Position numbers and translations under genes: made by a program. A stretch of DNA of 64,000 bases from Halothermothrix orenii H 168 (GTDB taxonomy: Bacteria > Bacillota > Halanaerobiia > Halanaerobiales > Halothermotrichaceae), in the NCBI RefSeq assembly GCF_000020485.1, contig NC_011899.1, forward strand, positions 683,937 to 747,936. The letters run 5' to 3'. Every line of letters starts with the position of its first letter. Positions within the stretch are counted from its first letter, which is position 1. The notes below the pieces were generated by a model. That model saw only the letters and a list, made by a program, of their open reading frames with translations. It was not told the DNA's origin and did no database searches. This document shows, in pieces, positions 1 to 64,000 of the stretch.

Positions 1-255
1 TGCCCTGGTGGTTGTGTTGGTGGTGGTGGTCAGCCCTATCCTACCAATGAAGAAACTATAAGATTAAGGGCCCAGGGCCTTTACCGGGATGATAAGGAAC
101 ATCAGATCAGGAAATCCCACGAAAATCCTGTTGTCAAAAAACTATATGAAGAATTTCTTGGCAAACCATTGAGTCATAAGTCTCATGAATTACTACACAC
201 CGGGTATGTTGTAAGATCAAAATACCCGGCCAATGTTGAATCTGATGCGGTTTAA
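1..255 (+). CDS. [FeFe]-hydrogenase catalytic subunit, C-terminal end (cut by window edge)
   Basis: Reading frame 1 is open from the first base to a TAA at 253-255, giving 84 residues that lack the N-terminus. It begins with CPGGCVGGGGQP, the last cysteine-bearing motif that holds the H-cluster in iron-only hydrogenases. It ends with the small-subunit-like tail (RKSHENP, then YEEFLGKPLSHKSHELLHT) typical of NADH- or ferredoxin-linked clostridial HydA. The enzyme evolves H2 from reduced ferredoxin, with or without NADH. It would be the terminal electron sink for the ferredoxin-reducing pathways further along. The N-terminal iron-sulfur domains lie outside the window, so the exact type (HndD-like or monomeric) cannot be told. 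A strong terminator follows at once, so this is the last gene of its operon. Confidence 0.9.
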   Translation, partial: CPGGCVGGGGQPYPTNEETIRLRAQGLYRDDKEHQIRKSHENPVVKKLYEEFLGKPLSHKSHELLHTGYVVRSKYPANVESDAV

Positions 256-271
256 TAATAAATAAAAGAAA

Positions 272-298
272 AGCCCTCTTAATAAGAGGGCTTTTTTT
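272..298 (+). terminator. Rho-independent terminator of the hydrogenase operon
   Basis: A perfect 9-bp stem (AGCCCTCTT / AAGAGGGCT) with a 3-nt loop is followed by seven T residues, 17 bp after the hydrogenase stop codon. Confidence 0.9.
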
Positions 299-473
299 AA
301 TGTTCAAAAATTATATACAGGTGTTTTTATGGGTTAATTTCAGGAATAAAAAATAATTAAAATTTTTCCTTATTAATAGTCAAATGTTGGGTTTTAATAC
401 AATGTCATCGAGGACGTCGTTTACTTTTTTAATGACTCATGACAAAAGTCAATTTGTTTGTGGTTAATCAATA

Positions 474-899
474 TTACTTCTGGGGGCGACTGGGAACAGA
501 AATTGATGTAAGGGCTTTTCCGGCCTCTATATCAGACCTTTCCCTGACAGCCAGGTCTCCTAGAGATACAATACCTACTAATCTGCCATTTTCCACAACC
601 GGGAGGCGCCTGATTTGTTTACTGGCCATGATTTGGGCTGCTTCTTCAACAGACATATCAGGGGTACCGTAGACAATGTCTCCCGTCATGACCTGGTGTA
701 CTGGCATGTTAATGTTACCGGCCTGGGCTACACTTCTTATTGTTATATCTCTGTCAGTAATTATACCTACTGGCCTGTTACCATCGGTTACAGGAACGGA
801 ACCAACATTAAGAGAACGCATTACCTGGGCTGCATCTTTAACAGAGGAATTGGGATTGATACTGGTTACATCACTGGTCATAATATCTTTTAGCTTCAT
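474..899 (-). CDS. CBS-domain pair protein
   Basis: This 141-residue protein is built almost wholly from two CBS motifs (about residues 1-60 and 65-125), which form one Bateman module. Repeated VGIITDRDI and LVGIVSLGDLA strands mark the two halves. Stand-alone CBS pairs of this size usually bind adenine nucleotides or similar ligands and act as small regulators or sensors; the ligand here is not predictable. The ATG is preceded by AAAGGAG. It lies tail-to-tail with the hydrogenase operon and downstream of fxsA on the same strand, so it may be co-transcribed with fxsA. There is no fused effector domain. Confidence 0.85.
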   Translation of the reverse strand: MKLKDIMTSDVTSINPNSSVKDAAQVMRSLNVGSVPVTDGNRPVGIITDRDITIRSVAQAGNINMPVHQVMTGDIVYGTPDMSVEEAAQIMASKQIRRLPVVENGRLVGIVSLGDLAVRERSDIEAGKALTSISVPSRPQK

Positions 900-960
900 T
901 TATGGTTCAACTCCTTTCATAAATATGTTGTGCAATAATTTAAAGTTTAATCATAAAATA

Positions 961-1407
961 TTATTTTTTTGTCTGTTGTTCTTCTTTTATAATTTCAACA
1001 GTTTTTGTACCCTGGTTGTCATTTGATGAAAAAGAAAATCTCCCTGATCTTATAAACTTGCTTAGTCGATTTTTAATTAAAGGTTTTATATATTTTCGGC
1101 TGAATGGAAGAACACAACCAAGACCGGAAAGGTCTGTTAAAAGCCCGGGGGTTATTAGCAATATCCCGCCGGTAAAAATAAGAAAACCATCAATTAAACT
1201 ATTGACCGGCATCCTTCCTTCAGAAAGGGAGGTGTTGATATCTTTAATAACTTTAGTACCCTGTTGTTTAACAAAAAAGGCTCCGATAAACCCGGTGATA
1301 GCAACCAGAAAGATGGTAAAAAAGAAACCAACTAAATGACTAAGTTTAACTAAAAGCGAAATTTCAGCCAGGGGAATCACAGTTAATATAAAAATAAGTT
1401 TTAACAA
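961..1407 (-). CDS. fxsA: FxsA family inner-membrane protein
   Basis: The protein is about 148 residues and highly hydrophobic at the N-terminus. It carries the FxsA pattern: an N-terminal helix with PLAEISLLV, then a GF(I/L)GAFFVKQQG segment and a glycine/proline-rich GGILLITPGLLTDLSGL helix, followed by a basic soluble tail. FxsA is a cytoplasmic membrane protein, named for suppressing phage T7 exclusion in E. coli; its normal role is unclear. A GTG at 1416 is in frame, but AAGGAG lies about 8 nt before a TTG at 1407, which I prefer. The gene is followed by the CBS gene on the same strand with a 60-bp gap. Confidence 0.82.
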   Translation of the reverse strand: MLKLIFILTVIPLAEISLLVKLSHLVGFFFTIFLVAITGFIGAFFVKQQGTKVIKDINTSLSEGRMPVNSLIDGFLIFTGGILLITPGLLTDLSGLGCVLPFSRKYIKPLIKNRLSKFIRSGRFSFSSNDNQGTKTVEIIKEEQQTKK

Positions 1408-1770
1408 ATCTACCACTCCTTAATTATAATGTGATAATTAACAAATTTATTAAATCCTGATTATGTAAAGTTTATATAAAATAAAGCAGTCACTCTTTTA
1501 AGTCTCTATTTCCCCGTTAAAGTTAATTATTATAAATTTTATTATGAAATGTATTTGAGTTTGATTTTTTTAAAAATGGCAAATGGTAATAAAGTGTCTT
1601 TTATATATTTATTCAGATAATGGGATTATTGTGCAAAATAAAATTATTTTAGATTATATTAATAACAGTAAATTCAGCAACATTTTATTTATTATGCCAA
1701 AATCCTACAAAAATATATTGACAAGTCATACAGATATTGCTATAATTATAAAAAAGGAGGGGACAAACAT
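1408..1770. other. Intergenic region, divergent fxsA / abrB
   Basis: This AT-rich gap of about 360 bp separates divergent genes. The only clear element is the sigma-A promoter of abrB at 1718-1746. A 63-codon open frame (1583-1774) runs through the promoter but has no ribosome binding site and a low-complexity composition, so I do not call it a gene. Confidence 0.6.
1718..1746 (+). promoter_or_regulatory. Consensus sigma-A promoter of abrB
   Basis: TTGACA (1718-1723) and TATAAT (1741-1746) are separated by exactly 17 bp, a perfect vegetative promoter. Transcription should start near 1753, giving an 18-nt leader that contains the AAAGGAGGGG ribosome binding site. Such strength suggests that control comes from repression, possibly by the AbrB product itself. 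Confidence 0.9.
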
Positions 1771-2031
1771 ATGAAAGCTACTGGTATTGTAAGGAAAATT
1801 GACGATTTAGGTAGAGTTGTTATACCTAAAGAATTACGTAGAACTATGAATATCGAGAAGAAAGACCCTATGGAAATCTATGTTGATGAAGACACAATAA
1901 TTCTCAAAAAATATGAACCGGCCTGTATTTTCTGTGGAAATGCTGAAAACACTATTGATTATATGGGTAAGTTTATCTGTAAGGATTGCCTCAACGAAAT
2001 GGTAGAAGTCTCGAATGGTAAGAGTGCCTGA
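1771..2031 (+). CDS. AbrB/SpoVT-type transcription regulator with C-terminal zinc-finger-like tail
   Basis: The 86-residue protein starts with the swapped-hairpin AbrB DNA-binding domain: MKATGIVRKIDDLGRVVIPK, then an ELR motif (residues 1-50). These proteins form dimers or tetramers that bind AT-rich promoters and govern the transition state. Residues 52-74 add a CxxC...CxxC cluster (CIFCGN, CKDC), which probably binds zinc. This C-terminal form is common in clostridial AbrB paralogues and differs from B. subtilis AbrB. It is a single-gene unit with its own perfect promoter and terminator. The ATG follows AAAAAGGAGGGG at good spacing. Confidence 0.92.
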   Translation: MKATGIVRKIDDLGRVVIPKELRRTMNIEKKDPMEIYVDEDTIILKKYEPACIFCGNAENTIDYMGKFICKDCLNEMVEVSNGKSA

Positions 2032-2064
2032 ACATAATTCTAAATTAAATACTTATTTCTGAGT

Positions 2065-2093
2065 ACCGCAACTGTAAAAAGTTGCGGTTTTTT
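2065..2093 (+). terminator. Terminator of abrB
   Basis: The ACCGCAACT / AGTTGCGGT stem has a 6-nt loop and is followed by TTTTTT. A second small hairpin (TACCCG ... CGGGTA, 2095-2117) comes right after. Confidence 0.88.
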
Positions 2094-2194
2094 ATACCCG
2101 TGGTAAGATACCGGGTATTATTTTTTAATGTCTTTATATAAAAAGCAGGAGATAAGGTAAAAACCGGAGAATTCCTATGGTGGAGGAGATATCT

Positions 2195-3571
2195 ATGGAT
2201 GAATTAAAATTTATTCATGCGTCTGATATACACCTGGGGAGTGTATTACATACAGGGACAACACATAAAGGGGATATTGGGGAAATTGTTAAAAAGGCTA
2301 CCTATAAGGCATTTTCCAGGATCTGTAATCACGCAATTGAATTTGAGGTAGATTTTGTTGTATTGTCCGGTGATATTTTTGATAGAGAGTCAAAATCAGT
2401 AGTTGCCATGAAACATTTTATAGGGGAATGTAAAAGGTTAAATGAAAAAGGTATTCCTGTATACCTGATTGCCGGTAATCATGATCCATTGCGGGAACAG
2501 GTGAATATTATGGATTTACCCCCTGATGTATTTATCTTCAGTGGAGATGAAGTAGAAAAGGAAGATTTTATTTCAGATGATGGCAGGATTTTAGCCAGAC
2601 TTATCGGACAATCTTATAAATCAAGGGCCCTTTCTGAAAAGATTCACCTTCAATATAACTCAGGAGAAAAAAGTGGGGTCTGGAACATTGGTTTATTGCA
2701 TACCCAGCTTGAACCCGGTAACAAGAATTATATACCATGTTCTTTACAGGAGTTAAATGAGATTAATAATATACATTACTGGGCCCTGGGCCATATTCAC
2801 CAATGTAAAATTTTACAACAGGGATTGCCAACCATAGCCTATCCAGGTATTCCCCAGGGTCGTGATTTTGGGGAGCAAGGTCCGGGAGGATGTCTTCTTG
2901 TAAACCTTGTACCTGAGAAATCCCCTGCTGTTAAATTTGTACCTGTATCCCCGGTTATCTGGAAAAGGATTGAAGTTAAGATAGGTGAAGGAAATACTGG
3001 TAAGGAAAACGAGAATCCACGTAATATTACAGAACTCCAGGAACTTTTATATAAAAAAGCCAGGGATTTAGTAAATGACATTCAGTTAAAGCCCCAGGGT
3101 TTAGATATACCGGCTGTTAAGACTGAAAATGTTGTTGAAGGTCTTGTAATTCAGTGGGTTATAACCGGTCGCAGTCATATTCATAACCTGTTGCAGGAGC
3201 AGGACGATGAGGAGATAGAGGAAGTTCTAATAGAGGGATTAAAATCTTTTCATGAAAGCAGACCTTTTCTCTGGACTGATTCTATTATTATAAGGACCGG
3301 TAAGCCTCTACCTGACATGAATATAATGAAAAAACACAATCCTGTATTTCAGGAAATAGAAAATATATCTTTTGATATTCTCGGGAAAGAAGAATTACAA
3401 AAAGAACTACTGGAAGAACTGGGTCAGGTCTGGGAACTGGCTGAAGATCATGAGAATATTAATGAAACAAAGATACAATTGGATAAAGAAACCATGAAAA
3501 CAATTATTGATCAGGCCCGACATCTGGTAATAGAAAAAATTTTAGAGAGGGGGGGCTGGGGTGAGGATTAA
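2195..3571 (+). CDS. DNA repair exonuclease, SbcD/Mre11-like metallophosphoesterase (YhaO type)
   Basis: The 458-residue protein begins with the calcineurin-like phosphoesterase core: KFIHASDIHLGS, VVLSGDIFDRES, PVYLIAGNHDP and WALGHIHQ. These supply the metal-binding Asp, His and Asn residues of Mre11/SbcD nucleases. The C-terminal 200 residues resemble YhaO more than SbcD. YhaO works with the large ATPase YhaN, encoded next with an 11-bp overlap, so the pair probably forms an SbcCD-like complex that cleans DNA ends. An upstream in-frame ATG exists at 2177, but GGAGGAG (2182-2188) lies 6 nt before the ATG at 2195, which I take as the start. Confidence 0.88.
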   Translation: MDELKFIHASDIHLGSVLHTGTTHKGDIGEIVKKATYKAFSRICNHAIEFEVDFVVLSGDIFDRESKSVVAMKHFIGECKRLNEKGIPVYLIAGNHDPLREQVNIMDLPPDVFIFSGDEVEKEDFISDDGRILARLIGQSYKSRALSEKIHLQYNSGEKSGVWNIGLLHTQLEPGNKNYIPCSLQELNEINNIHYWALGHIHQCKILQQGLPTIAYPGIPQGRDFGEQGPGGCLLVNLVPEKSPAVKFVPVSPVIWKRIEVKIGEGNTGKENENPRNITELQELLYKKARDLVNDIQLKPQGLDIPAVKTENVVEGLVIQWVITGRSHIHNLLQEQDDEEIEEVLIEGLKSFHESRPFLWTDSIIIRTGKPLPDMNIMKKHNPVFQEIENISFDILGKEELQKELLEELGQVWELAEDHENINETKIQLDKETMKTIIDQARHLVIEKILERGGWGED

Positions 3572-6467
3572 GAGTCTTTATATAAAGGATTTTGGTATCT
3601 TCCGGGAGCAGAAGCTGGAAAAGATAGCTCCAGGTATGGTTGTGATTGGTGGCCCCAATAGAGCTGGAAAAACTACTTTTCTTAATATAATTAGGTATCT
3701 CTGGTTTGGTTTTCCATCTAAAAAAACTCTACCGCCTGCCCTGAGGAAGTATGAAGTGGAGGCAGATATTGCCCTTGACAACGAAGATGAATATAACATC
3801 TATGTAGAAGGACAGGCTCCTCCGAAAATTACAGCTATTAGGGCAAACTCAGACCAGATAAAAAGTTTTGAAGAACTGGTCGGGGTAGATGAGTTTACAT
3901 ACCATCGTTTGTTTACCATACCCCTGAATGAGCTAAATAAAATCCCCTCAGGGGTTGAAGATGAAGAAAGGATTCAGTCCCTTCTGCTGGGGGCAGGACT
4001 TAAAGAAATTTTATTAATTCCCAGGATTAAAGATGAACTATATAAAAAGGCCTATAATATAGGGAGAAAACACGGCAACCCAAGATATGGCCAGTTTAAA
4101 CCCTATTTTGATAGAATTAAAGAAGGTATAAAAAATAGACAAAAGGCCCTGTCACAGGTCCGGGAGTATGAAAAAATTAAGGATAAATTATCTAAGGTTA
4201 ACTTTGAAATTAATGAACTGGAAAATTCAACAATTCCTGACCTGGAACATAGATTGACACTTCTGGATGTACTTCACAACAATTATCAGGATTTCCAGCA
4301 ACTTAATAAATTAAAAATCAGTTTAAACCGACCAGAGATAAAGGACCTTTTATTAAATTTTCCTGTTGAACTTGTGGAAAGGGTAAAGGGGCTTAAAGAT
4401 AAGTATTTAAATTTGAAGGAAAATTATAATAATCTAAAAACAGAATTTAAAATTGAGACCGGGGTTCAGGATGTTAAAAACAATATTGAAAAATTACTGG
4501 ACCATGATGACAGGATTAAAACCATGTTCCAAAAATTATCGGGTCTCAGGGAAAAAGTTAAACAATATAAAAAACAAAAAGAGAATTTAACGCGGAACAG
4601 GAATGAATTATTTATTGAAATGGAACAAATAAATTCAGCCTGGCAAAGCTTTAAAGATCTTAAGGAAATTAAAACTGATGCAATTGAACAAAAGGATCTT
4701 GAAGATTGTCTTATCAACTATACAGAATTGAGTAATACCAGGAATAATTATTTAAAAGAGATAAATGAACTGGAAGATGAAAAGGCCAGACTGGAGGAAC
4801 AATTAAAGAGTATATCAGAAAAACATGTGGTTATTAATCTTGGGAAATATTTTATTCTGGCCCTTATTATTACTATATCAGGGGCTGGTCTTTCTATTAT
4901 AAATCCTGTTATGGGGATAATTATTGGGACAGGTGGTGTCTCTGTACTTGCATTGTACTGGTGGTATAAAGGATTTTTAACCCGGGTAAGTTATGAAAGA
5001 AAGGAAGATTTAAACCAACGTCTGAAAGACATCAATGGGAAGCTAAATTATAAAAACAGTGAATTTAATAAAATTCAGGACAGGCTTTCTTCTGTAATTA
5101 ATAAATTTCATGGGTATAGCCAAAAGCTGGGCCTTAAAGAAGAATCCCCTCCTGAACTTGTAAGGTTGTATTTTGATAAGGTTCAGGGATTAAAGAAAAA
5201 AATTAAAGGGTGGCAACAGAGGATTGAAGATAATGAAAAATATGCCCGGGAACTTGATGAACGGTTATTTGAAATTATTAAGTTGCTAACTTCTTTTCCA
5301 GACATATCAGGAGGAGAAATAGTCAATTATTTTCTTAATTTAAAAAACTATGATTACAGAATAACATACAGTGATAAGTTGTTTTCAGCGGTAGAAGAAT
5401 TATATGAATATCTCCAGTTAGCCCGGAGGATTAAGGAGCAAGAAGAAAAACTTGCCGGGGTTACCCGGGAAATAGTTGACCTAATAAAGCCCAATAATCA
5501 GGAGAAATTAATGGAAGAAATAACTATTTTTTTTAAACGGGCTGAGGATTATGAAAAATATGCAGAAATGAGGTCAGAGGCAAGGCTTCTGGAGGTTAAA
5601 ATAACCGGAAATTTGAATACCCGGAGGGTTAGAAACTCTCTGGAATACGCTGCAGTAAATAATATACTGGTAAATATAGATCGAAATTACATTAAATCAA
5701 ATGATGGCTCCGGATTAATAAATATACTGGATAAGTTATACCGGGATTATACTTCGCAAAAAGATATAGAAAAGGATTTTAGACAGACAGAAACTCGTCT
5801 TGAAAAGGTGTCCGGAAAACTTGAGAATCTCAAAGAAGAAAGGAAACTTCTACAGGATAAATTAAAAGAACTGTCTACTGTTGAAAAGTTACATAATGCC
5901 CAGGCTCAGATTGATGAAGGCAGGAACCGGTTGCAATATCTGGCTGAAAAGTATGCTCTCTATAAGACAGCAACCTATCTTCTTGACCAGGTGCAAAACA
6001 GGTTTATTGAAAGGGCCCGGGAGACCCTGTTGAGTGATGCCAGTAATCTATTTAATCAGATAACAGGTGGCGAATATAAAAAAATATTACCACCGGATAA
6101 TCTACTCAAAATTGATTTCCAGGCTGTATTAAGTAATGGTAATACCCAGAAAACAGTTAATGTTTTAAGCCGGGGAACAAGGGAACAGCTCTATCTGGCT
6201 ATCAGGGTCAGTAGGTTAAGGCAAATAAAGCCACCCCTGCCTGTTATAATTGACGATTCCCTTGTAAATTTTGATAGCAGGCATTTAGAAAAAACTATAG
6301 AAATATTATCTGACCTCGCCGAAACCCATCAGGTATTTATTTTGACCTGCCATCATCGTTTAGTTGATTACATTGAGAGAAAGAATCATAAAACCCAGTT
6401 CTGGAAATTGGAGAAAGGTGTTTTTAACCCTTCAAGTGGAGCAGAACTAAAAACAGTGTTAAAGTAG
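3561..6467 (+). CDS. YhaN-like large AAA/SMC-type ATPase, partner of the SbcD-like nuclease
   Basis: The 968-residue protein has an N-terminal ABC-type ATPase half with Walker A GPNRAGKTTF (about residues 32-41). Two long charged coiled-coil arms follow, then a C-terminal half with the signature-like LSRGTREQLYLAIR and Walker B PVIIDDSLVNFDS. Around residues 428-470 two hydrophobic helices (starting YFILALIITISGAG and ending VLALYWWYKG) interrupt the coils. This is seen in the YhaN family and suggests anchoring to the membrane. It should be the ATP-driven partner of the upstream nuclease. The start is GTG inside the end of the preceding gene, after a G-rich ribosome binding site. Confidence 0.87.
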   Translation: MRIKSLYIKDFGIFREQKLEKIAPGMVVIGGPNRAGKTTFLNIIRYLWFGFPSKKTLPPALRKYEVEADIALDNEDEYNIYVEGQAPPKITAIRANSDQIKSFEELVGVDEFTYHRLFTIPLNELNKIPSGVEDEERIQSLLLGAGLKEILLIPRIKDELYKKAYNIGRKHGNPRYGQFKPYFDRIKEGIKNRQKALSQVREYEKIKDKLSKVNFEINELENSTIPDLEHRLTLLDVLHNNYQDFQQLNKLKISLNRPEIKDLLLNFPVELVERVKGLKDKYLNLKENYNNLKTEFKIETGVQDVKNNIEKLLDHDDRIKTMFQKLSGLREKVKQYKKQKENLTRNRNELFIEMEQINSAWQSFKDLKEIKTDAIEQKDLEDCLINYTELSNTRNNYLKEINELEDEKARLEEQLKSISEKHVVINLGKYFILALIITISGAGLSIINPVMGIIIGTGGVSVLALYWWYKGFLTRVSYERKEDLNQRLKDINGKLNYKNSEFNKIQDRLSSVINKFHGYSQKLGLKEESPPELVRLYFDKVQGLKKKIKGWQQRIEDNEKYARELDERLFEIIKLLTSFPDISGGEIVNYFLNLKNYDYRITYSDKLFSAVEELYEYLQLARRIKEQEEKLAGVTREIVDLIKPNNQEKLMEEITIFFKRAEDYEKYAEMRSEARLLEVKITGNLNTRRVRNSLEYAAVNNILVNIDRNYIKSNDGSGLINILDKLYRDYTSQKDIEKDFRQTETRLEKVSGKLENLKEERKLLQDKLKELSTVEKLHNAQAQIDEGRNRLQYLAEKYALYKTATYLLDQVQNRFIERARETLLSDASNLFNQITGGEYKKILPPDNLLKIDFQAVLSNGNTQKTVNVLSRGTREQLYLAIRVSRLRQIKPPLPVIIDDSLVNFDSRHLEKTIEILSDLAETHQVFILTCHHRLVDYIERKNHKTQFWKLEKGVFNPSSGAELKTVLK

Positions 6468-6496
6468 CTTCCGGTTTAATTCCGGAAGTTTTTTTT
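6468..6496 (+). terminator. Terminator of the yhaO-yhaN unit
   Basis: The CTTCCGG / CCGGAAG stem with a 7-nt loop is followed by eight T residues and starts directly after the stop codon. Confidence 0.85.
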
Positions 6497-6557
6497 AAAA
6501 AATTTATCAGGTTGATTTTTATATAAATTTCAGGAAAAAATATTAAGACAATATAAG

Positions 6558-7745
6558 TTAAATGAGGGTAAAGAATTTATAAATAAAATTTGCTGCAATT
6601 CCAGCGGCAAGTCCACCCAGAAAATGACTGGTAATTGCCTTCGAAATTAATTTCCGGTGATTCAGGGCGTCCATCATGGCTACATGAGTGCTTAAAAAAC
6701 CACTCCAGCACATTCCCATTGCTGTAAAGACAGCAATTTCATTGCCACCAATGATATTTTCGGCAAGAAATTTAGGGACGAGACTTAAGGCTGCTCCGAC
6801 AGCACCAAGAGCTGTAATGGGGAAGGCGATGGCTTCCGGACTTTTAAATCCAAAAAGGGGTTTTATGATAGGTGATAAAAACTTTCCAATACGTGGTAGA
6901 AGCTCTACTCCTTCGAAGGCCTGACCCTGATAACCTGTAGAGGGGTCAGCCGGGCCAAAGGTTAGAAGCATAATTACCGTACATATAATAACTACACCCG
7001 GTATAATACTCAACCCGATATCGACTCCCAATTTGCCACCTTCCAGCATCGAAGATAAAAACCTTTCCATAAAGGAATTGGTTCCTTCAGGGGTAACCTT
7101 TAGATTAAGGAAATCCCTTTCTTCTATGTTTTCTATTTTTTTCTGGTCAATATCAGTTGAATAATCTTCAATGTTGAAATATTTTTTAACCCTGTATTTC
7201 ATAATTCTAACACTGATTATACTCCCTATTACGGCCCCCAGGTTTCCTATCAAAGCTTCTTTAAAATAACCGAGACCGGTCATAAAAGTGGTTAAAATTA
7301 ACCCCATTCCAAAGGCAGTCCCCAGGTTACAGAGACAGGGGACTTCAACCCGGTGAAAATATTTTAGGTATCCCCTTTCTTTGGTAAGGGATATAATGGC
7401 AGGATTATCTGATAAATAAGTAGTAACAATCCCCAGAAAAGAGACCCCGGGAAGGTTGTACAGGGGCCGCATCAGGGGAGCAAAAATTTTATTTAAAATC
7501 CTTACCAGTCCAAATTCAGTGGCCATTTTTCCAAAGGCACCGGCCAAAACAGCTATGGCCATAATATAAAAGACGGTATCCATAAGAAGTTTGTATGCAG
7601 TGTTCATTAACGTTGAAAACATATTGGCAATACCCATCTTTGTTCCTGTATATCCAAAGAAAAGGCCAATGATTCCTACAAAAAGAATGGTATCCAGATA
7701 CCTTTTTAGAAACTTAACTTTTCCGGAGTGTGTTTTGTGGTTCAA
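6558..7745 (-). CDS. Nucleoside-recognition (Gate) domain membrane protein, YjiH-like
   Basis: This 395-residue integral membrane protein has about 8-10 hydrophobic segments. Two Gate-type blocks (around residues 45-170 and 240-390) show SDNPAIISLTKERG and MGMCWSGFLSTHVAMMDAL patterns. The Gate fold is shared with nucleoside transporters and with the sporulation proteins SpmA/SpmB. The solute is unknown; names such as nucleoside transporter should be treated with care. The gene is read alone on the minus strand between convergent yhaN and the divergent cell-wall cluster. The start is TTG at 7745, preceded by GGAGGAG at 6-nt spacing. Confidence 0.75.
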   Translation of the reverse strand: MNHKTHSGKVKFLKRYLDTILFVGIIGLFFGYTGTKMGIANMFSTLMNTAYKLLMDTVFYIMAIAVLAGAFGKMATEFGLVRILNKIFAPLMRPLYNLPGVSFLGIVTTYLSDNPAIISLTKERGYLKYFHRVEVPCLCNLGTAFGMGLILTTFMTGLGYFKEALIGNLGAVIGSIISVRIMKYRVKKYFNIEDYSTDIDQKKIENIEERDFLNLKVTPEGTNSFMERFLSSMLEGGKLGVDIGLSIIPGVVIICTVIMLLTFGPADPSTGYQGQAFEGVELLPRIGKFLSPIIKPLFGFKSPEAIAFPITALGAVGAALSLVPKFLAENIIGGNEIAVFTAMGMCWSGFLSTHVAMMDALNHRKLISKAITSHFLGGLAAGIAANFIYKFFTLI

Positions 7746-7971
7746 ATCTTACTCCTCCTTAAAAAGGGAATAATTTAAGACAATTTAATTATAACTTAAT
7801 AAAGTTACTATTACAATACAGATACAGATCTGAAATACTAACATAGACTGCAATTTTTAGGAACTACAGGCTTATAAATTGATATTAAGAACCCAAAAAA
7901 ACCATCATTAGAAAAATATAATTGAAAATACTAAAAAAACCTTAATAAAAAATATTTTACATAACTTACTA

Positions 7972-8001
7972 TTGTTACTATCATATTAAATATTGTATAA
8001 T
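7972..8001 (+). promoter_or_regulatory. Probable sigma-A promoter of the LysM subtilase
   Basis: TTGTTA (7972-7977), an 18-bp spacer and TATAAT (7996-8001) lie 34 bp before the TTG start. The -35 hexamer is imperfect. Confidence 0.6.
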
Positions 8002-8034
8002 TAAAAAGACAAAATAGAGAAGGAGGGGTGTTTA

Positions 8035-10428
8035 TTGAAGTATGAGAAGAAGGTCATACTTCCAGTACTAATATTATTAATACTTGTTATATTCCTGGCA
8101 GATGTGCAGGCTTTGAATTATAAGCAGAGTTTCAGTAATTATACCATTTATACAGTAAGGCCTGGTGATAGTTTATATAAACTATCTAATAGGTATGGGG
8201 TATCTATATCTACGATAAAGATGCTTAACAACCTGAATTCCAGTATTATATATGTTGGACAAAGGTTAAAAATTCCCGTAAATATGAAAAAATATAAAGT
8301 TAGACCCGGTGATACCCTTTATTTAATATCATTAAAATTTAATATTTCTGTTAAGGATATAAAGGAAATTAATAATCTTACTTCGAATTTGATTTTTACT
8401 GGGCAAGAACTTTTAATTCCAGTGGAGGATACCGGTAATTCCGATGATAGTTTGGACAATTATATGTTCTATACAGTTAAAGCTGGTGATAGTTTATATA
8501 AGATAGCAAAACAATTTGGAACCAGTATCCAGGTCCTGAAAGATATTAATAACTTCAATACTAATATTATTTATATTGGTCAAAAAATTAAGGTGCCGCG
8601 AATTACTTATCAACTGGAAGTATTGACCAGAGGAGAGGGCAGGGTAATTAAGGAGATAGTCTCTGGAGATAAAAAGGAAAATGGTTATACCCCTGATAGC
8701 CGTATCAGGCTCACGGCCCGGGGTAATAATGGAATGGTCTTTTCACACTGGACAGGTGATGTTAGCAGTAGAGAAAATCCAGTTATAGTTAAAATGGATA
8801 GAGATAAGTCCGTTACAGCTGTTTTTTCAACTTCTAAATTAAAAGAAGTCTTAATTAAAGGGAATGTTAATATCAGTAATAAAACAGGTGGCTTTAAATC
8901 GGTTAGAAAGGGTAAAGACGCAGAACATTCCATTATACCCCTGCGGGTTTATAATGGATTTATGCCAGCTTACGAAGATTCAGAAATCATTGTAAAGTAT
9001 AAACCGGTAGTCAATGCCCAGTCTGTAGATAAACTGGAGAAAGTAAATGAGCTGGTTACCCTTAATGAAATGAATACCGGTGAAGGCCGGGTAGTTCGTT
9101 ACAAGGTTCCCCGGGATAAAGATCTAACTGAATTCCTTGAATATTATGGCAATCAGGATTTTGTTGAATGGGTTGAACCTAATTACATTTACTATCCAAC
9201 TGGATTACCAGAAGACCCTTACTACCCTATATATCAATGGGATTTTGTCAACTTAAATTTAGAGGCAGCCTGGGATAAAGAAACAGGAAGTAATTCAACC
9301 ATGGTTGCGGTTCTTGATACCGGTATAGTACCAAATCACCCGGATTTAAAAGGTAATTTATTACAGGGAGCTGATTTTGTGGGAGGTAATAACTCCCATC
9401 CTGTTTCTTCATTTCAGGTTACGGATTATGAACCTGTTGATGAGACTACCAGAGAAATGGGTGGTAGTCATGGGACCCATGTTGCCGGGGTTATTGGTGC
9501 TCTTACCAGTAATGGCAGGGGGATATCCGGTATCAACTGGAATGTAAAAATACTACCGGTCCGGGTTTTAAAGAAAACTGGTGGGACAAGCTGGGATATC
9601 GCTGAAGGTATTTATTATGCAATTGACCAGGGAGCAAAGGTAATAAACTTAAGCCTGGGTAGCAAGTACGACAGCCGTCTTCAGGAAGAAGCTGTTGAGG
9701 TAGCCTATAAAAGAGGTGTTACTGTGGTTGCAGCTGCCGGTAATGAAAATTCGCCTGTATATTATCCTGCAGCTTTCCCTGAAGTTATAGCCGTTGCTGC
9801 TGTAAGTAAGGATAATACCAAGGCCTATTATTCTAATTATGGGCCCGAAATAGATGTCGCCGCCCCCGGTGGCGGTTATGGTGAATCTATCTACAGTACC
9901 TGGGGTTACTATGAACAGGGAGAGACTGTACCGGGGTATGTTGGCATGATCGGAACTTCTATGGCAGCCCCCCATGTTAGTGGAATTGCTGCTTTATTGA
10001 TATCAAGTGGAGTTGAGAATCCTGATGAGGTTCGAAACCGTCTAATTAGTACAGCTATTGATCTGGGGGCTACAGGTAAAGATGATTATTACGGTTATGG
10101 TCTGGTTGATGCCTATGGAGCCCTGCTGGGGAAAAAACTTCAGGATCCGGTAGTGTTTACGGCAACAAAGGAAGGTAATTCTTTGATTGTAAAAAGTGAT
10201 ATTAATAAGATTGATAAAGAGGGTAGCTTTTCTTTGAGGAGTAAACCGGGTCAAAATATGATTGTTGCCGCCTGGCGTGATGTAAATAGCAATGGGGTTG
10301 TTGATAAAGGTGATTATTACGGTATGACCGGGCCTCTGGATATAACCGGTATTATTGAAAATATCAATGTTAAAATAAATTATATCTCTAAATCGACATT
10401 AAAAGATAATCTAACAGTTGTAAAATAA
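8035..10428 (+). CDS. Secreted LysM-anchored subtilisin-like serine protease
   Basis: The 797-residue protein starts with a signal peptide (residues 1-27, ending around DVQA). Three LysM repeats follow (about 39-85, 86-130, 140-186), each beginning (Y/K)xVxxGDSLYK and ending in GQxLxIP. Next comes a beta-rich repeat resembling a divergent InlB B-repeat (about 190-270), then an inhibitor-like propeptide ending VEPNYIYYP. The S8 protease domain runs from about 400 to 700 with the catalytic triad in AVLDTG (Asp about 426), GSHGTHVAG (His about 479) and GTSMAAPH (Ser about 642). LysM binds peptidoglycan, so the protease should be held in the wall. TTG start after AGGAGGGGTG. Confidence 0.92.
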
Positions 10429-10450
10429 ACATGGGCAAGGGGGTAGAATT

Positions 10451-12091
10451 TTGAAATCTTTATGTAATGGAAAAAGACTTATATTATTAATAATAATACT
10501 TGTGTTAGTTACAAACCAACTGGTTCTGGCCGGTACATTTGCACCGGCTTCATTAAATATTGCTGGAAAGGATGTAGTCGGGCTCAGTAGTTTTCAGACT
10601 GTAAGTGAAGAGAGTGTAATTCCCCTAAATCTTTCATCTGATGCATTAAAAGCATTGTCCCATCAGAATTTTGAAATCGTTGGTTATACTAATTTAGATA
10701 CCTTGAAAAAAGATGATTATAGGTCAACGGTGGTTTATTATGTAAAGCCAGGGGATAGCCTGTATAAAATTGCCAGCAGATTTAATATTACCACACAGGA
10801 AATAAAAAATTTCAATAATTTAAAAACAAATGTCCTGTATGTTGGGCAAAAATTATATATTCCGGTAGCTGAACAAAACACAGAGGTTTATTATGTAAGA
10901 GCAGGAGATAGTTTATATACAATTGCCGGGAAATTTAATACCACCATTTCCCGGATAAAACAGGTTAATGGTTTGACTTCGGACATGCTTTATATAGGCC
11001 AGAAGTTATATATACCAACTGGTGATAAACAGACTGACCAGAAAGAACAGGTTTATTATGTAAAACCCGGGGATAGTTTATACAATATTGCCAGAAGATT
11101 TAATACCACAGTACAGGAGTTAAAAGATTATAATGGCCTTAAGTCAAATATGCTTTATGTGGGACAGAAATTATACATCCCATCTCCTGATAAGTCCAGT
11201 GATAACAGGGGAGAAATGGGGAAGGTTATATATTTTGTGGAACCGGGAGACAGTCTCTACTCAATTGCCACGAAATTTAAGACAACAGTTGAAAGGATAA
11301 AGGAAATTAATGCTCTGGCTTCAGACAGTCTTTATGTCGGGCAAAAGCTTTTTATTCCTTATCCAGAAGGTAGTAATACTGACCCCAAGGTTATTTATTT
11401 TGTGAAACCCGGTGATACCCTTTATATAATCGCTATAAAATTCGGAACTACAGTAGAGCTGATAAAAGAAGTAAACAATTTAAGCAGTGAAATTTTATAT
11501 GTGGGTCAGAAGCTTTTAATTCCCGGTCCTCCTGAACTGGATGAAAAAGCTGATTTTGACCTCACCTATACTGTTGAACCCGGTGATAATATTTTCAGGA
11601 TTGCCAGTAAATTTGGCATGGAAGTTAGTAAAATTATGTCATACAATGACCTGACATATGGTCATTTAAGGGAAGGGCAGCAAATTAAAATTCCCTTTTT
11701 CCTTCCTGATAGAGAACTTAACAATGGATTTCAGGTAACTTCAGAGGAACTGGAACTCCTTGCCAGAGCAGTGTATTCAGAAGCCAGAGGTGAACCCTTT
11801 AAAGGTCAGGTAGCGGTAGCTGCAGTTATTATCAATAGAATCAGCCATCCCTTTTTCCCCAATACGATAAGGGATGTAATTTTCCAGCCCTGGCAGTTCA
11901 GTGCGGTTCATGATGGCCAGTTCTGGCTTGAACCCAACCAAACAGCATATATTGCAGCTAAAGCTGCTTTAAGAGGTTGGGATCCAACTAAAGGAGCTAT
12001 TTATTATTATAACCCTGATACTGCAACTTCTGACTGGGTTTTTTACCGGAATGTAGTTATTAAAATAGGTAATCATTATTTTGCTGTGTAG
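10451..12091 (+). CDS. Cell-wall hydrolase: six LysM repeats plus SleB-type domain
   Basis: The 546-residue secreted protein has a signal peptide (residues 1-27, ending LVLAG) and six LysM repeats between about residues 90 and 420, five of them nearly identical in VxYxVxPGDSLYxIAxxF. A C-terminal Hydrolase_2 (SleB/CwlJ) domain follows (about 430-546), with ELLARAVYSEARGEP, AVAAVIINR and WQFSA motifs. This family cleaves spore-cortex peptidoglycan or acts as a general wall amidase/lytic enzyme. The repeat count is well above the one or two seen in many SleB proteins. TTG start after AAGGGGG, 22 bp downstream of the protease gene, suggesting one operon. Confidence 0.92.
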   Translation: MKSLCNGKRLILLIIILVLVTNQLVLAGTFAPASLNIAGKDVVGLSSFQTVSEESVIPLNLSSDALKALSHQNFEIVGYTNLDTLKKDDYRSTVVYYVKPGDSLYKIASRFNITTQEIKNFNNLKTNVLYVGQKLYIPVAEQNTEVYYVRAGDSLYTIAGKFNTTISRIKQVNGLTSDMLYIGQKLYIPTGDKQTDQKEQVYYVKPGDSLYNIARRFNTTVQELKDYNGLKSNMLYVGQKLYIPSPDKSSDNRGEMGKVIYFVEPGDSLYSIATKFKTTVERIKEINALASDSLYVGQKLFIPYPEGSNTDPKVIYFVKPGDTLYIIAIKFGTTVELIKEVNNLSSEILYVGQKLLIPGPPELDEKADFDLTYTVEPGDNIFRIASKFGMEVSKIMSYNDLTYGHLREGQQIKIPFFLPDRELNNGFQVTSEELELLARAVYSEARGEPFKGQVAVAAVIINRISHPFFPNTIRDVIFQPWQFSAVHDGQFWLEPNQTAYIAAKAALRGWDPTKGAIYYYNPDTATSDWVFYRNVVIKIGNHYFAV

Positions 12092-12125
12092 CTGAAAAAG
12101 GAGTTGTATAGCTGAAAAAGGAGTT
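12089..12125 (+). repeat. Tandem 17-nt duplication covering the stop codon
   Basis: TAGCTGAAAAAGGAGTT occurs at 12089-12105 and again at 12109-12125, period 20. The first copy includes the stop codon of the LysM-SleB gene, and each copy contains a ribosome-binding-site-like AAAGGAG with no start codon suitably placed after it. Confidence 0.9.
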
Positions 12126-12130
12126 ATAAA

Positions 12131-12160
12131 AAGCAGCCTTATGGGGCTGCTTTTATTTTT
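12131..12160 (+). terminator. Terminator after the LysM-SleB gene
   Basis: AAGCAGCC / GGCTGCTT is an 8-bp stem with a 6-nt loop, followed by TTTTATTTTT. Confidence 0.85.
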
Positions 12161-12316
12161 AATTAAATTCTGTATATAACCAGGAACATTAATTATTAAA
12201 GTACCCGGTTTTAAATAAAGAAATAATTACCTGAAGGAAAAACGGGAAACGGCTTTAATTTAATATAAGGGTAGAATCCTTTCTATGTAAGTCTAAACCC
12301 GGGGGAGGGTAGTCTT

Positions 12317-12895
12317 ATTTTTAAGATAAAAAAATTATTTTATATATTAACTATCATATTATTAATAATTTTAAATGGATGTAGTGGTGAAAAGTCAAAT
12401 TTAATTGGTTCAGATCCTGTTTCCTATGGAAGAACTGTATCTGATACTGAAGCCCTGCAGGCTTTAAATGTAGCCAGAAATCAGCTAGGGAAACCCTATA
12501 CCTGGGGTGGTAGGGGACCTGATGTCTTTGATTGTTCAGGGCTGATAACATATTCCTATAAAACTGCCCTTGAAAGGGATTACATATTTAAAATAGGACC
12601 TATAATATACCATGATGCTACCATGAGTGACCTCTATAACTGGAATACAACCCTGGTTCCCCTTGAAAATATGAGACCCGGTGATATTATATTTTATACC
12701 AGCAAAGAGGATGATGTAACTCATGGTGGATTGTTTGTTAAATGGAATGATTGTGATAACTTTACCTATATTCATGCTTCAGCCGTCTATAAACAGGTTA
12801 TAACAGAAACGTGGACAGTTGGTGAAGAAAAATGGGGGTTGAAGCTTGTGGCTGGCGGAAGGTTAAAAAAGTTCAATAAAGAGGAAAATTATTAA
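12317..12895 (+). CDS. NlpC/P60 family lipoprotein hydrolase, apparent ATT start
   Basis: The frame is open from 12275, but no ATG, GTG or TTG occurs before an internal ATG at 12623, which would cut the catalytic domain in half. An ATT at 12317 sits 7 nt after GGGGGAGGG (12301-12309). It yields a 192-residue protein with a lipoprotein signal (KIKKLFYILTII..., lipobox LNGC). The NlpC/P60 core follows: nucleophile Cys in FDCSGLITYSY, the GDIIFY strand, catalytic His in VTHGGLF and a third polar residue in YIHASAVYK. These enzymes cleave gamma-D-Glu-diaminopimelate links in peptidoglycan. The ATT start is an inference; a sequencing frameshift hiding a normal start is the alternative. Confidence 0.82.
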   Translation: MFKIKKLFYILTIILLIILNGCSGEKSNLIGSDPVSYGRTVSDTEALQALNVARNQLGKPYTWGGRGPDVFDCSGLITYSYKTALERDYIFKIGPIIYHDATMSDLYNWNTTLVPLENMRPGDIIFYTSKEDDVTHGGLFVKWNDCDNFTYIHASAVYKQVITETWTVGEEKWGLKLVAGGRLKKFNKEENY

Positions 12896-12896
12896 A

Positions 12897-12919
12897 ACCA
12901 CCGGGTAGGTGGTTTTTTT
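12897..12919 (+). terminator. Terminator of the NlpC/P60 gene
   Basis: ACCACC / GGTGGT is a 6-bp stem with a GGGTA loop and seven T residues, 1 bp after the stop codon. Confidence 0.85.
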
Positions 12920-13016
12920 AACTTATAATATTCCCCCTGTTAGTTGAATATATTATCAATAGCCCAATGAAATTAATAGGATAACATAAAGATATACAAC
13001 ACGGGGGAATTGAAAT

Positions 13017-14660
13017 ATGAAAAAAATAGTTATTATTTTTGTATTTAGTTTATTGTTAGTAATATTAAATAATAGTCTGGTTATCAGGGCATATACTACA
13101 CCATCACCAGAATTACAAACTATCCAGCTGAAAAGTCGCTCTATTGAGTATGAAAGTAGTGGAAAGTTATTATCGGAATTGATAAAACTGTTTTATGAAG
13201 AACGAAACTATAATCCTGCCTGGTGTAGTCAGACAGAGATCTATCCCCAGGCCTACATATTATTAAAAATAATAAAAGAGGCTGACCGGGAAGGCCTTGA
13301 CCCCTCGGCCTATTATTATTCCCTGATTTCAAATTATGTCAGGGAACTGGAAAATAAGATTATAAGAAATAGTAGTATTACCAGGGAAGTTGCGCTCAGC
13401 TTTGAATTGTTAATGACAAAAGTTTATCTAGATTATACCCTTGATTTATTGACAGGTTATACCAGAAACGGAATGTTTAATAAAATGTATGATAAACACG
13501 AGCTTATTAAGAAGTTAAACAGAGCGATAGAACAAGAAAGCCTGGGGAAATTTTTTATTGATTTATATCCCGGTCAGGAGCTGTATTTCAGAATGAGAAA
13601 GGCCTTATCCCACCTGAGAAATATATCATCTAAAGACTGGCCCAGAGTAGGTTATGGCCCCCCATTACAGCGCGGTGACTATAGTAAGAGAATCATTGAA
13701 CTCAGGAGACGGCTTTATTTGTCTGGAGACCTGTCTGAGGAACAATTAAATACAGGTACCTATTTTGACAGGGAACTGGAAAAAGCAGTCAGGAAATTTC
13801 AAAGGAGGCATGGGTTAAAAGATAGTGGAATCGTTGATGATAAAACAATTGAGGCCCTGAATATTCCCGTAAAAGAAAAGATAAATAAAATTATAATAAA
13901 TATGGAGAGACTAAGATGGCTTCCCAGGGATAATCCTGACCTGTGTGTAATGGTAAATATTCCAGAATATAAGCTAAAGGTTATTAGGGAAGATAAGGTT
14001 ATCCTTGAATCTAAAGTTATTGTAGGAAGTAGAGAAAATCAGACTCCATCCTTTAATGACAGTATTGAGTATATTGTTTTAAATCCTTACTGGTATATAC
14101 CAGATAATATTACCAGATATGAATTGTTACCTCAAATAAAAAAAGACCCGGATTATCTGGACAAACATAATATTCAGATTTTAAGTGGTTTTGAAGGAGA
14201 AGTAAAAATTATACCAGAAGACCAGATAAACTGGGATGAGGTAACACCTGAAAACTTTAGTTATAAATTACGTCAGAAACCAGGCCCGGGTAATTCCCTG
14301 GGTAGTATTAAATTTTTGTTTCCCAATGATTTCAATGTATATTTACATGACACTCCATCCAGGGGATTATTTGAATACAGGGAACGGGCTTTAAGTCATG
14401 GATGTATCAGGGTGGAAAGACCTCTGGAGCTGGCGAAAGTTCTTATAAGCCAGAGCAACTGGAGTTATAATGAAGTAATTAGTATAATAAATAGTGGTAA
14501 CAGGGAGGTTATTGAACTAAAAAACCCTGTTCCAATCTATTTAATATATTTGACTGTCTGGGTTGATGATGATGGTGTAATACATTACCGGGAAGATATT
14601 TACCAGCGTGATAAAAAACTTGTTCATGAAATGATGAAAAAGGCTGTTAACGATTCATAG
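13017..14660 (+). CDS. L,D-transpeptidase of the YcbB type with peptidoglycan-binding domain
   Basis: The 547-residue exported protein has an N-terminal signal/anchor (residues 1-26). A scaffold region (40-190) resembles the YcbB N-terminal domain. A PG_binding_1 module follows (about 220-280: IELRRRLYLSGDL, AVRKFQRRHGLKDSGIVD). The YkuD catalytic domain lies at about 300-490, with HDTPSRGLFE and the active-site SHGCIRVERP (Cys about 462). Such enzymes form 3-3 peptide cross-links in peptidoglycan or attach proteins to it. Length and domain order match YcbB/LdtD. ATG after GGGGGAA. A hairpin overlaps the stop codon. Confidence 0.92.
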   Translation: MKKIVIIFVFSLLLVILNNSLVIRAYTTPSPELQTIQLKSRSIEYESSGKLLSELIKLFYEERNYNPAWCSQTEIYPQAYILLKIIKEADREGLDPSAYYYSLISNYVRELENKIIRNSSITREVALSFELLMTKVYLDYTLDLLTGYTRNGMFNKMYDKHELIKKLNRAIEQESLGKFFIDLYPGQELYFRMRKALSHLRNISSKDWPRVGYGPPLQRGDYSKRIIELRRRLYLSGDLSEEQLNTGTYFDRELEKAVRKFQRRHGLKDSGIVDDKTIEALNIPVKEKINKIIINMERLRWLPRDNPDLCVMVNIPEYKLKVIREDKVILESKVIVGSRENQTPSFNDSIEYIVLNPYWYIPDNITRYELLPQIKKDPDYLDKHNIQILSGFEGEVKIIPEDQINWDEVTPENFSYKLRQKPGPGNSLGSIKFLFPNDFNVYLHDTPSRGLFEYRERALSHGCIRVERPLELAKVLISQSNWSYNEVISIINSGNREVIELKNPVPIYLIYLTVWVDDDGVIHYREDIYQRDKKLVHEMMKKAVNDS

Positions 14661-14673
14661 TTAACAGCCTTTC
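14641..14673 (+). terminator. Hairpin overlapping the L,D-transpeptidase stop codon
   Basis: AGGCTGTTAAC / GTTAACAGCCT is an 11-bp perfect stem with an 8-nt loop that contains most of the TAG stop. Only TTT follows on the plus strand, so termination may be weak. Confidence 0.6.
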
Positions 14674-14757
14674 CAGGTTAGATTTCAATTAATTACTGGT
14701 ATAGTTTGATGAACACAGGAACTGTTCGGCGTGCATGATTCCTTCATGTTTCATTTA

Positions 14758-15975
14758 TTACTGGTATGCCTTAATGCCAAGAAGCTGGGTCAGGTTTACA
14801 AAGCGATAGTCAAGCATTCTTAAGGTATTAATTAACTCCGGTAAAGCCCTGACAGTTGCCGAGAGATCGTGGCCTTCACCACCGGCTGAATGAAAGAGAA
14901 TTATGGAGTCCTTTCTGACATTTGGCAGGGTATTAATTAAAATTTTATCAACATCCTGGGTATTCCAGTCCCTGGAATCTACTGACCAGAATATAACCTT
15001 AAAACCCATATTTTTAAGTCGCTTAATTACACTGGTAGACACTGCTCCATAAGGTGGCCGTACTAAAGCCGGTGTAAGACTGGTATGATTTTTTATTGTA
15101 TTACTGGTATTTGTAATTTCATTATAGAAACGTGACGATGTTGTTTTGTTCAGGTTTACATGGGACCAGGTGTGGTTAGCTACTATATGGCCTTCCCTGA
15201 CCATTCGTTTTACAATATCAGGGTATCTGTCAGCCCTGCTACCCATTAAAAAGAAGGTGGCTCTTACATTATATTTTTTTAGTATATCAAGGATTTTAGG
15301 GGTATAAATGTTATCAGGACCGTCATCAAAGGTTAAGGCTATATTATATCCGTTGGTTTTACCTGATAAGAAAAAGGTATCAGGAAATAACTTTGTATAC
15401 TGGGGGTCTTTTCTTTCAGGTGGTTTATACTCCGGAGCCGGTACTTTGATATACTGACCTATTTTCAGGTTATTATGACTGTATAACTGGTTTGCTTCTT
15501 TAATTCTCTTTAAAGAAATTCCATATCTTTTTGATATTTTATAAAGGGTGTCACCGGGTTTAACTTTATGAAACCTGGGCCAGGCAGGAACATAGAGAAC
15601 CTGGCGTTCATATAGTTCATCTTTATCGGTCAGGTAATTTACTTTTGCTAAAAAATCCATTGGTATTTCCAGCTTTTTAGAGATTAGATAAAGAGTATCT
15701 CCTTTCTGGACACGATAAATATTGGGGCGGTAAGCATCAGGGATAATTAATGCCTGGGTTGAAAAAAATTGACCGGGATTACGTAAATTGTTTGTTCTGA
15801 TAATTTCATTAACGGTTACACCATATTTTCTGGCTATACTATAAAGATTTTCCCCGGGTTTTACCCGGTGTACTTTAGCAGCTTCAATATTGAGAGGCAT
15901 AAAAAGTGTTAATATAATAATAAGGGATAAGTACATTGATAAAGATTTCAAATAATGATAGTAAAATTTTTTCAT
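14758..15975 (-). CDS. LysM polysaccharide (peptidoglycan/chitin) deacetylase
   Basis: The 405-residue protein has a signal peptide (ending near NIEAAK) and three LysM repeats (about residues 34-80, 83-128, 134-180), each with GE/GDxLYxIxxKYG-type cores. A NodB-homology deacetylase domain covers about 208-400. It shows the five NodB motifs: LTFDDGPD, NHTWSHVNL (metal His pair), RPPYGA, WSVDSRDW and ILFHSAG. It should remove N-acetyl groups from wall glycans. A longer frame starts at 16017, but AGGAGGT lies just before the ATG at 15975, which I choose. It is convergent with the L,D-transpeptidase gene. Confidence 0.92.
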   Translation of the reverse strand: MKKFYYHYLKSLSMYLSLIIILTLFMPLNIEAAKVHRVKPGENLYSIARKYGVTVNEIIRTNNLRNPGQFFSTQALIIPDAYRPNIYRVQKGDTLYLISKKLEIPMDFLAKVNYLTDKDELYERQVLYVPAWPRFHKVKPGDTLYKISKRYGISLKRIKEANQLYSHNNLKIGQYIKVPAPEYKPPERKDPQYTKLFPDTFFLSGKTNGYNIALTFDDGPDNIYTPKILDILKKYNVRATFFLMGSRADRYPDIVKRMVREGHIVANHTWSHVNLNKTTSSRFYNEITNTSNTIKNHTSLTPALVRPPYGAVSTSVIKRLKNMGFKVIFWSVDSRDWNTQDVDKILINTLPNVRKDSIILFHSAGGEGHDLSATVRALPELINTLRMLDYRFVNLTQLLGIKAYQ

Positions 15976-16204
15976 AAAAGAAAATACCTCCTGTAATGGA
16001 ATATATAAATAGAACATCTAATATATACTAATACAATAAAATAATGATAATACCTACATGTAAATTATGGTAAAGGAGATAAATAACTTTCGATTAATGA
16101 TAAAAAATATAACTCAGGATCTGTCTAATCAAAGACAATTTCTTTAAAATCCTCTGGGTATATTAATTATTAAAAAACAAATGTTCGGTAACTGGATAAA
16201 AAAA

Positions 16205-16292
16205 TGGTGCTGAAGGTGGGATTCGAACCCACACGGTCTTTAAGACCACATGACCCTGAATCATGCGCGTCTGCCAGTTCCGCCACTTCAGC
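16205..16292 (-). tRNA. tRNA-Leu (anticodon CAG)
   Basis: The minus strand reads GCTGAAG ... CTTCAGC A CCA, a 7-bp acceptor stem with encoded CCA. It has a D-arm with GGCGGAACTGGCAGACGC, anticodon stem CATGA / TCATG around loop TTCAGGG (anticodon CAG, reading CUG), a long class II variable arm and a T-arm with GGTTCGAATCC. Length (88 nt) and the long variable arm are typical of leucine tRNA. Confidence 0.96.
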
Positions 16293-16415
16293 ACTTTTTT
16301 ATGGTATTTTTGCTGTGCAATATATATATTAAACAATTTTTTTTTATTTGTCAAGTCTTTTATTTACTTGAAATATTATTTTTTATCATGTAAGGTAATA
16401 ATAATAATAAATCAG

Positions 16416-16452
16416 TATTATTGTAAAGGTACTGTTTTATTATTGTAAAGGT
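16416..16452 (+). repeat. Direct repeat upstream of a small gene
   Basis: TATTATTGTAAAGGT occurs at 16416-16430 and 16438-16452 (period 22), within the 272-bp gap between tRNA-Leu and the small gene at 16565. Confidence 0.8.
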
Positions 16453-16499
16453 TATAACCAAAAATAATCGCTTAATTTAATATGTTACCCACATGATAT

Positions 16500-16557
16500 G
16501 GAGAAGTGGATAAGGAGAAGTTAAAGATAAGGAGAAAGATTTAATATAAAGGAGAAG
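16500..16557 (+). promoter_or_regulatory. Ladder of four Shine-Dalgarno-like GGAGAA motifs
   Basis: GGAGAA occurs at 16500, 16514, 16530 and 16551. Only the last (7 nt before the ATG at 16565) is placed to initiate translation. Confidence 0.65.
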
Positions 16558-16564
16558 ATTTAAA

Positions 16565-16798
16565 ATGAACATCAAAAATGAAGACAATGAAAATGTCAAT
16601 CCTGAAAACAGAAAGACACGGGTCATTAAATATGGTGGTATTAAATATGTAAATAATGTCCCCCTGGAGCAGATTAACAGTTTTATAGAAGGTTTACCTG
16701 AAGATAAGAGGTCAAGTATGGCTGAAGTAACAAAAATACTTGAAGACAGGGGAATGATTACCTTAATACCTGATGATGAACCAAGTCCACCCTGTTAA
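16565..16798 (+). CDS. Small conserved-looking protein of unknown function
   Basis: The 77-residue protein is acidic and shows no membrane segment, signal or familiar domain. The N-terminal 18 residues are rich in Asn, Glu and Asp. The middle (VIKYGGIKYVNNVPLEQIN) looks like a small beta-hairpin plus helix, followed by a helix KRSSMAEVTKILEDRG and a tail ending in PSPPC. I do not recognise the family. A well-placed GGAGAAG and the ATG support translation. The gene stands between tRNA-Leu and nfnA with a 75-bp gap, so it could be a leader gene of the nfnAB operon. Coding status is likely but not certain. Confidence 0.6.
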   Translation: MNIKNEDNENVNPENRKTRVIKYGGIKYVNNVPLEQINSFIEGLPEDKRSSMAEVTKILEDRGMITLIPDDEPSPPC

Positions 16799-16873
16799 TA
16801 TTTAAATAAGCAGGATATCTAAATTCATTTATCGAATTTAAAAAATAGCTTGAGGAGAATTGGAGGGAGAATA

Positions 16874-17695
16874 ATGTATAAAATTATTAATAAAGAGGTA
16901 CTGGCCCCCACTGTTAAGAAGATAGATGTAGAAGCTCCACTTATTGCCGGCAAAACCAGACCGGGTAATTTTATTATGCTACGTATTAATGAAAACGGGG
17001 AGCGTATTCCTCTTACAGTAGCCGATTATGATAGGGAAAAGGGGATAATAACAATAATATTTCAGGAAGTTGGTTATACAACCAGATTGCTCGGTCAACT
17101 TGAAAAAGGAGATTTTATTAAAGATATTGTCGGTCCCCTGGGCCAGCATATGGATATGGAAGGTTATGATAAGGTTGTCTGCCTCGGTGGGGGTTCGGGT
17201 ACTGCCCTTTTATACCCGAAGGTAAAGGGGTTTTATGAAAAAGGTGCTGAGGTTATTGCTATAACTGGAGCCAGAACTAAAGAATTGCTTATTTTAGAGG
17301 AAGAACTGGCAAAAATAAGTCATAGACTATATATAGCTACTGATGATGGTAGTAAGGGTCATCACGGTTTTGTTACAGATATACTGGCTGAAATATTGGA
17401 AGAAGAAGAAATTGATCTGGTTGTTGCCATTGGACCGGTCCCTATGATGAAGGCTGTGTCTGATATGACCAGACCCTATGGGGTAAAAACAATCGTCAGT
17501 TTAAATTCATTAATGGTAGATGGAACCGGTATGTGTGGTGGCTGTCGGGTTACAGTAGGTGGTGAAACAAAATTTACCTGTGTAGATGGACCAGCCTTTG
17601 ATGGTCACCAGGTTGATTTTGAGGAGTTAATGAATAGACTTAACTTTTATAACGAGGAAGAAAAAATGGTCAACAAAAAAGAGGTGAGTGACTGA
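16874..17695 (+). CDS. nfnA: NfnA/SudB-type FAD- and [2Fe-2S]-binding subunit of NADH-dependent ferredoxin:NADP oxidoreductase
   Basis: The 273-residue protein belongs to the ferredoxin-NADP reductase / PyrK fold. It has an FAD-binding barrel (RPGNFIMLRIN, ERIPLTVADYD), an NAD-binding half (VCLGGGSGTALLYP, AIGPVPMMKAV) and four cysteines near the C-terminus (GTGMCGGCRVTVGG, FTCVDGPAFDGH) that hold a [2Fe-2S] cluster. With NfnB it forms an electron-bifurcating complex that couples NADH, ferredoxin and NADP. An in-frame TTG exists at 16850, but GGAGGG at 16862-16867 places the start at ATG 16874. Stop and next start overlap (TGATG). Confidence 0.9.
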   Translation: MYKIINKEVLAPTVKKIDVEAPLIAGKTRPGNFIMLRINENGERIPLTVADYDREKGIITIIFQEVGYTTRLLGQLEKGDFIKDIVGPLGQHMDMEGYDKVVCLGGGSGTALLYPKVKGFYEKGAEVIAITGARTKELLILEEELAKISHRLYIATDDGSKGHHGFVTDILAEILEEEEIDLVVAIGPVPMMKAVSDMTRPYGVKTIVSLNSLMVDGTGMCGGCRVTVGGETKFTCVDGPAFDGHQVDFEELMNRLNFYNEEEKMVNKKEVSD

Positions 17696-19125
17696 TGCCA
17701 GTAGTCAGAAAACGGGTTCCAATGAAAAATCAACCTCCTGATGAAAGAATAAAAAATTTTAAAGAGGTTCCCCTTGGTTATAATAAAAAAGAAGCCATTA
17801 AAGAAGCCGAGCGCTGCCTTCAATGTAAACACTCACCCTGTGTTTCAGGTTGTCCGGTGAATGTACCTATCCCCCGGTTTATAAAAGCCTTAAGAGAAAA
17901 TGATATTAAAGGGGCAAACAGAATAATAAAGTCTAAAAATAATTTACCGGCAATCTGTGGCCGGGTCTGTCCCCAGGAAAACCAGTGTGAAAAAGTATGT
18001 GTTTTGGGTCAAAAATTTGAACCGGTAGCCATCGGTAGGCTGGAAAGATTTGTGGCTGATTTAATACTTGAGCAAGAGAAAAATAATAATTCAGGAGAAA
18101 AGACTGTAACCGACGGAGATAATATTTCTACTAATTCTGATTCCAGAGACAGGGTTGCGGTGGTTGGCTCAGGACCGGCAGGACTTACTGCTGCAGCCGA
18201 TCTGGCTAAAGAAGGTTTTAAAGTAACAGTTTTTGAAGCCCTGCATGATACCGGTGGTGTTCTTCGTTATGGTATTCCTGAATTTAGATTGCCAAAGTCT
18301 ATTTTAGACCAGGAAGTTGAAAATATAAAAAAACTCGGTGTGGAATTTAAATTAAATGTAATAATCGGAAAAACAATAACAATTGATGAATTATTTGAAG
18401 ACGGGTATAAAGCTGTTTTTATTGGAACTGGTGCTGGATTGCCCCTATTTTTAAATATTCCTGGTGAAAATCTTAATGGGGTTTATTCAGCCAATGAATT
18501 TTTAACCAGGGTTAACCTGATGAAGGCCTATAAATTTCCTGAGTTCAAAACACCGGTTAAGGTTGGCAGGAGGGTTGCGGTAATTGGTGGTGGAAATGTG
18601 GCTATGGATGCTGCCAGAACAGCAAAAAGGCTCGGAGCTGAAAAGGTAATGGTTGTGTACCGGCGTTCAGAAGAGGAAATGCCTGCCCGGAATGAAGAAA
18701 TTGAGCATGCCAGGGAAGAGGGGATTGAATTTATATTATTGAGCAGTCCGGTTAAAATTCATGGGGAGAACGGTCTGGTAACTGCTCTCGAATGTATTAA
18801 AATGGAACTTGGTGAAAAAGATAAATCAGGACGGAGGCGACCCATTCCGGTTGAGGGTTCTAACTGGAACATGAAATTGGATACTGTTATTGTTGCCATT
18901 GGTCAGACTCCCAATCCTTTATTAACCAGTAATTCCCGTGGAATTGAGACTGAATCCTGGGGTGGTATTAAAGTTGATGAAAATCTATCCACTTCACGTC
19001 AGGGTGTTTTTGCCGGTGGTGATGTAGTTACCGGGGCGGCTACAGTTATCGAAGCTATGGGGGCTGGAAAGAAAGCGGCCCGTAGTATTTTAGAGTATTT
19101 GCGTAGCGATAATAAAGATAAGTAA
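17695..19125 (+). CDS. nfnB: NfnB / GltD-like NADPH-dependent oxidoreductase subunit
   Basis: The 476-residue protein begins with a cysteine-rich region binding two [4Fe-4S] clusters (CLQCKHSPCVSGCPVNVPIP and CGRVCPQENQCEKVCVLG). It continues as a GltD-type flavoprotein: FAD-binding VAVVGSGPAGLTAAADL (about residues 153-169), NADP-binding VAVIGGGNVAMDAARTAKR and the final FAD-contact GVFAGGDVVTGAATVIEAMGAG. Because no glutamate synthase large subunit is next to it and nfnA overlaps it, it is NfnB rather than GltD. The complex makes NADPH from NADH plus reduced ferredoxin in the cytoplasm. Confidence 0.92.
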   Translation: MPVVRKRVPMKNQPPDERIKNFKEVPLGYNKKEAIKEAERCLQCKHSPCVSGCPVNVPIPRFIKALRENDIKGANRIIKSKNNLPAICGRVCPQENQCEKVCVLGQKFEPVAIGRLERFVADLILEQEKNNNSGEKTVTDGDNISTNSDSRDRVAVVGSGPAGLTAAADLAKEGFKVTVFEALHDTGGVLRYGIPEFRLPKSILDQEVENIKKLGVEFKLNVIIGKTITIDELFEDGYKAVFIGTGAGLPLFLNIPGENLNGVYSANEFLTRVNLMKAYKFPEFKTPVKVGRRVAVIGGGNVAMDAARTAKRLGAEKVMVVYRRSEEEMPARNEEIEHAREEGIEFILLSSPVKIHGENGLVTALECIKMELGEKDKSGRRRPIPVEGSNWNMKLDTVIVAIGQTPNPLLTSNSRGIETESWGGIKVDENLSTSRQGVFAGGDVVTGAATVIEAMGAGKKAARSILEYLRSDNKDK

Positions 19126-19141
19126 AGGGGGAGATTTTTAA

Positions 19142-19993
19142 GTGGGTAAGATTATTGATGGGAAGAAAATTGCCAGTGAGATCAGGAATGAATTGAAGGA
19201 AGAAGTAAAAAAATTTACTGAAGAGGGGCGCCCTCCAGGACTGTCAGTAGTTCTGGTTGGAGATGATCCTGCGTCCCGGACCTATGTCAGAATGAAAGAG
19301 AAGGTGGCCAAAGAAATTGGTATATATTCAAAAGTGGATTACCTCTCCAGGCAGACAACTCAGGATGAGTTGCTTGATATTGTCGACAAATTAAATAATG
19401 ATGAAAAAATTGATGGTATACTGGTTCAGTTACCTTTACCTGATCATATCGATGAAAAAGCTGTGATAGAAGCTATTAGTCCTTTTAAAGATGTGGACGG
19501 TTTTCATCCTATAAATACAGGAAAACTATTTAGTGGGATGACCGGGCAGCGGTTTGAGGCCTGTACCCCCCTCGGTATTATTGAGCTACTTGACAGGGAA
19601 GGAATAGAAATAGATGGGAAAAAGGCAGTTGTAGTAGGAAGGAGTAATATTGTAGGTAAACCGGTGGCCCATTTATTACTGGAAAGACATGCTACTGTTA
19701 CAGTTTGCCATTCCCATACCGCAGATCTGGGTATTGAAACCAGACAGGCAGATATACTGGTAGTTGCAGCCGGTCGTCCCAAACTTGTCAAGGGCGAAAT
19801 GGTCAAGGAGGGTGCTGCTGTAATTGATGTGGGGACCAACCGGGTTGATGGTCATCTGGTCGGGGATGTTGATTTTGAAGCAGCCCGCCAGAGGGCTGGT
19901 TACATAACTCCGGTGCCCGGAGGAGTAGGTCCGATGACCATAGCCATGCTTATGAAAAATACTGTTAAAGCCAGGAAGTATCATGGAGTCTAA
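19142..19993 (+). CDS. folD: FolD, methylenetetrahydrofolate dehydrogenase / cyclohydrolase
   Basis: The 283-residue protein has the usual FolD length and signatures: GLSVVLVGDDPASRTYVRMKEK near the N-terminus (catalytic Tyr and Lys nearby), DGILVQLPLPDHI, and PVPGGVGPMTIAMLM at the C-terminus. The nucleotide-binding segment is VVGRSNIVGKPVAHLLL. It interconverts methylene-, methenyl- and formyl-tetrahydrofolate. GTG start 8 nt after GGGGGAG. The end overlaps xseA by 11 bp. The folD-xseA-xseB-ispA order is the standard Bacillus/Clostridium arrangement. Confidence 0.97.
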   Translation: MGKIIDGKKIASEIRNELKEEVKKFTEEGRPPGLSVVLVGDDPASRTYVRMKEKVAKEIGIYSKVDYLSRQTTQDELLDIVDKLNNDEKIDGILVQLPLPDHIDEKAVIEAISPFKDVDGFHPINTGKLFSGMTGQRFEACTPLGIIELLDREGIEIDGKKAVVVGRSNIVGKPVAHLLLERHATVTVCHSHTADLGIETRQADILVVAAGRPKLVKGEMVKEGAAVIDVGTNRVDGHLVGDVDFEAARQRAGYITPVPGGVGPMTIAMLMKNTVKARKYHGV

Positions 19994-21200
19994 AATATAC
20001 ACTGTATCTGAAGTTACCGGTCGAATAACAGAATTATTAACTTCGGATTCTGTTTTAAATGACCTCTGGATAACCGGGGAAATATCAAATTTCCATCATC
20101 ACAACTCCGGACATATGTATTTTACAATAAAGGATGAAAGGTCCTGTATTAAATCAATTATGTTCAGGGGGTATAACCGTAAGCTTAAATTTGAGCCAGA
20201 AGACGGGTTGAAGGTTAACGCCCATGGCTATGTCGGTGTCTACAAACCCCGTGGTGATTACCAGTTTTATGTAGACCATCTCGAGCCTGCCGGAAAAGGA
20301 GCCCTTTACCTTGCTTTTGAGCAGTTAAAGGAAAAACTTGAAAAAGAAGGTTTATTTAACGAAGATCATAAAAAAGAAATTCCCCTGTTGCCGCGAAAAA
20401 TAGGGGTTGTTACTTCGCCAACCGGGGCAGCTATCAGGGATATATTATCAGTGGTTAAACGGAGATTTAAAAATGTTTCGGTTTTAATAGTGCCTTCTCT
20501 GGTTCAGGGTAAAAAGGCAGCCAGGGAAATTGTTGAGGGAATAGAATACCTTAATTCACGGGATGATATTGATGTTATTATTGTAAGCCGTGGTGGTGGG
20601 TCTATTGAGGAACTCTGGTCTTTTAATGAAGAAGTTGTTGCCAGGGCTATATATAATTCCAGGATTCCGGTAATAAGTGGAGTCGGACATGAAACAGATT
20701 TTACTATAGCCGATTTTGTGGCTGATCTCAGAGCACCTACTCCATCTGCTGCTGCAGAGCTGGCTATATCTAACCGGATTGAACTGGAAAAACACCTTGT
20801 CAATCTTTATACCAGATTATATAATTCGGTCAGTTATCAAATAAAAAGTTACCGGGATAGATTGAATTCACTCTCTTTAAAAAAAGTTCTGACCAGGCCA
20901 GAAGAATTATTTATTCAAAAAATACAATATGTTGATGAATTATCAAGACGGCTGGATTGGGCCATGGAAGGCCGGTTGAAAGATGCCCGTGAAAAATTCA
21001 GGGTTTTAAGTGGTAAGCTGGATAGTCTCAGCCCCCTGAAGACTATTGAGAGGGGATATAGTATAACCCTGAAGGGGAGTGAACCCATTAATAGTATCAC
21101 TCAGGTTGATATAGGTGATGTAATCAGGAGTCGCCTTAGTGATGGAATTATATTGAGTCAGGTAAAGAGGACCATGAAAGAAGGTGAACAGGATGGCTGA
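19983..21200 (+). CDS. xseA: Exodeoxyribonuclease VII large subunit
   Basis: The 405-residue protein starts with an OB-fold (residues 1-100: LWITGEISNFHHHNSGHMYFTIKD). The catalytic core has IGVVTSPTGAAIRDI, DVIIVSRGGGSIEELWSFNEE and PVISGVGHETDFTIADFVAD, LRAPTPSAAAELA. Long helices typical of the family occupy the C-terminal third. With XseB it degrades single-stranded DNA in both directions. The ATG lies inside the end of folD after AGGAAG, and the 3' end overlaps xseB. Confidence 0.97.
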   Translation: MESKIYTVSEVTGRITELLTSDSVLNDLWITGEISNFHHHNSGHMYFTIKDERSCIKSIMFRGYNRKLKFEPEDGLKVNAHGYVGVYKPRGDYQFYVDHLEPAGKGALYLAFEQLKEKLEKEGLFNEDHKKEIPLLPRKIGVVTSPTGAAIRDILSVVKRRFKNVSVLIVPSLVQGKKAAREIVEGIEYLNSRDDIDVIIVSRGGGSIEELWSFNEEVVARAIYNSRIPVISGVGHETDFTIADFVADLRAPTPSAAAELAISNRIELEKHLVNLYTRLYNSVSYQIKSYRDRLNSLSLKKVLTRPEELFIQKIQYVDELSRRLDWAMEGRLKDAREKFRVLSGKLDSLSPLKTIERGYSITLKGSEPINSITQVDIGDVIRSRLSDGIILSQVKRTMKEGEQDG

Positions 21201-21447
21201 AGAAAGTAAGGAAAAAGAGTTGAATTTTGAAAAGGCCCTGAAAAGGCTTGAAGAGATAGTAGATTGTCTGGAGACAGGTGGTTTAAGCCTTGATAAATCA
21301 TTGGAAAGGTTTTCAGAAGGGGTTAAGCTTGTTAATTATTGTAATCAGGAACTTAATAAGGCCGAAGAGAAAATAGAAAAGGTATTAAAAGAAGGTGGTA
21401 CCTTTACCAGAAGTGTTAGCTTTGAGGATGGGGGGAGTAATAATTGA
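21193..21447 (+). CDS. xseB: Exodeoxyribonuclease VII small subunit
   Basis: The 84-residue helical protein shows the XseB signature: FEKALKRLEEIVDCLETGGLSLDKSLERFSEGVKLV in one stretch, then NQELNKAEEKIEKVL. It binds the coiled-coil arms of XseA. A GTG at 21184 is also in frame, but AAGGTG at 21181-21186 fits the ATG at 21193. The stop TGA overlaps the TTG start of ispA (TTGA). Confidence 0.94.
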   Translation: MAEESKEKELNFEKALKRLEEIVDCLETGGLSLDKSLERFSEGVKLVNYCNQELNKAEEKIEKVLKEGGTFTRSVSFEDGGSNN

Positions 21448-22334
21448 ACCAGGTGAATATAAAAGAAATTTTGACTCAATACACCAGTGAAGTCAACAGT
21501 GTTTTGAAGGAAATAATGAATATTGAGAAAAATGCCCTGGCTCCCGGGCTGGTTAAGGCTATGAAATATAGCCTGTTTTCTGGGGGAAAAAGGCTACGCC
21601 CGATTTTAACCCTGATGGTGGCTGAGATGTTAGATGGAGATCGTGATAGTGCTTTGCGGGTCGGGGCTTCAATAGAGCTGGTTCATACTTATTCCCTTAT
21701 TCATGATGATTTACCCAGTATGGATGATGATGATTTTCGACGGGGGAAACCATCAAACCATAAAGTGTTTGGCACGGCAACAGCAATACTGGCCGGGGAT
21801 GCCCTCTTAACATTTGCTTTTAATATATTATCTAAACTTAATTTGCCTCCGGATAAAGTGTTGAAAATTATTGAAGTTATCAGTCAAGGGGCTGGTCATA
21901 ACGGCATGGTTGGGGGACAGGTACTTGACCTGGAAGCAGAAGATAAAGAAATTTCCCTTGAAGAGCTAAAGAAAATTCATTCCGGTAAAACGGGAGCTCT
22001 TTTTAAAAGCTCTATTTTAGCGGGAGCTTATTGTGCTAATCCTGACCGGACAGAACTTACTGCATTAGAGAGATATGCCAGATACCTGGGGTTGACATTT
22101 CAAATAGTTGATGATATTCTTGACGTTACCGGTAATGAGGAAGTACTGGGAAAACGGGTTGGCCGTGATGATGAACTTAATAAAGCTACCTATCCCCGTT
22201 TACTGGGATTGAAACAGGCTGTTAAAGAAGCTGAATTCAATGCTGAGAAGGCCCGTGATTCCCTTGGGCCTTTTGGTGAAAGAGCCTTTTTATTAAAGCA
22301 GCTAGTTGATTATATACTGGTAAGACAATCATGA
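21444..22334 (+). CDS. ispA: Farnesyl diphosphate (polyprenyl) synthase
   Basis: The 296-residue protein has both aspartate-rich motifs of trans-isoprenyl diphosphate synthases: the first, DDLPSMDD, in LIHDDLPSMDDDDFRRGKPS, and the second, DDILD, in IVDDILDVTGNEEVLGK. The two extra residues within the first motif are the bacterial type II farnesyl synthase pattern. It makes farnesyl (or geranylgeranyl) diphosphate from IPP and DMAPP. It starts at TTG after GGGGGAG, overlapping xseB. In OLE-bearing genomes this gene sits just before OLE RNA, as here. Confidence 0.95.
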   Translation: MNQVNIKEILTQYTSEVNSVLKEIMNIEKNALAPGLVKAMKYSLFSGGKRLRPILTLMVAEMLDGDRDSALRVGASIELVHTYSLIHDDLPSMDDDDFRRGKPSNHKVFGTATAILAGDALLTFAFNILSKLNLPPDKVLKIIEVISQGAGHNGMVGGQVLDLEAEDKEISLEELKKIHSGKTGALFKSSILAGAYCANPDRTELTALERYARYLGLTFQIVDDILDVTGNEEVLGKRVGRDDELNKATYPRLLGLKQAVKEAEFNAEKARDSLGPFGERAFLLKQLVDYILVRQS

Positions 22335-22466
22335 CAGGTAACTTAATGATTTCGAATATCTTTAGTATTTATTTTTATGATTACAAAAGCAACCCCTGTT
22401 ATAAGCTACAAAATATTGAGGGAAAACAGGAATTAAATACAAGTTATAAAGGTATTTTGTAACAGA

Positions 22467-22495
22467 TTGAAGCCTGAGGTTATATATGTTATAAT
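22467..22495 (+). promoter_or_regulatory. Sigma-A promoter of OLE RNA
   Basis: TTGAAG (22467-22472) and TATAAT (22490-22495) are separated by 17 bp. The predicted start near 22502 lies about 38 nt before the terminal helix of OLE, giving a transcript of about 610 nt, the size known for OLE RNAs. OLE is therefore not solely dependent on read-through from the folD-ispA operon. Confidence 0.8.
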
Positions 22496-22539
22496 TATCC
22501 ATGGACTTATGAAAGCATAATAAAAAGTTTAACATAAAT

Positions 22540-23115
22540 CCCATAGGTGGTGCAGTATTCTAGTCAACACGCTATCCCTGAAGACGGGCCTAAAAATCCG
22601 TCAAGGGCACACCGATGAAGTTCCTGGTGTTGGCTTCTGACGCCCAGTCGGGGGTCAGTGCTGGGAGTTAAGGGAGAGGGGCGATCCACAAAGGCATGTG
22701 GGCGTTGACCCCGATCCCGTGGAGGCCTGAATTCCTTTTCTGGGGAAAAAGGAATTCGGGTAAACCTGCATGTATGGAAAGATGCATGCAGTGTAGCCTG
22801 CTTTGAGTGGCTCAGGGGACAGTAGAATGATCCTGCTTTGGTACCGGGCAGGGTAATGCTACTGGAAACCTGGGCTGCAAAAGAAGCTAGGGGATAGGAC
22901 AGTGTTGCCAAGGAAAACTTCTAGACTGTCCGGTGATGGCCGGGGCATACCAGGGATTAAAGTGTGGTCTTAGTGGTAATCCAGTCCTGTAGTGGGTGAC
23001 CCTACAGTCGGGATTTTAAAGGGAAACCGCTCCCCTGGTGACAGGGGAGCAATCCCGGGGGAAAACCTACTGGACCTAAGCCGCAGCGTTTACCTGGTAT
23101 GCTACCACCTATGGG
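22540..23115 (+). ncRNA. ole: OLE RNA (ornate, large, extremophilic)
   Basis: This 576-nt block has no coding frame on the plus strand, is far richer in GC than its flanks, and is closed by a terminal helix pairing CCCATAGGTGGT near 22540 with CCACCTATGGG at 23105-23115. Internal hairpins are plain: GAATTCCTTTT / AAAAGGAATTC (22729-22757), a CTGCATG / CATGCAG stem after it, and GCTCCCCTG / CAGGGGAGC capped by a GTGA (GNRA) tetraloop (23029-23050). Position between ispA and an OapA-type membrane protein followed by dxs is the known OLE locus in extremophilic Firmicutes. OLE forms a membrane ribonucleoprotein with OapA and is linked to tolerance of alcohols, cold and Mg2+ stress. No alignment was run; the match is from location, size and remembered motifs. 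Confidence 0.93.
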
Positions 23116-23163
23116 TGATTTTTATACAAATTATATTTTCAGTTATAAATTTTTATCATAATA

Positions 23164-23184
23164 CCCCTGATTTAAGGGGGTTTT
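23164..23184 (+). terminator. Possible weak terminator after OLE RNA
   Basis: CCCCT / AGGGG (plus one extra G) forms a short stem with a 6-nt loop, followed by only four T residues. It may end part of the OLE transcripts and allow read-through into oapA. Confidence 0.5.
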
Positions 23185-23185
23185 G

Positions 23186-23214
23186 TTGACTCTTTAATTT
23201 ATTTAGGGTAAAAT
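23186..23214 (+). promoter_or_regulatory. Sigma-A promoter of oapA-dxs
   Basis: TTGACT (23186-23191), a 17-bp spacer and TAAAAT (23209-23214) lie between the weak OLE terminator and oapA. This gives the protein partner and the downstream genes a start of their own. Confidence 0.72.
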
Positions 23215-23306
23215 AAATTACTGGTTATTGGTTAAATATACATAGATAATGATGTTTATACAAGTCGAAAAATACTGAAATTAATAACCCAGAGGGTGAA
23301 AATAGA

Positions 23307-23882
23307 TTGAAAAACATGAGGAATGGCCTGAAAAATCTTAGAAGTAGTATAACTATTGGTCTGGTTACATTTTTAATAGCGATTTTGGTTACACTAATTT
23401 CACAGTCAAGAATAAGATATATTTCTTTGAATACAGCAATAATAGTTTTATTATCTATTATTTTTGTCGGTATTATTAGTGATATGGTAGGAGTTGCTGC
23501 AACAGCAGCTGAGGAAAAGAATTTTAATGCCCGGGCTGCCAAAAAAATACCTGGAGCCAGACAGGGTCTTTATCTTGTCCAACATGCGGACCGGGTAGCC
23601 AGTTTTATGTGTGATATTGTTGGTGACATCTGTGGTACCATCAGTGGAGCTATTGGTGCTGTTATCGTAATTAAGCTAGTTGACAGGTGGAATCTGGCAG
23701 AAACTTTTACAAATTTGATAACAATTGGGTTAATTGCGTCCCTTACAGTTGGAGGTAAAGCTTTCTTTAAATGGTATGGTATAAAGAAGGCCGATGAGAT
23801 TATTTTTTTTGTAGGTAAGATACTGGCAGGTTTAAGTCTTGTGAAACGAAGGGTCATTAACAAAATAAGAGGTGACTTATAA
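23307..23882 (+). CDS. oapA: OapA, OLE-associated membrane protein
   Basis: The 191-residue protein has four hydrophobic segments (about residues 15-35, 42-65, 105-130, 137-160) separated by a basic, Arg/Lys-rich cytoplasmic-type loop (about 68-95, NARAAKKIPGARQGLYLVQHADR). It fits OapA, the protein that binds OLE RNA and brings it to the membrane. Length and TM count match the family as I remember it. It starts at TTG after AGAGGGTGA and its stop overlaps the ATG of dxs (TAATG), tying it to isoprenoid synthesis. Identification rests on location next to OLE RNA, topology and charge. Confidence 0.9.
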   Translation: MKNMRNGLKNLRSSITIGLVTFLIAILVTLISQSRIRYISLNTAIIVLLSIIFVGIISDMVGVAATAAEEKNFNARAAKKIPGARQGLYLVQHADRVASFMCDIVGDICGTISGAIGAVIVIKLVDRWNLAETFTNLITIGLIASLTVGGKAFFKWYGIKKADEIIFFVGKILAGLSLVKRRVINKIRGDL

Positions 23883-25792
23883 TGGGCAATATATTTGATA
23901 AAGTTAATTCCCCTGAGGATTTGAAATCCTTAAATATTGAGGACCTCAACAGTCTTGCCCAGGAAGTTAGAAAGTTTATTATTGAAACAGTGGCAGATAC
24001 AGGGGGCCATCTTGCTTCCAACCTTGGTGTTGTTGAACTGACGCTGGCTCTGCATTATCATTTGAACAGTCCCAAGGATAAAATAATCTGGGATGTCGGT
24101 CACCAGTCTTATACCCATAAAATACTGACCGGTCGCAAAAAAAAATTTCATACTATAAGACAGTATAAGGGACTAAGTGGTTTTCCAAAGTATAGTGAAA
24201 GTATTCATGACGTTATAGAGACAGGTCATAGTAGCACATCGATATCTGCAGCCCTGGGTCTGGCCCTGGCCAGGGATTTAAAGAACAGAAATGACAGGAT
24301 ATATGCAGTAATTGGTGATGGTGCTCTGACGGGTGGAATGGCCTTTGAAGCCCTCAACCATGCCGGGCACCTGGGAACGGATATTAAGGTTGTATTGAAT
24401 GATAATGCAATGTCTATATCTAAAAATGTAGGTGCCCTTTCTCATTATTTATCCCGGATTAGAACAGATCCGACTCTGAGTAAATTTAAAGATGATGTTG
24501 AGGTTTTATTGAGCCGCATTCCTAAAATTGGTAATACTGTTTCCCGGAGTGTGGAAAGAGTAAAGGATGGATTAAAGTATTTATTCCTATCCGGGGTGCT
24601 CTTTGAGGAAATGGGCTTTACTTATATGGGGCCCCTTGATGGCCATAATATACAGGAATTAATTACAAACTTCAAGAATGCAGACAACATTAAGGGACCG
24701 GTTTTAATACATGTTAATACCAAAAAAGGTAAAGGGTATAAACCTGCTGAAAGTCAGCCAAGTAAGTTTCATGGGGTAAGCCCTTTCAAAATTGATAATG
24801 GTGAAAGTAAGCGGAAAAAAAGTAATTTCACCTATAGTCAGGTATTTGGACAGACCATGGTTAAACTGGGTAATAAAGATAAAAAAATAGTTGGCATTAC
24901 TGCAGCTATGCCTGAAGGAACGGGTTTAAGTTACTTCAAAAAAGAATTTCCTGATAGATTTTTTGATGTTGGCATCGCTGAACAGCATGCGGTGACCCTG
25001 GCCACTGGAATGGCCCGGGCGGGTATGAAACCGGTTGTGGCCATATATTCTACCTTTTTGCAAAGGGCATATGATCAGGTTATACATGATGCCTGTATTC
25101 AAAATTTACCTGTTACTTTTGCCATTGACAGGGCGGGAATAGTTGGTGCTGATGGGGAAACCCACCATGGCCTGTTTGATTTATCATTTCTTAGAGCAAT
25201 TCCAAATATTATAATTATGGCTCCGAAAAATGAAAATGAACTACAGCATATGATCTATACAGCTATAAATAATGACCAACCGGTAGCTATCAGATATCCA
25301 CGGGGTGAAGGCTATGGAGTAGAACTTGATAATGATTTTTCAACTATACCGATTGGCAAAGGTGAGCTCCTATGTGATGGAAAAGATGTTTTAATTATTG
25401 CAGTAGGCTCACGGGTTTATCCGGCTATGGAAGCAGCCAGAGTGTTGAGCCAACAGGGAATAAAGGCAGCTGTTATAAACGCCAGATTTATAAAACCTCT
25501 GGATAAAAATTTAATATTAAACAAAATAAATGAATGTAAAAAGGTTATTACAGTCGAAGAGCATGCTTTAAAAGGAGGATTTGGTTCAGCCATCCTTGAA
25601 TTTATTAATGAAAATGACCTGAGAGGAATAAAGGTCAAGAGATTGGGATTGCCTGACCGCTTTTTGCCCCATGGACCTACCGGCCATCTCCAGACAATTT
25701 ATCATATAGACAAAAATGCGATTATAGAATCTGCCTTAAAGTTAGTTGACGAAAGGGTGGAATTAGGTCTATGGCCCGGAAAAAACGCCTAG
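23882..25792 (+). CDS. dxs: 1-deoxy-D-xylulose-5-phosphate synthase
   Basis: The 636-residue thiamine diphosphate enzyme has the Dxs hallmarks: HLASNLGVVELTLALH, DVGHQSYTHKILTGR, the cofactor motif GDGALTGGMAFEALNHAG, then FDVGIAEQHAVTLATGMA and GADGETHHGLFDLSFLR in the pyrimidine domain and a transketolase C-terminal domain. It makes DXP from pyruvate and glyceraldehyde-3-phosphate, the first step of the MEP isoprenoid pathway that feeds ispA upstream. Length is normal. It overlaps oapA by 1 bp and tlyA by 22 bp. Confidence 0.97.
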   Translation: MGNIFDKVNSPEDLKSLNIEDLNSLAQEVRKFIIETVADTGGHLASNLGVVELTLALHYHLNSPKDKIIWDVGHQSYTHKILTGRKKKFHTIRQYKGLSGFPKYSESIHDVIETGHSSTSISAALGLALARDLKNRNDRIYAVIGDGALTGGMAFEALNHAGHLGTDIKVVLNDNAMSISKNVGALSHYLSRIRTDPTLSKFKDDVEVLLSRIPKIGNTVSRSVERVKDGLKYLFLSGVLFEEMGFTYMGPLDGHNIQELITNFKNADNIKGPVLIHVNTKKGKGYKPAESQPSKFHGVSPFKIDNGESKRKKSNFTYSQVFGQTMVKLGNKDKKIVGITAAMPEGTGLSYFKKEFPDRFFDVGIAEQHAVTLATGMARAGMKPVVAIYSTFLQRAYDQVIHDACIQNLPVTFAIDRAGIVGADGETHHGLFDLSFLRAIPNIIIMAPKNENELQHMIYTAINNDQPVAIRYPRGEGYGVELDNDFSTIPIGKGELLCDGKDVLIIAVGSRVYPAMEAARVLSQQGIKAAVINARFIKPLDKNLILNKINECKKVITVEEHALKGGFGSAILEFINENDLRGIKVKRLGLPDRFLPHGPTGHLQTIYHIDKNAIIESALKLVDERVELGLWPGKNA

Positions 25793-26589
25793 ATATTTTA
25801 TTAACAGATAAGGGTTTTTTTGAAACAAGAAGCCGGGCTAAAAGGGCAATAATGGCCGGAGATGTATTGGTTAATGGTCAGCTGGAAACAAAGGCTGGAA
25901 CCAGGGTTAGTGAAGATGTTAAAATCAGAGTTAAAAATAAAATTCCCTATGTAAGTCGTGGCGGATTGAAACTCGAGAAAGCCCTTAATAACTTTGATAT
26001 TAATGTTGATGGGAAAGAAGCTATTGATATCGGGGCTTCAACCGGAGGGTTTACTGATTGCCTTCTCCAGCATGGAGCCCGGAAGGTTTATGCTATAGAT
26101 GTTGGATACGGTCAGCTGGCCTGGAAGTTAAGGCAGGATAACAGGGTCGAAGTTCTAGAGCGGACTAATTTTAGATATCTTACACCTGAAGATTTACCTG
26201 TTAAAGTACCCATAATAGTCAGTGATGTATCGTTTATTTCATTGAGGTTGATTATTCCACCTGCCCTGAAGTTTTTAACTGAAAACGGGGATATAATCTG
26301 TTTGATTAAACCCCAGTTTGAGGCAGGTCCTGATAGAGTTGGGAAAAATGGTGTAGTTAAAGAAAAAAAGGTCCACCGTCAGGTTCTTAAAGAGATGTTT
26401 GATTTTTTTATTGGTCAGGGACTGTCAATTGTTAACCTGGACTATTCTCCAATTACCGGGGCTTCCAGTAAAAATATTGAGTTTTTAGTCCAGTTAAAAA
26501 AAACGGTTGATACCGATTTTGACAGTAATTACTGGGATAAACGAATCAATAAAGTAATATCGCAGGCCCATAAGAGGTTAGGGGGTTGA
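25771..26589 (+). CDS. tlyA: TlyA family rRNA 2'-O-methyltransferase (hemolysin-like)
   Basis: The 272-residue protein has an N-terminal S4 RNA-binding domain (residues 3-62: RLDILLTDKGFFETRSRAKR, AGDVLVNG) and an FtsJ-like methyltransferase domain with the SAM motif AIDIGASTGGFTDCLLQHGA (about 87-106), then a catalytic-region SDVSFISLRLI and LIKPQFEAG. TlyA enzymes methylate cytidines in 16S and/or 23S rRNA. The gene normally stands between dxs and nadK, as here. The ATG lies within the last codons of dxs, indicating translational coupling. Confidence 0.93.
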   Translation: MARKKRLDILLTDKGFFETRSRAKRAIMAGDVLVNGQLETKAGTRVSEDVKIRVKNKIPYVSRGGLKLEKALNNFDINVDGKEAIDIGASTGGFTDCLLQHGARKVYAIDVGYGQLAWKLRQDNRVEVLERTNFRYLTPEDLPVKVPIIVSDVSFISLRLIIPPALKFLTENGDIICLIKPQFEAGPDRVGKNGVVKEKKVHRQVLKEMFDFFIGQGLSIVNLDYSPITGASSKNIEFLVQLKKTVDTDFDSNYWDKRINKVISQAHKRLGG

Positions 26590-26594
26590 TATAA

Positions 26595-27449
26595 ATTTTA
26601 ACAGTAGGGGTTGTCCTTAATACCGATAAAAAAGAGGGATTTAATATAGTTTGTTCGTTTTTAAACATGTTGGAAAAAAGGGGATTAAATTATCGTGTTG
26701 AAAGCCAGACTGCCAGAGCTCTAGGGTTTGATAGGAATAGCTGTCCCCTGACCAGAATGAAGGAATTGGTTGATTTAGTTTTTATATTTGGAGGAGATGG
26801 TACCCTGCTTCATACAGCCCATCATTTTATCGGTGCTGATATACCTCTGTTAGGTGTAAACCTGGGAAGGCTTGGCTTTTTAGCTGAGGTTGAGGGCAAT
26901 GAATTAAGCAAAGCTCTTGAGTTTATACTAGAAGAAAACTATAAAATAGAAAAAAGAATGTTACTGGAAGCTAAAGTATATAGTGATGGGGAGGAGGTAT
27001 ACCGGAGCTATGCCCTTAACGATGTAGTTATAAACAGGGGTGCCAGGTCAAGGATGGTCAGTATCCAGCTCTATATTAATCACCAGGCTGTGACATCATA
27101 CCGGGCAGATGGTTTAATTATTGCAACCACTACAGGATCGACTGCTTATTCTCTTTCGGCCGGGGGGCCTATCGTTAATCCTAAATTAAAAGCGATGGTA
27201 GTTACCCCTATTTGTCCCCATACGCTATATATAAGGCCTATGGTTGTTTCTGAAGAAGAAAAATTGAAAGTAACTGTTGAAGGACAGGATGCTATGATGT
27301 TTACAGCTGATGGGCAGTATAATTATCCTTTATCAACAGGAGATGAAATCTTAATCTCTGCTTCCAATAAAGAAATTAAGATGGTAAAGTTGCCAGACAG
27401 GAATTTTTATTCAATACTTCATCAGAAGATGAAAGTGGGGTTAGTTTAA
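26595..27449 (+). CDS. nadK: NAD kinase, apparent ATT start
   Basis: The NadK fold needs its first strand, seen here as LTVGVVLNTDKKEG. This begins directly after an ATT at 26595, which is preceded by AGGGGGTT (26580-26587) at 7-nt spacing. An in-frame TAA at 26592-26594 rules out any earlier start, and the first ATG (26667) would delete the first beta strand and helix. With ATT the protein is 284 residues, normal for the family. Catalytic GGDGTLL is at residues 66-72 and the substrate motif TTGSTAYSLSAGGPI follows. It makes NADP from NAD and ATP. Coupled after tlyA (5-bp gap). Confidence 0.9.
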   Translation: MLTVGVVLNTDKKEGFNIVCSFLNMLEKRGLNYRVESQTARALGFDRNSCPLTRMKELVDLVFIFGGDGTLLHTAHHFIGADIPLLGVNLGRLGFLAEVEGNELSKALEFILEENYKIEKRMLLEAKVYSDGEEVYRSYALNDVVINRGARSRMVSIQLYINHQAVTSYRADGLIIATTTGSTAYSLSAGGPIVNPKLKAMVVTPICPHTLYIRPMVVSEEEKLKVTVEGQDAMMFTADGQYNYPLSTGDEILISASNKEIKMVKLPDRNFYSILHQKMKVGLV

Positions 27450-27461
27450 GGGGGGGTTATT

Positions 27462-27914
27462 ATGAAGAGTAAAAGGCATTTGAAGATCTTAAACATCATA
27501 AAAAATGAGGATATAAGTACCCAGGAAGAACTGGTGGAACGTCTTCATGAATCTGGTATTGATGTTACTCAGGCTACTGTCTCTCGTGATATTAAAAGAC
27601 TGGGTTTGATAAAAGTGCCCGATGGTAAGGGTGGTTACAAATATTCTCTTCCCAATGAAAAGACCTATGGTGATATTATAAGCTGGTTGAAAAAGATGTT
27701 TCAGGATTTTGTTATTGATATGGACTTTAGTGAAAATATCATAGTTGTTCAGACTATGCCGGGTACAGCAGAAGGGCTGGGCTCTGCAATAGATAATGCT
27801 GAGATTGAAGGGGTTATAGGTACTGTTGCCGGTGATGATACTATTATGATAGTGACCAAACCCATTGAGAAGACTCCTGAAATCTTCAATAAACTTCAGG
27901 ATTTACTGATATAG
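27462..27914 (+). CDS. argR: Arginine repressor/activator ArgR (AhrC)
   Basis: The 150-residue protein has the ArgR winged helix (residues 1-70: RHLKILNIIKNEDISTQEEL, TQATVSRDIKRLGLIKVP) and a C-terminal hexamerisation and arginine-binding domain with QTMPGTAEGLGSAIDN and GTVAGDDTIMIVT. With arginine it controls arginine synthesis and breakdown genes; the arc genes of this window are probable targets. It stands in the conserved nadK-argR-recN order. ATG after a GGGGGG ribosome binding site. Confidence 0.96.
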   Translation: MKSKRHLKILNIIKNEDISTQEELVERLHESGIDVTQATVSRDIKRLGLIKVPDGKGGYKYSLPNEKTYGDIISWLKKMFQDFVIDMDFSENIIVVQTMPGTAEGLGSAIDNAEIEGVIGTVAGDDTIMIVTKPIEKTPEIFNKLQDLLI

Positions 27915-27933
27915 TTTAAGGGGGAGTTTGTTA

Positions 27934-29631
27934 ATGCTGGTAGAGTTTCGGGTTAAAAATTTTATTCTTATTGATAGACTTGAACTGGAATTTGGTAGGG
28001 GATTAAATGTCCTGACCGGGGAAACCGGAGCCGGTAAATCTATGATTATCGGTGCCCTTGAAGTTCTACTCGGGGCCCGGGCTACCAGTGATTTAATACG
28101 TCGGGGACAGGACCGGGCTATTATTGAAGCTGTCTTTGAGCCAGATAATATGGGTGAAGTTAACAACTTTCTAAAAGAATCGGGTTTTGAAATTGAGCCT
28201 TCTTATTTGATTATATCAAGAGAGATTAACCGAAATGGCCGTAATCGAAACCGGATAAATGGTCAGCTGGCTACTGCAGGAATGGTCAAAAAACTTGGGG
28301 GATTTCTAATTGATATTCACGGCCAACATGAACACCAGTCCCTGCTGGACAGGAAACTTCATATCGATATTCTCGATGGTTTTATTGATCAAAAAGGTAT
28401 TGAACTTAAACGTAATATAAATAAATTGTATAACAAAATAAAGGACATAGATACCAGGTTAAAAGATATGAAAATTGATGATGCGGAAAAAGCACGGGAA
28501 ATCGACCTTCTTGAGTTTCAAATTAATGAAATTGAAGAAGCCGGACTCAAAAAAAATGAAATAGAAGAACTATATAACGAATACCGGGTTTTAAATAACA
28601 TGGAAGAAATTTTTACTAAAACCGGAACAATATATAATGAGCTTTCCGGTGATGAATATAATACGGGGCTTCTGGACAGGTTAGGAAATTATATGAAAGA
28701 CCTGGAATCATTAGAGAAGTTTGATAATGATTTAAAAAATATTCTGGAGAGTTTCAGGGATGTCTTTTATCAGTTAGAAGATGTAACTTTTCGAATTCGT
28801 GATTACCATGAGAATCTTGAATTTAATCAGAATAGACTGGATACAATAGAAGAAAGAATAGATTTAATAAACCATCTCCAGAGAAAATATGGAGAAACAG
28901 TAGAAGAAATTCTGGACTATAAAGACAGGATGAAGAATAAGCTAGATACCTTAAAGAAACAGGATAAGCTTATTGAAAAATTGAAACATGAGAAAGAAGA
29001 ATTAAAACAAAAATACTATAAAATCTCCAGGGAATTATCTAAAATAAGGAAAAAACAGGCAAATAATATTCAAAAAAAGATTGAAAGTGAACTGTCTGAC
29101 CTCGCCATGAAAGACGCCATTTTTAAAGTTAGTTTTGAGGAATGTGAACCCCGGAAAAATGGTATTGACGATATTGAATTTTTAATAGCGACAAATCCTG
29201 GTTCAGAATTAAAACCCCTTTCCAGGATTGCTTCCGGAGGAGAATTATCCAGGATAATGCTTGCCCTCAAGACTATTATGGCTGATATTGACCAGGTTTA
29301 TACTCTGGTTTTTGATGAGGTAGATAGTGGGGTTGGAGGAAAAACAGCCCAGATGATGGCTGAAAAGCTGGCTCGAATCAGTAAAAACAGACAGGTATTA
29401 TGTATAACACATCTACCACAGATAGCCAGTATGGCCGACAATCATTACTTTATTACCAAAGAAGTTATTGATAATAATACCTTTACCAGGGTTCTTCAGC
29501 TTGATTACGAAGGAAGGAGAAAAGAACTGGCCAGAATGCTCGGTGGTGTTGAAACAACAGAAACTACCATAAAACATGCCGATGAAATGTTAAATATGGC
29601 CAGGCAAAAGAAAGATAAATTGAGTGGATAA
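27934..29631 (+). CDS. recN: DNA repair protein RecN
   Basis: The 565-residue SMC-like ATPase has Walker A LTGETGAGKSMIIGALEVLLG near the N-terminus, QLATAGMVKKLGGFLIDIHGQHEHQSLL (RecN-specific), two coiled-coil stretches around residues 145-400, the signature ASGGELSRIMLALK and Walker B LVFDEVDSGVGG, then VLCITHLPQIASMADNHY. It acts early in double-strand-break repair. A TTG at 27928 is in frame, but GGGGGAG at 27920-27926 fits the ATG at 27934. A terminator follows. Confidence 0.97.
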   Translation: MLVEFRVKNFILIDRLELEFGRGLNVLTGETGAGKSMIIGALEVLLGARATSDLIRRGQDRAIIEAVFEPDNMGEVNNFLKESGFEIEPSYLIISREINRNGRNRNRINGQLATAGMVKKLGGFLIDIHGQHEHQSLLDRKLHIDILDGFIDQKGIELKRNINKLYNKIKDIDTRLKDMKIDDAEKAREIDLLEFQINEIEEAGLKKNEIEELYNEYRVLNNMEEIFTKTGTIYNELSGDEYNTGLLDRLGNYMKDLESLEKFDNDLKNILESFRDVFYQLEDVTFRIRDYHENLEFNQNRLDTIEERIDLINHLQRKYGETVEEILDYKDRMKNKLDTLKKQDKLIEKLKHEKEELKQKYYKISRELSKIRKKQANNIQKKIESELSDLAMKDAIFKVSFEECEPRKNGIDDIEFLIATNPGSELKPLSRIASGGELSRIMLALKTIMADIDQVYTLVFDEVDSGVGGKTAQMMAEKLARISKNRQVLCITHLPQIASMADNHYFITKEVIDNNTFTRVLQLDYEGRRKELARMLGGVETTETTIKHADEMLNMARQKKDKLSG

Positions 29632-29669
29632 CCTGCCAAGATATAACTGAATAAACCTCAATTAGCTAG

Positions 29670-29704
29670 GGCATCTCTAAATATAAGAGATGCCTTATTT
29701 ATTT
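29670..29704 (+). terminator. Terminator between recN and spoIVB
   Basis: GGCATCTCT / AGAGATGCC is a 9-bp stem with a 7-nt loop, followed by a T-rich run (TTATTTATTT). It separates the housekeeping operon from the sporulation genes. Confidence 0.8.
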
Positions 29705-29727
29705 CTGCTGGCAGGAGTGTGATATTA

Positions 29728-31032
29728 TTGAAAAGAAAAATTGGTTTAGGTATTTTTTTTGGTCTTATTTTAATCATATCTTTATTTTATTTTTTTTCTA
29801 TTAATACTTTACCTTCTTCTTTATCTATAATAAAAGGTAATGAGTCAACCTTTAATATTAATTTTCCTTTCAGTTTGCATATTCAAAAAAGTGGTCGAGG
29901 TATTGGATTGAAAATTAATGGTCAGGTACTGGGACAGAAGGAGTTCAGGATAAAAGAAAATCAGCTTCAGGTTAAAGGAGACAAGGTTGGGTCAACTTCA
30001 CTTAATGTAAGGCTTTTTGGAATTATCCCTTTAAGAACTATTAATGTAAATGTTTTACCTGATGTCAAGGTATATCCTGGAGGACAGGCTATTGGAGTTT
30101 TATTAAGAAGTAAAGGTGTAATGGTTGTTGGTAAATCTTTTGTCGAGGGAAAGGATGGTCGCAAATATTATCCTGCAGTCCAGAGTGGTATAGAAGTTGG
30201 AGATACTATCTTAAAAATTAACGGGATTGAAGTTTATGATAAAGTAAAATTGGCTTCATTAATTCAAAAAATGGCTCCAGGGGGGAAGCTAACCCTGGAA
30301 ATCAAAAAAAAGGATGGACGAATAAAAAAGATACCAGTGAATCCTGTTAAAAACAAACAGGGAAAGTATATGATAGGTTTATATGTTGATGATGGAGTTG
30401 CCGGTGTAGGCACCCTGACATTTTTTGATCCGAAATCAGGGGAATATGGAGCTTTAGGACATGTTATTACTGAAACCAACAGTCAGGTCAAAATTGATAT
30501 CCGACAGGGTAAAATTATTGAAGCCAGGATTTCTGGCATAAATACAGGAAAAAGGGGTTTGCCTGGAGAAAAACTGGGTACCTTTTTTCAAACAAAACAG
30601 ATACTTGGAGAGATCAGAAAAAACACACAGTATGGAATATACGGGAAGTTAAATAGATTACCGGAAAACCCATATTTTAATGAACCTATTCCGGTTCTTC
30701 CTGCCTCCCAGGTACAGGAGGGTCAGGCCAAGATTTATACTGTTATTAAAGGTGGTAAAATTGAAGAATTTGATGTAAGTATAGACAGGGTATACCATCA
30801 ATCTCACCCTGGTGCAAAAGGAATGATAATAAGGATTACTGATCCTCAACTAAAAAAAGCAACCGGGGGTATAATCCAGGGAATGAGTGGTAGTCCAATC
30901 GTACAGAATAATAAGCTGGTGGGGGCAATCACCCATGTGTTTGTAAATGACCCAACCCGGGGTTACGGTGTTTTTGCAGAATGGATGGTATTACAGACAG
31001 GGTTATATGATAAAGCCAGAGCCGTTCAATAG
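29728..31032 (+). CDS. spoIVB: SpoIVB serine peptidase (sigma-K checkpoint)
   Basis: The 434-residue protein has an N-terminal membrane anchor (about residues 5-24), a PDZ domain (about 120-215: GVMVVGKSFV, GVEV-like SGIEVGDTILKINGIEV) and a C-terminal S55 peptidase domain. Catalytic His is in GALGHVIT (His 245) and the nucleophile in GMSGSP (385-390). In Bacillus it is secreted from the forespore and triggers pro-sigma-K processing through SpoIVFA. Start is TTG 29728 by spacing to AGGAG; an in-frame GTG at 29719 overlaps that ribosome binding site. Order recN-spoIVB-spo0A is conserved in spore formers. Confidence 0.94.
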   Translation: MKRKIGLGIFFGLILIISLFYFFSINTLPSSLSIIKGNESTFNINFPFSLHIQKSGRGIGLKINGQVLGQKEFRIKENQLQVKGDKVGSTSLNVRLFGIIPLRTINVNVLPDVKVYPGGQAIGVLLRSKGVMVVGKSFVEGKDGRKYYPAVQSGIEVGDTILKINGIEVYDKVKLASLIQKMAPGGKLTLEIKKKDGRIKKIPVNPVKNKQGKYMIGLYVDDGVAGVGTLTFFDPKSGEYGALGHVITETNSQVKIDIRQGKIIEARISGINTGKRGLPGEKLGTFFQTKQILGEIRKNTQYGIYGKLNRLPENPYFNEPIPVLPASQVQEGQAKIYTVIKGGKIEEFDVSIDRVYHQSHPGAKGMIIRITDPQLKKATGGIIQGMSGSPIVQNNKLVGAITHVFVNDPTRGYGVFAEWMVLQTGLYDKARAVQ

Positions 31033-31046
31033 CTCTGGCTTTTTTA
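31012..31046 (+). terminator. Terminator overlapping the end of spoIVB
   Basis: AAAGCCAGAGC / GCTCTGGCTTT is an 11-bp perfect stem whose loop holds the last codons and stop of spoIVB, followed by TTTTTATTTT. Confidence 0.85.
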
Positions 31047-31149
31047 TTTTAAAAAATAGTCCAAAAGTGGTAATTATTAGCTAAATAGGATTATTCTTTA
31101 ACATTAAAGGAAAGTTATAGTTAATTTTAAAAAATATTTATTTTGAAAA

Positions 31150-31178
31150 AAAGGTATTTGGAAATATATGTAGAATAG
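31150..31178 (+). promoter_or_regulatory. Possible sigma-H promoter of spo0A
   Basis: AAAGGTATT (31150-31158) and GTAGAATAG (31170-31178) resemble the sigma-H elements RNAGGAWWW and RNNGAATWW with an 11-nt gap, one short of the usual range. B. subtilis spo0A has a sigma-H promoter in the same place. No perfect 0A box (TGTCGAA) is seen nearby. Confidence 0.35.
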
Positions 31179-31226
31179 ATTAATAGAAATTAATTAGGAG
31201 GAGAAATTAATAGGAGGGTGATTGTT

Positions 31227-32015
31227 TTGGAAGATAATGTTAGAATTCTGCTAGTTGATGATAACAAAGAATTCTGTCAGCTACTCGAAGAATACCTTGA
31301 AGAGCAGGAAAAATTTGAAGTGGTTGGTACAGCTCATAATGGAGTTGATGCTTTAGAACTCCTGAAGAGCAAAGAACCAGATGTTCTTGTGCTTGATTTA
31401 ATCATGCCACATCTGGATGGGATTGGAGTAATGGAAGAAATGAACAGGTCACGGATAGGTGGAGATGTTAAGACCATTATCTTAACCACTTTTGGTCAGG
31501 AAGAAGTAACCCAGCGGGTAGTAGAATTAGGGGCAAACTATTACATAATGAAGCCCTTTGACCTTGATAAGCTAGTGGAACGAATTAATCAACTTATGAC
31601 CCCTCCTTCTGGCTCAAGTGGAGGTTATGCCATATCCCAGAATAATTCCAGGAATAGTGGGGTCGATTTAAATGTAAGGATTACTGAAATATTACATCAG
31701 CTCGGGGTTCCAGCCCATATAAAAGGATATCTTTATTTAAGAGAGGCTATTGAACTTGTTATTAAAAATGTAGAATTGCTGGGAGCGGTTACAAAAGAGT
31801 TATATCCAAGTGTTGCTGAGAGATATAATACGACTCCCAGTCGAGTGGAACGTGCCATACGTCATGCTATTGAAGTATGCTGGGACAGGGGTAATGTTTC
31901 TGTTTTAAATAAGTATTTCGGGAGTACAGTTTCTTCAAATAGTGGTAAGCCAACCAACTCCCAGTTTATAGCCAAAATCGCTGATAAACTCCGCCTTGAA
32001 ATAATGGCCAGTTAA
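31227..32015 (+). CDS. spo0A: Spo0A, master response regulator of sporulation
   Basis: The 262-residue protein has a receiver domain (residues 3-125) with the acidic pair D11-D12, phospho-acceptor D57 ([13 protein letters not shown]) and the conserved Lys in YYIMKPFD. A linker follows, then the Spo0A output domain (about 150-262) with [24 protein letters not shown], the recognition region. When phosphorylated it binds 0A boxes and starts sporulation. AGGAGGG at 31212-31218 fits TTG 31227; the GTG at 31218 overlaps it. It stands alone between spoIVB and a SteA-like gene. Confidence 0.97.
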
Positions 32016-32107
32016 CTATTATATCTTCCGGGATATAACTTCAAAATATACCAGTATGTTAATATTTATATCTCCATATAATAAGAAAAAGCCCCGGGGG
32101 AAAACAT

Positions 32108-33223
32108 ATGATAAAAGGTAAAGTTGTAATAGATAAAAGAACAAAGGACCTTGTTAAAAGAATAAAACCTGATGAAATTGCTGTTATTAACCACAGGGAT
32201 CTTGATAGGGTAGCTGGACAATCACTTGTTGAAAGCAAGGTTAAAGCGATAATTAATACAACCAGGACTATCAGTGGGAGATACCCAAATCGTGGACCTA
32301 AAATATTAACTGAGGCGGGTATACCGATTATAGATAACTGTCAGGGAGACCTTTTTGATAAATTGAAAGATGGAGATGAAATTATTATTGAAAAGGGTTT
32401 AATATATAAAAATAACCGGCTTATTGGACAGGGTTTTCCCCTTAAATCTAAAGATATAGAAGACAAAATGAGGGAAGCCCAGACAAATATAAAGTACGAA
32501 TTGAATAAATTTATAGAAAATACACTAAATTATGCTCGCCAGGAAAAGGATTTAATATTAAATTTATCGGTTCCAGAAATAGAAACAACTTTCGATAACC
32601 GACATGCTCTGGTTGTTGTCAGAGGGGCTGACTATAAAGAAGACCTGCAAGCTGTTGAGGCCTATATCAGGGAGATGAAACCGGTTATAATTGCAGTAGA
32701 TGGAGGCGCTGATGCCTGTCTGGAAAGGGGATTTAAACCTGATATAATTATTGGTGATATGGATAGTGTCAGTGACCGGGCTTTAAATAGTGGTAGTGAG
32801 TTAATAGTTCATGCCTATCCCGATGGAAGGGCTCCTGGCCTGGATCGGATTAATAAAATGGGATTAGATGCAACCCTCTTTCCGGCACCAGGGACGAGTG
32901 AAGATATAGCTTTACTTCTGGCTTATGAAAAAAAAGCTGATTTAATAGCTGCTGTGGGGACCCATTCCAATTTAATTGATTTTCTGGAAAAGGGGAGGCC
33001 CGGTATGTCCAGCACTCTTCTTGTAAGGTTAAAGATAGGTGATAAGCTGGTTGATGCCCGTGGAGTAAGTCGCTTATACCATAGCCGGTTATATTATCAT
33101 TACTGGCTGCAGGTGGGGCTGGCAATATTGATCCCTTTAATTTCTGTTACTTTTCTGTCACCAATATTAAGTCAACTGATACAATTGATGGCTTTAAAGT
33201 TAAGGTTAATTTTTAGTTTTTGA
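32108..33223 (+). CDS. SteA-like protein (thiamine pyrophosphokinase-like domain plus C-terminal membrane anchor)
   Basis: The 371-residue protein has an N-terminal alpha/beta domain (1-160), a thiamine-pyrophosphokinase-like nucleotide-binding domain (about 165-300: VIIAVDGGADACLERGFKPDIIIGDMDSVSD) and one or two C-terminal TM helices (about 336-358). This architecture is known as SteA. In Corynebacterium SteA works with the membrane protein SteB at the division septum and affects cell separation. A SteB-like gene follows directly, strengthening the call. No thiamine role is implied. ATG after a CCCCGGGGGAA ribosome binding site. The spo0A-steA-steB order recurs in Firmicutes. Confidence 0.82.
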   Translation: MIKGKVVIDKRTKDLVKRIKPDEIAVINHRDLDRVAGQSLVESKVKAIINTTRTISGRYPNRGPKILTEAGIPIIDNCQGDLFDKLKDGDEIIIEKGLIYKNNRLIGQGFPLKSKDIEDKMREAQTNIKYELNKFIENTLNYARQEKDLILNLSVPEIETTFDNRHALVVVRGADYKEDLQAVEAYIREMKPVIIAVDGGADACLERGFKPDIIIGDMDSVSDRALNSGSELIVHAYPDGRAPGLDRINKMGLDATLFPAPGTSEDIALLLAYEKKADLIAAVGTHSNLIDFLEKGRPGMSSTLLVRLKIGDKLVDARGVSRLYHSRLYYHYWLQVGLAILIPLISVTFLSPILSQLIQLMALKLRLIFSF

Positions 33224-33310
33224 TAATCAATTCCCGGATTATAAGATTCCGTTAAAACCATTTTTTATTTAGTTCGATTAAATTTAGGGCCAAACAGGAA
33301 AGGGAATTAT

Positions 33311-33883
33311 ATGATATTAAATTTCAGATACCATCTATTTACCATTTCAGCGATATTTGCAGCCCTTGGAATAGGTATCCTGATAGGTTCAAGTATAATT
33401 GGTCATGATAAATTAATTTTAGAACAGGAAAGAATAATAAAAGATATCGGAGATGATATAAAGAATATCAGGCAGGAAAATTTACAGCTGAAAAATGATA
33501 TAACAGAAATGGAAAAAGAACTGGAGTATCGGAAGAAGATTGAGAAGAGATTTTATACTCTGGTCTTAAAAGATATTATTAAGGGAGAAAATTATTATTT
33601 AATTCTTTCGGATAGACTAAAAGAAAATTACGGCAGTGAACTGGAGTATATTTTTGAAAAAGCCGGGGTCCAGCTAAAGTTTATTAACAACATTGAGGAG
33701 TTTCAACTTGATAAGCAAGGTAAGGTAATAATCTGGGGTAAGCAAAATATTAATAGATTTAAATCCGGGCTATATAGTAACCTAAAAGGAGAAGAGATAA
33801 TATACCTGGATAATAAAGGGAGTATTGCGGATTTTATACTGTCTTTGCTGGAGAGTGAAACAAATAGTGAACAATCGACTTAA
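33311..33883 (+). CDS. SteB-like / DUF3186 (copper transporter MctB-family) membrane protein
   Basis: The 190-residue protein opens with the family motif NFRYHLFTISAIFAALGIGILIGSS, which includes the single TM helix (about residues 8-28). A coiled coil (33-80) and an alpha/beta extracytoplasmic domain follow. Although automated annotation often calls this family a copper transporter after mycobacterial MctB, one TM helix and pairing with SteA favour a division or envelope role. The 3' end overlaps the next glycosyltransferase gene. Confidence 0.8.
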   Translation: MILNFRYHLFTISAIFAALGIGILIGSSIIGHDKLILEQERIIKDIGDDIKNIRQENLQLKNDITEMEKELEYRKKIEKRFYTLVLKDIIKGENYYLILSDRLKENYGSELEYIFEKAGVQLKFINNIEEFQLDKQGKVIIWGKQNINRFKSGLYSNLKGEEIIYLDNKGSIADFILSLLESETNSEQST

Positions 33884-34532
33884 ATCAGGTGTTTCTGTAA
33901 TAGTTCCTGCGTATAATGAGGAAGATTATATAGAAGAAACTATAAAAAATATTCCTGATGATTATGAAGTGATTATTGTTAATGATGGTTCTACAGATAA
34001 GACGGCACGTAAAGTCAAAAAGTATCCAGTTATTTTGATTAACTTATCTTCTAATTATGGTAAAGGATATGCAATCTCTAGAGGTCTTGAGTATGCTTCA
34101 GGGTCAATTATTGTGCTGGCAGATGCAGATCTGGGGACGAGTGCTAACTTATTGAGAGATCTGGTTAAACCTGTTAAATCAGGTGAAGCTGATGTTGTCA
34201 TTGGTACTATTAAAATTAAAGGGGGAGGTCTTGGTCTGGTAAGGTTATTAGCCCATCATGGCCTGAAATGGATGACAGGAAAGACAATGGCCTCTCCCTT
34301 GTCCGGACAGAGGGCTATTAACCGTGAGGTATTAAGTGTTTTAAAACCACTGTCATCAGGATTTGGCCTGGAAATTGGTATGGATTTAGATATAATAAGG
34401 AATAATATTAGATATAAAGAGGTAGAATGTGATATACGGCATCGGGTTACGGATAAATCCCTTAAGGGCTACTGGCATCGGGGGAAACAATTTACCCATA
34501 TCCTGTATACTATGTGGCTAAAAAGGAGATAA
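33867..34532 (+). CDS. Family 2 glycosyltransferase (DPM/GpgS-like)
   Basis: The GT-A fold is clear: VSVIVPAYNEEDYIEETIKNI, YEVIIVNDGSTDKTA, ALSRGLEYA-like AISRGLEYASGSIIVLADADLGTS (DAD metal-binding motif) and LSGQRAINREVL. It probably moves an activated sugar to a polyprenyl phosphate or glycan carrier. The open frame reaches back to TTG 33825, inside steB; the start is uncertain. A GTG at 33867, 11 nt after GGAGAG, puts conserved sequence right after it and gives 221 residues with a 17-bp overlap, which I prefer. No TM segments. Confidence 0.82.
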   Translation: MNNRLKSGVSVIVPAYNEEDYIEETIKNIPDDYEVIIVNDGSTDKTARKVKKYPVILINLSSNYGKGYAISRGLEYASGSIIVLADADLGTSANLLRDLVKPVKSGEADVVIGTIKIKGGGLGLVRLLAHHGLKWMTGKTMASPLSGQRAINREVLSVLKPLSSGFGLEIGMDLDIIRNNIRYKEVECDIRHRVTDKSLKGYWHRGKQFTHILYTMWLKRR

Positions 34533-34535
34533 TTT

Positions 34536-35288
34536 ATGAATGATATAAAAGATGTACTTGATAAAGCAGGATTAATAAAAGAAAATTATTTAGGTAATTA
34601 TATCCCTGCAGCAGCAGGGGTTATTTTTATTATATATTTAATAATTACATGGAGTATTTATATAATTTATAACGTTAATCAATTGTTGACATCTAAATTA
34701 ATATTTTTAGTAACAATTATTGGGACCACTGGACTGGTTGATGATATGGCTGGTCGCAGCAATTATAAAGGCTTTAAGGGTCATTTCAGTCAGTTCTTTA
34801 AGGGAAAATTAACCACAGGTTTTCTAAAAGCAGTAGTTACCCTTGTTGTTTTTATTTTGATTATTGATAAAAAACGCTCTTTGCCTGATATAATTATCAG
34901 TGGGGGAATCTTTTTATTAATAACAAATTTATTAAACCTTCTGGACTTGAGACCGGCCCGTTCCCTGAAAGTATTTATTCTATTATCTTTTCTGATGATA
35001 TATATATCACCCTGGCTAATAGTATATCTTGTCCCGTTTTACTTAATTATACTAATATATCTCCCCTTTGAATTAAGGGGAGCAATCATGCTTGGAGATA
35101 GTGGTTCGAATCTGTTGGGAGCATTTCTTGGTTATGGGTTTGTGACCTGGAATAATTTTATTGCAAAAAGTTTACTGCTTGTTTTTCTTATATATTTAAC
35201 CCTTTTTGCTGAGAAGAATTCATTTAGTAAAATTATAGAAAAGAATACGGTGTTAAAATGGCTTGATAACCTGGGGATAAAATATTAA
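34536..35288 (+). CDS. MraY/WecA-family (GT4) phospho-sugar transferase-like membrane protein
   Basis: The 250-residue protein has about seven to eight TM segments. It retains the family motifs: an early DD motif within TTGLVDDMAGR, a LLNLLDLRPARSLK segment (the family usually shows NxxNxxDG(x)D) and MLGDSGSNLLGAFLGY. MraY/WecA enzymes attach a sugar-1-phosphate to undecaprenyl phosphate. At 250 residues it is shorter than MraY (about 320), as in the SteA-linked glycosyltransferase subgroup. It follows the GT2 gene by 3 bp, so the two probably act on the same lipid-linked sugar. Confidence 0.8.
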   Translation: MNDIKDVLDKAGLIKENYLGNYIPAAAGVIFIIYLIITWSIYIIYNVNQLLTSKLIFLVTIIGTTGLVDDMAGRSNYKGFKGHFSQFFKGKLTTGFLKAVVTLVVFILIIDKKRSLPDIIISGGIFLLITNLLNLLDLRPARSLKVFILLSFLMIYISPWLIVYLVPFYLIILIYLPFELRGAIMLGDSGSNLLGAFLGYGFVTWNNFIAKSLLLVFLIYLTLFAEKNSFSKIIEKNTVLKWLDNLGIKY

Positions 35289-35301
35289 TAGTCATAAAAC
35301 C

Positions 35302-35330
35302 TTGACATAAATTATGAAAATATTTATAAT
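35302..35330 (+). promoter_or_regulatory. Consensus sigma-A promoter of the TrmB-type regulator
   Basis: TTGACA (35302-35307), a 17-bp spacer and TATAAT (35325-35330) form a perfect vegetative promoter 49 bp before the ATG at 35380. Confidence 0.88.
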
Positions 35331-35379
35331 AACCGTTAGTAGTCACCTAAGTAGTAAGTATTTAAGGAGGAAATAAATT

Positions 35380-36189
35380 ATGGCAGCTAGTAAAGAGGAA
35401 GTCATTAAAAATCTGGTAGGTATCGGTTTTAATCAGTATGAAGCCAAGACCTATGTTGCTTTATTACAGAACCCCAATAGTACCGCATATGAGTTAAGCA
35501 AGAACTCGGGTGTTCCCCAGTCCAAGGTCTATGAAACTATTAAAAACCTTGTGTCCAAAGGTTTAGCAGTTGCAGAGGGTCAAAGACCTGTAAAATATTC
35601 ACCCCTTCCCATAGAAGAATTTTTGGAAAGATATAAAAAATCTGTAGAAGAGTCTGTTTCTTTTCTAAAGAAAAATTTAAAAGACATAAATGATCAACCA
35701 CAGATAGATTATATGTGGCATTTTGAAGGTAGGGACAGGATACTTAACAAAGTTTCCAGTATGATTAATAATGCAGAAAAAAACCTCTATTTTGAAATAT
35801 GGATTGATGAACTTGAAATTCTCTGTGATGATCTTATAAAGGCCGAAGACCGGGGTGTGGATATTGTACTGGTTCAGTATGGTCATAATAACAGCTGTGA
35901 TATAGGCAAGGTATATTATCATCAGATGGATGGAATGGAAAAAGATGCAGAAAGAGTAGGGAGATGGTTAACCGTTATTAAGGATGCCAGAGAATCTCTC
36001 TTTGGTATTTTTAAAGAAGACAATAATTATGCTATATGGACCCAGAATAAAAGTTTTATGCTTATGGCTGAAAGTTTTATTTCACATGATATCTATATAG
36101 CAGAAATGTATAGTAAATATAAAGACCTGATTGAACAGGAATTTGGACCCAATTTTAAAAAGTTAAGGGATATTATTTCAATAGGTTAA
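35380..36189 (+). CDS. TrmB-family transcription regulator
   Basis: The 269-residue protein has an N-terminal TrmB winged helix (residues 5-75: EEVIKNLVGIGFNQYEAKTYVALL, SGVPQSKVYETIKNLVSKGL). A short coiled coil follows, then a phospholipase-D-like regulatory domain (about 105-265) with MINNAEKNLYFEIW. TrmB proteins are sugar- or amino-acid-sensing regulators, common in archaea and in anaerobic Firmicutes. Lying directly before arcA in the same direction, it may control the arginine deiminase genes, but a terminator separates them and the ligand is unknown. Confidence 0.87.
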   Translation: MAASKEEVIKNLVGIGFNQYEAKTYVALLQNPNSTAYELSKNSGVPQSKVYETIKNLVSKGLAVAEGQRPVKYSPLPIEEFLERYKKSVEESVSFLKKNLKDINDQPQIDYMWHFEGRDRILNKVSSMINNAEKNLYFEIWIDELEILCDDLIKAEDRGVDIVLVQYGHNNSCDIGKVYYHQMDGMEKDAERVGRWLTVIKDARESLFGIFKEDNNYAIWTQNKSFMLMAESFISHDIYIAEMYSKYKDLIEQEFGPNFKKLRDIISIG

Positions 36190-36246
36190 GAACTATTTTA
36201 ATAATTTTATTTATAATTTTACAATAAATATAATTTATTTTTGGAA

Positions 36247-36267
36247 ACCGCCAAGAGGCGGTTTTTT
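36247..36267 (+). terminator. Terminator of the TrmB-type gene
   Basis: ACCGCC / GGCGGT is a 6-bp stem with a 4-nt loop, followed by TTTTTT. Confidence 0.82.
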
Positions 36268-36589
36268 AATTGTCATCAAATTTGATATAAATATATTTTT
36301 ATATAATTTTCGTCACCGGTAGATTTATTTTTACATGGATGAAGCTTTTATACCAGATTTACCTTACTAAATTGTATAATCAAGAAGCTTAAATTTAAAA
36401 TTTGAAAGAAATTAAAAAAATATTTATTAAATTTTTTTGATAATTATATAAAATTTGAACAACATATTTAATAGTAATATTTTTAAACCTAATTGTTTTA
36501 TAAAGCAAAAAGGTAATTACCAAAAAAATACAAACGGTTTTGATTTGTGAATTAATATACAAAGTCCCTGAATTATATTTTCAGAATAC

Positions 36590-36618
36590 TTGACAAAATT
36601 CATGATACCCATTATACT
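36590..36618 (+). promoter_or_regulatory. Sigma-A promoter of arcA
   Basis: TTGACA (36590-36595) and TATACT (36613-36618) are separated by 17 bp. Predicted leader is about 60 nt. Confidence 0.85.
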
Positions 36619-36684
36619 AAAGATGTAAGCTATTAACTACCCTGGTTGTTACTAATCAAATATATCAGAAATGGAGTGGTTTTC

Positions 36685-37917
36685 ATGTTCAAAAAAAGTC
36701 CTCTTAATGTAACATCTGAAATAGGCAAACTAAAAAAAGTACTACTGCATCGACCAGGCCACGAAATTGAAAATTTAACTCCTGATTTACTGGAAAGGTT
36801 ACTATTTGATGACATTCCCTATTTAAAGGTAGCTCAGGAGGAGCATGATGCCTTTGCTCAGACCCTGAGGGATAATGGAGTAGAAGTACTTTATCTTCAT
36901 GAACTGGCTGCAGAAGCCATCCAGGAAGATGAAATCAGGAAAAAATTTATTGAGCAATTTTTGGATGAAGCTGGTGTAATTGGAAAAGGAGCCCGTCAGG
37001 TCCTGAAAGAGTATTTTGCCGATATGGATAATGAAACCTTAATTAGAAAAATGATGGCTGGAGTCAGGAAAAAGGAGATACCGGCCATAGAGAAGGTTGC
37101 TTCTTTGAATGATATGGTAGAAGAAGATTACCCCTTTGTTTTAGATCCGATGCCCAACCTCTATTTTACTAGAGATCCTTTTGCCACTATTGGTACAGGT
37201 ATTACTTTAAACCATATGAGGACTGAAACCCGTAATCGGGAAGTTATTTTTGCCGAATACATCTTTAGTTATCACCCTGACTTTAAAGATACTGAAATCC
37301 CCTTCTGGTTTGACAGGAATGAAACAACCTCTATTGAAGGCGGAGATGAGCTGATTTTAAGTGATAAGGTCCTGGCTATGGGTATTTCTGAGAGAACTGA
37401 TGCTGCTTCTATAGAAAAAGTAGCCCGTAATATCTTTACTGATGGTCAGCCTTTTGAGACTATTCTTGCTTTTAAGATTCCAGAAAAACGCGCCTTCATG
37501 CATCTGGATACTGTATTTACAATGGTTGATTATGATAAGTTTACTATTCATGCTGAAATTGAAGGTCCCCTCAAGGTTTATTCAATTACTAAAGGGGATA
37601 ATGATGAGCTTAAGATTGATGAAGAAAAAGCTACCCTTGAGGATACTTTAAAGAAATACCTTGGGCTCGATGAAGTTACCCTTATCAGATGTGCCGGTGG
37701 CGATTATATTGATGCCGGACGTGAGCAGTGGAATGATGGTTCTAATACCCTGGCTATTGCTCCTGGTGAAGTAGTTGTTTATAACCGTAACCATACTACA
37801 AACAGGCTCCTGGAAGAGCACGGTATTAAACTCCATGTTATTCCCAGTTCTGAGTTATCCCGTGGCCGTGGTGGTCCAAGATGTATGAGTATGCCCCTGG
37901 TACGTGAAGATATTTAA
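36685..37917 (+). CDS. arcA: Arginine deiminase
   Basis: The 410-residue enzyme hydrolyses arginine to citrulline and ammonia, the first step of the arginine deiminase pathway. Family motifs are present: [18 protein letters not shown] near the N-terminus, [21 protein letters not shown] (guanidino-binding Glu/Asp), [13 protein letters not shown] (catalytic His) and [15 protein letters not shown] with nucleophile Cys about 400. Length is normal. An upstream ATG at 36646 is in frame, but GGAGTGG (36673-36679) fits the ATG at 36685. It has its own promoter; arcB follows after 186 bp. Confidence 0.97.
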
Positions 37918-37935
37918 GTTAATAATAATATAAAT

Positions 37936-37965
37936 TTGACATCTTATGTTCTAATGATGTAATAA
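37936..37965 (+). promoter_or_regulatory. Possible promoter of arcB
   Basis: TTGACA (37936-37941), an 18-bp spacer and TAATAA (37960-37965) lie in the arcA-arcB gap. No terminator is visible between the genes, so this would add to read-through from arcA. Confidence 0.45.
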
Positions 37966-38103
37966 TATATGTTGATTAACTGGAATATAAAATGAATATA
38001 AAAGATGAAAGACTAAAAAAATATTTAAAACAAACTCAAAGGAATAAATTTAGAAATTAAAGAAATAAAAATACAATAATTTCAAGAAAGGGGAGTTTAA
38101 AAA

Positions 38104-39099
38104 ATGCCTTTAAACTTAAGAGGAAGAAACTTTTTAACTTTACTTGATTTTACTAAAGATGAAATTCAGTATTTACTTGACCTATCCGAGAAATTAAAAG
38201 CAAAAAAAATGATGGGAATCAGGGGTAATTCTCTGGAAGGGAAGAATATCGCCCTTATTTTTGAAAAACCATCAACCCGTACCCGGTGTGCTTTTGTTGT
38301 TGCTGCCCGGGATGAAGGTGGTATGCCCGAATACCTGGGGAAAAATGATATTCAGCTGGGTAAAAAAGAATCTGTAGCTGATACCGCCCGCGTCCTTGGA
38401 AGGATGTTTGACGGTATTCAGTTCAGGGGGTTTAAACATGAAACAGTAGAAATTCTGGGTGAATATGCAGGTGTACCGGTCTGGAATGGTTTAACTGATA
38501 AATACCACCCAACTCAGGTTCTGGCAGATTTAATGACTATCCAGGAGAATTTTGGTTACCTCGAAGGAATTAATCTAGTTTATGTCGGGGATGGAAGAAA
38601 TAATATGGCCAATTCCCTGATGATTGGTAGTGCTAAAATGGGATTAAATTATAAAATTGTTTCCCCCAAAGAACTGTGGCCTGAAAAAGAACTGGTTGAA
38701 GAGTGTAAAAAGGTAGCTAAAGAAACTGGAAGTAAAATAGAAATTACCGATGACCCCGTTGAAGGAGTAAAAGATGCTGATGTTCTATATACCGACGTCT
38801 GGTTCTCAATGGGTGAAGAAGATAAATTTGTAGAAAGGGTAGAATTATTAAAACCATTCCAGGTAAACATGGATATGATTAAAAATACCGGAAATGACAA
38901 TGTCATCTTCCTGCACTGTCTACCCTCCTATCATAATACAGAAACTGAAAACGGCAAGATGATTTATGAAAAATATGGTATTGCTGAAATGGAAGTTACA
39001 GATGAAGTATTTGAAAGTTCCTATTCCAAGGTGTTTGATGAAGCAGAAAATAGAATGCACACCATTAAAGCTGTAATGGTGTCAACCCTGGGTGAATAA
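38104..39099 (+). CDS. arcB: Ornithine carbamoyltransferase (catabolic)
   Basis: The 331-residue enzyme shows the carbamoyl-phosphate motif STRTRCAF, the HPTQ motif ([14 protein letters not shown]), the ornithine-loop region SMGEEDKF and [10 protein letters not shown]. Position between arcA and arcD/arcC indicates the catabolic role: phosphorolysis of citrulline to ornithine and carbamoyl phosphate. Sequence alone cannot fully separate catabolic from anabolic forms, but the HCLPSYH variant and length fit ArcB. ATG after AAAGGGGAG. Confidence 0.96.
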
Positions 39100-39113
39100 T
39101 TAAAAAATGGGTT

Positions 39114-39131
39114 CGCCCCGGCCCCGGGGCG
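39114..39131 (+). repeat. GC-rich palindromic hairpin after arcB
   Basis: CGCCCCGG CC CCGGGGCG is an 8-bp self-complementary GC block, 14 bp after arcB in an otherwise AT-rich gap. No T-run follows, so it is more likely an RNA-stability or processing stem than an intrinsic terminator. Confidence 0.75.
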
Positions 39132-39255
39132 GCCCCACCCTTAAATTAACCCCATTATGTTATTCAGATTTAATTAAAAATCTTCCATGTCATGATTTAT
39201 AAAAATATTAAATAATATCTAACATTTAATATTTAATAGTTAACATTAATAATTA

Positions 39256-39299
39256 AATTAAGGCCAGTACTATTATTTTAATTTAGGCTAGTATTACTA
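39256..39299 (+). repeat. Imperfect direct repeat upstream of arcD
   Basis: AATTAAGGCCAGTACTATTA (39256-39275) and AATTTAGGCTAGTATTACTA (39280-39299) match at 16 of 20 positions with a 24-bp period. The spacing of about two helical turns would suit a regulator binding one face of the DNA. Confidence 0.55.
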
Positions 39300-39338
39300 C
39301 TAGTATTTATCTATAAATTTAAACAAAGGGGTGTTAAG

Positions 39339-40781
39339 ATGGAAAAGGCAAAAGAAAAATTAGGATTTTGGGCTCTGGCTGGTTTAATAGTTGGATCTAT
39401 GATAGGTGGTGGGGCATTCAACCTACCCTCCGATATGGCCTCCGGGGCTGGTTCCGGTGCAGTCCTTTTAGGTTGGCTGGTAACCGGTATTGGTATGATT
39501 GCCCTGGCATTATCCTATCAAAATTTATCTATGCGCAAACCTGATCTCGATGGTGGAATTTACAGTTATGCCAAGGGCGGTTTTGGTGAATACATGGGAT
39601 TCAATTCGGCCTGGGGTTACTGGCTGTCCGCCTGGTTAGGTAATGTTGCCTATGCAACTTTCTTATTTGGAACACTTAGTTATTTTATTCCTGCTTTCAA
39701 TAATGATGGAAATAACTGGCCGTCTGTTATTGCTGCATCTCTCCTGATACTGGCAATAAACTACCTGATCCTGAGGGGTGTTAAGGAAGCCAGTCTGGTA
39801 AACCTGGTAACAACCATCGCTAAAATAATTCCTATTGCAATTTTCATAATCATTGGATTATTTGCCTTTAAAGCAGACCTCTTTAGCCGTGATATGTTTG
39901 AAGTAATCAAACTTGCCGGTGAAAGTGGCACTCAGAGTGTAGGTCTTTTTGAACAGGTAACAAACACCTTAATGGTAACCCTCTGGGTTTTCATTGGTGT
40001 TGAAGGTGCTGTTGTTGTTTCTGGTCGCGCCAAAAAGAGAAGTGATATTGGTAAGGCTACAGTAATGGGACTGCTGGGAACACTTGTTATTTATGTTCTG
40101 ATAACAACTGTTTCCTATGGTATTATGCCCAGGGCTGAACTGGCCGGTTTAAGCAAACCTACTATGGCCGGTGTTCTAGAAGCTGTAGTTGGCCCGTGGG
40201 GTGCTGTTCTGGTAAGAATGGGACTTGGCATTTCATTACTGGGAGCTACTTTAGGTTGGACTTTACTGGCTGCTGAAATTCCTTATGTTGCAGCTAAAGA
40301 TGGAGTATTCCCCAGACTTTTTGCCCGCGAAAATGAAAATGGTTCACCTGCAGCGTCTCTGTGGATTACTAACCTGTTAGTAATAGGTTTTATTATATAC
40401 TCCCATTTCTCAATGAGTTCTTATGTGGCTATTTATTACATGGCCGGTACAGCTATTATCCTTCCATATTTATTCTCAGCCCTGTACCAGCTTAAGCTTG
40501 TCTTAACAGGTGAAGGGTATAAAGCAGATGAAAATAAAACCGGTGATTTGATTAAGGGTATTATTGCTACCATATACTCAGCCTGGTTAGTTTATGCCGC
40601 CGGAATGAGTTATCTCCTGATGGTATCTGTACTCTATGCACCTGGTTTTATTTTCTATCTAATGTCCAGAAAAGAACAAGGAAAGAAAGCTAAAACATCT
40701 GACTGGGTTCTGGCACTAATTATTGCTGGCTTTGCTGTCTATGCAATTGTCTTAATGGCTCAGGGAGTTATTGCACCATAA
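39339..40781 (+). CDS. arcD: Arginine/ornithine antiporter
   Basis: The 480-residue APC-superfamily transporter has about 12-13 TM helices and the motif GLIVGSMIGGGAFNLPSDMA in TM1, which is the substrate-binding unwound region of arginine/ornithine exchangers. LDGGIYSYAKGGFGEYMGFNSAWGYW and VFIGVEGAVVVSGRAKKRSDIGKAT are also typical of ArcD. It exchanges outside arginine for inside ornithine without energy cost, completing the pathway. ATG after AAAGGGGTG. The gaps on both sides (239 and 235 bp) are unusually long for an arc operon. Confidence 0.94.
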   Translation: MEKAKEKLGFWALAGLIVGSMIGGGAFNLPSDMASGAGSGAVLLGWLVTGIGMIALALSYQNLSMRKPDLDGGIYSYAKGGFGEYMGFNSAWGYWLSAWLGNVAYATFLFGTLSYFIPAFNNDGNNWPSVIAASLLILAINYLILRGVKEASLVNLVTTIAKIIPIAIFIIIGLFAFKADLFSRDMFEVIKLAGESGTQSVGLFEQVTNTLMVTLWVFIGVEGAVVVSGRAKKRSDIGKATVMGLLGTLVIYVLITTVSYGIMPRAELAGLSKPTMAGVLEAVVGPWGAVLVRMGLGISLLGATLGWTLLAAEIPYVAAKDGVFPRLFARENENGSPAASLWITNLLVIGFIIYSHFSMSSYVAIYYMAGTAIILPYLFSALYQLKLVLTGEGYKADENKTGDLIKGIIATIYSAWLVYAAGMSYLLMVSVLYAPGFIFYLMSRKEQGKKAKTSDWVLALIIAGFAVYAIVLMAQGVIAP

Positions 40782-40861
40782 AACAGGTTTGTTGTTATAA
40801 TTTTCGAACCAGTTCTATACCCTAAATTCATAGCTTTAATTGTCCTAATCTGTAGCATTTG

Positions 40862-40975
40862 ATCTCAGGGCTTAAACAAATTTACAATTACTTTTTGAAG
40901 TTATCCCTGGAAGTTATTGTTTATATGTTCCAGTAAACAATCCAGATTTATTTTAAGATGTTTAAGCCCTGGGAT
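40862..40975 (+). other. Nested inverted-repeat element before arcC (structured RNA candidate)
   Basis: CAGGGCTTAAACA (40866-40878) is perfectly complementary to TGTTTAAGCCCTG (40959-40971), and the pairing extends outward to 17 bp with one G-U pair. Inside lies a second hairpin, ATTGTTTA / TAAACAAT (40916-40923 / 40934-40941), with CTGG / CCAG below it across a 5-nt bulge. The element ends 41 bp before arcC and has no good T-run. It is not a riboswitch class I recognise. Confidence 0.7.
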
Positions 40976-41016
40976 TTTATATACTCTATTAAAAACAGTA
41001 AAGGAGATGATTAATT

Positions 41017-41949
41017 ATGGCTAGAATAGTGATAGCACTAGGTGGTAATGCTTTAGGTAAAACACCTCTTGAACAACGTGAAGCAGTAAAAAATACGGCT
41101 CAGCCGATTGTTGATCTGATTGAAGATGGACATGAAATAATACTGGCCCATGGGAATGGACCTCAGGTTGGGATGATTAATCTGGCTTTTGAAACTGCTG
41201 CCCAGAACGATGATAATGTACCTGAAATGCCTTTTCCGGAATGTGGGGCCATGAGTCAGGGGTATATCGGTTATCACTTACAGAATGCAATTAGAAATGA
41301 GCTTGTTAACCGTGGTATTAATAAATCAATTACTTCTGTTGTAACCCAGGTACTGGTCGATAAAAATGATAACGCATTTGAACACCCAACCAAACCAGTT
41401 GGAAGCTTTTATACTGAAGATGAAGCCAGGAAATTAATAGAGGAAAAAGGGTACAGAATGGTTGAAGATTCTGGTCGGGGATATAGACGTGTTGTTCCCA
41501 GTCCAATACCAGTAGATATTGTTGAAAAAGAAATAATTAAAAACCTGGTTGAAGATGGTAATATTGTTATAGCCTGTGGTGGTGGTGGAGTACCGGTAGT
41601 TGAAGATGAAGAAGGCCTTAAAGGGGTACCTGCTGTAATTGACAAAGATTTTGCCAGTGAAAAGATGGCAGAAATAGTTAATGCTGATTTGCTGGTTATA
41701 TTAACAGCTGTAGAAAAAGTTGCCATTAACTTTGGAAAAGAGAATGAAGAATGGTTATCTGAAATGAATGTAGAACTTGCTCAGCAATACTGTGATGAAG
41801 GACACTTTGCCCCCGGAAGCATGTTACCCAAGGTTAAGGCTGCAATGAAATTTGCTTCAAGCAAAGAAGGTCGTAAAGCTTTGATAACATCTCTTGAAAA
41901 AGCTAAAGAAGGTTTAGCTGGAAAAACAGGTACTTTAGTTACAGCATAA
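41017..41949 (+). CDS. arcC: Carbamate kinase
   Basis: The 310-residue amino-acid-kinase-fold protein has MARIVIALGGNALGKTPLEQ, LAHGNGPQVGMINLAFE, GYHLQNAIRNEL, NIVIACGGGGVPVV and AVIDKDFASEKMAE, all carbamate kinase signatures. It makes ATP from carbamoyl phosphate and ADP, the energy-yielding step of arginine fermentation. ATG after AAGGAGATGA. It is bracketed by two long-stem elements (40862-40975 and 41960-42062), so it may be a separate transcript or processing unit. Confidence 0.96.
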   Translation: MARIVIALGGNALGKTPLEQREAVKNTAQPIVDLIEDGHEIILAHGNGPQVGMINLAFETAAQNDDNVPEMPFPECGAMSQGYIGYHLQNAIRNELVNRGINKSITSVVTQVLVDKNDNAFEHPTKPVGSFYTEDEARKLIEEKGYRMVEDSGRGYRRVVPSPIPVDIVEKEIIKNLVEDGNIVIACGGGGVPVVEDEEGLKGVPAVIDKDFASEKMAEIVNADLLVILTAVEKVAINFGKENEEWLSEMNVELAQQYCDEGHFAPGSMLPKVKAAMKFASSKEGRKALITSLEKAKEGLAGKTGTLVTA

Positions 41950-41959
41950 AATCTAGTTA

Positions 41960-42068
41960 TCTCCCCCAAAAAATCAGTACCCCCCCTAATTAACTATATT
42001 GGAGAAATGTAGTGACTAACATGGGCCTGTCAGGGGCTCAATGTTTAATTTTTTGGGGGAGAATTTTT
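41960..42068 (+). terminator. Long-stem terminator-like element after arcC
   Basis: TCTCCCCCAAAAAAT (41960-41974) pairs perfectly with ATTTTTTGGGGGAGA (42048-42062), 15 bp, and is followed by ATTTTTTATT. The 73-nt interior holds a second stem, AACAT-GGGCC / GGCTC-A-ATGTT (42018-42045), 10 bp with one bulge. It probably ends the arc transcript, but the branched interior is larger than a plain terminator. Confidence 0.7.
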
Positions 42069-42115
42069 TATTAATAATGGTAATTATAGTTATATTTTGA
42101 AAGGGGGAAACATAG

Positions 42116-43720
42116 TTGAAAGACAGATGGATTAAAGGACTTTATACCATATTTGTTCCTTTAATCATCACCGTTTTATATTTGATATTAAGTAATTGGA
42201 ATTTAAGCAGGCTTTTACCGGTTCTTATTTATTGTATTATTTCCATAACAGGTTATTTTATATATTCTGCTTTCAGAGGAAGTAGTTATAATATAATTGA
42301 AAGGAAACTAAAACAATTAGCCCGGGGAAGCTTTCATGTTAAATTTGAGGAAAAAGGTTCCTTTAAAGGTATAAGTAGCTCTTTAAATAAGATATTAAAA
42401 AGATTTCGCCATTTTATAGGTACTACAGTTCAGTCATCAGAAAAGGTCCTCAGGGCAACCAGGGACATAAATAAGGACCTTAAATCAATCAAAATGGCTT
42501 CAGAGAATATATCTAAAACCATGGAAAGCTTTTCAGGAAACCTTATTCAACAGAGTGAGAAGGCTGAAGATACTAATAAGGAAATGAAAAATTTACATAA
42601 ATTTTCAGAAAAAGTTGTTGAATATTCCCAGAACACCCTTAATAGCTCCCGGAAAATGGATGAAATAATTGAAAGTAATAGTGAAGATATCAGGGAAATT
42701 ATAAATATACTGGATAATAATGTAAATAATTTCAGGAAATTATCCTCTGTTACCGGAAAATTAAGTGCACAGGCCAACAATATAAGTGAAATAACCAGTA
42801 AGGTTAACGAGATTGCAGCCCAGACTAATTTACTTGCATTAAATGCCAGCATTGAAGCTGCCAGAGCAGGTGAATACGGACGAGGGTTTGCTGTTGTTGC
42901 CGATGAAATTAGGGAACTGGCCGGACAGGTAACTGGTTTTTCCGGAGAGATAGGTGGCATTGTAAATGATATTTTAGAAGCTATTAACCAGATTAAGGAA
43001 GAAATTAATGAGCATGCGGCTGAACTGGAAGATAATCTTAATATAATTAATAATGCAGAAGAAGCCCTGAAAAAAATGAAGAAATCCTCTGAAAAAAATA
43101 CAGCTACATCTTTTGAAATAAAAAATATAGCAATAAAACAAAAAGAGATAGCTGACTCTGTTTTAAAGAAGATAGATAATATTTTAGAGACATCTCAGGA
43201 AGCAGCTGCAGCGGTTGAGGAAATATCGGCCAGTACTCAGGAACAAAGTTCTTATTTAAATAATACATATGATAAGATAGATAACCTGACAGATGAAATT
43301 CAGAATTTAAGTGTAGAAACAAAAACATTTATGACCGGTTTTAAATTAACAGAGTCAGAAGAAAATATGCTAAATAATTGTTTTAAAATTATAAAAAACC
43401 TGGCCTCACCGGACCTCCTGGATGATAATAATAGAACCAGGCAAATATTAAAGAAAGTAACTGAAGAAAACAAACAGTTTGATATAATCTGTGTAATGAA
43501 TAGAGAAGGGCTTAATTTTTCATCGAGTATTGATGAAGAAGATATGACCACTGATTATTCCCATCGAAGTTATTTTGTGAAAGCAATTAATGGTAAAGAC
43601 TATCGTTCCGAACCATATGTATCACTGGATACAGACGATTACTGTATTGCAATATCAACTCCGGTAAGAGATAAAAACGGTGAGGTGATCGGGGTAGTAA
43701 TGGCAGATGTTAAAATATAA
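42116..43720 (+). CDS. Methyl-accepting chemotaxis protein with a C-terminal Cache-like domain
   Basis: The 534-residue protein has two N-terminal TM helices (about residues 8-30, 34-53) with almost no outside loop, then a HAMP-like linker and a chemoreceptor signalling domain whose hairpin tip lies near residues 229-267 ([34 protein letters not shown]). After the coiled coil, residues 430-534 form a Cache/PAS-like sensor fold ([45 protein letters not shown]). Cache domains usually lie outside the cell between the TM helices; here it should be cytoplasmic and C-terminal. TTG start after AAAGGGGGA. Confidence 0.88.
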
Positions 43721-43781
43721 CATCTAATAAACACATAATTAGTGTCTTATGAGCTAAGCTAAATTGCGGAGGTGTTTACCT

Positions 43782-43973
43782 TTGCAAAAAAATAAATCAC
43801 CAGAGACTACCAGCTGGGTAGTCAGTGGCCTGGGACTGTTAGTTTCTGGTCTGGGAGCCAAAATGTTAAGAAATAAAGTTGGAGCTGGAGCCGGAATTCT
43901 TGGATTTGGTTTAGCACATGTGTTGCTGGGACAGCTGGACCGGTTACGTCCAACTATAAAAGAAACTAAATAG
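43782..43973 (+). CDS. Small hydrophobic/amphipathic protein of unknown function
   Basis: The 63-residue protein has one glycine-rich hydrophobic stretch (about residues 12-45: WVVSGLGLLVSGLGAKML, then GAGAGILGFGLAHVLLGQL) and a basic tail. It may insert in the membrane, and the glycine pattern suggests tightly packed helices. GGAGGTG at 43768-43774 sets the start at TTG 43782; an in-frame TTG at 43764 overlaps it and is less likely. A strong terminator follows. I do not recognise a family. The gene is 61 bp after the chemoreceptor gene. Confidence 0.7.
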   Translation: MQKNKSPETTSWVVSGLGLLVSGLGAKMLRNKVGAGAGILGFGLAHVLLGQLDRLRPTIKETK

Positions 43974-43992
43974 TAAACACCTCAACGTACAG

Positions 43993-44021
43993 GACAAGGG
44001 GGCTTTCCCCCTTGTCTTTTT
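43993..44021 (+). terminator. Terminator after the small hydrophobic protein
   Basis: GACAAGGGGG / CCCCCTTGTC is a 10-bp perfect stem with a CTTT loop followed by TTTTT. Confidence 0.9.
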
Positions 44022-44109
44022 AAATAGAAGGAATATAAATCTTTCCCTAGAATTAATAATATAAATAGTATTAATGAGTTAATAGTCTAGGTTATTATAT
44101 AATAATTTT

Positions 44110-44143
44110 CATAATAACTGTCTCTGCATAATAACTGTCTCTG
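44110..44143 (+). repeat. Perfect 17-nt tandem duplication
   Basis: CATAATAACTGTCTCTG occurs twice head-to-tail (44110-44126, 44127-44143) in the 292-bp gap before the P-loop gene. No gene or strong hairpin is seen in this gap apart from the terminator at its start. Confidence 0.92.
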
Positions 44144-44265
44144 GATGGATAAATAATTATCTAATTACTTTTATAAAAGATTTTAAACTGAATAAACCGG
44201 TGAATTTTTAAAATTATCATTTTCAAATACATTTTTCAAATAATTAAAAAAAGGAGGAAATATTT

Positions 44266-44946
44266 TTGGATTTTAATCATATTACTATTTTTACTGGGAA
44301 CTATGGAAGTGGCAAGACCGAACTAGCTATTAATTATGCACAATGGTTATCTAAAAGGGTTTCCAGGGTATTACTGGTAGACCTGGATGTAATAAATCCC
44401 TATTTCAGGTCCCGGGAAAAGGTTAAGATGCTGGAAGAACAGGACATTGAAGTCATTTATCCTAAAAACCTGGCTCAGGCAGATTTACCAATAATTACAG
44501 CTGATGTTAAAAAAGTTATGCATAATAAAGATGTATATGGAATCATTGACGTCGGTGGTGATGAAGAAGGAGCTATTGCCCTGGGTAGTTCTTTCAGGGA
44601 ACTTGAAGGGCAAAAATATGAAATGAATCTGGTTGTAAATACAATGAGGCCTTTTACCAGTAATGTTGATGGAATAATACTGGCCAAAGAAAGGATAGAA
44701 AAGAGGAGCCAGCTAGAATTTTCAGGAATTATATGTAATATTAATCTGGGTCGGGAAACAGAATTAAAACATATTGAAGAAGGGTATCCTGTTGTTAAAG
44801 AGGCTGCCAGCAAAATGGGACTTCCCATTAAATTTATAGCTATCTGGGAGGAACTGTTACCCCTGTCAAATGACCTGAAGATTGAAGAGGAAATTTTTCC
44901 GGTGAAGTTATATAATAATCCACCCTGGATAAATAAAAAGGGGTGA
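44266..44946 (+). CDS. CobQ/CobB/MinD/ParA-type P-loop nucleotide-binding protein
   Basis: The 226-residue protein begins ITIFTGNYGSGKTELAINYA (Walker A GNYGSGKT, about residues 11-18). It continues with VLLVDLDVINPYFRSRE (Walker A' Asp) and IIDVGGDEEGAIALGSSF (Walker B region), in SIMIBI-class style. The cellular task is unknown. It stands 4 bp before the sigma-54 activator and probably shares its transcript, so it may act in sensing or in assembling the branched-chain oxoacid pathway downstream. TTG start after AAAAGGAGG. Confidence 0.78.
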   Translation: MDFNHITIFTGNYGSGKTELAINYAQWLSKRVSRVLLVDLDVINPYFRSREKVKMLEEQDIEVIYPKNLAQADLPIITADVKKVMHNKDVYGIIDVGGDEEGAIALGSSFRELEGQKYEMNLVVNTMRPFTSNVDGIILAKERIEKRSQLEFSGIICNINLGRETELKHIEEGYPVVKEAASKMGLPIKFIAIWEELLPLSNDLKIEEEIFPVKLYNNPPWINKKG

Positions 44947-44950
44947 AATA

Positions 44951-46696
44951 ATGTCTGAAAAGGTTAATTTTAAACAATTAAGTGAATTAAACCGGAAGAC
45001 AGATGTTATATTAAATTCAACTCATGATGGCCTTATATCTATTGGAAAAGATTATAAAGTTGAGCTCTTTAATAGAGCAGCTGAAAAAATACTGGGTATT
45101 AAAAAAGATAGAGTTCTTGGCAAAGATGTAAGAGAAGTAATTCCTAACACAAGGCTTCATATTGTTCTTAATAAGGGTGAGGCGGAACTAAATAAAATTC
45201 AACATGCCGGTGATATTACTATTATTACTAACCGGGTTCCTGTATATGATGAACAGGGAAATATAATTGGGGCGGTAGCTGTTTTCAGGGATATTACTGA
45301 AGTCAAAAAACTGGCAGAAGAAATTACCAATTTGAAAGAGATGAGGACCCTACTGGAAGCTATAATAAATGCTACTCAGGATGCTATTTCAGTAGTTGAT
45401 GAAAAAGGAATAGGAATATTGATTAATCCAGCCTATACCCGTTTGACCGGTTTGACAGAGGAAGATGTTATTGGTAAACCGGCTACTGTGGATATAGCTG
45501 AAGGGGAGAGTATGCACTACCGTGTTTTAAAGACCAAAAAACCGGTAAAAGGGGTAAAGATGAAAGTTGGTCCATCAAAGAAAGAAGTCATTGTCGATGT
45601 GGCCCCCATCATAGTTGATGGGAAATTAAAGGGAAGTGTTGGAGTTATCCATGATGTTTCTAAAATTAAACGTTTAACTGAAGAACTGGATCATGTCAGG
45701 AGAATTATCAGGCATTTAAATGCTAAATACACCTTTGAAGATATCATTGGAGAAAGTGAAACCATGAAGGCTGCCAAAAACCAGGCCAGGAAAGCCTCAA
45801 AAACACCGGTTACTGTCTTATTAAGGGGGGAAAGTGGTACTGGAAAGGAACTTTTTGCTCATGCTATTCATAATGCCAGTCCCCGCCAGAATAATAAATT
45901 TATCCGGGTTAACTGTTCAGCGATTGCTGATAATATCCTGGAAAGTGAATTATTTGGTTATGAAGAGGGGGCCTTTACCGGTGCCAGAAAGGGTGGTAAA
46001 AAGGGGTATTTTGAGGAAGCAGACGGAGGCACTGTTTTCCTGGATGAGATTGGAAAAATCAGTCTGGACCTCCAGGCTAAACTATTACGGGTCTTACAGG
46101 AACGGGAAATTGTAAGGGTTGGTGGGACCAGGCCCAGAAATGTTGATGTTCGTGTTATAGTAGCGACAAATACCAATCTGGAGCGGGCCATTCAGGAAGG
46201 AAACTTCAGAGAAGATTTATATTATCGTCTTAATGTTTTCCCTCTTCATATTCCACCCCTAAGGGAAAGAAAAGAGGATATACCGTTGCTGGTTCACCAT
46301 ATGATTAGAAAATTTAATCAGGAATATGGTCGTTCGGTTAAGGGTTGTAGTGAAGATGCCCTTCAGAAATTAAGGGAATACCACTGGCCCGGTAATGTGA
46401 GAGAGCTGGAAAATTTAATAGGTCGGGCCATGATAAATATGGGAATAGAAGAAGAGGTTATCAGGTTAAAGCATCTCCCATTTTTTGACGGACCGGGGAA
46501 TAAAAAAACCCGTGAAAATAAAGATGAATTGAATGTTGAAGATCGTTCATTGAAAGAAATAGTGGAATCAACCGAGAAAAAAGCTATTATAGAAGCCTTG
46601 AATAAAACTGATGGGAACAGGACAGAGGCTGCTAAATTACTCGGGATAGCAATTAGAAGCCTTTATTATAAGCTTGATAAATACGGGATTGACTGA
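44951..46696 (+). CDS. Sigma-54-dependent activator with two PAS domains (BkdR-like)
   Basis: The 581-residue protein has two PAS domains (about 12-120 and 130-245), a short coiled coil, an AAA+ sigma-54 interaction domain (about 260-490) and a Fis-type helix-turn-helix (about 535-580: NKTDGNRTEAAKLLGIAIRSLYYKL). Walker A is GESGTGKE (about 293-300), GAFTGA (about 340) is intact for sigma-54 contact, and the arginine fingers lie in NFREDLYYRLNVFP. It most likely drives the TGGCAC/TGC promoter at 46988-47003 before the leucine dehydrogenase gene. The PAS ligand is unknown; branched 2-oxoacids or amino acids are plausible. Confidence 0.92.
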   Translation: MSEKVNFKQLSELNRKTDVILNSTHDGLISIGKDYKVELFNRAAEKILGIKKDRVLGKDVREVIPNTRLHIVLNKGEAELNKIQHAGDITIITNRVPVYDEQGNIIGAVAVFRDITEVKKLAEEITNLKEMRTLLEAIINATQDAISVVDEKGIGILINPAYTRLTGLTEEDVIGKPATVDIAEGESMHYRVLKTKKPVKGVKMKVGPSKKEVIVDVAPIIVDGKLKGSVGVIHDVSKIKRLTEELDHVRRIIRHLNAKYTFEDIIGESETMKAAKNQARKASKTPVTVLLRGESGTGKELFAHAIHNASPRQNNKFIRVNCSAIADNILESELFGYEEGAFTGARKGGKKGYFEEADGGTVFLDEIGKISLDLQAKLLRVLQEREIVRVGGTRPRNVDVRVIVATNTNLERAIQEGNFREDLYYRLNVFPLHIPPLRERKEDIPLLVHHMIRKFNQEYGRSVKGCSEDALQKLREYHWPGNVRELENLIGRAMINMGIEEEVIRLKHLPFFDGPGNKKTRENKDELNVEDRSLKEIVESTEKKAIIEALNKTDGNRTEAAKLLGIAIRSLYYKLDKYGID

Positions 46697-46780
46697 TATT
46701 TATTTTGAGGACAAGGTTCTGTATAATAGAAAAGATATACCCATAAAACTATAACACTGTATATCAAAGTAATGTGTAAA

Positions 46781-46817
46781 AACATGCCTGCATATTTTTG
46801 CAGGCATGTTTTTTTTT
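46781..46817 (+). terminator. Terminator after the sigma-54 activator
   Basis: AACATGCCTGCA / TGCAGGCATGTT is a 12-bp stem with a 6-nt loop, followed by a run of nine T residues. Confidence 0.92.
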
Positions 46818-46909
46818 GCATACTTATTTTTTTTATTTTAAAGATAACTATTAATATTTTTTAATAATGTAATTTATATGTCAAAATATTGCATTAACAA
46901 CCACTAGTT

Positions 46910-46920
46910 TAACAGTGTTA
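46910..46920 (+). promoter_or_regulatory. Candidate activator site (TAACAGTGTTA)
   Basis: This palindrome lies about 70 bp before the -24 element. The reverse complement TAACACTGTTA matches TAACACTGTA at 46752-46761 in nine of ten positions. Sigma-54 activators bind paired palindromes upstream, so these are candidates only. Confidence 0.35.
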
Positions 46921-46987
46921 TTACAATATTTAGTTAAAAAACTAAATAATAAGAAAATTTATAGTAAATAAAAAAATGTGACAGGTC

Positions 46988-47003
46988 TGGCACGCTATAT
47001 GCA
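46988..47003 (+). promoter_or_regulatory. Sigma-54 (-24/-12) promoter of the branched-chain amino acid operon
   Basis: TGGCAC (46988-46993) and ATGCA (46999-47003) place GG and GC exactly 12 bp apart, as sigma-54 RNA polymerase requires. It lies just downstream of a gene for a sigma-54 activator. The -12 element has ATGC instead of TTGC. Transcription would start near 47015. Confidence 0.85.
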
Positions 47004-47055
47004 ATTATAATTAGTAGAACAATATTAAGTAAATAAAAAAAAGGGGGGGGAAGTA

Positions 47056-48120
47056 ATGGAAATATTTAAAGAGATGGCAAAAGAGGGACATGAACAGATA
47101 ATATTTTTCCAGGAAAAGAAAACCGGTCTCAAATCCATAGTTGCAATTCATAACACAGTATTAGGACCGGGACTGGGTGGTTGTCGTATGTGGCCTTATA
47201 AAACTGAAGAAGAGGCCCTGAAGGATGCCATGCGTTTATCAAAAGGTATGACTTATAAATCTGCCATTGCTGGAGAAGACTTTGGTGGTGCCAAAACGGT
47301 AATCTGGGGGGATCCGGAGACTGATAAAAGTGAGGGGCTTTTCAGGGTTCTGGGTCGGTATATAAATGGTCTCGGGGGTCGTTATAGTACCGGAACAGAT
47401 GTCGGAACCACCTATGATGATTTTGTAATATTAAATAAAGAAACACCATATGTTGGAGCTCTGCCGAAGGAATATGGTGGTAGTGGTGATTCATCCATTC
47501 CAACTGCATACGGTGTTTATAATGGGATTAAGGCCTGTTGTAAATATAAATATGGAAGTGATTCATTAGAGGGGAAAACAGTTGCTATTCAGGGGTTAGG
47601 TAAAGTAGGCTATAAGCTGGCTAAACATCTACTTGAAGAGGGCTGTAAAGTTTATGGTACTGATATCAAAGAAGAATATCTGGAAAGGGCCCGCCAGCTG
47701 GGGGTAGACATAGTAAAAACTGATGAAATTTATGATATTGACTGTGACATCTTCTCTCCAAATGCCCTGGGTGCTGTTATAAATGATAATACTATTGAAA
47801 GACTTAAATGTGATATTGTAGCCGGGGCTGCCAATAATGTTCTGGCTGAACCACGCCACGGTGAAATGTTACATCAGAAAGGGATATTATATGCCCCTGA
47901 TTATGTAATAAATGGTGGTGGTCTAATTCAGGTGGCCGATGAACTTGGAAACGAAACCTATAGTGAAGAGAGGGTAATGAGAAAGTGTGAGGGTATTTAT
48001 AATCAATTATTGAAAATATTTAAGCTGGCAGAAGAAAAAGATATTCCAACTCATGCGGCTGCTGACCATATTGTTGAAGAAAGAATCGAGACTATAGCTA
48101 CAATTCACAGGATTAAATAA
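47056..48120 (+). CDS. Leucine dehydrogenase-family enzyme, divergent paralogue
   Basis: The 354-residue Glu/Leu/Phe/Val dehydrogenase has GLGGCRMWPY, the catalytic-Lys segment GMTYKSAIAG and the dinucleotide motif AIQGLGKVGYKLAKHLLEEG. It converts branched-chain (or aromatic) amino acids to 2-oxoacids with NAD. Compared with the second copy at 49064, the [11 protein letters not shown] loop reads GEDFGGAKTVI and the SGDPSPVTA loop reads SGDSSIPTA. Both loops line the substrate pocket, so specificity may differ. It is the first gene after the sigma-54 promoter. Confidence 0.9.
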   Translation: MEIFKEMAKEGHEQIIFFQEKKTGLKSIVAIHNTVLGPGLGGCRMWPYKTEEEALKDAMRLSKGMTYKSAIAGEDFGGAKTVIWGDPETDKSEGLFRVLGRYINGLGGRYSTGTDVGTTYDDFVILNKETPYVGALPKEYGGSGDSSIPTAYGVYNGIKACCKYKYGSDSLEGKTVAIQGLGKVGYKLAKHLLEEGCKVYGTDIKEEYLERARQLGVDIVKTDEIYDIDCDIFSPNALGAVINDNTIERLKCDIVAGAANNVLAEPRHGEMLHQKGILYAPDYVINGGGLIQVADELGNETYSEERVMRKCEGIYNQLLKIFKLAEEKDIPTHAAADHIVEERIETIATIHRIK

Positions 48121-48134
48121 GGTGGGGGATATAA

Positions 48135-49049
48135 ATGTTTAAAAATGTAGCTGAATTTATTGAAAAGGCCAGTAACCCTCCAGTTTTAAAATTAGCGGTG
48201 GCGGCTGCCGGTGATGAAGAAGTACTCGAAAGTGTTAAAAAGGCTGATGAACTTGGGATTGTTGAGCCAGTTCTGGTCGGTAATAAGGGAAAAATAGAAG
48301 AGGCTCTGGAGAAAGTGGAATACGATTTTAATGGGAAGGTAATTGCAACATCTTCTAAAAGGGAATCTGCCCATAAAGTGATGCAGTTAATTGCAGAGGG
48401 AAAAGCAGATATTCCAATGAAGGGACTTATTAGTACAAAAACAATTTTAAGGGCCCTTCTTGATGAAAGCTATGCTTTAAGAACTGGAAGGCTTTTGAGT
48501 CTGGTGACAATTGTTCATCTTAAAAAGGACAACAGGTTTATAATTATTACTGATGGTGGTATGAATATTGCTCCTGACCTTGAAGATAAAGTCCAGATAA
48601 TTAACAATGCTGTTGAATTAGCCCGGGCTATAGGAATTAAAAAGCCCAGGGTAGCTCCCCTGGCTGCGGTGGAAAAGGTCAATCCCAAAATGCCAGATAC
48701 TATGGATGCGGCAATTTTATCAAAAATGTCTGACAGGGGACAGATTTCAGGGGCAATAGTTGATGGTCCGCTGGCCCTGGATAATGCTATCAGTAAAGAG
48801 GCAGCAGAGAGAAAAGGTATAGATAGTCCGGTGGCCGGTCAGGCAGATATTCTTCTTGTTCCTGATATCGAAGCAGGTAATATCTTATATAAGTCCATGG
48901 TCTTTTATTTTGAAATGGAGGCTGCCAGTGTTATTTATGGAGCCAAGGTTCCGTTGGTCATTACTTCACGTGCTGATAGAGCCAGGGTAAAATTAAATTC
49001 AATTGCCCTTGCTAAACTTGTAGTCCAGGGTTTAAAAAATAATAATTAA
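48135..49049 (+). CDS. ptb: Phosphate butyryltransferase-type acyltransferase
   Basis: The 304-residue protein is of the phosphate acetyl/butyryltransferase family. It has [73 protein letters not shown] and [20 protein letters not shown], the typical active-site regions. It swaps CoA for phosphate on acyl-CoA. In this operon the likely substrates are isovaleryl-, 2-methylbutyryl- and isobutyryl-CoA. It sits between the two leucine dehydrogenase genes with 14-bp gaps. Confidence 0.94.
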
Positions 49050-49063
49050 GGAGGAATTATCCT

Positions 49064-50125
49064 ATGAAAATATTTGATTATCTAGAAAAATATGATTATG
49101 AACAGCTGGTTTTTAATTATGATGAGGCTTCCGGGTTAAAGGCAATCATTGCTATCCATGACACGACTTTAGGACCTGCCCTTGGTGGAACAAGAATGTG
49201 GTATTATGAAAAAGAAGAAGATGCCATAATTGATGTTCTCCGCCTGTCAAGGGGTATGACCTATAAATCTGCGGCAGCCGGTTTGAACCTGGGTGGTGGT
49301 AAAGCTGTAATTATAGGTGACCCTAAAAAGCATAAAAGTGAAGAACTATGGAGGGCCTTTGGTCGTTTTGTCCAGAGTTTAAATGGTAGGTATATAACTG
49401 CAGAAGATGTGGGAACATCAGTTGATGATATGGCAATTGTCGCCCAGGAAACTGACTTTGTTACCGGTCTTCCCGGAACCAGTGGTGACCCATCTCCAGT
49501 TACTGCCCTTGGCGTCTGGCGTGGCATGAAAGCTGCTGCTGATGAGGTATATGGTACTCCTGATCTTAAAGGTAAAGTTGTAGCTATTCAGGGTCTGGGT
49601 CATGTAGGTTATTACCTTGCTAAACACATCGTAGAAGAAGGCGGTAAACTGATTGTTACCGATATTGATAAAGAGAAAATTAAAAAGGTTGTAGATGATT
49701 TTGGTGCTGAAGTAGTTGAACCTGATGAAATCTACGGTGTTGAGTGTGATATTTTTGCACCATGTGCTCTGGGGGCTGTTATAAATGATGAAACTTTACC
49801 CCAGTTTAAGTGTGATATTGTAGCTGGAGCTGCCAATAATGTTCTGGCTGAAGAAAGAAATGGAGATATTCTTGAAGAAAAAGGAATCCTCTATGCACCT
49901 GATTATGTTATCAATGCCGGTGGGGTAATTAATGTATATCAGGAACTTATAGGCTATAACCGGGAACGGGCTCTGGAGAAGGCCAATAAAATTTATGACA
50001 ATATTAAGAAAGTTATTGAGATCAGTAAACGGGATAACATCCCCACCTATAAGGCTGCAGATATAATGGCAGAAGAACGTATCGCTAAAATTGGTAAAGT
50101 AAGAAAAAATTATATACCCAGGTAG
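49064..50125 (+). CDS. bcd: Leucine dehydrogenase (canonical copy)
   Basis: The 353-residue enzyme has [31 protein letters not shown] with catalytic Lys, the canonical [43 protein letters not shown] and the NAD motif [20 protein letters not shown]. It deaminates leucine, isoleucine and valine to their 2-oxoacids and yields NADH. Compared with the divergent copy at 47056, all usual leucine-dehydrogenase loops are retained here. ATG after AAGGAGGAAT. Confidence 0.94.
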
Positions 50126-50137
50126 GAGGATATAATC

Positions 50138-51208
50138 ATGGCAGAAATGATCTTGGCTATAAATCCTGGATCAACCTCTACTAAGCTTGCTCTTTTTGAT
50201 GGAATAGAAGAAGTATTCACCGAAAATATAACTCATGATATAAATGTTATCAGTAAATATAAAAGTGTTATTGAGCAAAAAGACTGCCGTTTAAAATATA
50301 TTGAGAAATTCCTTGAAAATAAGGGTGTTAAATATAACCAGCTTAAAGCTGTTGTCGGGCGGGGTGGTTTATTAAAACCTATTTCAGGAGGAACTTATGA
50401 AGTTAATGACAGGATGATTGACGATTTAAAAGAAGCAAGATACGGAGAACATGCCAGCAATCTTGGTGCGGTTTTAGCAAGAGAAATAGCTCTAAAATCA
50501 GGTTGTCAGGCCTATATTGTTGATCCGGTAGTTGTTGACGAATTAAATCCCCTTGCCCGCCTGTCCGGTCTCCCTGAAATTCCCAGAAGGAGTATATTCC
50601 ATGCCCTCAACCAGAAGGCAGTAGCCAGAAAATATGCCAGGAGTCTTGAAAAAAATTATGAAGATATGACTTTAATCGTAACCCATCTTGGTGGAGGTAT
50701 TACTGTTGGCCTCCACCGGGGAGGCCGGGTCATAGATGTAAATGATGGATTGAGTGGAGAAGGTCCATTTACTCCCAATCGAACCGGAGGACTTCCGACC
50801 TATGATTTAGTTAAACTCTGTTATTCAGGTGAGTATACCCATGAAGAAATGAAGGTAAAACTTTTAAAAAAGGGGGGCCTGGCCGGTTATCTGGGAACAA
50901 CCGACTTACGTGAGGTAGAAAAAATGATTAATAATGGTGATGACAGAGCCGAGCAGGTATTTCTGGCTATGGCCTACCAGATCTGTAAAGAAATTGGTTC
51001 TCTGGCCCCTGTTGCTAACGGGAATATTGATGCCATTATCCTGACCGGAGGTATGGCTTATTCTCAAAGATTAAGTCAAATTATTAAAGAAAAAGTAGAA
51101 TTTATTGCCCCGGTAGTTAGATATCCAGGGGAGGAAGAAATGAAAGCACTTGTAGAAGGAGCCTACCGTGTCTTATCCGGCCTGGAAAAAGTTAAGAAAT
51201 ACCATTAA
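50138..51208 (+). CDS. buk: Butyrate kinase (branched-chain fatty acid kinase)
   Basis: The 356-residue ASKHA-fold kinase shows AINPGSTSTKLALFDG (phosphate 1), VVGRGGLLKPISGGTY, THLGGGITVGLHRGGRVIDV, the GEGPFTPNRTGGLP segment and AIILTGGMAYS. It converts acyl phosphate plus ADP to fatty acid plus ATP. With ptb it forms the ATP-making end of branched-chain amino acid fermentation. Length and motifs are standard. ATG after AGGAGGAT. Confidence 0.95.
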   Translation: MAEMILAINPGSTSTKLALFDGIEEVFTENITHDINVISKYKSVIEQKDCRLKYIEKFLENKGVKYNQLKAVVGRGGLLKPISGGTYEVNDRMIDDLKEARYGEHASNLGAVLAREIALKSGCQAYIVDPVVVDELNPLARLSGLPEIPRRSIFHALNQKAVARKYARSLEKNYEDMTLIVTHLGGGITVGLHRGGRVIDVNDGLSGEGPFTPNRTGGLPTYDLVKLCYSGEYTHEEMKVKLLKKGGLAGYLGTTDLREVEKMINNGDDRAEQVFLAMAYQICKEIGSLAPVANGNIDAIILTGGMAYSQRLSQIIKEKVEFIAPVVRYPGEEEMKALVEGAYRVLSGLEKVKKYH

Positions 51209-51310
51209 AGGAAATTTCGTATTTACGTCGAATAAAGTATGTAAATGGCTATTGTCCCTTAATTTTTAATTTTCTTTTTATTAGCCAGTGGAGATAAGGG
51301 AGGTAAAATT

Positions 51311-51523
51311 ATGGAGCAAACCAAAAAAGTTATTTTTGATGAGGAAAGATGTAAAGGGTGTGAGCTCTGTACCGCCGTTTGCCCGGTAAAGATAATAAAA
51401 ATGGCTGATAGAATAAACAGCCATGGCTATCATCCGGCAGAGGTAGTGGATCAGGATAAGTGTCTGTCCTGTGGACTCTGTGCCCAGATGTGTCCTGATG
51501 TTGTTATCACCGTTTATAAGTAA
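51311..51523 (+). CDS. vorD: 2-Oxoacid:ferredoxin oxidoreductase delta (ferredoxin) subunit
   Basis: This 70-residue two-[4Fe-4S] ferredoxin has the cysteine sets CKGCELCTAVCPVKI and CLSCGLCAQMCPDVV. It passes electrons from the thiamine subunit to ferredoxin. It is the first gene of the four-subunit Vor set, after a 102-bp gap from buk with no terminator, so it may belong to the same transcript. ATG after AAGGGAGGT. Confidence 0.92.
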   Translation: MEQTKKVIFDEERCKGCELCTAVCPVKIIKMADRINSHGYHPAEVVDQDKCLSCGLCAQMCPDVVITVYK

Positions 51524-51568
51524 GAAAATTACTAACCGTAGCTTTAGGCTATAGAAGGGGGTTGAAAA

Positions 51569-52630
51569 ATGGGCAACAAGGTTTTAATGAAAGGTAATGA
51601 AGCGATCGGGGAGGCTGCCATTAAAGCTGGGTGTCGATATTTTTTCGGTTATCCTATAACACCACAGAATGCCCTTCCGGAATATATGTCAAGAAGATTG
51701 CCAGAAGTAGGTGGTGTGTTTTTACAGGCAGAAAGTGAAGTAGCTGCAAGTAACATGGTATATGGTGCGGCCGGAGCTGGAGCAAGGGTTTTAACTTCTT
51801 CATCCAGTCCTGGAATCAGCCTTAAAATGGAAGGTATATCTTATATAGCCGGGGCAGAATTACCTGCTGTAATTGTTAACATCATGAGGGGTGGTCCTGG
51901 CCTGGGCGGTATTCAACCTTCCCAGTCGGATTACTTCCAGGCTACAAAAGGTGGCGGGCATGGTGATTACCGTCTGGCCGTTCTGGCTCCATCATCTGTA
52001 CAGGAGGCTGTTGACCTCACTATGGAAGCCTTTGAAATAGCAGACCGGTACCGTAACCCGGTTATGGTAGTAGGAGACGGAATTATCGGTCAGATGATGG
52101 AACCAGTTGAATTTAAAAAAGAAATAGATCCATCCGATTTACCGAAAAAAGAATGGGCTACTGACGGGGCAAAAAATAGAGAAAGAAATATAATTAATTC
52201 CCTATCACTTGACCCCAAAGATCTGGAAGACCACAATCTTAAATTAAAAGATAAATATGATAAAATGAAAGAAAATGAAGTAAGATACGAAACCTATAAA
52301 ATTGAAGATGCAGATATAGTTATTGTCGCCTATGGGACGACAGCCAGAATTTCTTTAAGTACCATTGAAATGGCCCGGAAAGAGGGGTTAAAAGTTGGGC
52401 TTATCAGACCTATTTCCTTATTCCCCTTCCCCGGGAAAATAATAAATGAAGTTGCTGATAATGCCAGTAAATTTCTGACCGTTGAAATGAGTACCGGCCA
52501 GATGGTTGAGGATGTTAAACTTGCTGTCAATGGTAAAAAACCGGTTTATTTTTACGGAAGAACTGGTGGCATGGTTCCTTCACCCGAGGAAATTATGGAG
52601 CAGGTTGTTAAAATTGGGGGTGAAAATTGA
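51569..52630 (+). CDS. vorB: 2-Oxoacid (2-ketoisovalerate-type):ferredoxin oxidoreductase alpha subunit
   Basis: The 353-residue subunit has [26 protein letters not shown], the pyrimidine-binding region [44 protein letters not shown] and a C-terminal transketolase-like domain ([13 protein letters not shown]). Together with the beta, gamma and delta subunits it oxidises 2-oxoisovalerate, 2-oxoisocaproate and 2-oxo-3-methylvalerate with CoA, reducing ferredoxin. The operon partners favour branched-chain acids over 2-oxoglutarate, which is the main alternative. ATG after AAGGGGGTTG. Confidence 0.92.
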
Positions 52631-53376
52631 TGAAAAAAGTAGCAGGGTATCCTGATGCCTTAACAGATAAACCTTTCCATTATTGTCCAGGTTGTACCCA
52701 CGGGATTATCCACCGTCTGGTTGCAGAAGTGATAGATGAGCTTAAAATAAAAGAAGAAACTATTGGGGTAGCCCCGGTAGGTTGTTCTGTGCTGGCATAT
52801 GAATATTTTGATGTTGATATGCATGAAGCATCCCATGGCCGGGCTCCAGCAGTTGCAACCGGTATTAAGCGGGTTCATCCTGATAAGGTTGTCTTTACCT
52901 ATCAGGGAGATGGTGACCTGGCTTCAATCGGTACGGCTGAAATAGTTCATGCTGCCAACCGTGGTGAGAAGATAACTACTGTTTTTGTTAACAATGCTAT
53001 CTACGGGATGACCGGGGGACAGATGGCTCCGACAACCCTGGTAGAACAGAAGACCACTACTTCTCCCTATGGTAGACAGAGCGAGGTTGCTGGCCATCCT
53101 ATAAAAGTATCAGAAATGCTCAAAGTACTGGATGGTGCTGCCTATATTGCCAGAGTTTCTGTTCATGACCCCAAGCATATCCGTCAGGCTAAAAAATCTA
53201 TTAAGAAGGCCTTTGAAATTCAGTTAGAAGGTAAAGGCTTCAGTATGGTTGAGGTTCTATCAACCTGTCCTACTAACTGGGGGATGGCCCCCCTGGAAGC
53301 AGTTAAATGGCTTGAAGAAAACATGCTTCCCGTTTATCCTCTTGGTGAGTTAAAGACTCCAGAGGAGGTGGAGTAA
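52630..53376 (+). CDS. vorA: 2-Oxoacid:ferredoxin oxidoreductase beta (thiamine diphosphate) subunit
   Basis: The 248-residue subunit has [15 protein letters not shown] and VGCSV (cluster/cofactor cysteines), the ThDP motif [20 protein letters not shown] with the following [16 protein letters not shown], and a C-terminal [11 protein letters not shown]. It performs the decarboxylation step. A TTG at 52627 is in frame, but GGGGGTGA at 52616-52623 fits the ATG at 52630, which overlaps the stop of the alpha gene (TGATG). Confidence 0.93.
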
Positions 53377-53910
53377 TTGAAAGAAGAAATGATTATAGCA
53401 GGTTTTGGTGGTCAGGGAGTAATGCTGATGGGGAAGTTGCTGGCCTATGCCGGTATGAAAGAAGGTATTGAAGTTTCCTGGATGCCTTCTTATGGCCCCG
53501 AAATGAGGGGTGGTACCGCCAACTGTACAGTAATTATGTCATCAAATAAGATACCTTCTCCCCTTTCATCTAAACCGGATACAATTATAGTTATGAATTT
53601 ACCATCTCTGGAAAAATTTGCGCCCCGGGTTAAACCAGGGGGAACTATTTTTGTTAACTCATCCCTCATAGAAAAAGAGGTAGACCGGGATGATGTCGAA
53701 GTAATAAAAGTACCCGCCAATGAACTTGCAAATGAGCTTGGTAACAGTAAAGTTGCCAATATGGTAATGCTGGGGGCATATTTATCTAAAAAAGATGTTG
53801 TGGACTTAAATACAGTGAAAGATTCACTCAAAAGTGTTCTTTCCAGGAGGCATCATAAGTTGATTCCAATTAACGAAAAAGCCCTTGATACAGGTGTCAG
53901 GCTGAATTAG
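53377..53910 (+). CDS. vorC: 2-Oxoacid:ferredoxin oxidoreductase gamma subunit
   Basis: The 177-residue subunit has IAGFGGQGVMLMGKLLAYAGM, SWMPSYGPEMRGGTANCTVIMS and MVMLGAYLS, the usual gamma-domain motifs that contact CoA. It follows the beta gene directly (TTG start right after its stop, GAGGAGGTGG ribosome binding site) and ends the operon before a strong terminator. Confidence 0.93.
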   Translation: MKEEMIIAGFGGQGVMLMGKLLAYAGMKEGIEVSWMPSYGPEMRGGTANCTVIMSSNKIPSPLSSKPDTIIVMNLPSLEKFAPRVKPGGTIFVNSSLIEKEVDRDDVEVIKVPANELANELGNSKVANMVMLGAYLSKKDVVDLNTVKDSLKSVLSRRHHKLIPINEKALDTGVRLN

Positions 53911-53938
53911 CATAAATAAGTTTGTAATAAACGTGATA

Positions 53939-53984
53939 AAACCACGGGATTAGTTATCAGTACTAATCCCGTGGTTTTTTAGTT
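53939..53984 (+). terminator. Terminator of the branched-chain amino acid fermentation operon
   Basis: AACCACGGGATTAGT / ACTAATCCCGTGGTT is a 15-16-bp stem with a short loop and TTTTTT. Confidence 0.93.
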
Positions 53985-54188
53985 GTCCAAGAAAATTATA
54001 TTTAAGTGTTTAGTATCAATAATTGGTGACATTAATAAATTAACATTACATGGATGAATCATAATTTGTTCTGACCAGTATTGTACATAGAAAAAAATAA
54101 GTTATATAGAAGGATTTTAAGTATCTTTCGGGAATAATACATAGTATGATACGATGGCCTGTAGTCTGACTGAGGAGGAATAATATTT

Positions 54189-55322
54189 ATGCCTGTTAAT
54201 AAAGATAGAATAGTAAAGTTATTTAAGGAGCTTGTACAGATAGATAGTATCTCCCTTGAAGAACGTCTTATGGTTGATAGATTAACTCAGGAATTGAAGG
54301 ATCTCGGTGCTGATGTTGTTGAAGATGAAACAGGGAAGAAAATCGGTGGTAATGCTGGTAATATTATTGCTGATTTCAGGGGTAATAAAGATGTTCCCAG
54401 TCTGGTTTTATCGGCCCATATGGATCGGGTACAGCCAGGTAAGGGCATAAAACCGGTAATAAAGGGTGATTATATTACAAGTAGCGGGGATACAGTGCTG
54501 GGTGGGGATGACCTGGTAGGGGTTTGCGCAATATTAGAAACTTTAAGAGTTCTTAAAGAAGATAATGTTTCCACTGGTCCCTTGAAAATAATATTTACAG
54601 TGGCTGAAGAATTAGGGTTACAGGGGGGCAAATACTTACATAGTTCTCATTTGGCAGAGGCTGATTTTGGTGTGGTTCTGGACGCTGATGGGGATATTGG
54701 TACTATTATAAACCGGGCCCCGAGCCAGATTAAATTTAATGCTATAATAAAGGGGCGCTCAGCCCATGCCGGTATGAATCCTGAAAGGGGTATAAATGCT
54801 ATTAAAATTGCCAGCCAGGCAATCTCCAGTATGAGACTGGGGAGAATAAATAAATATACGACAGCAAATATCGGGGTAATCAAAGGTGGGATTGCTACTA
54901 ATGTTGTCCCGGATATGGTTGTACTGGAAGGTGAGGCCCGCAGTCACCATGAAATGGAATTAAATAAACAGGTAGAACATATGAAAGGTGTTATAGAAAA
55001 AGCTGTTGAGCGTTATTCGGGTAGTGCCGAGTTTAAGCTGAAAAAGTTATATTCAAGCTTTTCTCTTGAAGAAAACAAACAACCGGTTAAATATGTCAAA
55101 GAAATAGGTGAAAAGCTTGGTTATAATGTGAATTGTATTGCCAGTGGAGGCGGAAGTGATGCTAATATTTTCAATGAGAAGGGCTTACCAACGGTAAATC
55201 TGGGGATTGGTATGGAAAATGTACATACCAGAGAAGAACGTGTTAAAATAAAAAGCCTGGTAGACATTACAGAATATGTTACTAATCTGGTAACGTCAGC
55301 AAGACACTTAAAAAACCTTTAA
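54189..55322 (+). CDS. M20-family tripeptidase (PepT-like)
   Basis: The 377-residue metallopeptidase has SAHMDRVQPG (first zinc His and Asp), GGDDLVGVCAILE (bridging Asp), FTVAEELGLQGGKYL (catalytic Glu pair), a dimerisation domain with GRSAHAGMNPERGINA and a late SGGGSDANIFNEKGLPTVNLG zinc ligand region. It fits the PepT-like branch that removes N-terminal residues from tripeptides in the cytoplasm. It begins a new unit after the vor terminator; ATG after GAGGAGGAAT. It supplies amino acids to the fermentation routes upstream. Confidence 0.88.
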   Translation: MPVNKDRIVKLFKELVQIDSISLEERLMVDRLTQELKDLGADVVEDETGKKIGGNAGNIIADFRGNKDVPSLVLSAHMDRVQPGKGIKPVIKGDYITSSGDTVLGGDDLVGVCAILETLRVLKEDNVSTGPLKIIFTVAEELGLQGGKYLHSSHLAEADFGVVLDADGDIGTIINRAPSQIKFNAIIKGRSAHAGMNPERGINAIKIASQAISSMRLGRINKYTTANIGVIKGGIATNVVPDMVVLEGEARSHHEMELNKQVEHMKGVIEKAVERYSGSAEFKLKKLYSSFSLEENKQPVKYVKEIGEKLGYNVNCIASGGGSDANIFNEKGLPTVNLGIGMENVHTREERVKIKSLVDITEYVTNLVTSARHLKNL

Positions 55323-55335
55323 GAGGGAATTTTTA

Positions 55336-56430
55336 ATGGTTTATGATTTATCCCGGGCACCGGGTACAGTAAAAAAAATAATAAAGGAACATAAAGATAG
55401 AAAACAGATTGTGGAAGTAGAGATTAAAGATAGGGGGTTATTTAAGGCTATTAATTATATCCCCATGACCGGAAGGCTGGAAGCTGGTGTTCAGGTTGTC
55501 CTGAATACAACAGCTATTGAACTCGGCCTGGGAACAGGTGGATATCATTTTGTAATGGCTGTCATGAATGATAGTTCTTTAGATGATAAGGTGTCTTTTG
55601 AAAAAGAGTATCCGGGGCATATAATGAAGTTAAGGTATACCCCCTGTCAGGTGAAAACCCAGTGTGTTGAGGAACAGGAAAGTAAATACCATGATCTCAT
55701 TAATAATTTTAAAAACTTAAAGGGTCAAATTGTTGTAATTTTACCTTTACATAGCCTGCTGGCTCCTTTAGCCATAACATTTAAGCATTTTTATCCCCAT
55801 GGCAAACTGGTTTATATTATGACCGAGGGTGGCGCCCTACCAATTGATTTCAGTGATACCGTAAATATACTGAAGAAAAAACAATTAATAGATACAACAA
55901 TAACCACCGGCCATGCTTTTGGTGGGGATCTGGAGACTGTAAATATTTATACCGGCCTGGCAGCAGCTACTGAAATCGCCAGGGCTGATCTGGTTGTATC
56001 GGCCATGGGTCCCGGTATTACAGGAACAGGAACAAAACTGGGATATAGTGGGGTGGAATCTTCTTTTGTCTGCCATGCTGTTCAGGTACTGGGGGGGAGG
56101 GTTATTTTTGTACCCCGGGTAAGTATGGCCGATCCCCGGCAAAGGCACTTTGGTATTAGTCATCATAGCATAACCCTGTTGATGGATTTAATAGATAAAC
56201 CGGTTGATGTTGTTTTCCCTGAGGAGTACAATATAGTTAAAAAGGCTAGTCAACTGGGTGTTATAAAGAAACATAATGCTTATATTTATGATTATGGAAT
56301 TATAGATAAAATCCTTTCACAAAGTCAATTTGATTTTAATTCCATGGGCAGGGGATATGAAGATGACCACCTGTTTTTCATTACAGCAGGATTAGCTGTT
56401 TTGAGGTTTAATGATATGAAAAAGGGGTGA
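55336..56430 (+). CDS. DUF3866 family protein
   Basis: The 364-residue protein matches the DUF3866 style: an N-terminal beta-barrel (NYIPMTGRLEAGVQVVLNTTAIELGLGTGG), a middle ADLVVSAMGPGITGTGTKLGYSG motif and RVSMADPRQRHFGISHHS. No TM segments or catalytic motif of known type are seen. The function is unknown. It stands between the peptidase and a Nudix hydrolase with short gaps, and the same neighbours (Nudix, EndoQ, SpoIIM) occur together in related Firmicutes as far as I recall. Confidence 0.78.
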   Translation: MVYDLSRAPGTVKKIIKEHKDRKQIVEVEIKDRGLFKAINYIPMTGRLEAGVQVVLNTTAIELGLGTGGYHFVMAVMNDSSLDDKVSFEKEYPGHIMKLRYTPCQVKTQCVEEQESKYHDLINNFKNLKGQIVVILPLHSLLAPLAITFKHFYPHGKLVYIMTEGGALPIDFSDTVNILKKKQLIDTTITTGHAFGGDLETVNIYTGLAAATEIARADLVVSAMGPGITGTGTKLGYSGVESSFVCHAVQVLGGRVIFVPRVSMADPRQRHFGISHHSITLLMDLIDKPVDVVFPEEYNIVKKASQLGVIKKHNAYIYDYGIIDKILSQSQFDFNSMGRGYEDDHLFFITAGLAVLRFNDMKKG

Positions 56431-56435
56431 TTGTA

Positions 56436-56966
56436 ATGGAACTTGAAGAAAAAACAATTTCAACTGAAGAGGTGTTTCAGGGACGTATTATAGACGTAAG
56501 AATAGATAAAGTTAAACTTCCCAATGGAAAAGAAGCCAGTCGTGAAGTAGTAGAACACCCCGGTGGGGTTACCATTATTCCTGTAATGGGTAATGAAGTT
56601 ATTTTAGTGGAGCAGTTTCGGAAGCCGGCTAATAAATGTTTACTAGAACTTCCAGCAGGTAAATTAGAGGAGGGAGAGACCCCTGCTTTTTGTGCTGAAA
56701 GGGAGTTGATAGAAGAGATAGGCTTTAAACCAGGGAAATTGGATTTTTTATTTTCATTTTATACAAGCCCGGGTTTTAGTAATGAGATCCTCTATTTATT
56801 TCTGGCTAGAGAATTAAAGCCATTTGAGGATAAGGGTGACGAAGATGAATTTATTAACATACATAAATTAAAAATAGATGATGTTTTAGAATACATAGAA
56901 TCAGGTAAAATTGAAGATGCCAAAACTATAATAGGGCTTTTATATTTACTGAGAGAGGTGTTGTAA
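56436..56966 (+). CDS. Nudix hydrolase, ADP-ribose pyrophosphatase type
   Basis: The 176-residue protein has an intact Nudix box GKLEEGETPAFCAERELIEEIGF (about residues 74-96, with the RELxEE metal-binding core) and, before it, VILVEQFRKPANKCLLELPAG, the substrate-side signature of ADP-ribose pyrophosphatases. It hydrolyses ADP-ribose to AMP and ribose-5-phosphate. A GTG at 56427 is in frame, but AAAGGGGTGA fits the ATG at 56436. Next gene starts 3 bp after the stop. Confidence 0.92.
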   Translation: MELEEKTISTEEVFQGRIIDVRIDKVKLPNGKEASREVVEHPGGVTIIPVMGNEVILVEQFRKPANKCLLELPAGKLEEGETPAFCAERELIEEIGFKPGKLDFLFSFYTSPGFSNEILYLFLARELKPFEDKGDEDEFINIHKLKIDDVLEYIESGKIEDAKTIIGLLYLLREVL

Positions 56967-56969
56967 GCT

Positions 56970-58148
56970 TTGCAGGAAATATATGCAGATCTTCATATAC
57001 ACATTGGCAGTGCCTGTGGGGGGCAGCCCGTAAAGGTGACTGCTTCCAGGAAACTTAACTTTCAAAACATCCTACAGGAGTCGTTGTACAGGAAGGGATT
57101 AAACCTTGTCGGGATTATAGATTCTGCTTCACCACTGGTAATAAATGATATAGAAGATCTCCTTGATAAAGGTATTATGGAAGAACTACCTGAAGGGGGG
57201 GTAAAATATCAGGATAAGCTTTTTATTATCCTCGGTTCGGAAATTGAAAGCCGGGAAGAGAATGGGGGTCAGGCACACTATTTAGCTTATTTCCCATTTT
57301 TAAGCCAGATAAAAGAATTTAGTCAATTATTGGGGAATTATATTACAAATATAAATCTCAGTTCCCAGGCTTGTCGTCTAACTGGCAGGGAGATTTTAAA
57401 TATTGTTGATGAACTTGGAGGCCTTTTAATTCCTGCACATGCTTTTACGCCCCACAAAAGTTTTTATGGGAGGTGTTTTTCCGGCTACCGTGAAGTTTTT
57501 TCTGATGAAGAGTGGGAGAAGATTCCTGCTATTGAACTGGGGTTAAGTGCCGATACTCATCTGGCAGATTTTCTTTCAGAACTGGCGGGGAAATCTTTTC
57601 TAAGTAATTCCGACGCCCATTCTCTTGGGAAAATAGCCCGTGAATATAATAAAATGAGACTTGAGGATATTAATTTTAAGGAATTCAAACTGGCATTACA
57701 GAGAAAAAAAGGCCGGTGTATAACATATAACTATGGCCTTGATCCCAGACTGGGTAAATACTATTCATCATATTGCCTTCACTGCCAAAAAACAGTACCA
57801 CTTACCGGAGGAGAAAGATGTTCACTCTGTGGGAGCCAGAAGATAATTATGGGGGTAAAAGATCGTATTATAAATATAAGTAAACGAAATAAATCAATAT
57901 CCCCTCCCTGGCGCCCCCCCTATGTACATCAAATCCCCCTGGCCGATGTACCAGGGGTTGGCAAAAAGACCCTCAATAAATTATTAAAATCCTTTGGGAC
58001 AGAAATGGAGATTATTCATCAGTCTGGGGTAAATGAATTGTCAGAACTTGTCGGAACCAGGATTGCAGGGAATATTGATAAGGCACGTTCTGGTAAGGCT
58101 TCTATAGAGCCCGGTGGAGGTGGTGTTTATGGCAAAGTTATGGGTTAA
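56970..58148 (+). CDS. EndoQ-like PHP-domain nuclease with zinc ribbon and helix-hairpin-helix
   Basis: The 392-residue protein has an N-terminal PHP metal-binding domain (YADLHIHIGSAC, ILGSEIESREENG, LLIPAHAFTPH, FLSNSDAHSLGK). A zinc-ribbon-like CLHCQKTV ... CSLCGSQK (about residues 268-290) and a C-terminal helix-hairpin-helix (DVPGVGKKTLNKLLKSFG, about 327-344) follow. This is the architecture of endonuclease Q, which nicks DNA 5' to deaminated bases. TTG start. Its 3' end overlaps the next gene by 20 bp. Confidence 0.87.
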   Translation: MQEIYADLHIHIGSACGGQPVKVTASRKLNFQNILQESLYRKGLNLVGIIDSASPLVINDIEDLLDKGIMEELPEGGVKYQDKLFIILGSEIESREENGGQAHYLAYFPFLSQIKEFSQLLGNYITNINLSSQACRLTGREILNIVDELGGLLIPAHAFTPHKSFYGRCFSGYREVFSDEEWEKIPAIELGLSADTHLADFLSELAGKSFLSNSDAHSLGKIAREYNKMRLEDINFKEFKLALQRKKGRCITYNYGLDPRLGKYYSSYCLHCQKTVPLTGGERCSLCGSQKIIMGVKDRIINISKRNKSISPPWRPPYVHQIPLADVPGVGKKTLNKLLKSFGTEMEIIHQSGVNELSELVGTRIAGNIDKARSGKASIEPGGGGVYGKVMG

Positions 58149-58830
58149 AACCCTGAATATTTCCTTTAATGCGTCAGGAGCAGCAGCTGCTGCCCGACAG
58201 GGTAATGTAGTAATGGTGGTTGATGTAATTGATATGTCCACTACAGCTGAAGCTGCCCTTGAAGCAGGTGTCCTTGATGTGCTGGGAGCCTGTCCCGACC
58301 AGCATAATGTCCCGGTTACTGTTAATCCAGAAAAAATAGGTTATTTTGCCGGTAAAAAGGCTATAAAAAGTGAAACTGGGGTAGTTATTGCCGCTGAGCC
58401 ACGTTATATCAATAATGATGATAGCGATGTAGATGGGATTAATAAGGTAGTTAAAGGGATAGAAAGGGCAGGAGCTAAAATTGAAAAGGTTGTGTCCAAC
58501 ATTGGGCGGGAGATTGTAAATCTTGTTGACCTTGAGAATAAAGTTCTGGTGATTGTTAGTCCTTCCGGAGGGGCTGCCTTCGATGCTGCCTATAACTATG
58601 GTGCTCCTGAAGTAATAACAGGAACAGTAGCCCGGACAAATAAGATGAAGGGGAGTAAACCAGCCAAAATTGCCGCAGACAGGGCTATAGAAAGTGCCCT
58701 GAAATGCCGTAGCGGTATTACCATAGTTTCTTCAAGTTCAAATTCAATGGAAGATGTTCAGGCCGCCCAGGTAATAGGACAAGAAATAATAAAACGGGGG
58801 TTTCTGGATATGCCCCTTGATGAAGAATAA
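58129..58830 (+). CDS. Conserved hypothetical protein, weak ComB resemblance
   Basis: The 233-residue soluble protein begins AKLWVKTLNISFNASGAAAAARQGNVVMVVDVIDMSTTAEAALEAG. The VVDVIDMSTTAEAAL stretch resembles the start of 2-phosphosulfolactate phosphatase (ComB) proteins. Later it has IVSPSGGAAFDAAYNYGAPEVITGTVAR and a final SSSSNSMEDVQAAQVIGQ. I see no complete known active site, so no function is assigned. GGAGGTG (58117-58123) fits ATG 58129; the frame also has GTG codons from 58114. It overlaps the EndoQ gene by 20 bp and precedes spoIIM. Confidence 0.7.
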   Translation: MAKLWVKTLNISFNASGAAAAARQGNVVMVVDVIDMSTTAEAALEAGVLDVLGACPDQHNVPVTVNPEKIGYFAGKKAIKSETGVVIAAEPRYINNDDSDVDGINKVVKGIERAGAKIEKVVSNIGREIVNLVDLENKVLVIVSPSGGAAFDAAYNYGAPEVITGTVARTNKMKGSKPAKIAADRAIESALKCRSGITIVSSSSNSMEDVQAAQVIGQEIIKRGFLDMPLDEE

Positions 58831-58841
58831 ACATATCCTGT

Positions 58842-58887
58842 CCCCCCGATGCATAAAATTTAAATATAAGCTCTCTATGCCGGGGGG
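58842..58887 (+). promoter_or_regulatory. Hairpin that buries the spoIIM ribosome binding site
   Basis: CCCCCCG (58842-58848) plus GCAT (58851-58854) pair with ATGC (58877-58880) plus CGGGGGG (58881-58887), 11 bp with a 2-nt bulge. The right arm contains the G-run used as Shine-Dalgarno sequence by the GTG at 58895. No T-run follows, so it is not a normal terminator. Confidence 0.6.
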
Positions 58888-58894
58888 ATAACCA

Positions 58895-59512
58895 GTGAAT
58901 AATGTAATGATTAATTTTTTTAGAAAGAGATTACCGGTCTTAATATTTGTTATCATTATTTTTTTAGCAGGAATTTTTTCCGGTGCTGTTATGATTAATT
59001 CAGTGGACTTCAGTGTCAGACAAAATTTATTTAGTTACGTTAATAATTTTTTAAAGGAATTTAATTCACTGGGCTATAGTTCTACTACCCTGGCTGGTCA
59101 AAGTATTAAGTTTAATTTATTGAGTATATTTTTAATATGGGCATTTGGACTATCTTTGATACTTATGCCTCTTATTCCGATTTTAGTTTTTTTTAAAGGG
59201 TTTGTACTCGGGTTTACAGTTGGTTTTATGGTTAATGAATTTAATTTTAAAGGTATATTAATGGCCATAGTTTCTATTTTACCTCAAAATTTAATAATTG
59301 TACCTGTTTATACATTAGCCGGTATGATGGGGATATATTTCAGCATTAAAATATTTAATTTTTTTAGATCACAGAAGGAACTGAATATTGAAGACTTTTT
59401 ATCCTATTCTTTATTGATGTTATTTTTGGGTCTCATCTCAATCGTGGGTTCAGTTATAGAATCTTTTGTAAGCCCCATGTTATTAAAAGTTGTTAGTAAT
59501 TTACTGTTTTAA
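58895..59512 (+). CDS. spoIIM: Stage II sporulation protein M
   Basis: The 205-residue membrane protein has about five TM segments (near residues 10-28, 72-95, 96-118, 125-150, 170-195). It shows the SpoIIM pattern LFLAGIFSGAVMINS-like start and ILPQNLIIVPVYTLAGMMGIYFS. In Bacillus SpoIIM is the scaffold of the DMP engulfment complex with SpoIID and SpoIIP. Those partners are not in the window. The GTG start follows a GGGGGG ribosome binding site hidden in a hairpin. A terminator follows. Confidence 0.9.
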   Translation: MNNVMINFFRKRLPVLIFVIIIFLAGIFSGAVMINSVDFSVRQNLFSYVNNFLKEFNSLGYSSTTLAGQSIKFNLLSIFLIWAFGLSLILMPLIPILVFFKGFVLGFTVGFMVNEFNFKGILMAIVSILPQNLIIVPVYTLAGMMGIYFSIKIFNFFRSQKELNIEDFLSYSLLMLFLGLISIVGSVIESFVSPMLLKVVSNLLF

Positions 59513-59564
59513 AGTAAATGATTTAAGTTTAATACATATTTTTAATAAAAACTCTGGTTTAATA

Positions 59565-59589
59565 AAATCCCCTGACAGGGGATTTTTTT
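59565..59589 (+). terminator. Terminator of spoIIM
   Basis: AAATCCCCT / AGGGGATTT is a 9-bp stem with a 3-nt loop and a T-run. Confidence 0.88.
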
Positions 59590-59680
59590 ATGAAAAATTC
59601 TCCCCGGAACCCATGATTAAATGCAAACATTAAAAAAGTTAATAATAAGCTTAAAAATGTTAACAAAAAAATATTTTTTA

Positions 59681-59709
59681 TTGACAAATATTAAAATATA
59701 GTTTATAAT
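59681..59709 (+). promoter_or_regulatory. Perfect consensus sigma-A promoter of the DUF2089-SHOCT unit
   Basis: TTGACA (59681-59686), 17-bp spacer and TATAAT (59704-59709). Predicted start near 59716 gives a leader of about 37 nt. Confidence 0.92.
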
Positions 59710-59752
59710 AATAAACAGAACATCAAACTTACTTGATAAGAAGGTGGTTATC

Positions 59753-60130
59753 TTGGCCAATAAAATAATAGGAAAATGTCCTGTTTGCGGTGATCAAATG
59801 AGGGTTGTATCCCTTAAATGCCCCCAGTGCCAGACAGTCATAAATGGAAACTTTAGATTAAACAAATTCTCCAGACTTGATCCGGATCAGCTACATTTTG
59901 TTGAGGTTTTTATCAAATGCAGGGGAAATATTAAAGAAGTTGAAAGGGAACTCGGTATTTCTTATCCCACAGTCAGGAATAAACTAGATAATGTTATTCA
60001 GGACCTGGGGTATGATATAAAAGATAGTTCTGAGGAAGAAACTACCAGGAAGAGAAAAGAAATACTGGATTCCCTGGAGAAGGGGGAGATAAGTGCTAAA
60101 GAAGCAATTGAACTCTTACAGAAAGGATAG
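59753..60130 (+). CDS. DUF2089 family regulator (zinc ribbon plus helix-turn-helix)
   Basis: The 125-residue protein has a zinc ribbon (CPVCGDQM ... CPQCQTVI, residues 8-30), a helix-turn-helix-like region (LHFVEVFIKCRGNIKEVERELGISYPTVRNKLDNVIQDLG, about 47-86) and a C-terminal SHOCT-like helix (KEILDSLEKGEISAKEAIELLQ). DUF2089 proteins look like DNA-binding regulators. The same SHOCT-like helix opens the next protein, so the two may share a partner or bind each other. TTG start after AAGGTGGT; an in-frame GTG at 59744 overlaps that site. Confidence 0.82.
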   Translation: MANKIIGKCPVCGDQMRVVSLKCPQCQTVINGNFRLNKFSRLDPDQLHFVEVFIKCRGNIKEVERELGISYPTVRNKLDNVIQDLGYDIKDSSEEETTRKRKEILDSLEKGEISAKEAIELLQKG

Positions 60131-60141
60131 GAGGTGATCAA

Positions 60142-60516
60142 ATGGAGGAAGAACGCCTTAAAATTCTAAAAATGGTTGAGGAAGGTAAGGTTAGTGTTGA
60201 GGAGGCTAATGAACTGCTGGAAACAATGGAATTTAAAGAAAAAGAGGTACACAGAGAAAATCAGCAAAAGAAAAAGCAGCCCTTTCTTAAAATATTAGTT
60301 GAGTCCGAGGATGGAGAAGAGGTTGATATTTCAATTCCCCTGTCCCTGGCAAAGGTTGCTCTTAATTTTATGCCAGAGGAGGCCCGGGAAACCCTTAATG
60401 AGCAGGAAATAAATCTTGAAGACATACTGAAAAAGGTCGAAGATGATTTAGAAGATGGAACGTTAGTAAATATAAAAGATGGTGAAAACACGGTATTAAT
60501 TAAAATTGAAAGATAA
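60142..60516 (+). CDS. SHOCT-like domain protein, partner of the DUF2089 regulator
   Basis: The 124-residue acidic protein starts with a SHOCT-like helical hairpin (ERLKILKMVEEGKVSVEEANELLETM, residues 4-29). A short charged linker and a small alpha/beta domain follow (about 45-124: LKILVESEDGEEVDISIPLSLAKVALNFMP, then DGTLVNIKDGENTVLIKIE). The second part resembles the fold found after such helices in DUF4097/YvlB-type proteins. Function unknown; probably an antagonist or co-regulator for the preceding protein. AGGAGGTGAT before the ATG; 11-bp gap. Confidence 0.75.
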   Translation: MEEERLKILKMVEEGKVSVEEANELLETMEFKEKEVHRENQQKKKQPFLKILVESEDGEEVDISIPLSLAKVALNFMPEEARETLNEQEINLEDILKKVEDDLEDGTLVNIKDGENTVLIKIER

Positions 60517-60550
60517 ATAAAAGTATTTTTATGTTTTGTTGATTTTTTTA

Positions 60551-60616
60551 ATGGTTAGCCCTGCCAGGCCAGGGTCAGGCAGGGGTTGTAAGGTGCGAAA
60601 ACTGGTGGGCTATCAT
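60551..60616 (+). other. GC-rich, self-complementary block (structured RNA candidate) before the M29 gene
   Basis: ATG-x-TAGCCC (60551-60561) can pair with GGGCTA-x-CAT (60607-60616), and inside it TGCC (60562-60565) can pair with GGCA (60578-60581). The block is clearly richer in G and C than the flanking sequence and contains no open frame. It matches no RNA family I recognise. Confidence 0.4.
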
Positions 60617-60707
60617 GAAAAGGTAAGGTGTTGGGATGGTTTTATAATCAAGGTTTTTAAAAACTAATTTATTTGAAGGTAACAACTACTGGAAGGGTGA
60701 TTTGTAA

Positions 60708-61814
60708 ATGGTTAATCCAATGATAGAAAAATATGCCAGGGTAATAGTTAATTATTCACTGGGAATAAATAAAGGGGATTCAGTCTTAATACAGGGGAAT
60801 ATGATAACCGAACCCATGATTAAGGCCATATATAAAGAGGTTATTAAAGCCGGGGGTCATCCTCTGGTAATAAGTAATTTTGAAGGTCAGGAAGAAATCT
60901 TTTATAAATTTGCCTCTGAAGAACAGTTAACATATCAGTCTCCTTTCAGGAAGTACTTAATAGAAAATGTTGATGCAATGGTCAGGGTCCTCGGTAATTA
61001 TAATACAAAAGGGCTTAGCAATGTAAATCCAGAGAAAATAAGCAAAAGAAGTAAAGCTAATAAAGAAATTACCGAGATTTATATGAACAGGGCTGCATCA
61101 GGAGACCTCAGGTGGAATATCTGTCAATATCCAACTCTTGCTGATGCCCAGGAGGCTAAAATGTCCCTAGAGGATTATGAAGACTTTGTTTTTAAGGCCT
61201 GCCATTTAGATAAGGAAGACCCGATTAAATACTGGAGGGAGTTTGGAGAAAGGCTGGAAAAGATTGCTCAATTTCTGGAATCCAAGTCTGAACTGCATTT
61301 TGTCTCTGAAGACACTGACATAAAATGCCGGGTAGATGGTCGTAAATGGGTTGCGGATAAAGGTGAGGAAAATTATCCCGGTGGTGAAGTCTTTACCGGA
61401 CCTGTTGAAGATAGTGTTGAGGGTAAAATCAGATTTTCATTCCCGGGTATTTTCCAGGGGAAAGAGATAGAAGATATCAGATTGATATTTAAAGAAGGCA
61501 AGGTTGTTGAAGCCAGTGCTTCAAAAGGTGAGGACCTCCTTCATTCCCTTCTTGATACAGATAAAGGGTCACGGTTTGTCGGTGAAGTAGCAATTGGTTG
61601 TAATACAGGTATTAAGAAGTTTACCCGTAATATGCTCTTTGATGAAAAAATTGGTGGGACAATTCATTTTGCCATCGGTAGTAGTTATCCAGAAACCGGC
61701 GGAAAAAATGTATCCAGTATTCACTGGGATATGCTGTGTGATATGAAGAAGAATGGCCGGATATATGCAGATGGAGAATTATTTTATGAAAACGGGGAGT
61801 TTTTAAAACTGTAG
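60708..61814 (+). CDS. M29-family aminopeptidase
   Basis: The 368-residue metallopeptidase has the M29 (thermophilic aminopeptidase, AmpS/PepS) features: YSLGINKGDSVLIQGN, VDAMVRVLGNYNTKGL, GEENYPGGEVFTGPVEDSVEG with metal-ligand glutamates, VGEVAIGCNTGI and HFAIGSSYPETGGKN ... SSIHWDMLCDM (His and Asp ligands). It removes N-terminal residues from peptides. ATG after GAAGGGTGAT. The 191-bp gap before it holds the GC-rich block; a terminator pair follows. Confidence 0.92.
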   Translation: MVNPMIEKYARVIVNYSLGINKGDSVLIQGNMITEPMIKAIYKEVIKAGGHPLVISNFEGQEEIFYKFASEEQLTYQSPFRKYLIENVDAMVRVLGNYNTKGLSNVNPEKISKRSKANKEITEIYMNRAASGDLRWNICQYPTLADAQEAKMSLEDYEDFVFKACHLDKEDPIKYWREFGERLEKIAQFLESKSELHFVSEDTDIKCRVDGRKWVADKGEENYPGGEVFTGPVEDSVEGKIRFSFPGIFQGKEIEDIRLIFKEGKVVEASASKGEDLLHSLLDTDKGSRFVGEVAIGCNTGIKKFTRNMLFDEKIGGTIHFAIGSSYPETGGKNVSSIHWDMLCDMKKNGRIYADGELFYENGEFLKL

Positions 61815-61862
61815 AATAAAAAATTAAAATTTAAATAAATATTATCATGAAAAGAAAATCAA

Positions 61863-61914
61863 AGCTTCACCTCTTAAGTATCCTGAATTAAAGAACAGGG
61901 GTGGGGCTTTTTTT
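61863..61914 (+). terminator. Terminator of the M29 gene
   Basis: AGCTTCACCTC (61863-61873) pairs with GGGGTGGGGCT (61898-61908), 11 bp with several G-U pairs and a 24-nt loop, followed by TTTTTTT. Confidence 0.65.
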
Positions 61915-61916
61915 AT

Positions 61917-61956
61917 TAAATAATAGCACTTCCCTGGAGGAAAGTGCTATTATTTA
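61917..61956. terminator. Bidirectional terminator between the M29 gene and glgA
   Basis: TAAATAATAGCACTT / AAGTGCTATTATTTA is a 15-bp perfect inverted repeat with a 10-nt centre. A/T tracts on both arms let it work on both strands; its right end overlaps the glgA stop region. Confidence 0.85.
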
Positions 61957-63390
61957 ATTAACATTGATTAATTTTTTATATAATTTTTGATATTTCAGGG
62001 CTGATTGTTTCCAGCTAAAGTCTGTCTTTAAATTATTTTCTCTGATGGTATTCCACAGGTTTTTATTTTTATATATTGTAAGGGCTTCATCTATTGCTTT
62101 TAACATACTTTTAGAGTTAAATTCATCAAACAAAAAGCCATTACCTGTTCCAGAGTCAGGATCAAATGGTTTAACAGAGTCCTTAAGGCCTCCAGTCTTC
62201 CGGACAATTGGTATAGTGCCATATCGCATCGCTATTAACTGGCCGAGGCCACAGGGTTCAAATAGAGAAGGCATAAGAAAAATGTCTGAACCAGCATAAA
62301 TTTTTCTGGCCAGCTCATTATCAAATTTAATATTGACAGAAAGATTTGTCCCATATGCAAAACGGGCTTCCTTAAAGAAGAGTTCATAGTTTTTATCTCC
62401 GGTTCCCAGTAAAATAAACTGTATATTTCGGGAGAGGATGTGGGGCAGGGCCTGTACCAGCAAATCAATTCCTTTTTGTTTATATAATCTTGAAATTACT
62501 GAAATAACAGGGGTGTTTTTGTCAACAGGTAAACCCAGTTCTTGTTGGAGTTTTAATTTGTTTTTTATTTTCCGAACAGGATTTTTCAGACTGAAATTTT
62601 GGTAGAGGTAGGGGTCTGTTTCAGGATTATATTCTTCATAATCCAGTCCATTCATAATTCCAAAAAGTTCCTTTGACCTTGATTTTAAAACACCGTGAAG
62701 TTGTTCCCCATATTCTGGAGTTGTTATTTCTTCAGCATAGTTATTACTGACTGTAGTTATGATATCAGAAAAAATTAACCCTCCTTTAAGGAAATTAACC
62801 TGTCCAAAAAATTCCACGCCATCGGGTTTGAAATAGATATAATCAAGTCCCAGTATATCTTCAAGGATATTTTCGGGGAATACCCCCTGAAATTTGAGGT
62901 TATGGATTGTTAATATTGTTTTCATATGATGATAAAATTTTTTCTGGCTAAAATGATCCTTCAAAAAGACGGGGAGCAACCCGGTATGCCAGTCATGGCA
63001 ATGTATGATATCTGGTTTAAAACCTAAAATTGGCAGAATATACAGGGCCGCCCGGGAAAGGAAGGCAAATCTTTCGGCATCATCATGGTAGCCATATATC
63101 CTGGTCCGGTTAAAATAATAACTGTTATCGACAAAATAGAAGGGGACTCCTTTAAAGGTAGTCCCCTCCAGGGTACAAAATTGTTTACGCCAGGCAAGGG
63201 GTACAACGAGGCTATTTATGTAACCCATTTGTGATTTGTATTTTTCGGGAATAGAACCGTATTTCGGTATCATAACCCTGACATCATGGCCCTGTTTTTT
63301 TAATGCTAATGGCAACGACCCGACAACATCCCCCAGACCTCCGACTTTAATAAATGGATAAGATTCGGCAGCGACAAATAGTATCTTCAT
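61954..63390 (-). CDS. glgA: Glycogen (starch) synthase
   Basis: The 478-residue GT5 enzyme starts KILFVAAESYPFIKVGGLGDVVGSLPLAL, with the ADP-glucose-binding KVGGLGD loop. It has HCHDWHTGLLPVFLKDHF, the PEYGEQLHGVL and ISRLYKQKGIDLL segments and the GT-B acceptor motif PSLFEPCGLGQLIAMRYGTIPIVRKTGGLKDSV (catalytic EPCGL). It extends alpha-1,4-glucan from ADP-glucose in the cytoplasm. It is read after glgD (13-bp gap) on the minus strand, so the window cuts a glycogen operon. Confidence 0.97.
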   Translation of the reverse strand: MKILFVAAESYPFIKVGGLGDVVGSLPLALKKQGHDVRVMIPKYGSIPEKYKSQMGYINSLVVPLAWRKQFCTLEGTTFKGVPFYFVDNSYYFNRTRIYGYHDDAERFAFLSRAALYILPILGFKPDIIHCHDWHTGLLPVFLKDHFSQKKFYHHMKTILTIHNLKFQGVFPENILEDILGLDYIYFKPDGVEFFGQVNFLKGGLIFSDIITTVSNNYAEEITTPEYGEQLHGVLKSRSKELFGIMNGLDYEEYNPETDPYLYQNFSLKNPVRKIKNKLKLQQELGLPVDKNTPVISVISRLYKQKGIDLLVQALPHILSRNIQFILLGTGDKNYELFFKEARFAYGTNLSVNIKFDNELARKIYAGSDIFLMPSLFEPCGLGQLIAMRYGTIPIVRKTGGLKDSVKPFDPDSGTGNGFLFDEFNSKSMLKAIDEALTIYKNKNLWNTIRENNLKTDFSWKQSALKYQKLYKKLINVN

Positions 63391-63403
63391 CTGGTTCTCC
63401 CTT

Positions 63404-64000
63404 CTAGATAATTGATTTCTTACGGGCTCTGATTGGGTATTTTAAATCCCCGATTAGTTTTTTATCCTGGTTGACAATAACATTTTTATCAAGAATAGCA
63501 TTTTCAATAACAGCATTTTCTTCTATTTTGCACTTTTGCATAATAATACTGTTTTTGATTTTAGCGTTTTTATGAACCCTGACTCCTCTAAAAATAATAC
63601 TGTTTTCAACATGACCTTCAATGATACATCCATTGGCCAGTAACGAATTAATTACCTTTGACTTCTGAGAAAACTTTGTAGGGGGTTCGTCTTTAACTTT
63701 GGTGTAAATAACACCTGAATCTGAAAATAATTCTTTCCATATTTCTGGATTTAAGAGGTCCATATTACATTTGAAATAATTCTGGATAGAGTTTATAATA
63801 CCAGCATAACCGTTGTGGTGATAAGCATAAGCCCTTAATTTACCAAGGTAATGGGCTATACCATCTCTAACAAAATCTTTTTTGTTATGGGAAATACAAT
63901 AATCAATAATATCAATCAGGAGTGATTTTTTCAAAATATATGTCTCCAGAGAGATTTTGCTGCCATTGTCAGGGTTATCAGTTAGTTCAGTAATCCATCC
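63404..64000 (-). CDS. glgD: Glucose-1-phosphate adenylyltransferase regulatory subunit GlgD, partial
   Basis: The frame runs off the right edge with no start inside the window: codons upstream of TTG 63934 (ITELTDNPDNG...SLETYILKKSLL) continue without a stop to 64000. The 198 visible residues are the C-terminal half of GlgD/GlgC: ISLETYILKKSLLIDII, AYAYHHNGYAGIINSIQNYFKCNMDLL and then a left-handed beta-helix with repeated hexapeptides (GCIIEGHVENSIIFRGVRVHKNAKIKNSIIM). Compared with GlgC, the tail is shorter and lacks the usual GTVI-type ending, which favours the regulatory subunit GlgD. ADP-glucose made by GlgC/GlgD feeds glgA. Confidence 0.88.
   Translation of the reverse strand, partial: GWITELTDNPDNGSKISLETYILKKSLLIDIIDYCISHNKKDFVRDGIAHYLGKLRAYAYHHNGYAGIINSIQNYFKCNMDLLNPEIWKELFSDSGVIYTKVKDEPPTKFSQKSKVINSLLANGCIIEGHVENSIIFRGVRVHKNAKIKNSIIMQKCKIEENAVIENAILDKNVIVNQDKKLIGDLKYPIRARKKSII

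Follow-up and report, generated by a model that had tools for sequence, protein, structure and literature searches.

The gene of translation initiation factor IF3, infC, starts with AUU in Escherichia coli, with ATC in Streptomyces and with AUA in Staphylococcus aureus. Besides infC, non-canonical starts are already known in pcnB and in the Staphylococcus genes cvfC1 and ccpN; the NlpC/P60 lipoprotein gene described here is a probable addition to this list. AUU and AUA starts of S. aureus located behind an extended Shine-Dalgarno (SD) sequence were shown in 2026 to give about 10% of the AUG output in poor medium (PMC13009471). Another study reports a GTC start repressed by IF3 in Streptomyces sigR (PMC5472188). 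A start-codon survey counts two switches to AUU among approximately 69,000 ancestral starts (PMC5622118), and a further paper mentions ATT-starting genes of E. coli along with B. subtilis infC (PMC1805508). Searches of the open-licence literature for start codons in H. orenii or Halanaerobi*, and for an AUU start, infC and nadK, returned nothing on this lineage.

The window (the whole 64,000-nucleotide stretch of Halothermothrix orenii H 168 DNA analysed here) contains what is, in all likelihood, an intact and probably monocistronic gene for an NlpC/P60 peptidoglycan endopeptidase lipoprotein translated from a near-cognate AUU at 12317. We arrive at this reading because the frame has no usable canonical start, carries a strong SD site at normal spacing, encodes the expected domain and active-site residues, and has homologues that look alike. 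The features of the gene are the following:

12275–12895, plus strand: open frame of 206 codons, stop to stop, holding the NlpC/P60 gene (read from the sequence)
12301–12309, plus strand: SD site, GGGGGAGGG (read from the sequence), −11.4 kcal/mol with the anti-SD
12317–12319, plus strand: proposed start codon ATT (spacing, SD energy, homologues)
12317–12895, plus strand: proposed coding sequence of the NlpC/P60 lipoprotein, 192 aa (frame, Pfam, alignment)
12317–12379, plus strand: putative lipoprotein signal peptide of 21 residues, (M)FKIKKLFYILTIILLIILNG, followed by Cys22 at 12380–12382 (by eye, alignment)
12488–12811, plus strand: NLPC_P60 domain, Pfam PF00877 (profile match)
12533–12535, plus strand: Cys73, in FDCSGL, invariant in 4/4 aligned sequences
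12623–12625, plus strand: first canonical start codon, ATG, 3′ of the catalytic Cys codon, without an SD site (0.0 kcal/mol)
12722–12724, plus strand: His136, in THGG, invariant in 4/4 aligned sequences
12773–12775, plus strand: His153, with His or Asn at the aligned position in homologues

An in-frame TAG (12272–12274) directly precedes the open frame and a stop codon ends it at 12895; the first ATG, GTG or TTG inside, ATG 12623, lies 102 codons below ATT 12317, past both the signal peptide and the catalytic Cys. The preliminary description, made from the letters alone, had placed a lipoprotein signal and a catalytic Cys motif in this frame, and both are found there. Lysine in the n-region, a hydrophobic stretch and the lipobox Cys are visible by eye, the signal ending in IILNGC, and the NLPC_P60 profile matches residues 72–179 of the frame at 5.4e-14 (52.5 bits; curated cut-off 23). 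An Asn two residues before the lipobox Cys is unusual; the homologues, with ISGC, TSGC, LPGC or LAGC, come closer to the usual lipobox. Cys73 and His136 are presumably the catalytic Cys and His of the NlpC/P60 family, and His153 is the likely third catalytic residue. The motifs FDCSGL and THGG are invariant in four aligned sequences, two homologues share 45% and 35% identity with the protein, and selection appears to act on its entire length. By a coding statistic the signal of coding begins to rise 80 codons or more 5′ of ATG 12623; the signal peptide region lies outside its reach, so this part of the frame rests on the homologues. The preliminary description had further expected gene callers to report only the form truncated at ATG 12623, which agrees with the mechanical ORF list, the sole list consulted on this point: its only entry for the frame is 12623–12895 (90 aa).

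Initiation at ATT 12317 is well supported by the sequence around it. The codon follows GGGGGAGGG by 7 nt and the GGAGG core by 8 nt, which places it within the spacing peak of the genome's ordinary starts: across 464 kb of the H. orenii genome the distance from GGAGG to the start peaks at 7–8 nt (42 and 47 cases). The anti-SD used for duplex energies was assumed to be the standard sequence, a choice supported by this spacing peak; a search for the 16S 3′ end of H. orenii itself gave no match. Among 398 coding ORFs of the same 464 kb, three frames have an exact GGAGG core 5–10 nt ahead of an in-frame codon that is non-canonical and is followed by a canonical start only after 10 codons or more; the NlpC/P60 gene is one of them, and a GrpB-family gene with ATA/ATT is another.

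Of the other readings, the one that survives best, with a small share of the probability, is initiation at a neighbouring non-canonical codon, ATA 12326 or CTT 12314. ATA 12326, the sole other ATN codon near the n-region, aligns with the ATC of a homologue discussed below and would begin a neat signal peptide (MKKLFY...), but it lies 16 nt from the SD block and pairing within the normal range amounts to −2.9 kcal/mol, against −11.4 kcal/mol for ATT. CTT 12314 has an SD energy equal to that of ATT, at 4 nt; however, to our knowledge CTT is not among the known start codons, whereas ATT is. This agrees with the earlier choice of ATT 12317 as the start-like codon at the right place, and the ATT start is probably real and functional.

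Matches to the protein with E no higher than 0.001 occur in nine of the 59 class genomes searched, H. orenii included; several of these matches are distant. The relative in G049 (L066; 45% identity) carries ATC behind GAGGAGG (−12.6 kcal/mol), and its first in-frame ATG lies within the signal peptide and lacks an SD site. The relative in G038 (L067; 35% identity) has GGAGGTGG followed by ATT (−13.8 kcal/mol), together with in-frame canonical codons at ATG 1327 (−4.6 kcal/mol), ATG 1345 (−3.8 kcal/mol) and GTG 1351 (−2.4 kcal/mol); a start at ATG 1327 or ATG 1345 is possible there. Thus, in two of the two other class genomes with an intact and readable N-terminus the best SD site precedes ATC or ATT, one of them having weak ATGs as well; this count leaves aside G002, where an assembly gap takes away the N-terminus, and the broken copy in G045. 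Four further matches (L069–L072), longer proteins of other make-up with 27–30% identity, were not counted as orthologues. In the alignment the G049 ATC falls on ATA 12326 of the window and not on ATT 12317, so the position of the start, if not the principle, has shifted. In the phylum-wide search 13 of 398 genomes match; outside the class most homologues have a usable ATG or GTG (e.g., L095 and L099), several of these being weak. Searching genome contigs with the protein retrieved nothing but an actinobacterial relative at 29%. Another relative, at 34%, is encoded on a contig catalogued as viral (L105, IMGVR_UViG_3300009854_000324).

These homologues bear on two further explanations. The first, slightly less probable than a shifted start and in our view improbable, is that the gene is decaying, its start codon lost and the frame on the way to a pseudogene. 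The patchy distribution of the lipoprotein described above and the state of the G045 homologue (L068), whose frame is interrupted, with the middle part gone and neither SD site nor start left, speak for decay; the H. orenii frame, in contrast, is complete (192 codons), with conserved active-site residues and a strong SD site at ideal spacing. The second, a little less probable again, is a sequencing error or strain-specific mutation at a true ATG. A single substitution separates ATG from ATT, and the sample of the same genome does hold frame breaks, in genes for an alanine dehydrogenase and an ABC exporter. Nevertheless, the genome is finished, its authors putting errors at fewer than 1 in 50,000 (PMC2626281), and nadK has ATT in many independent assemblies. 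Comparison with homologues likewise makes a private sequencing error unlikely, since the same gene has ATC (G049) or ATT (G038) behind a strong SD site in two other genomes. Translation exclusively from ATG 12623, the earliest ATG, GTG or TTG in the frame, is hardly credible, as this codon has no SD site, the 90-residue product would be devoid of signal peptide and catalytic Cys, and the coding signal extends well above it.

The proposed AUU start at 12317 is not the only one of its kind in the window, as had been claimed of nadK at the outset and is borne out by the following features:

26580–26585, plus strand: SD site of nadK, AGGGGG (read from the sequence)
26595–27449, plus strand: nadK, second ATT-start gene of the window, with ATT at 26595–26597 (found by frame scan)

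Elsewhere in the window, at 22531–23124 on the plus strand, lies an OLE RNA, a large extremophile RNA (Rfam RF01071, 514 bits).

The nadK comparison across the order covered the H. orenii gene and 27 of the 30 loci retrieved, leaving out a longer paralogue (L012, L017) and a locus without alignment (L013). By our reading, the starts are ATT or ATC in 16 of these 28 genes, ATG in 11 and TTG in one. Eight of the 16 (L008, L010, L014, L015, L016, L019, L027 and H. orenii) have no competing canonical codon. In the other eight, the third codon above the ATT/ATC is an ATG or TTG, in frame and abutting the SD site; such a codon is too near by the usual rule, though it might still serve as the start. 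At L009, L011, L018, L021, L029, L030, L032 and L033 this upstream codon sits on the SD site and in several cases reads ATGA or TTGA, which perhaps overlaps the stop codon of the upstream gene. For infC, again across the order, 26 of 30 loci including that of H. orenii were readable (the motif was not found at L044, L047, L058 and L059), and the start is ATC in 25 of them, H. orenii among these, and ATA in one. Judged by their sequences, several other genes of the class, including nadK, infC and others, share the device of an AUN codon behind an SD site.

How general the device may be was assessed by a codon-agnostic search among ORFs scored as coding, an orphan-SD gene being defined as one with no SD-backed canonical start in its first 40% but with a strong SD site above the first canonical codon. 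An 864 kb sample of the H. orenii genome (737 coding ORFs) yielded eight orphan-SD genes, and in six of them a correctly spaced ATT or ATA follows the SD site: the NlpC/P60 gene, nadK and genes for a GrpB-family, a YetF-like, a TPR and a 2Fe-2S protein. The remaining two are a prepilin-like gene and prfB, which has a programmed frameshift. In nadK and GrpB the Pfam domain already starts 5′ of the first canonical codon; YetF_N matches only below the cut-off, and the TPR N-terminus is without domain support. The minE gene of H. orenii (L132, complement 11620–11913) has an apparent ATC start with GGAGG at 8 nt, the next ATG having no nearby SD site; Pfam leaves MinE undecided, and it stands outside the six of eight with 7 codons where the rule is 8.

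Among three relatives, ATT, ATC or ATA is present in five of six orphan-SD genes in G011 (325 ORFs), both of two in G005 (312 ORFs) and two of three in G046 (339 ORFs), that is nine of 11, one of the G046 cases (L184) being doubtful as it resembles an internal frame break. Over the four genomes this makes 15 of 19 (14 without L184). Inside the genes of these genomes, 746 of 2670 SD-like sites (28%) have such a codon, which gives a binomial probability of 6e-6, or of 5e-5 if L184 is left out. Random damage to ATG would also produce CTG, ACG, AAG or AGG, giving a chance of (3/7)^14; as the 14 cases were not picked blind to the codon, we do not use this as a main proof. As controls, the Ligilactobacillus plasmid pMP118 has two orphan SD sites in 206 ORFs, neither with ATT/ATC/ATA, and G064, from another class of the same phylum, has none in 104 ORFs; in 100 kb of E. 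coli (66 ORFs) picked for infC and pcnB, infC was recovered, pcnB was missed and no others appeared. A further candidate control, G418 (70% G+C), was dropped, since the coding model picks out shadow frames in it, with 18 "orphans" among 125 ORFs.

The resulting rate of such starts, 14 of 1713 ORFs versus 0 of 310 in the usable controls, is suggestive of a higher frequency in this lineage but does not establish it, because the usable controls comprise only 310 ORFs without a case. The earlier suggestion that the lineage uses ATT more freely is therefore upheld in part: the excess over background and the recurrent nadK starts favour it, whereas the rate stays unproven with such small controls, and the codons involved are ATC and ATA as well as ATT.

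The survey also brought up several broken or unusual frames. The alanine dehydrogenase gene of H. orenii (L138, complement 18797–19933) has an open frame 5′ of its first canonical start, with its first codons seemingly in another frame, an N-terminal frame break that is either an error or real. The frame of the ABC exporter (L091, complement 1691–3163, H. orenii) begins within the membrane domain, at Pfam position 79, directly after a stop codon, and resembles a gene split by a stop. A DNA methyltransferase gene of pMP118 (L222, 34102–35652) has a run of ten G near the frame start, like phase-variable genes.

The surroundings of the NlpC/P60 gene are a peptidoglycan neighbourhood:

10451–12091: neighbouring gene for a six-LysM protein that also carries a Cell Wall Hydrolase domain
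12129–12154, plus strand: terminator-like hairpin setting the gene apart from the upstream gene (hairpin search)
12894–12916, plus strand: terminator-like hairpin directly 3′ of the stop codon (hairpin search)
13017–14660: neighbouring gene for an L,D-transpeptidase

Given the two hairpins, the gene is probably transcribed alone. A riboswitch or known RNA in the leader was considered and rejected, Rfam giving nothing above cut-off on 12060–12500. The leader folds no better than shuffled sequences (z 0.90 and −0.72), and promoter-like sites by the gene are about as many as shuffles predict.

We propose that the strong SD site would hold the 30S subunit while initiator fMet-tRNA pairs with AUU despite proof-reading by IF3, the SD site most likely offsetting the mismatch of the third AUU base with the initiator anticodon. 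The protein would then begin with Met and be made at a fraction of the output expected from AUG; the enzyme would be lipid-anchored outside the cytoplasmic membrane and cut peptide bonds of peptidoglycan. A low-output, IF3-sensitive start would fit a potentially harmful wall hydrolase, and we consider it most likely that this peptidoglycan hydrolase has a start of low output. Much more speculatively, and with more doubt than confidence, we suggest that the salt-loving Halanaerobiia may use AUU, AUC or AUA behind a strong SD site for about 0.5–1.5% of their genes, far above the handful of cases known from model bacteria, and that a set of these starts (infC, nadK, the NlpC lipoprotein) may be evolutionarily maintained, with the IF3 level determining how strongly a regulon covering NADP supply and wall hydrolysis is expressed.

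Common gene callers accept only ATG, GTG and TTG; if the reading of AUU 12317 as a start is right, standard annotation for this reason truncates or loses conserved genes of the class, including nadK, which encodes a key metabolic kinase. It would also yield candidate IF3-controlled genes beyond infC and make the regulatory use of near-cognate starts testable in cultured Halothermothrix and Halanaerobium, and the lineage-wide pattern of starts merits a proper survey.

Among the known systems, infC is similar in its AUN start behind a strong SD site; the E. coli gene was found by the same search, and the H. orenii gene has ATC. Unlike infC, which autoregulates via its own product, the NlpC/P60 gene codes for a wall hydrolase that has no relation to IF3, and any control by IF3 would therefore run in one direction only. 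E. coli pcnB shares the ATT start, annotated as such, but was missed by the orphan-SD search and does not encode a wall enzyme. S. aureus cvfC1 (AUU) and ccpN (AUA) combine a conserved non-canonical start, a strong SD site and low output, the last of which would be expected here as well; the evidence is experimental there and sequence-based here, and other genes of another class are concerned. In sigR, a rare start keeps output low, as it may in the NlpC/P60 gene, but the codon is GTC, the gene encodes a regulator and the IF3 effect is experimental. Finally, the protein shares its domain and its Cys and His residues with NlpC/P60 endopeptidases (MEROPS C40; e.g., PDB 7cfl and 6biq), from which it differs as a putative lipoprotein with an N-terminal part of its own, its 35–45% identity being only to uncharacterised members of the class.
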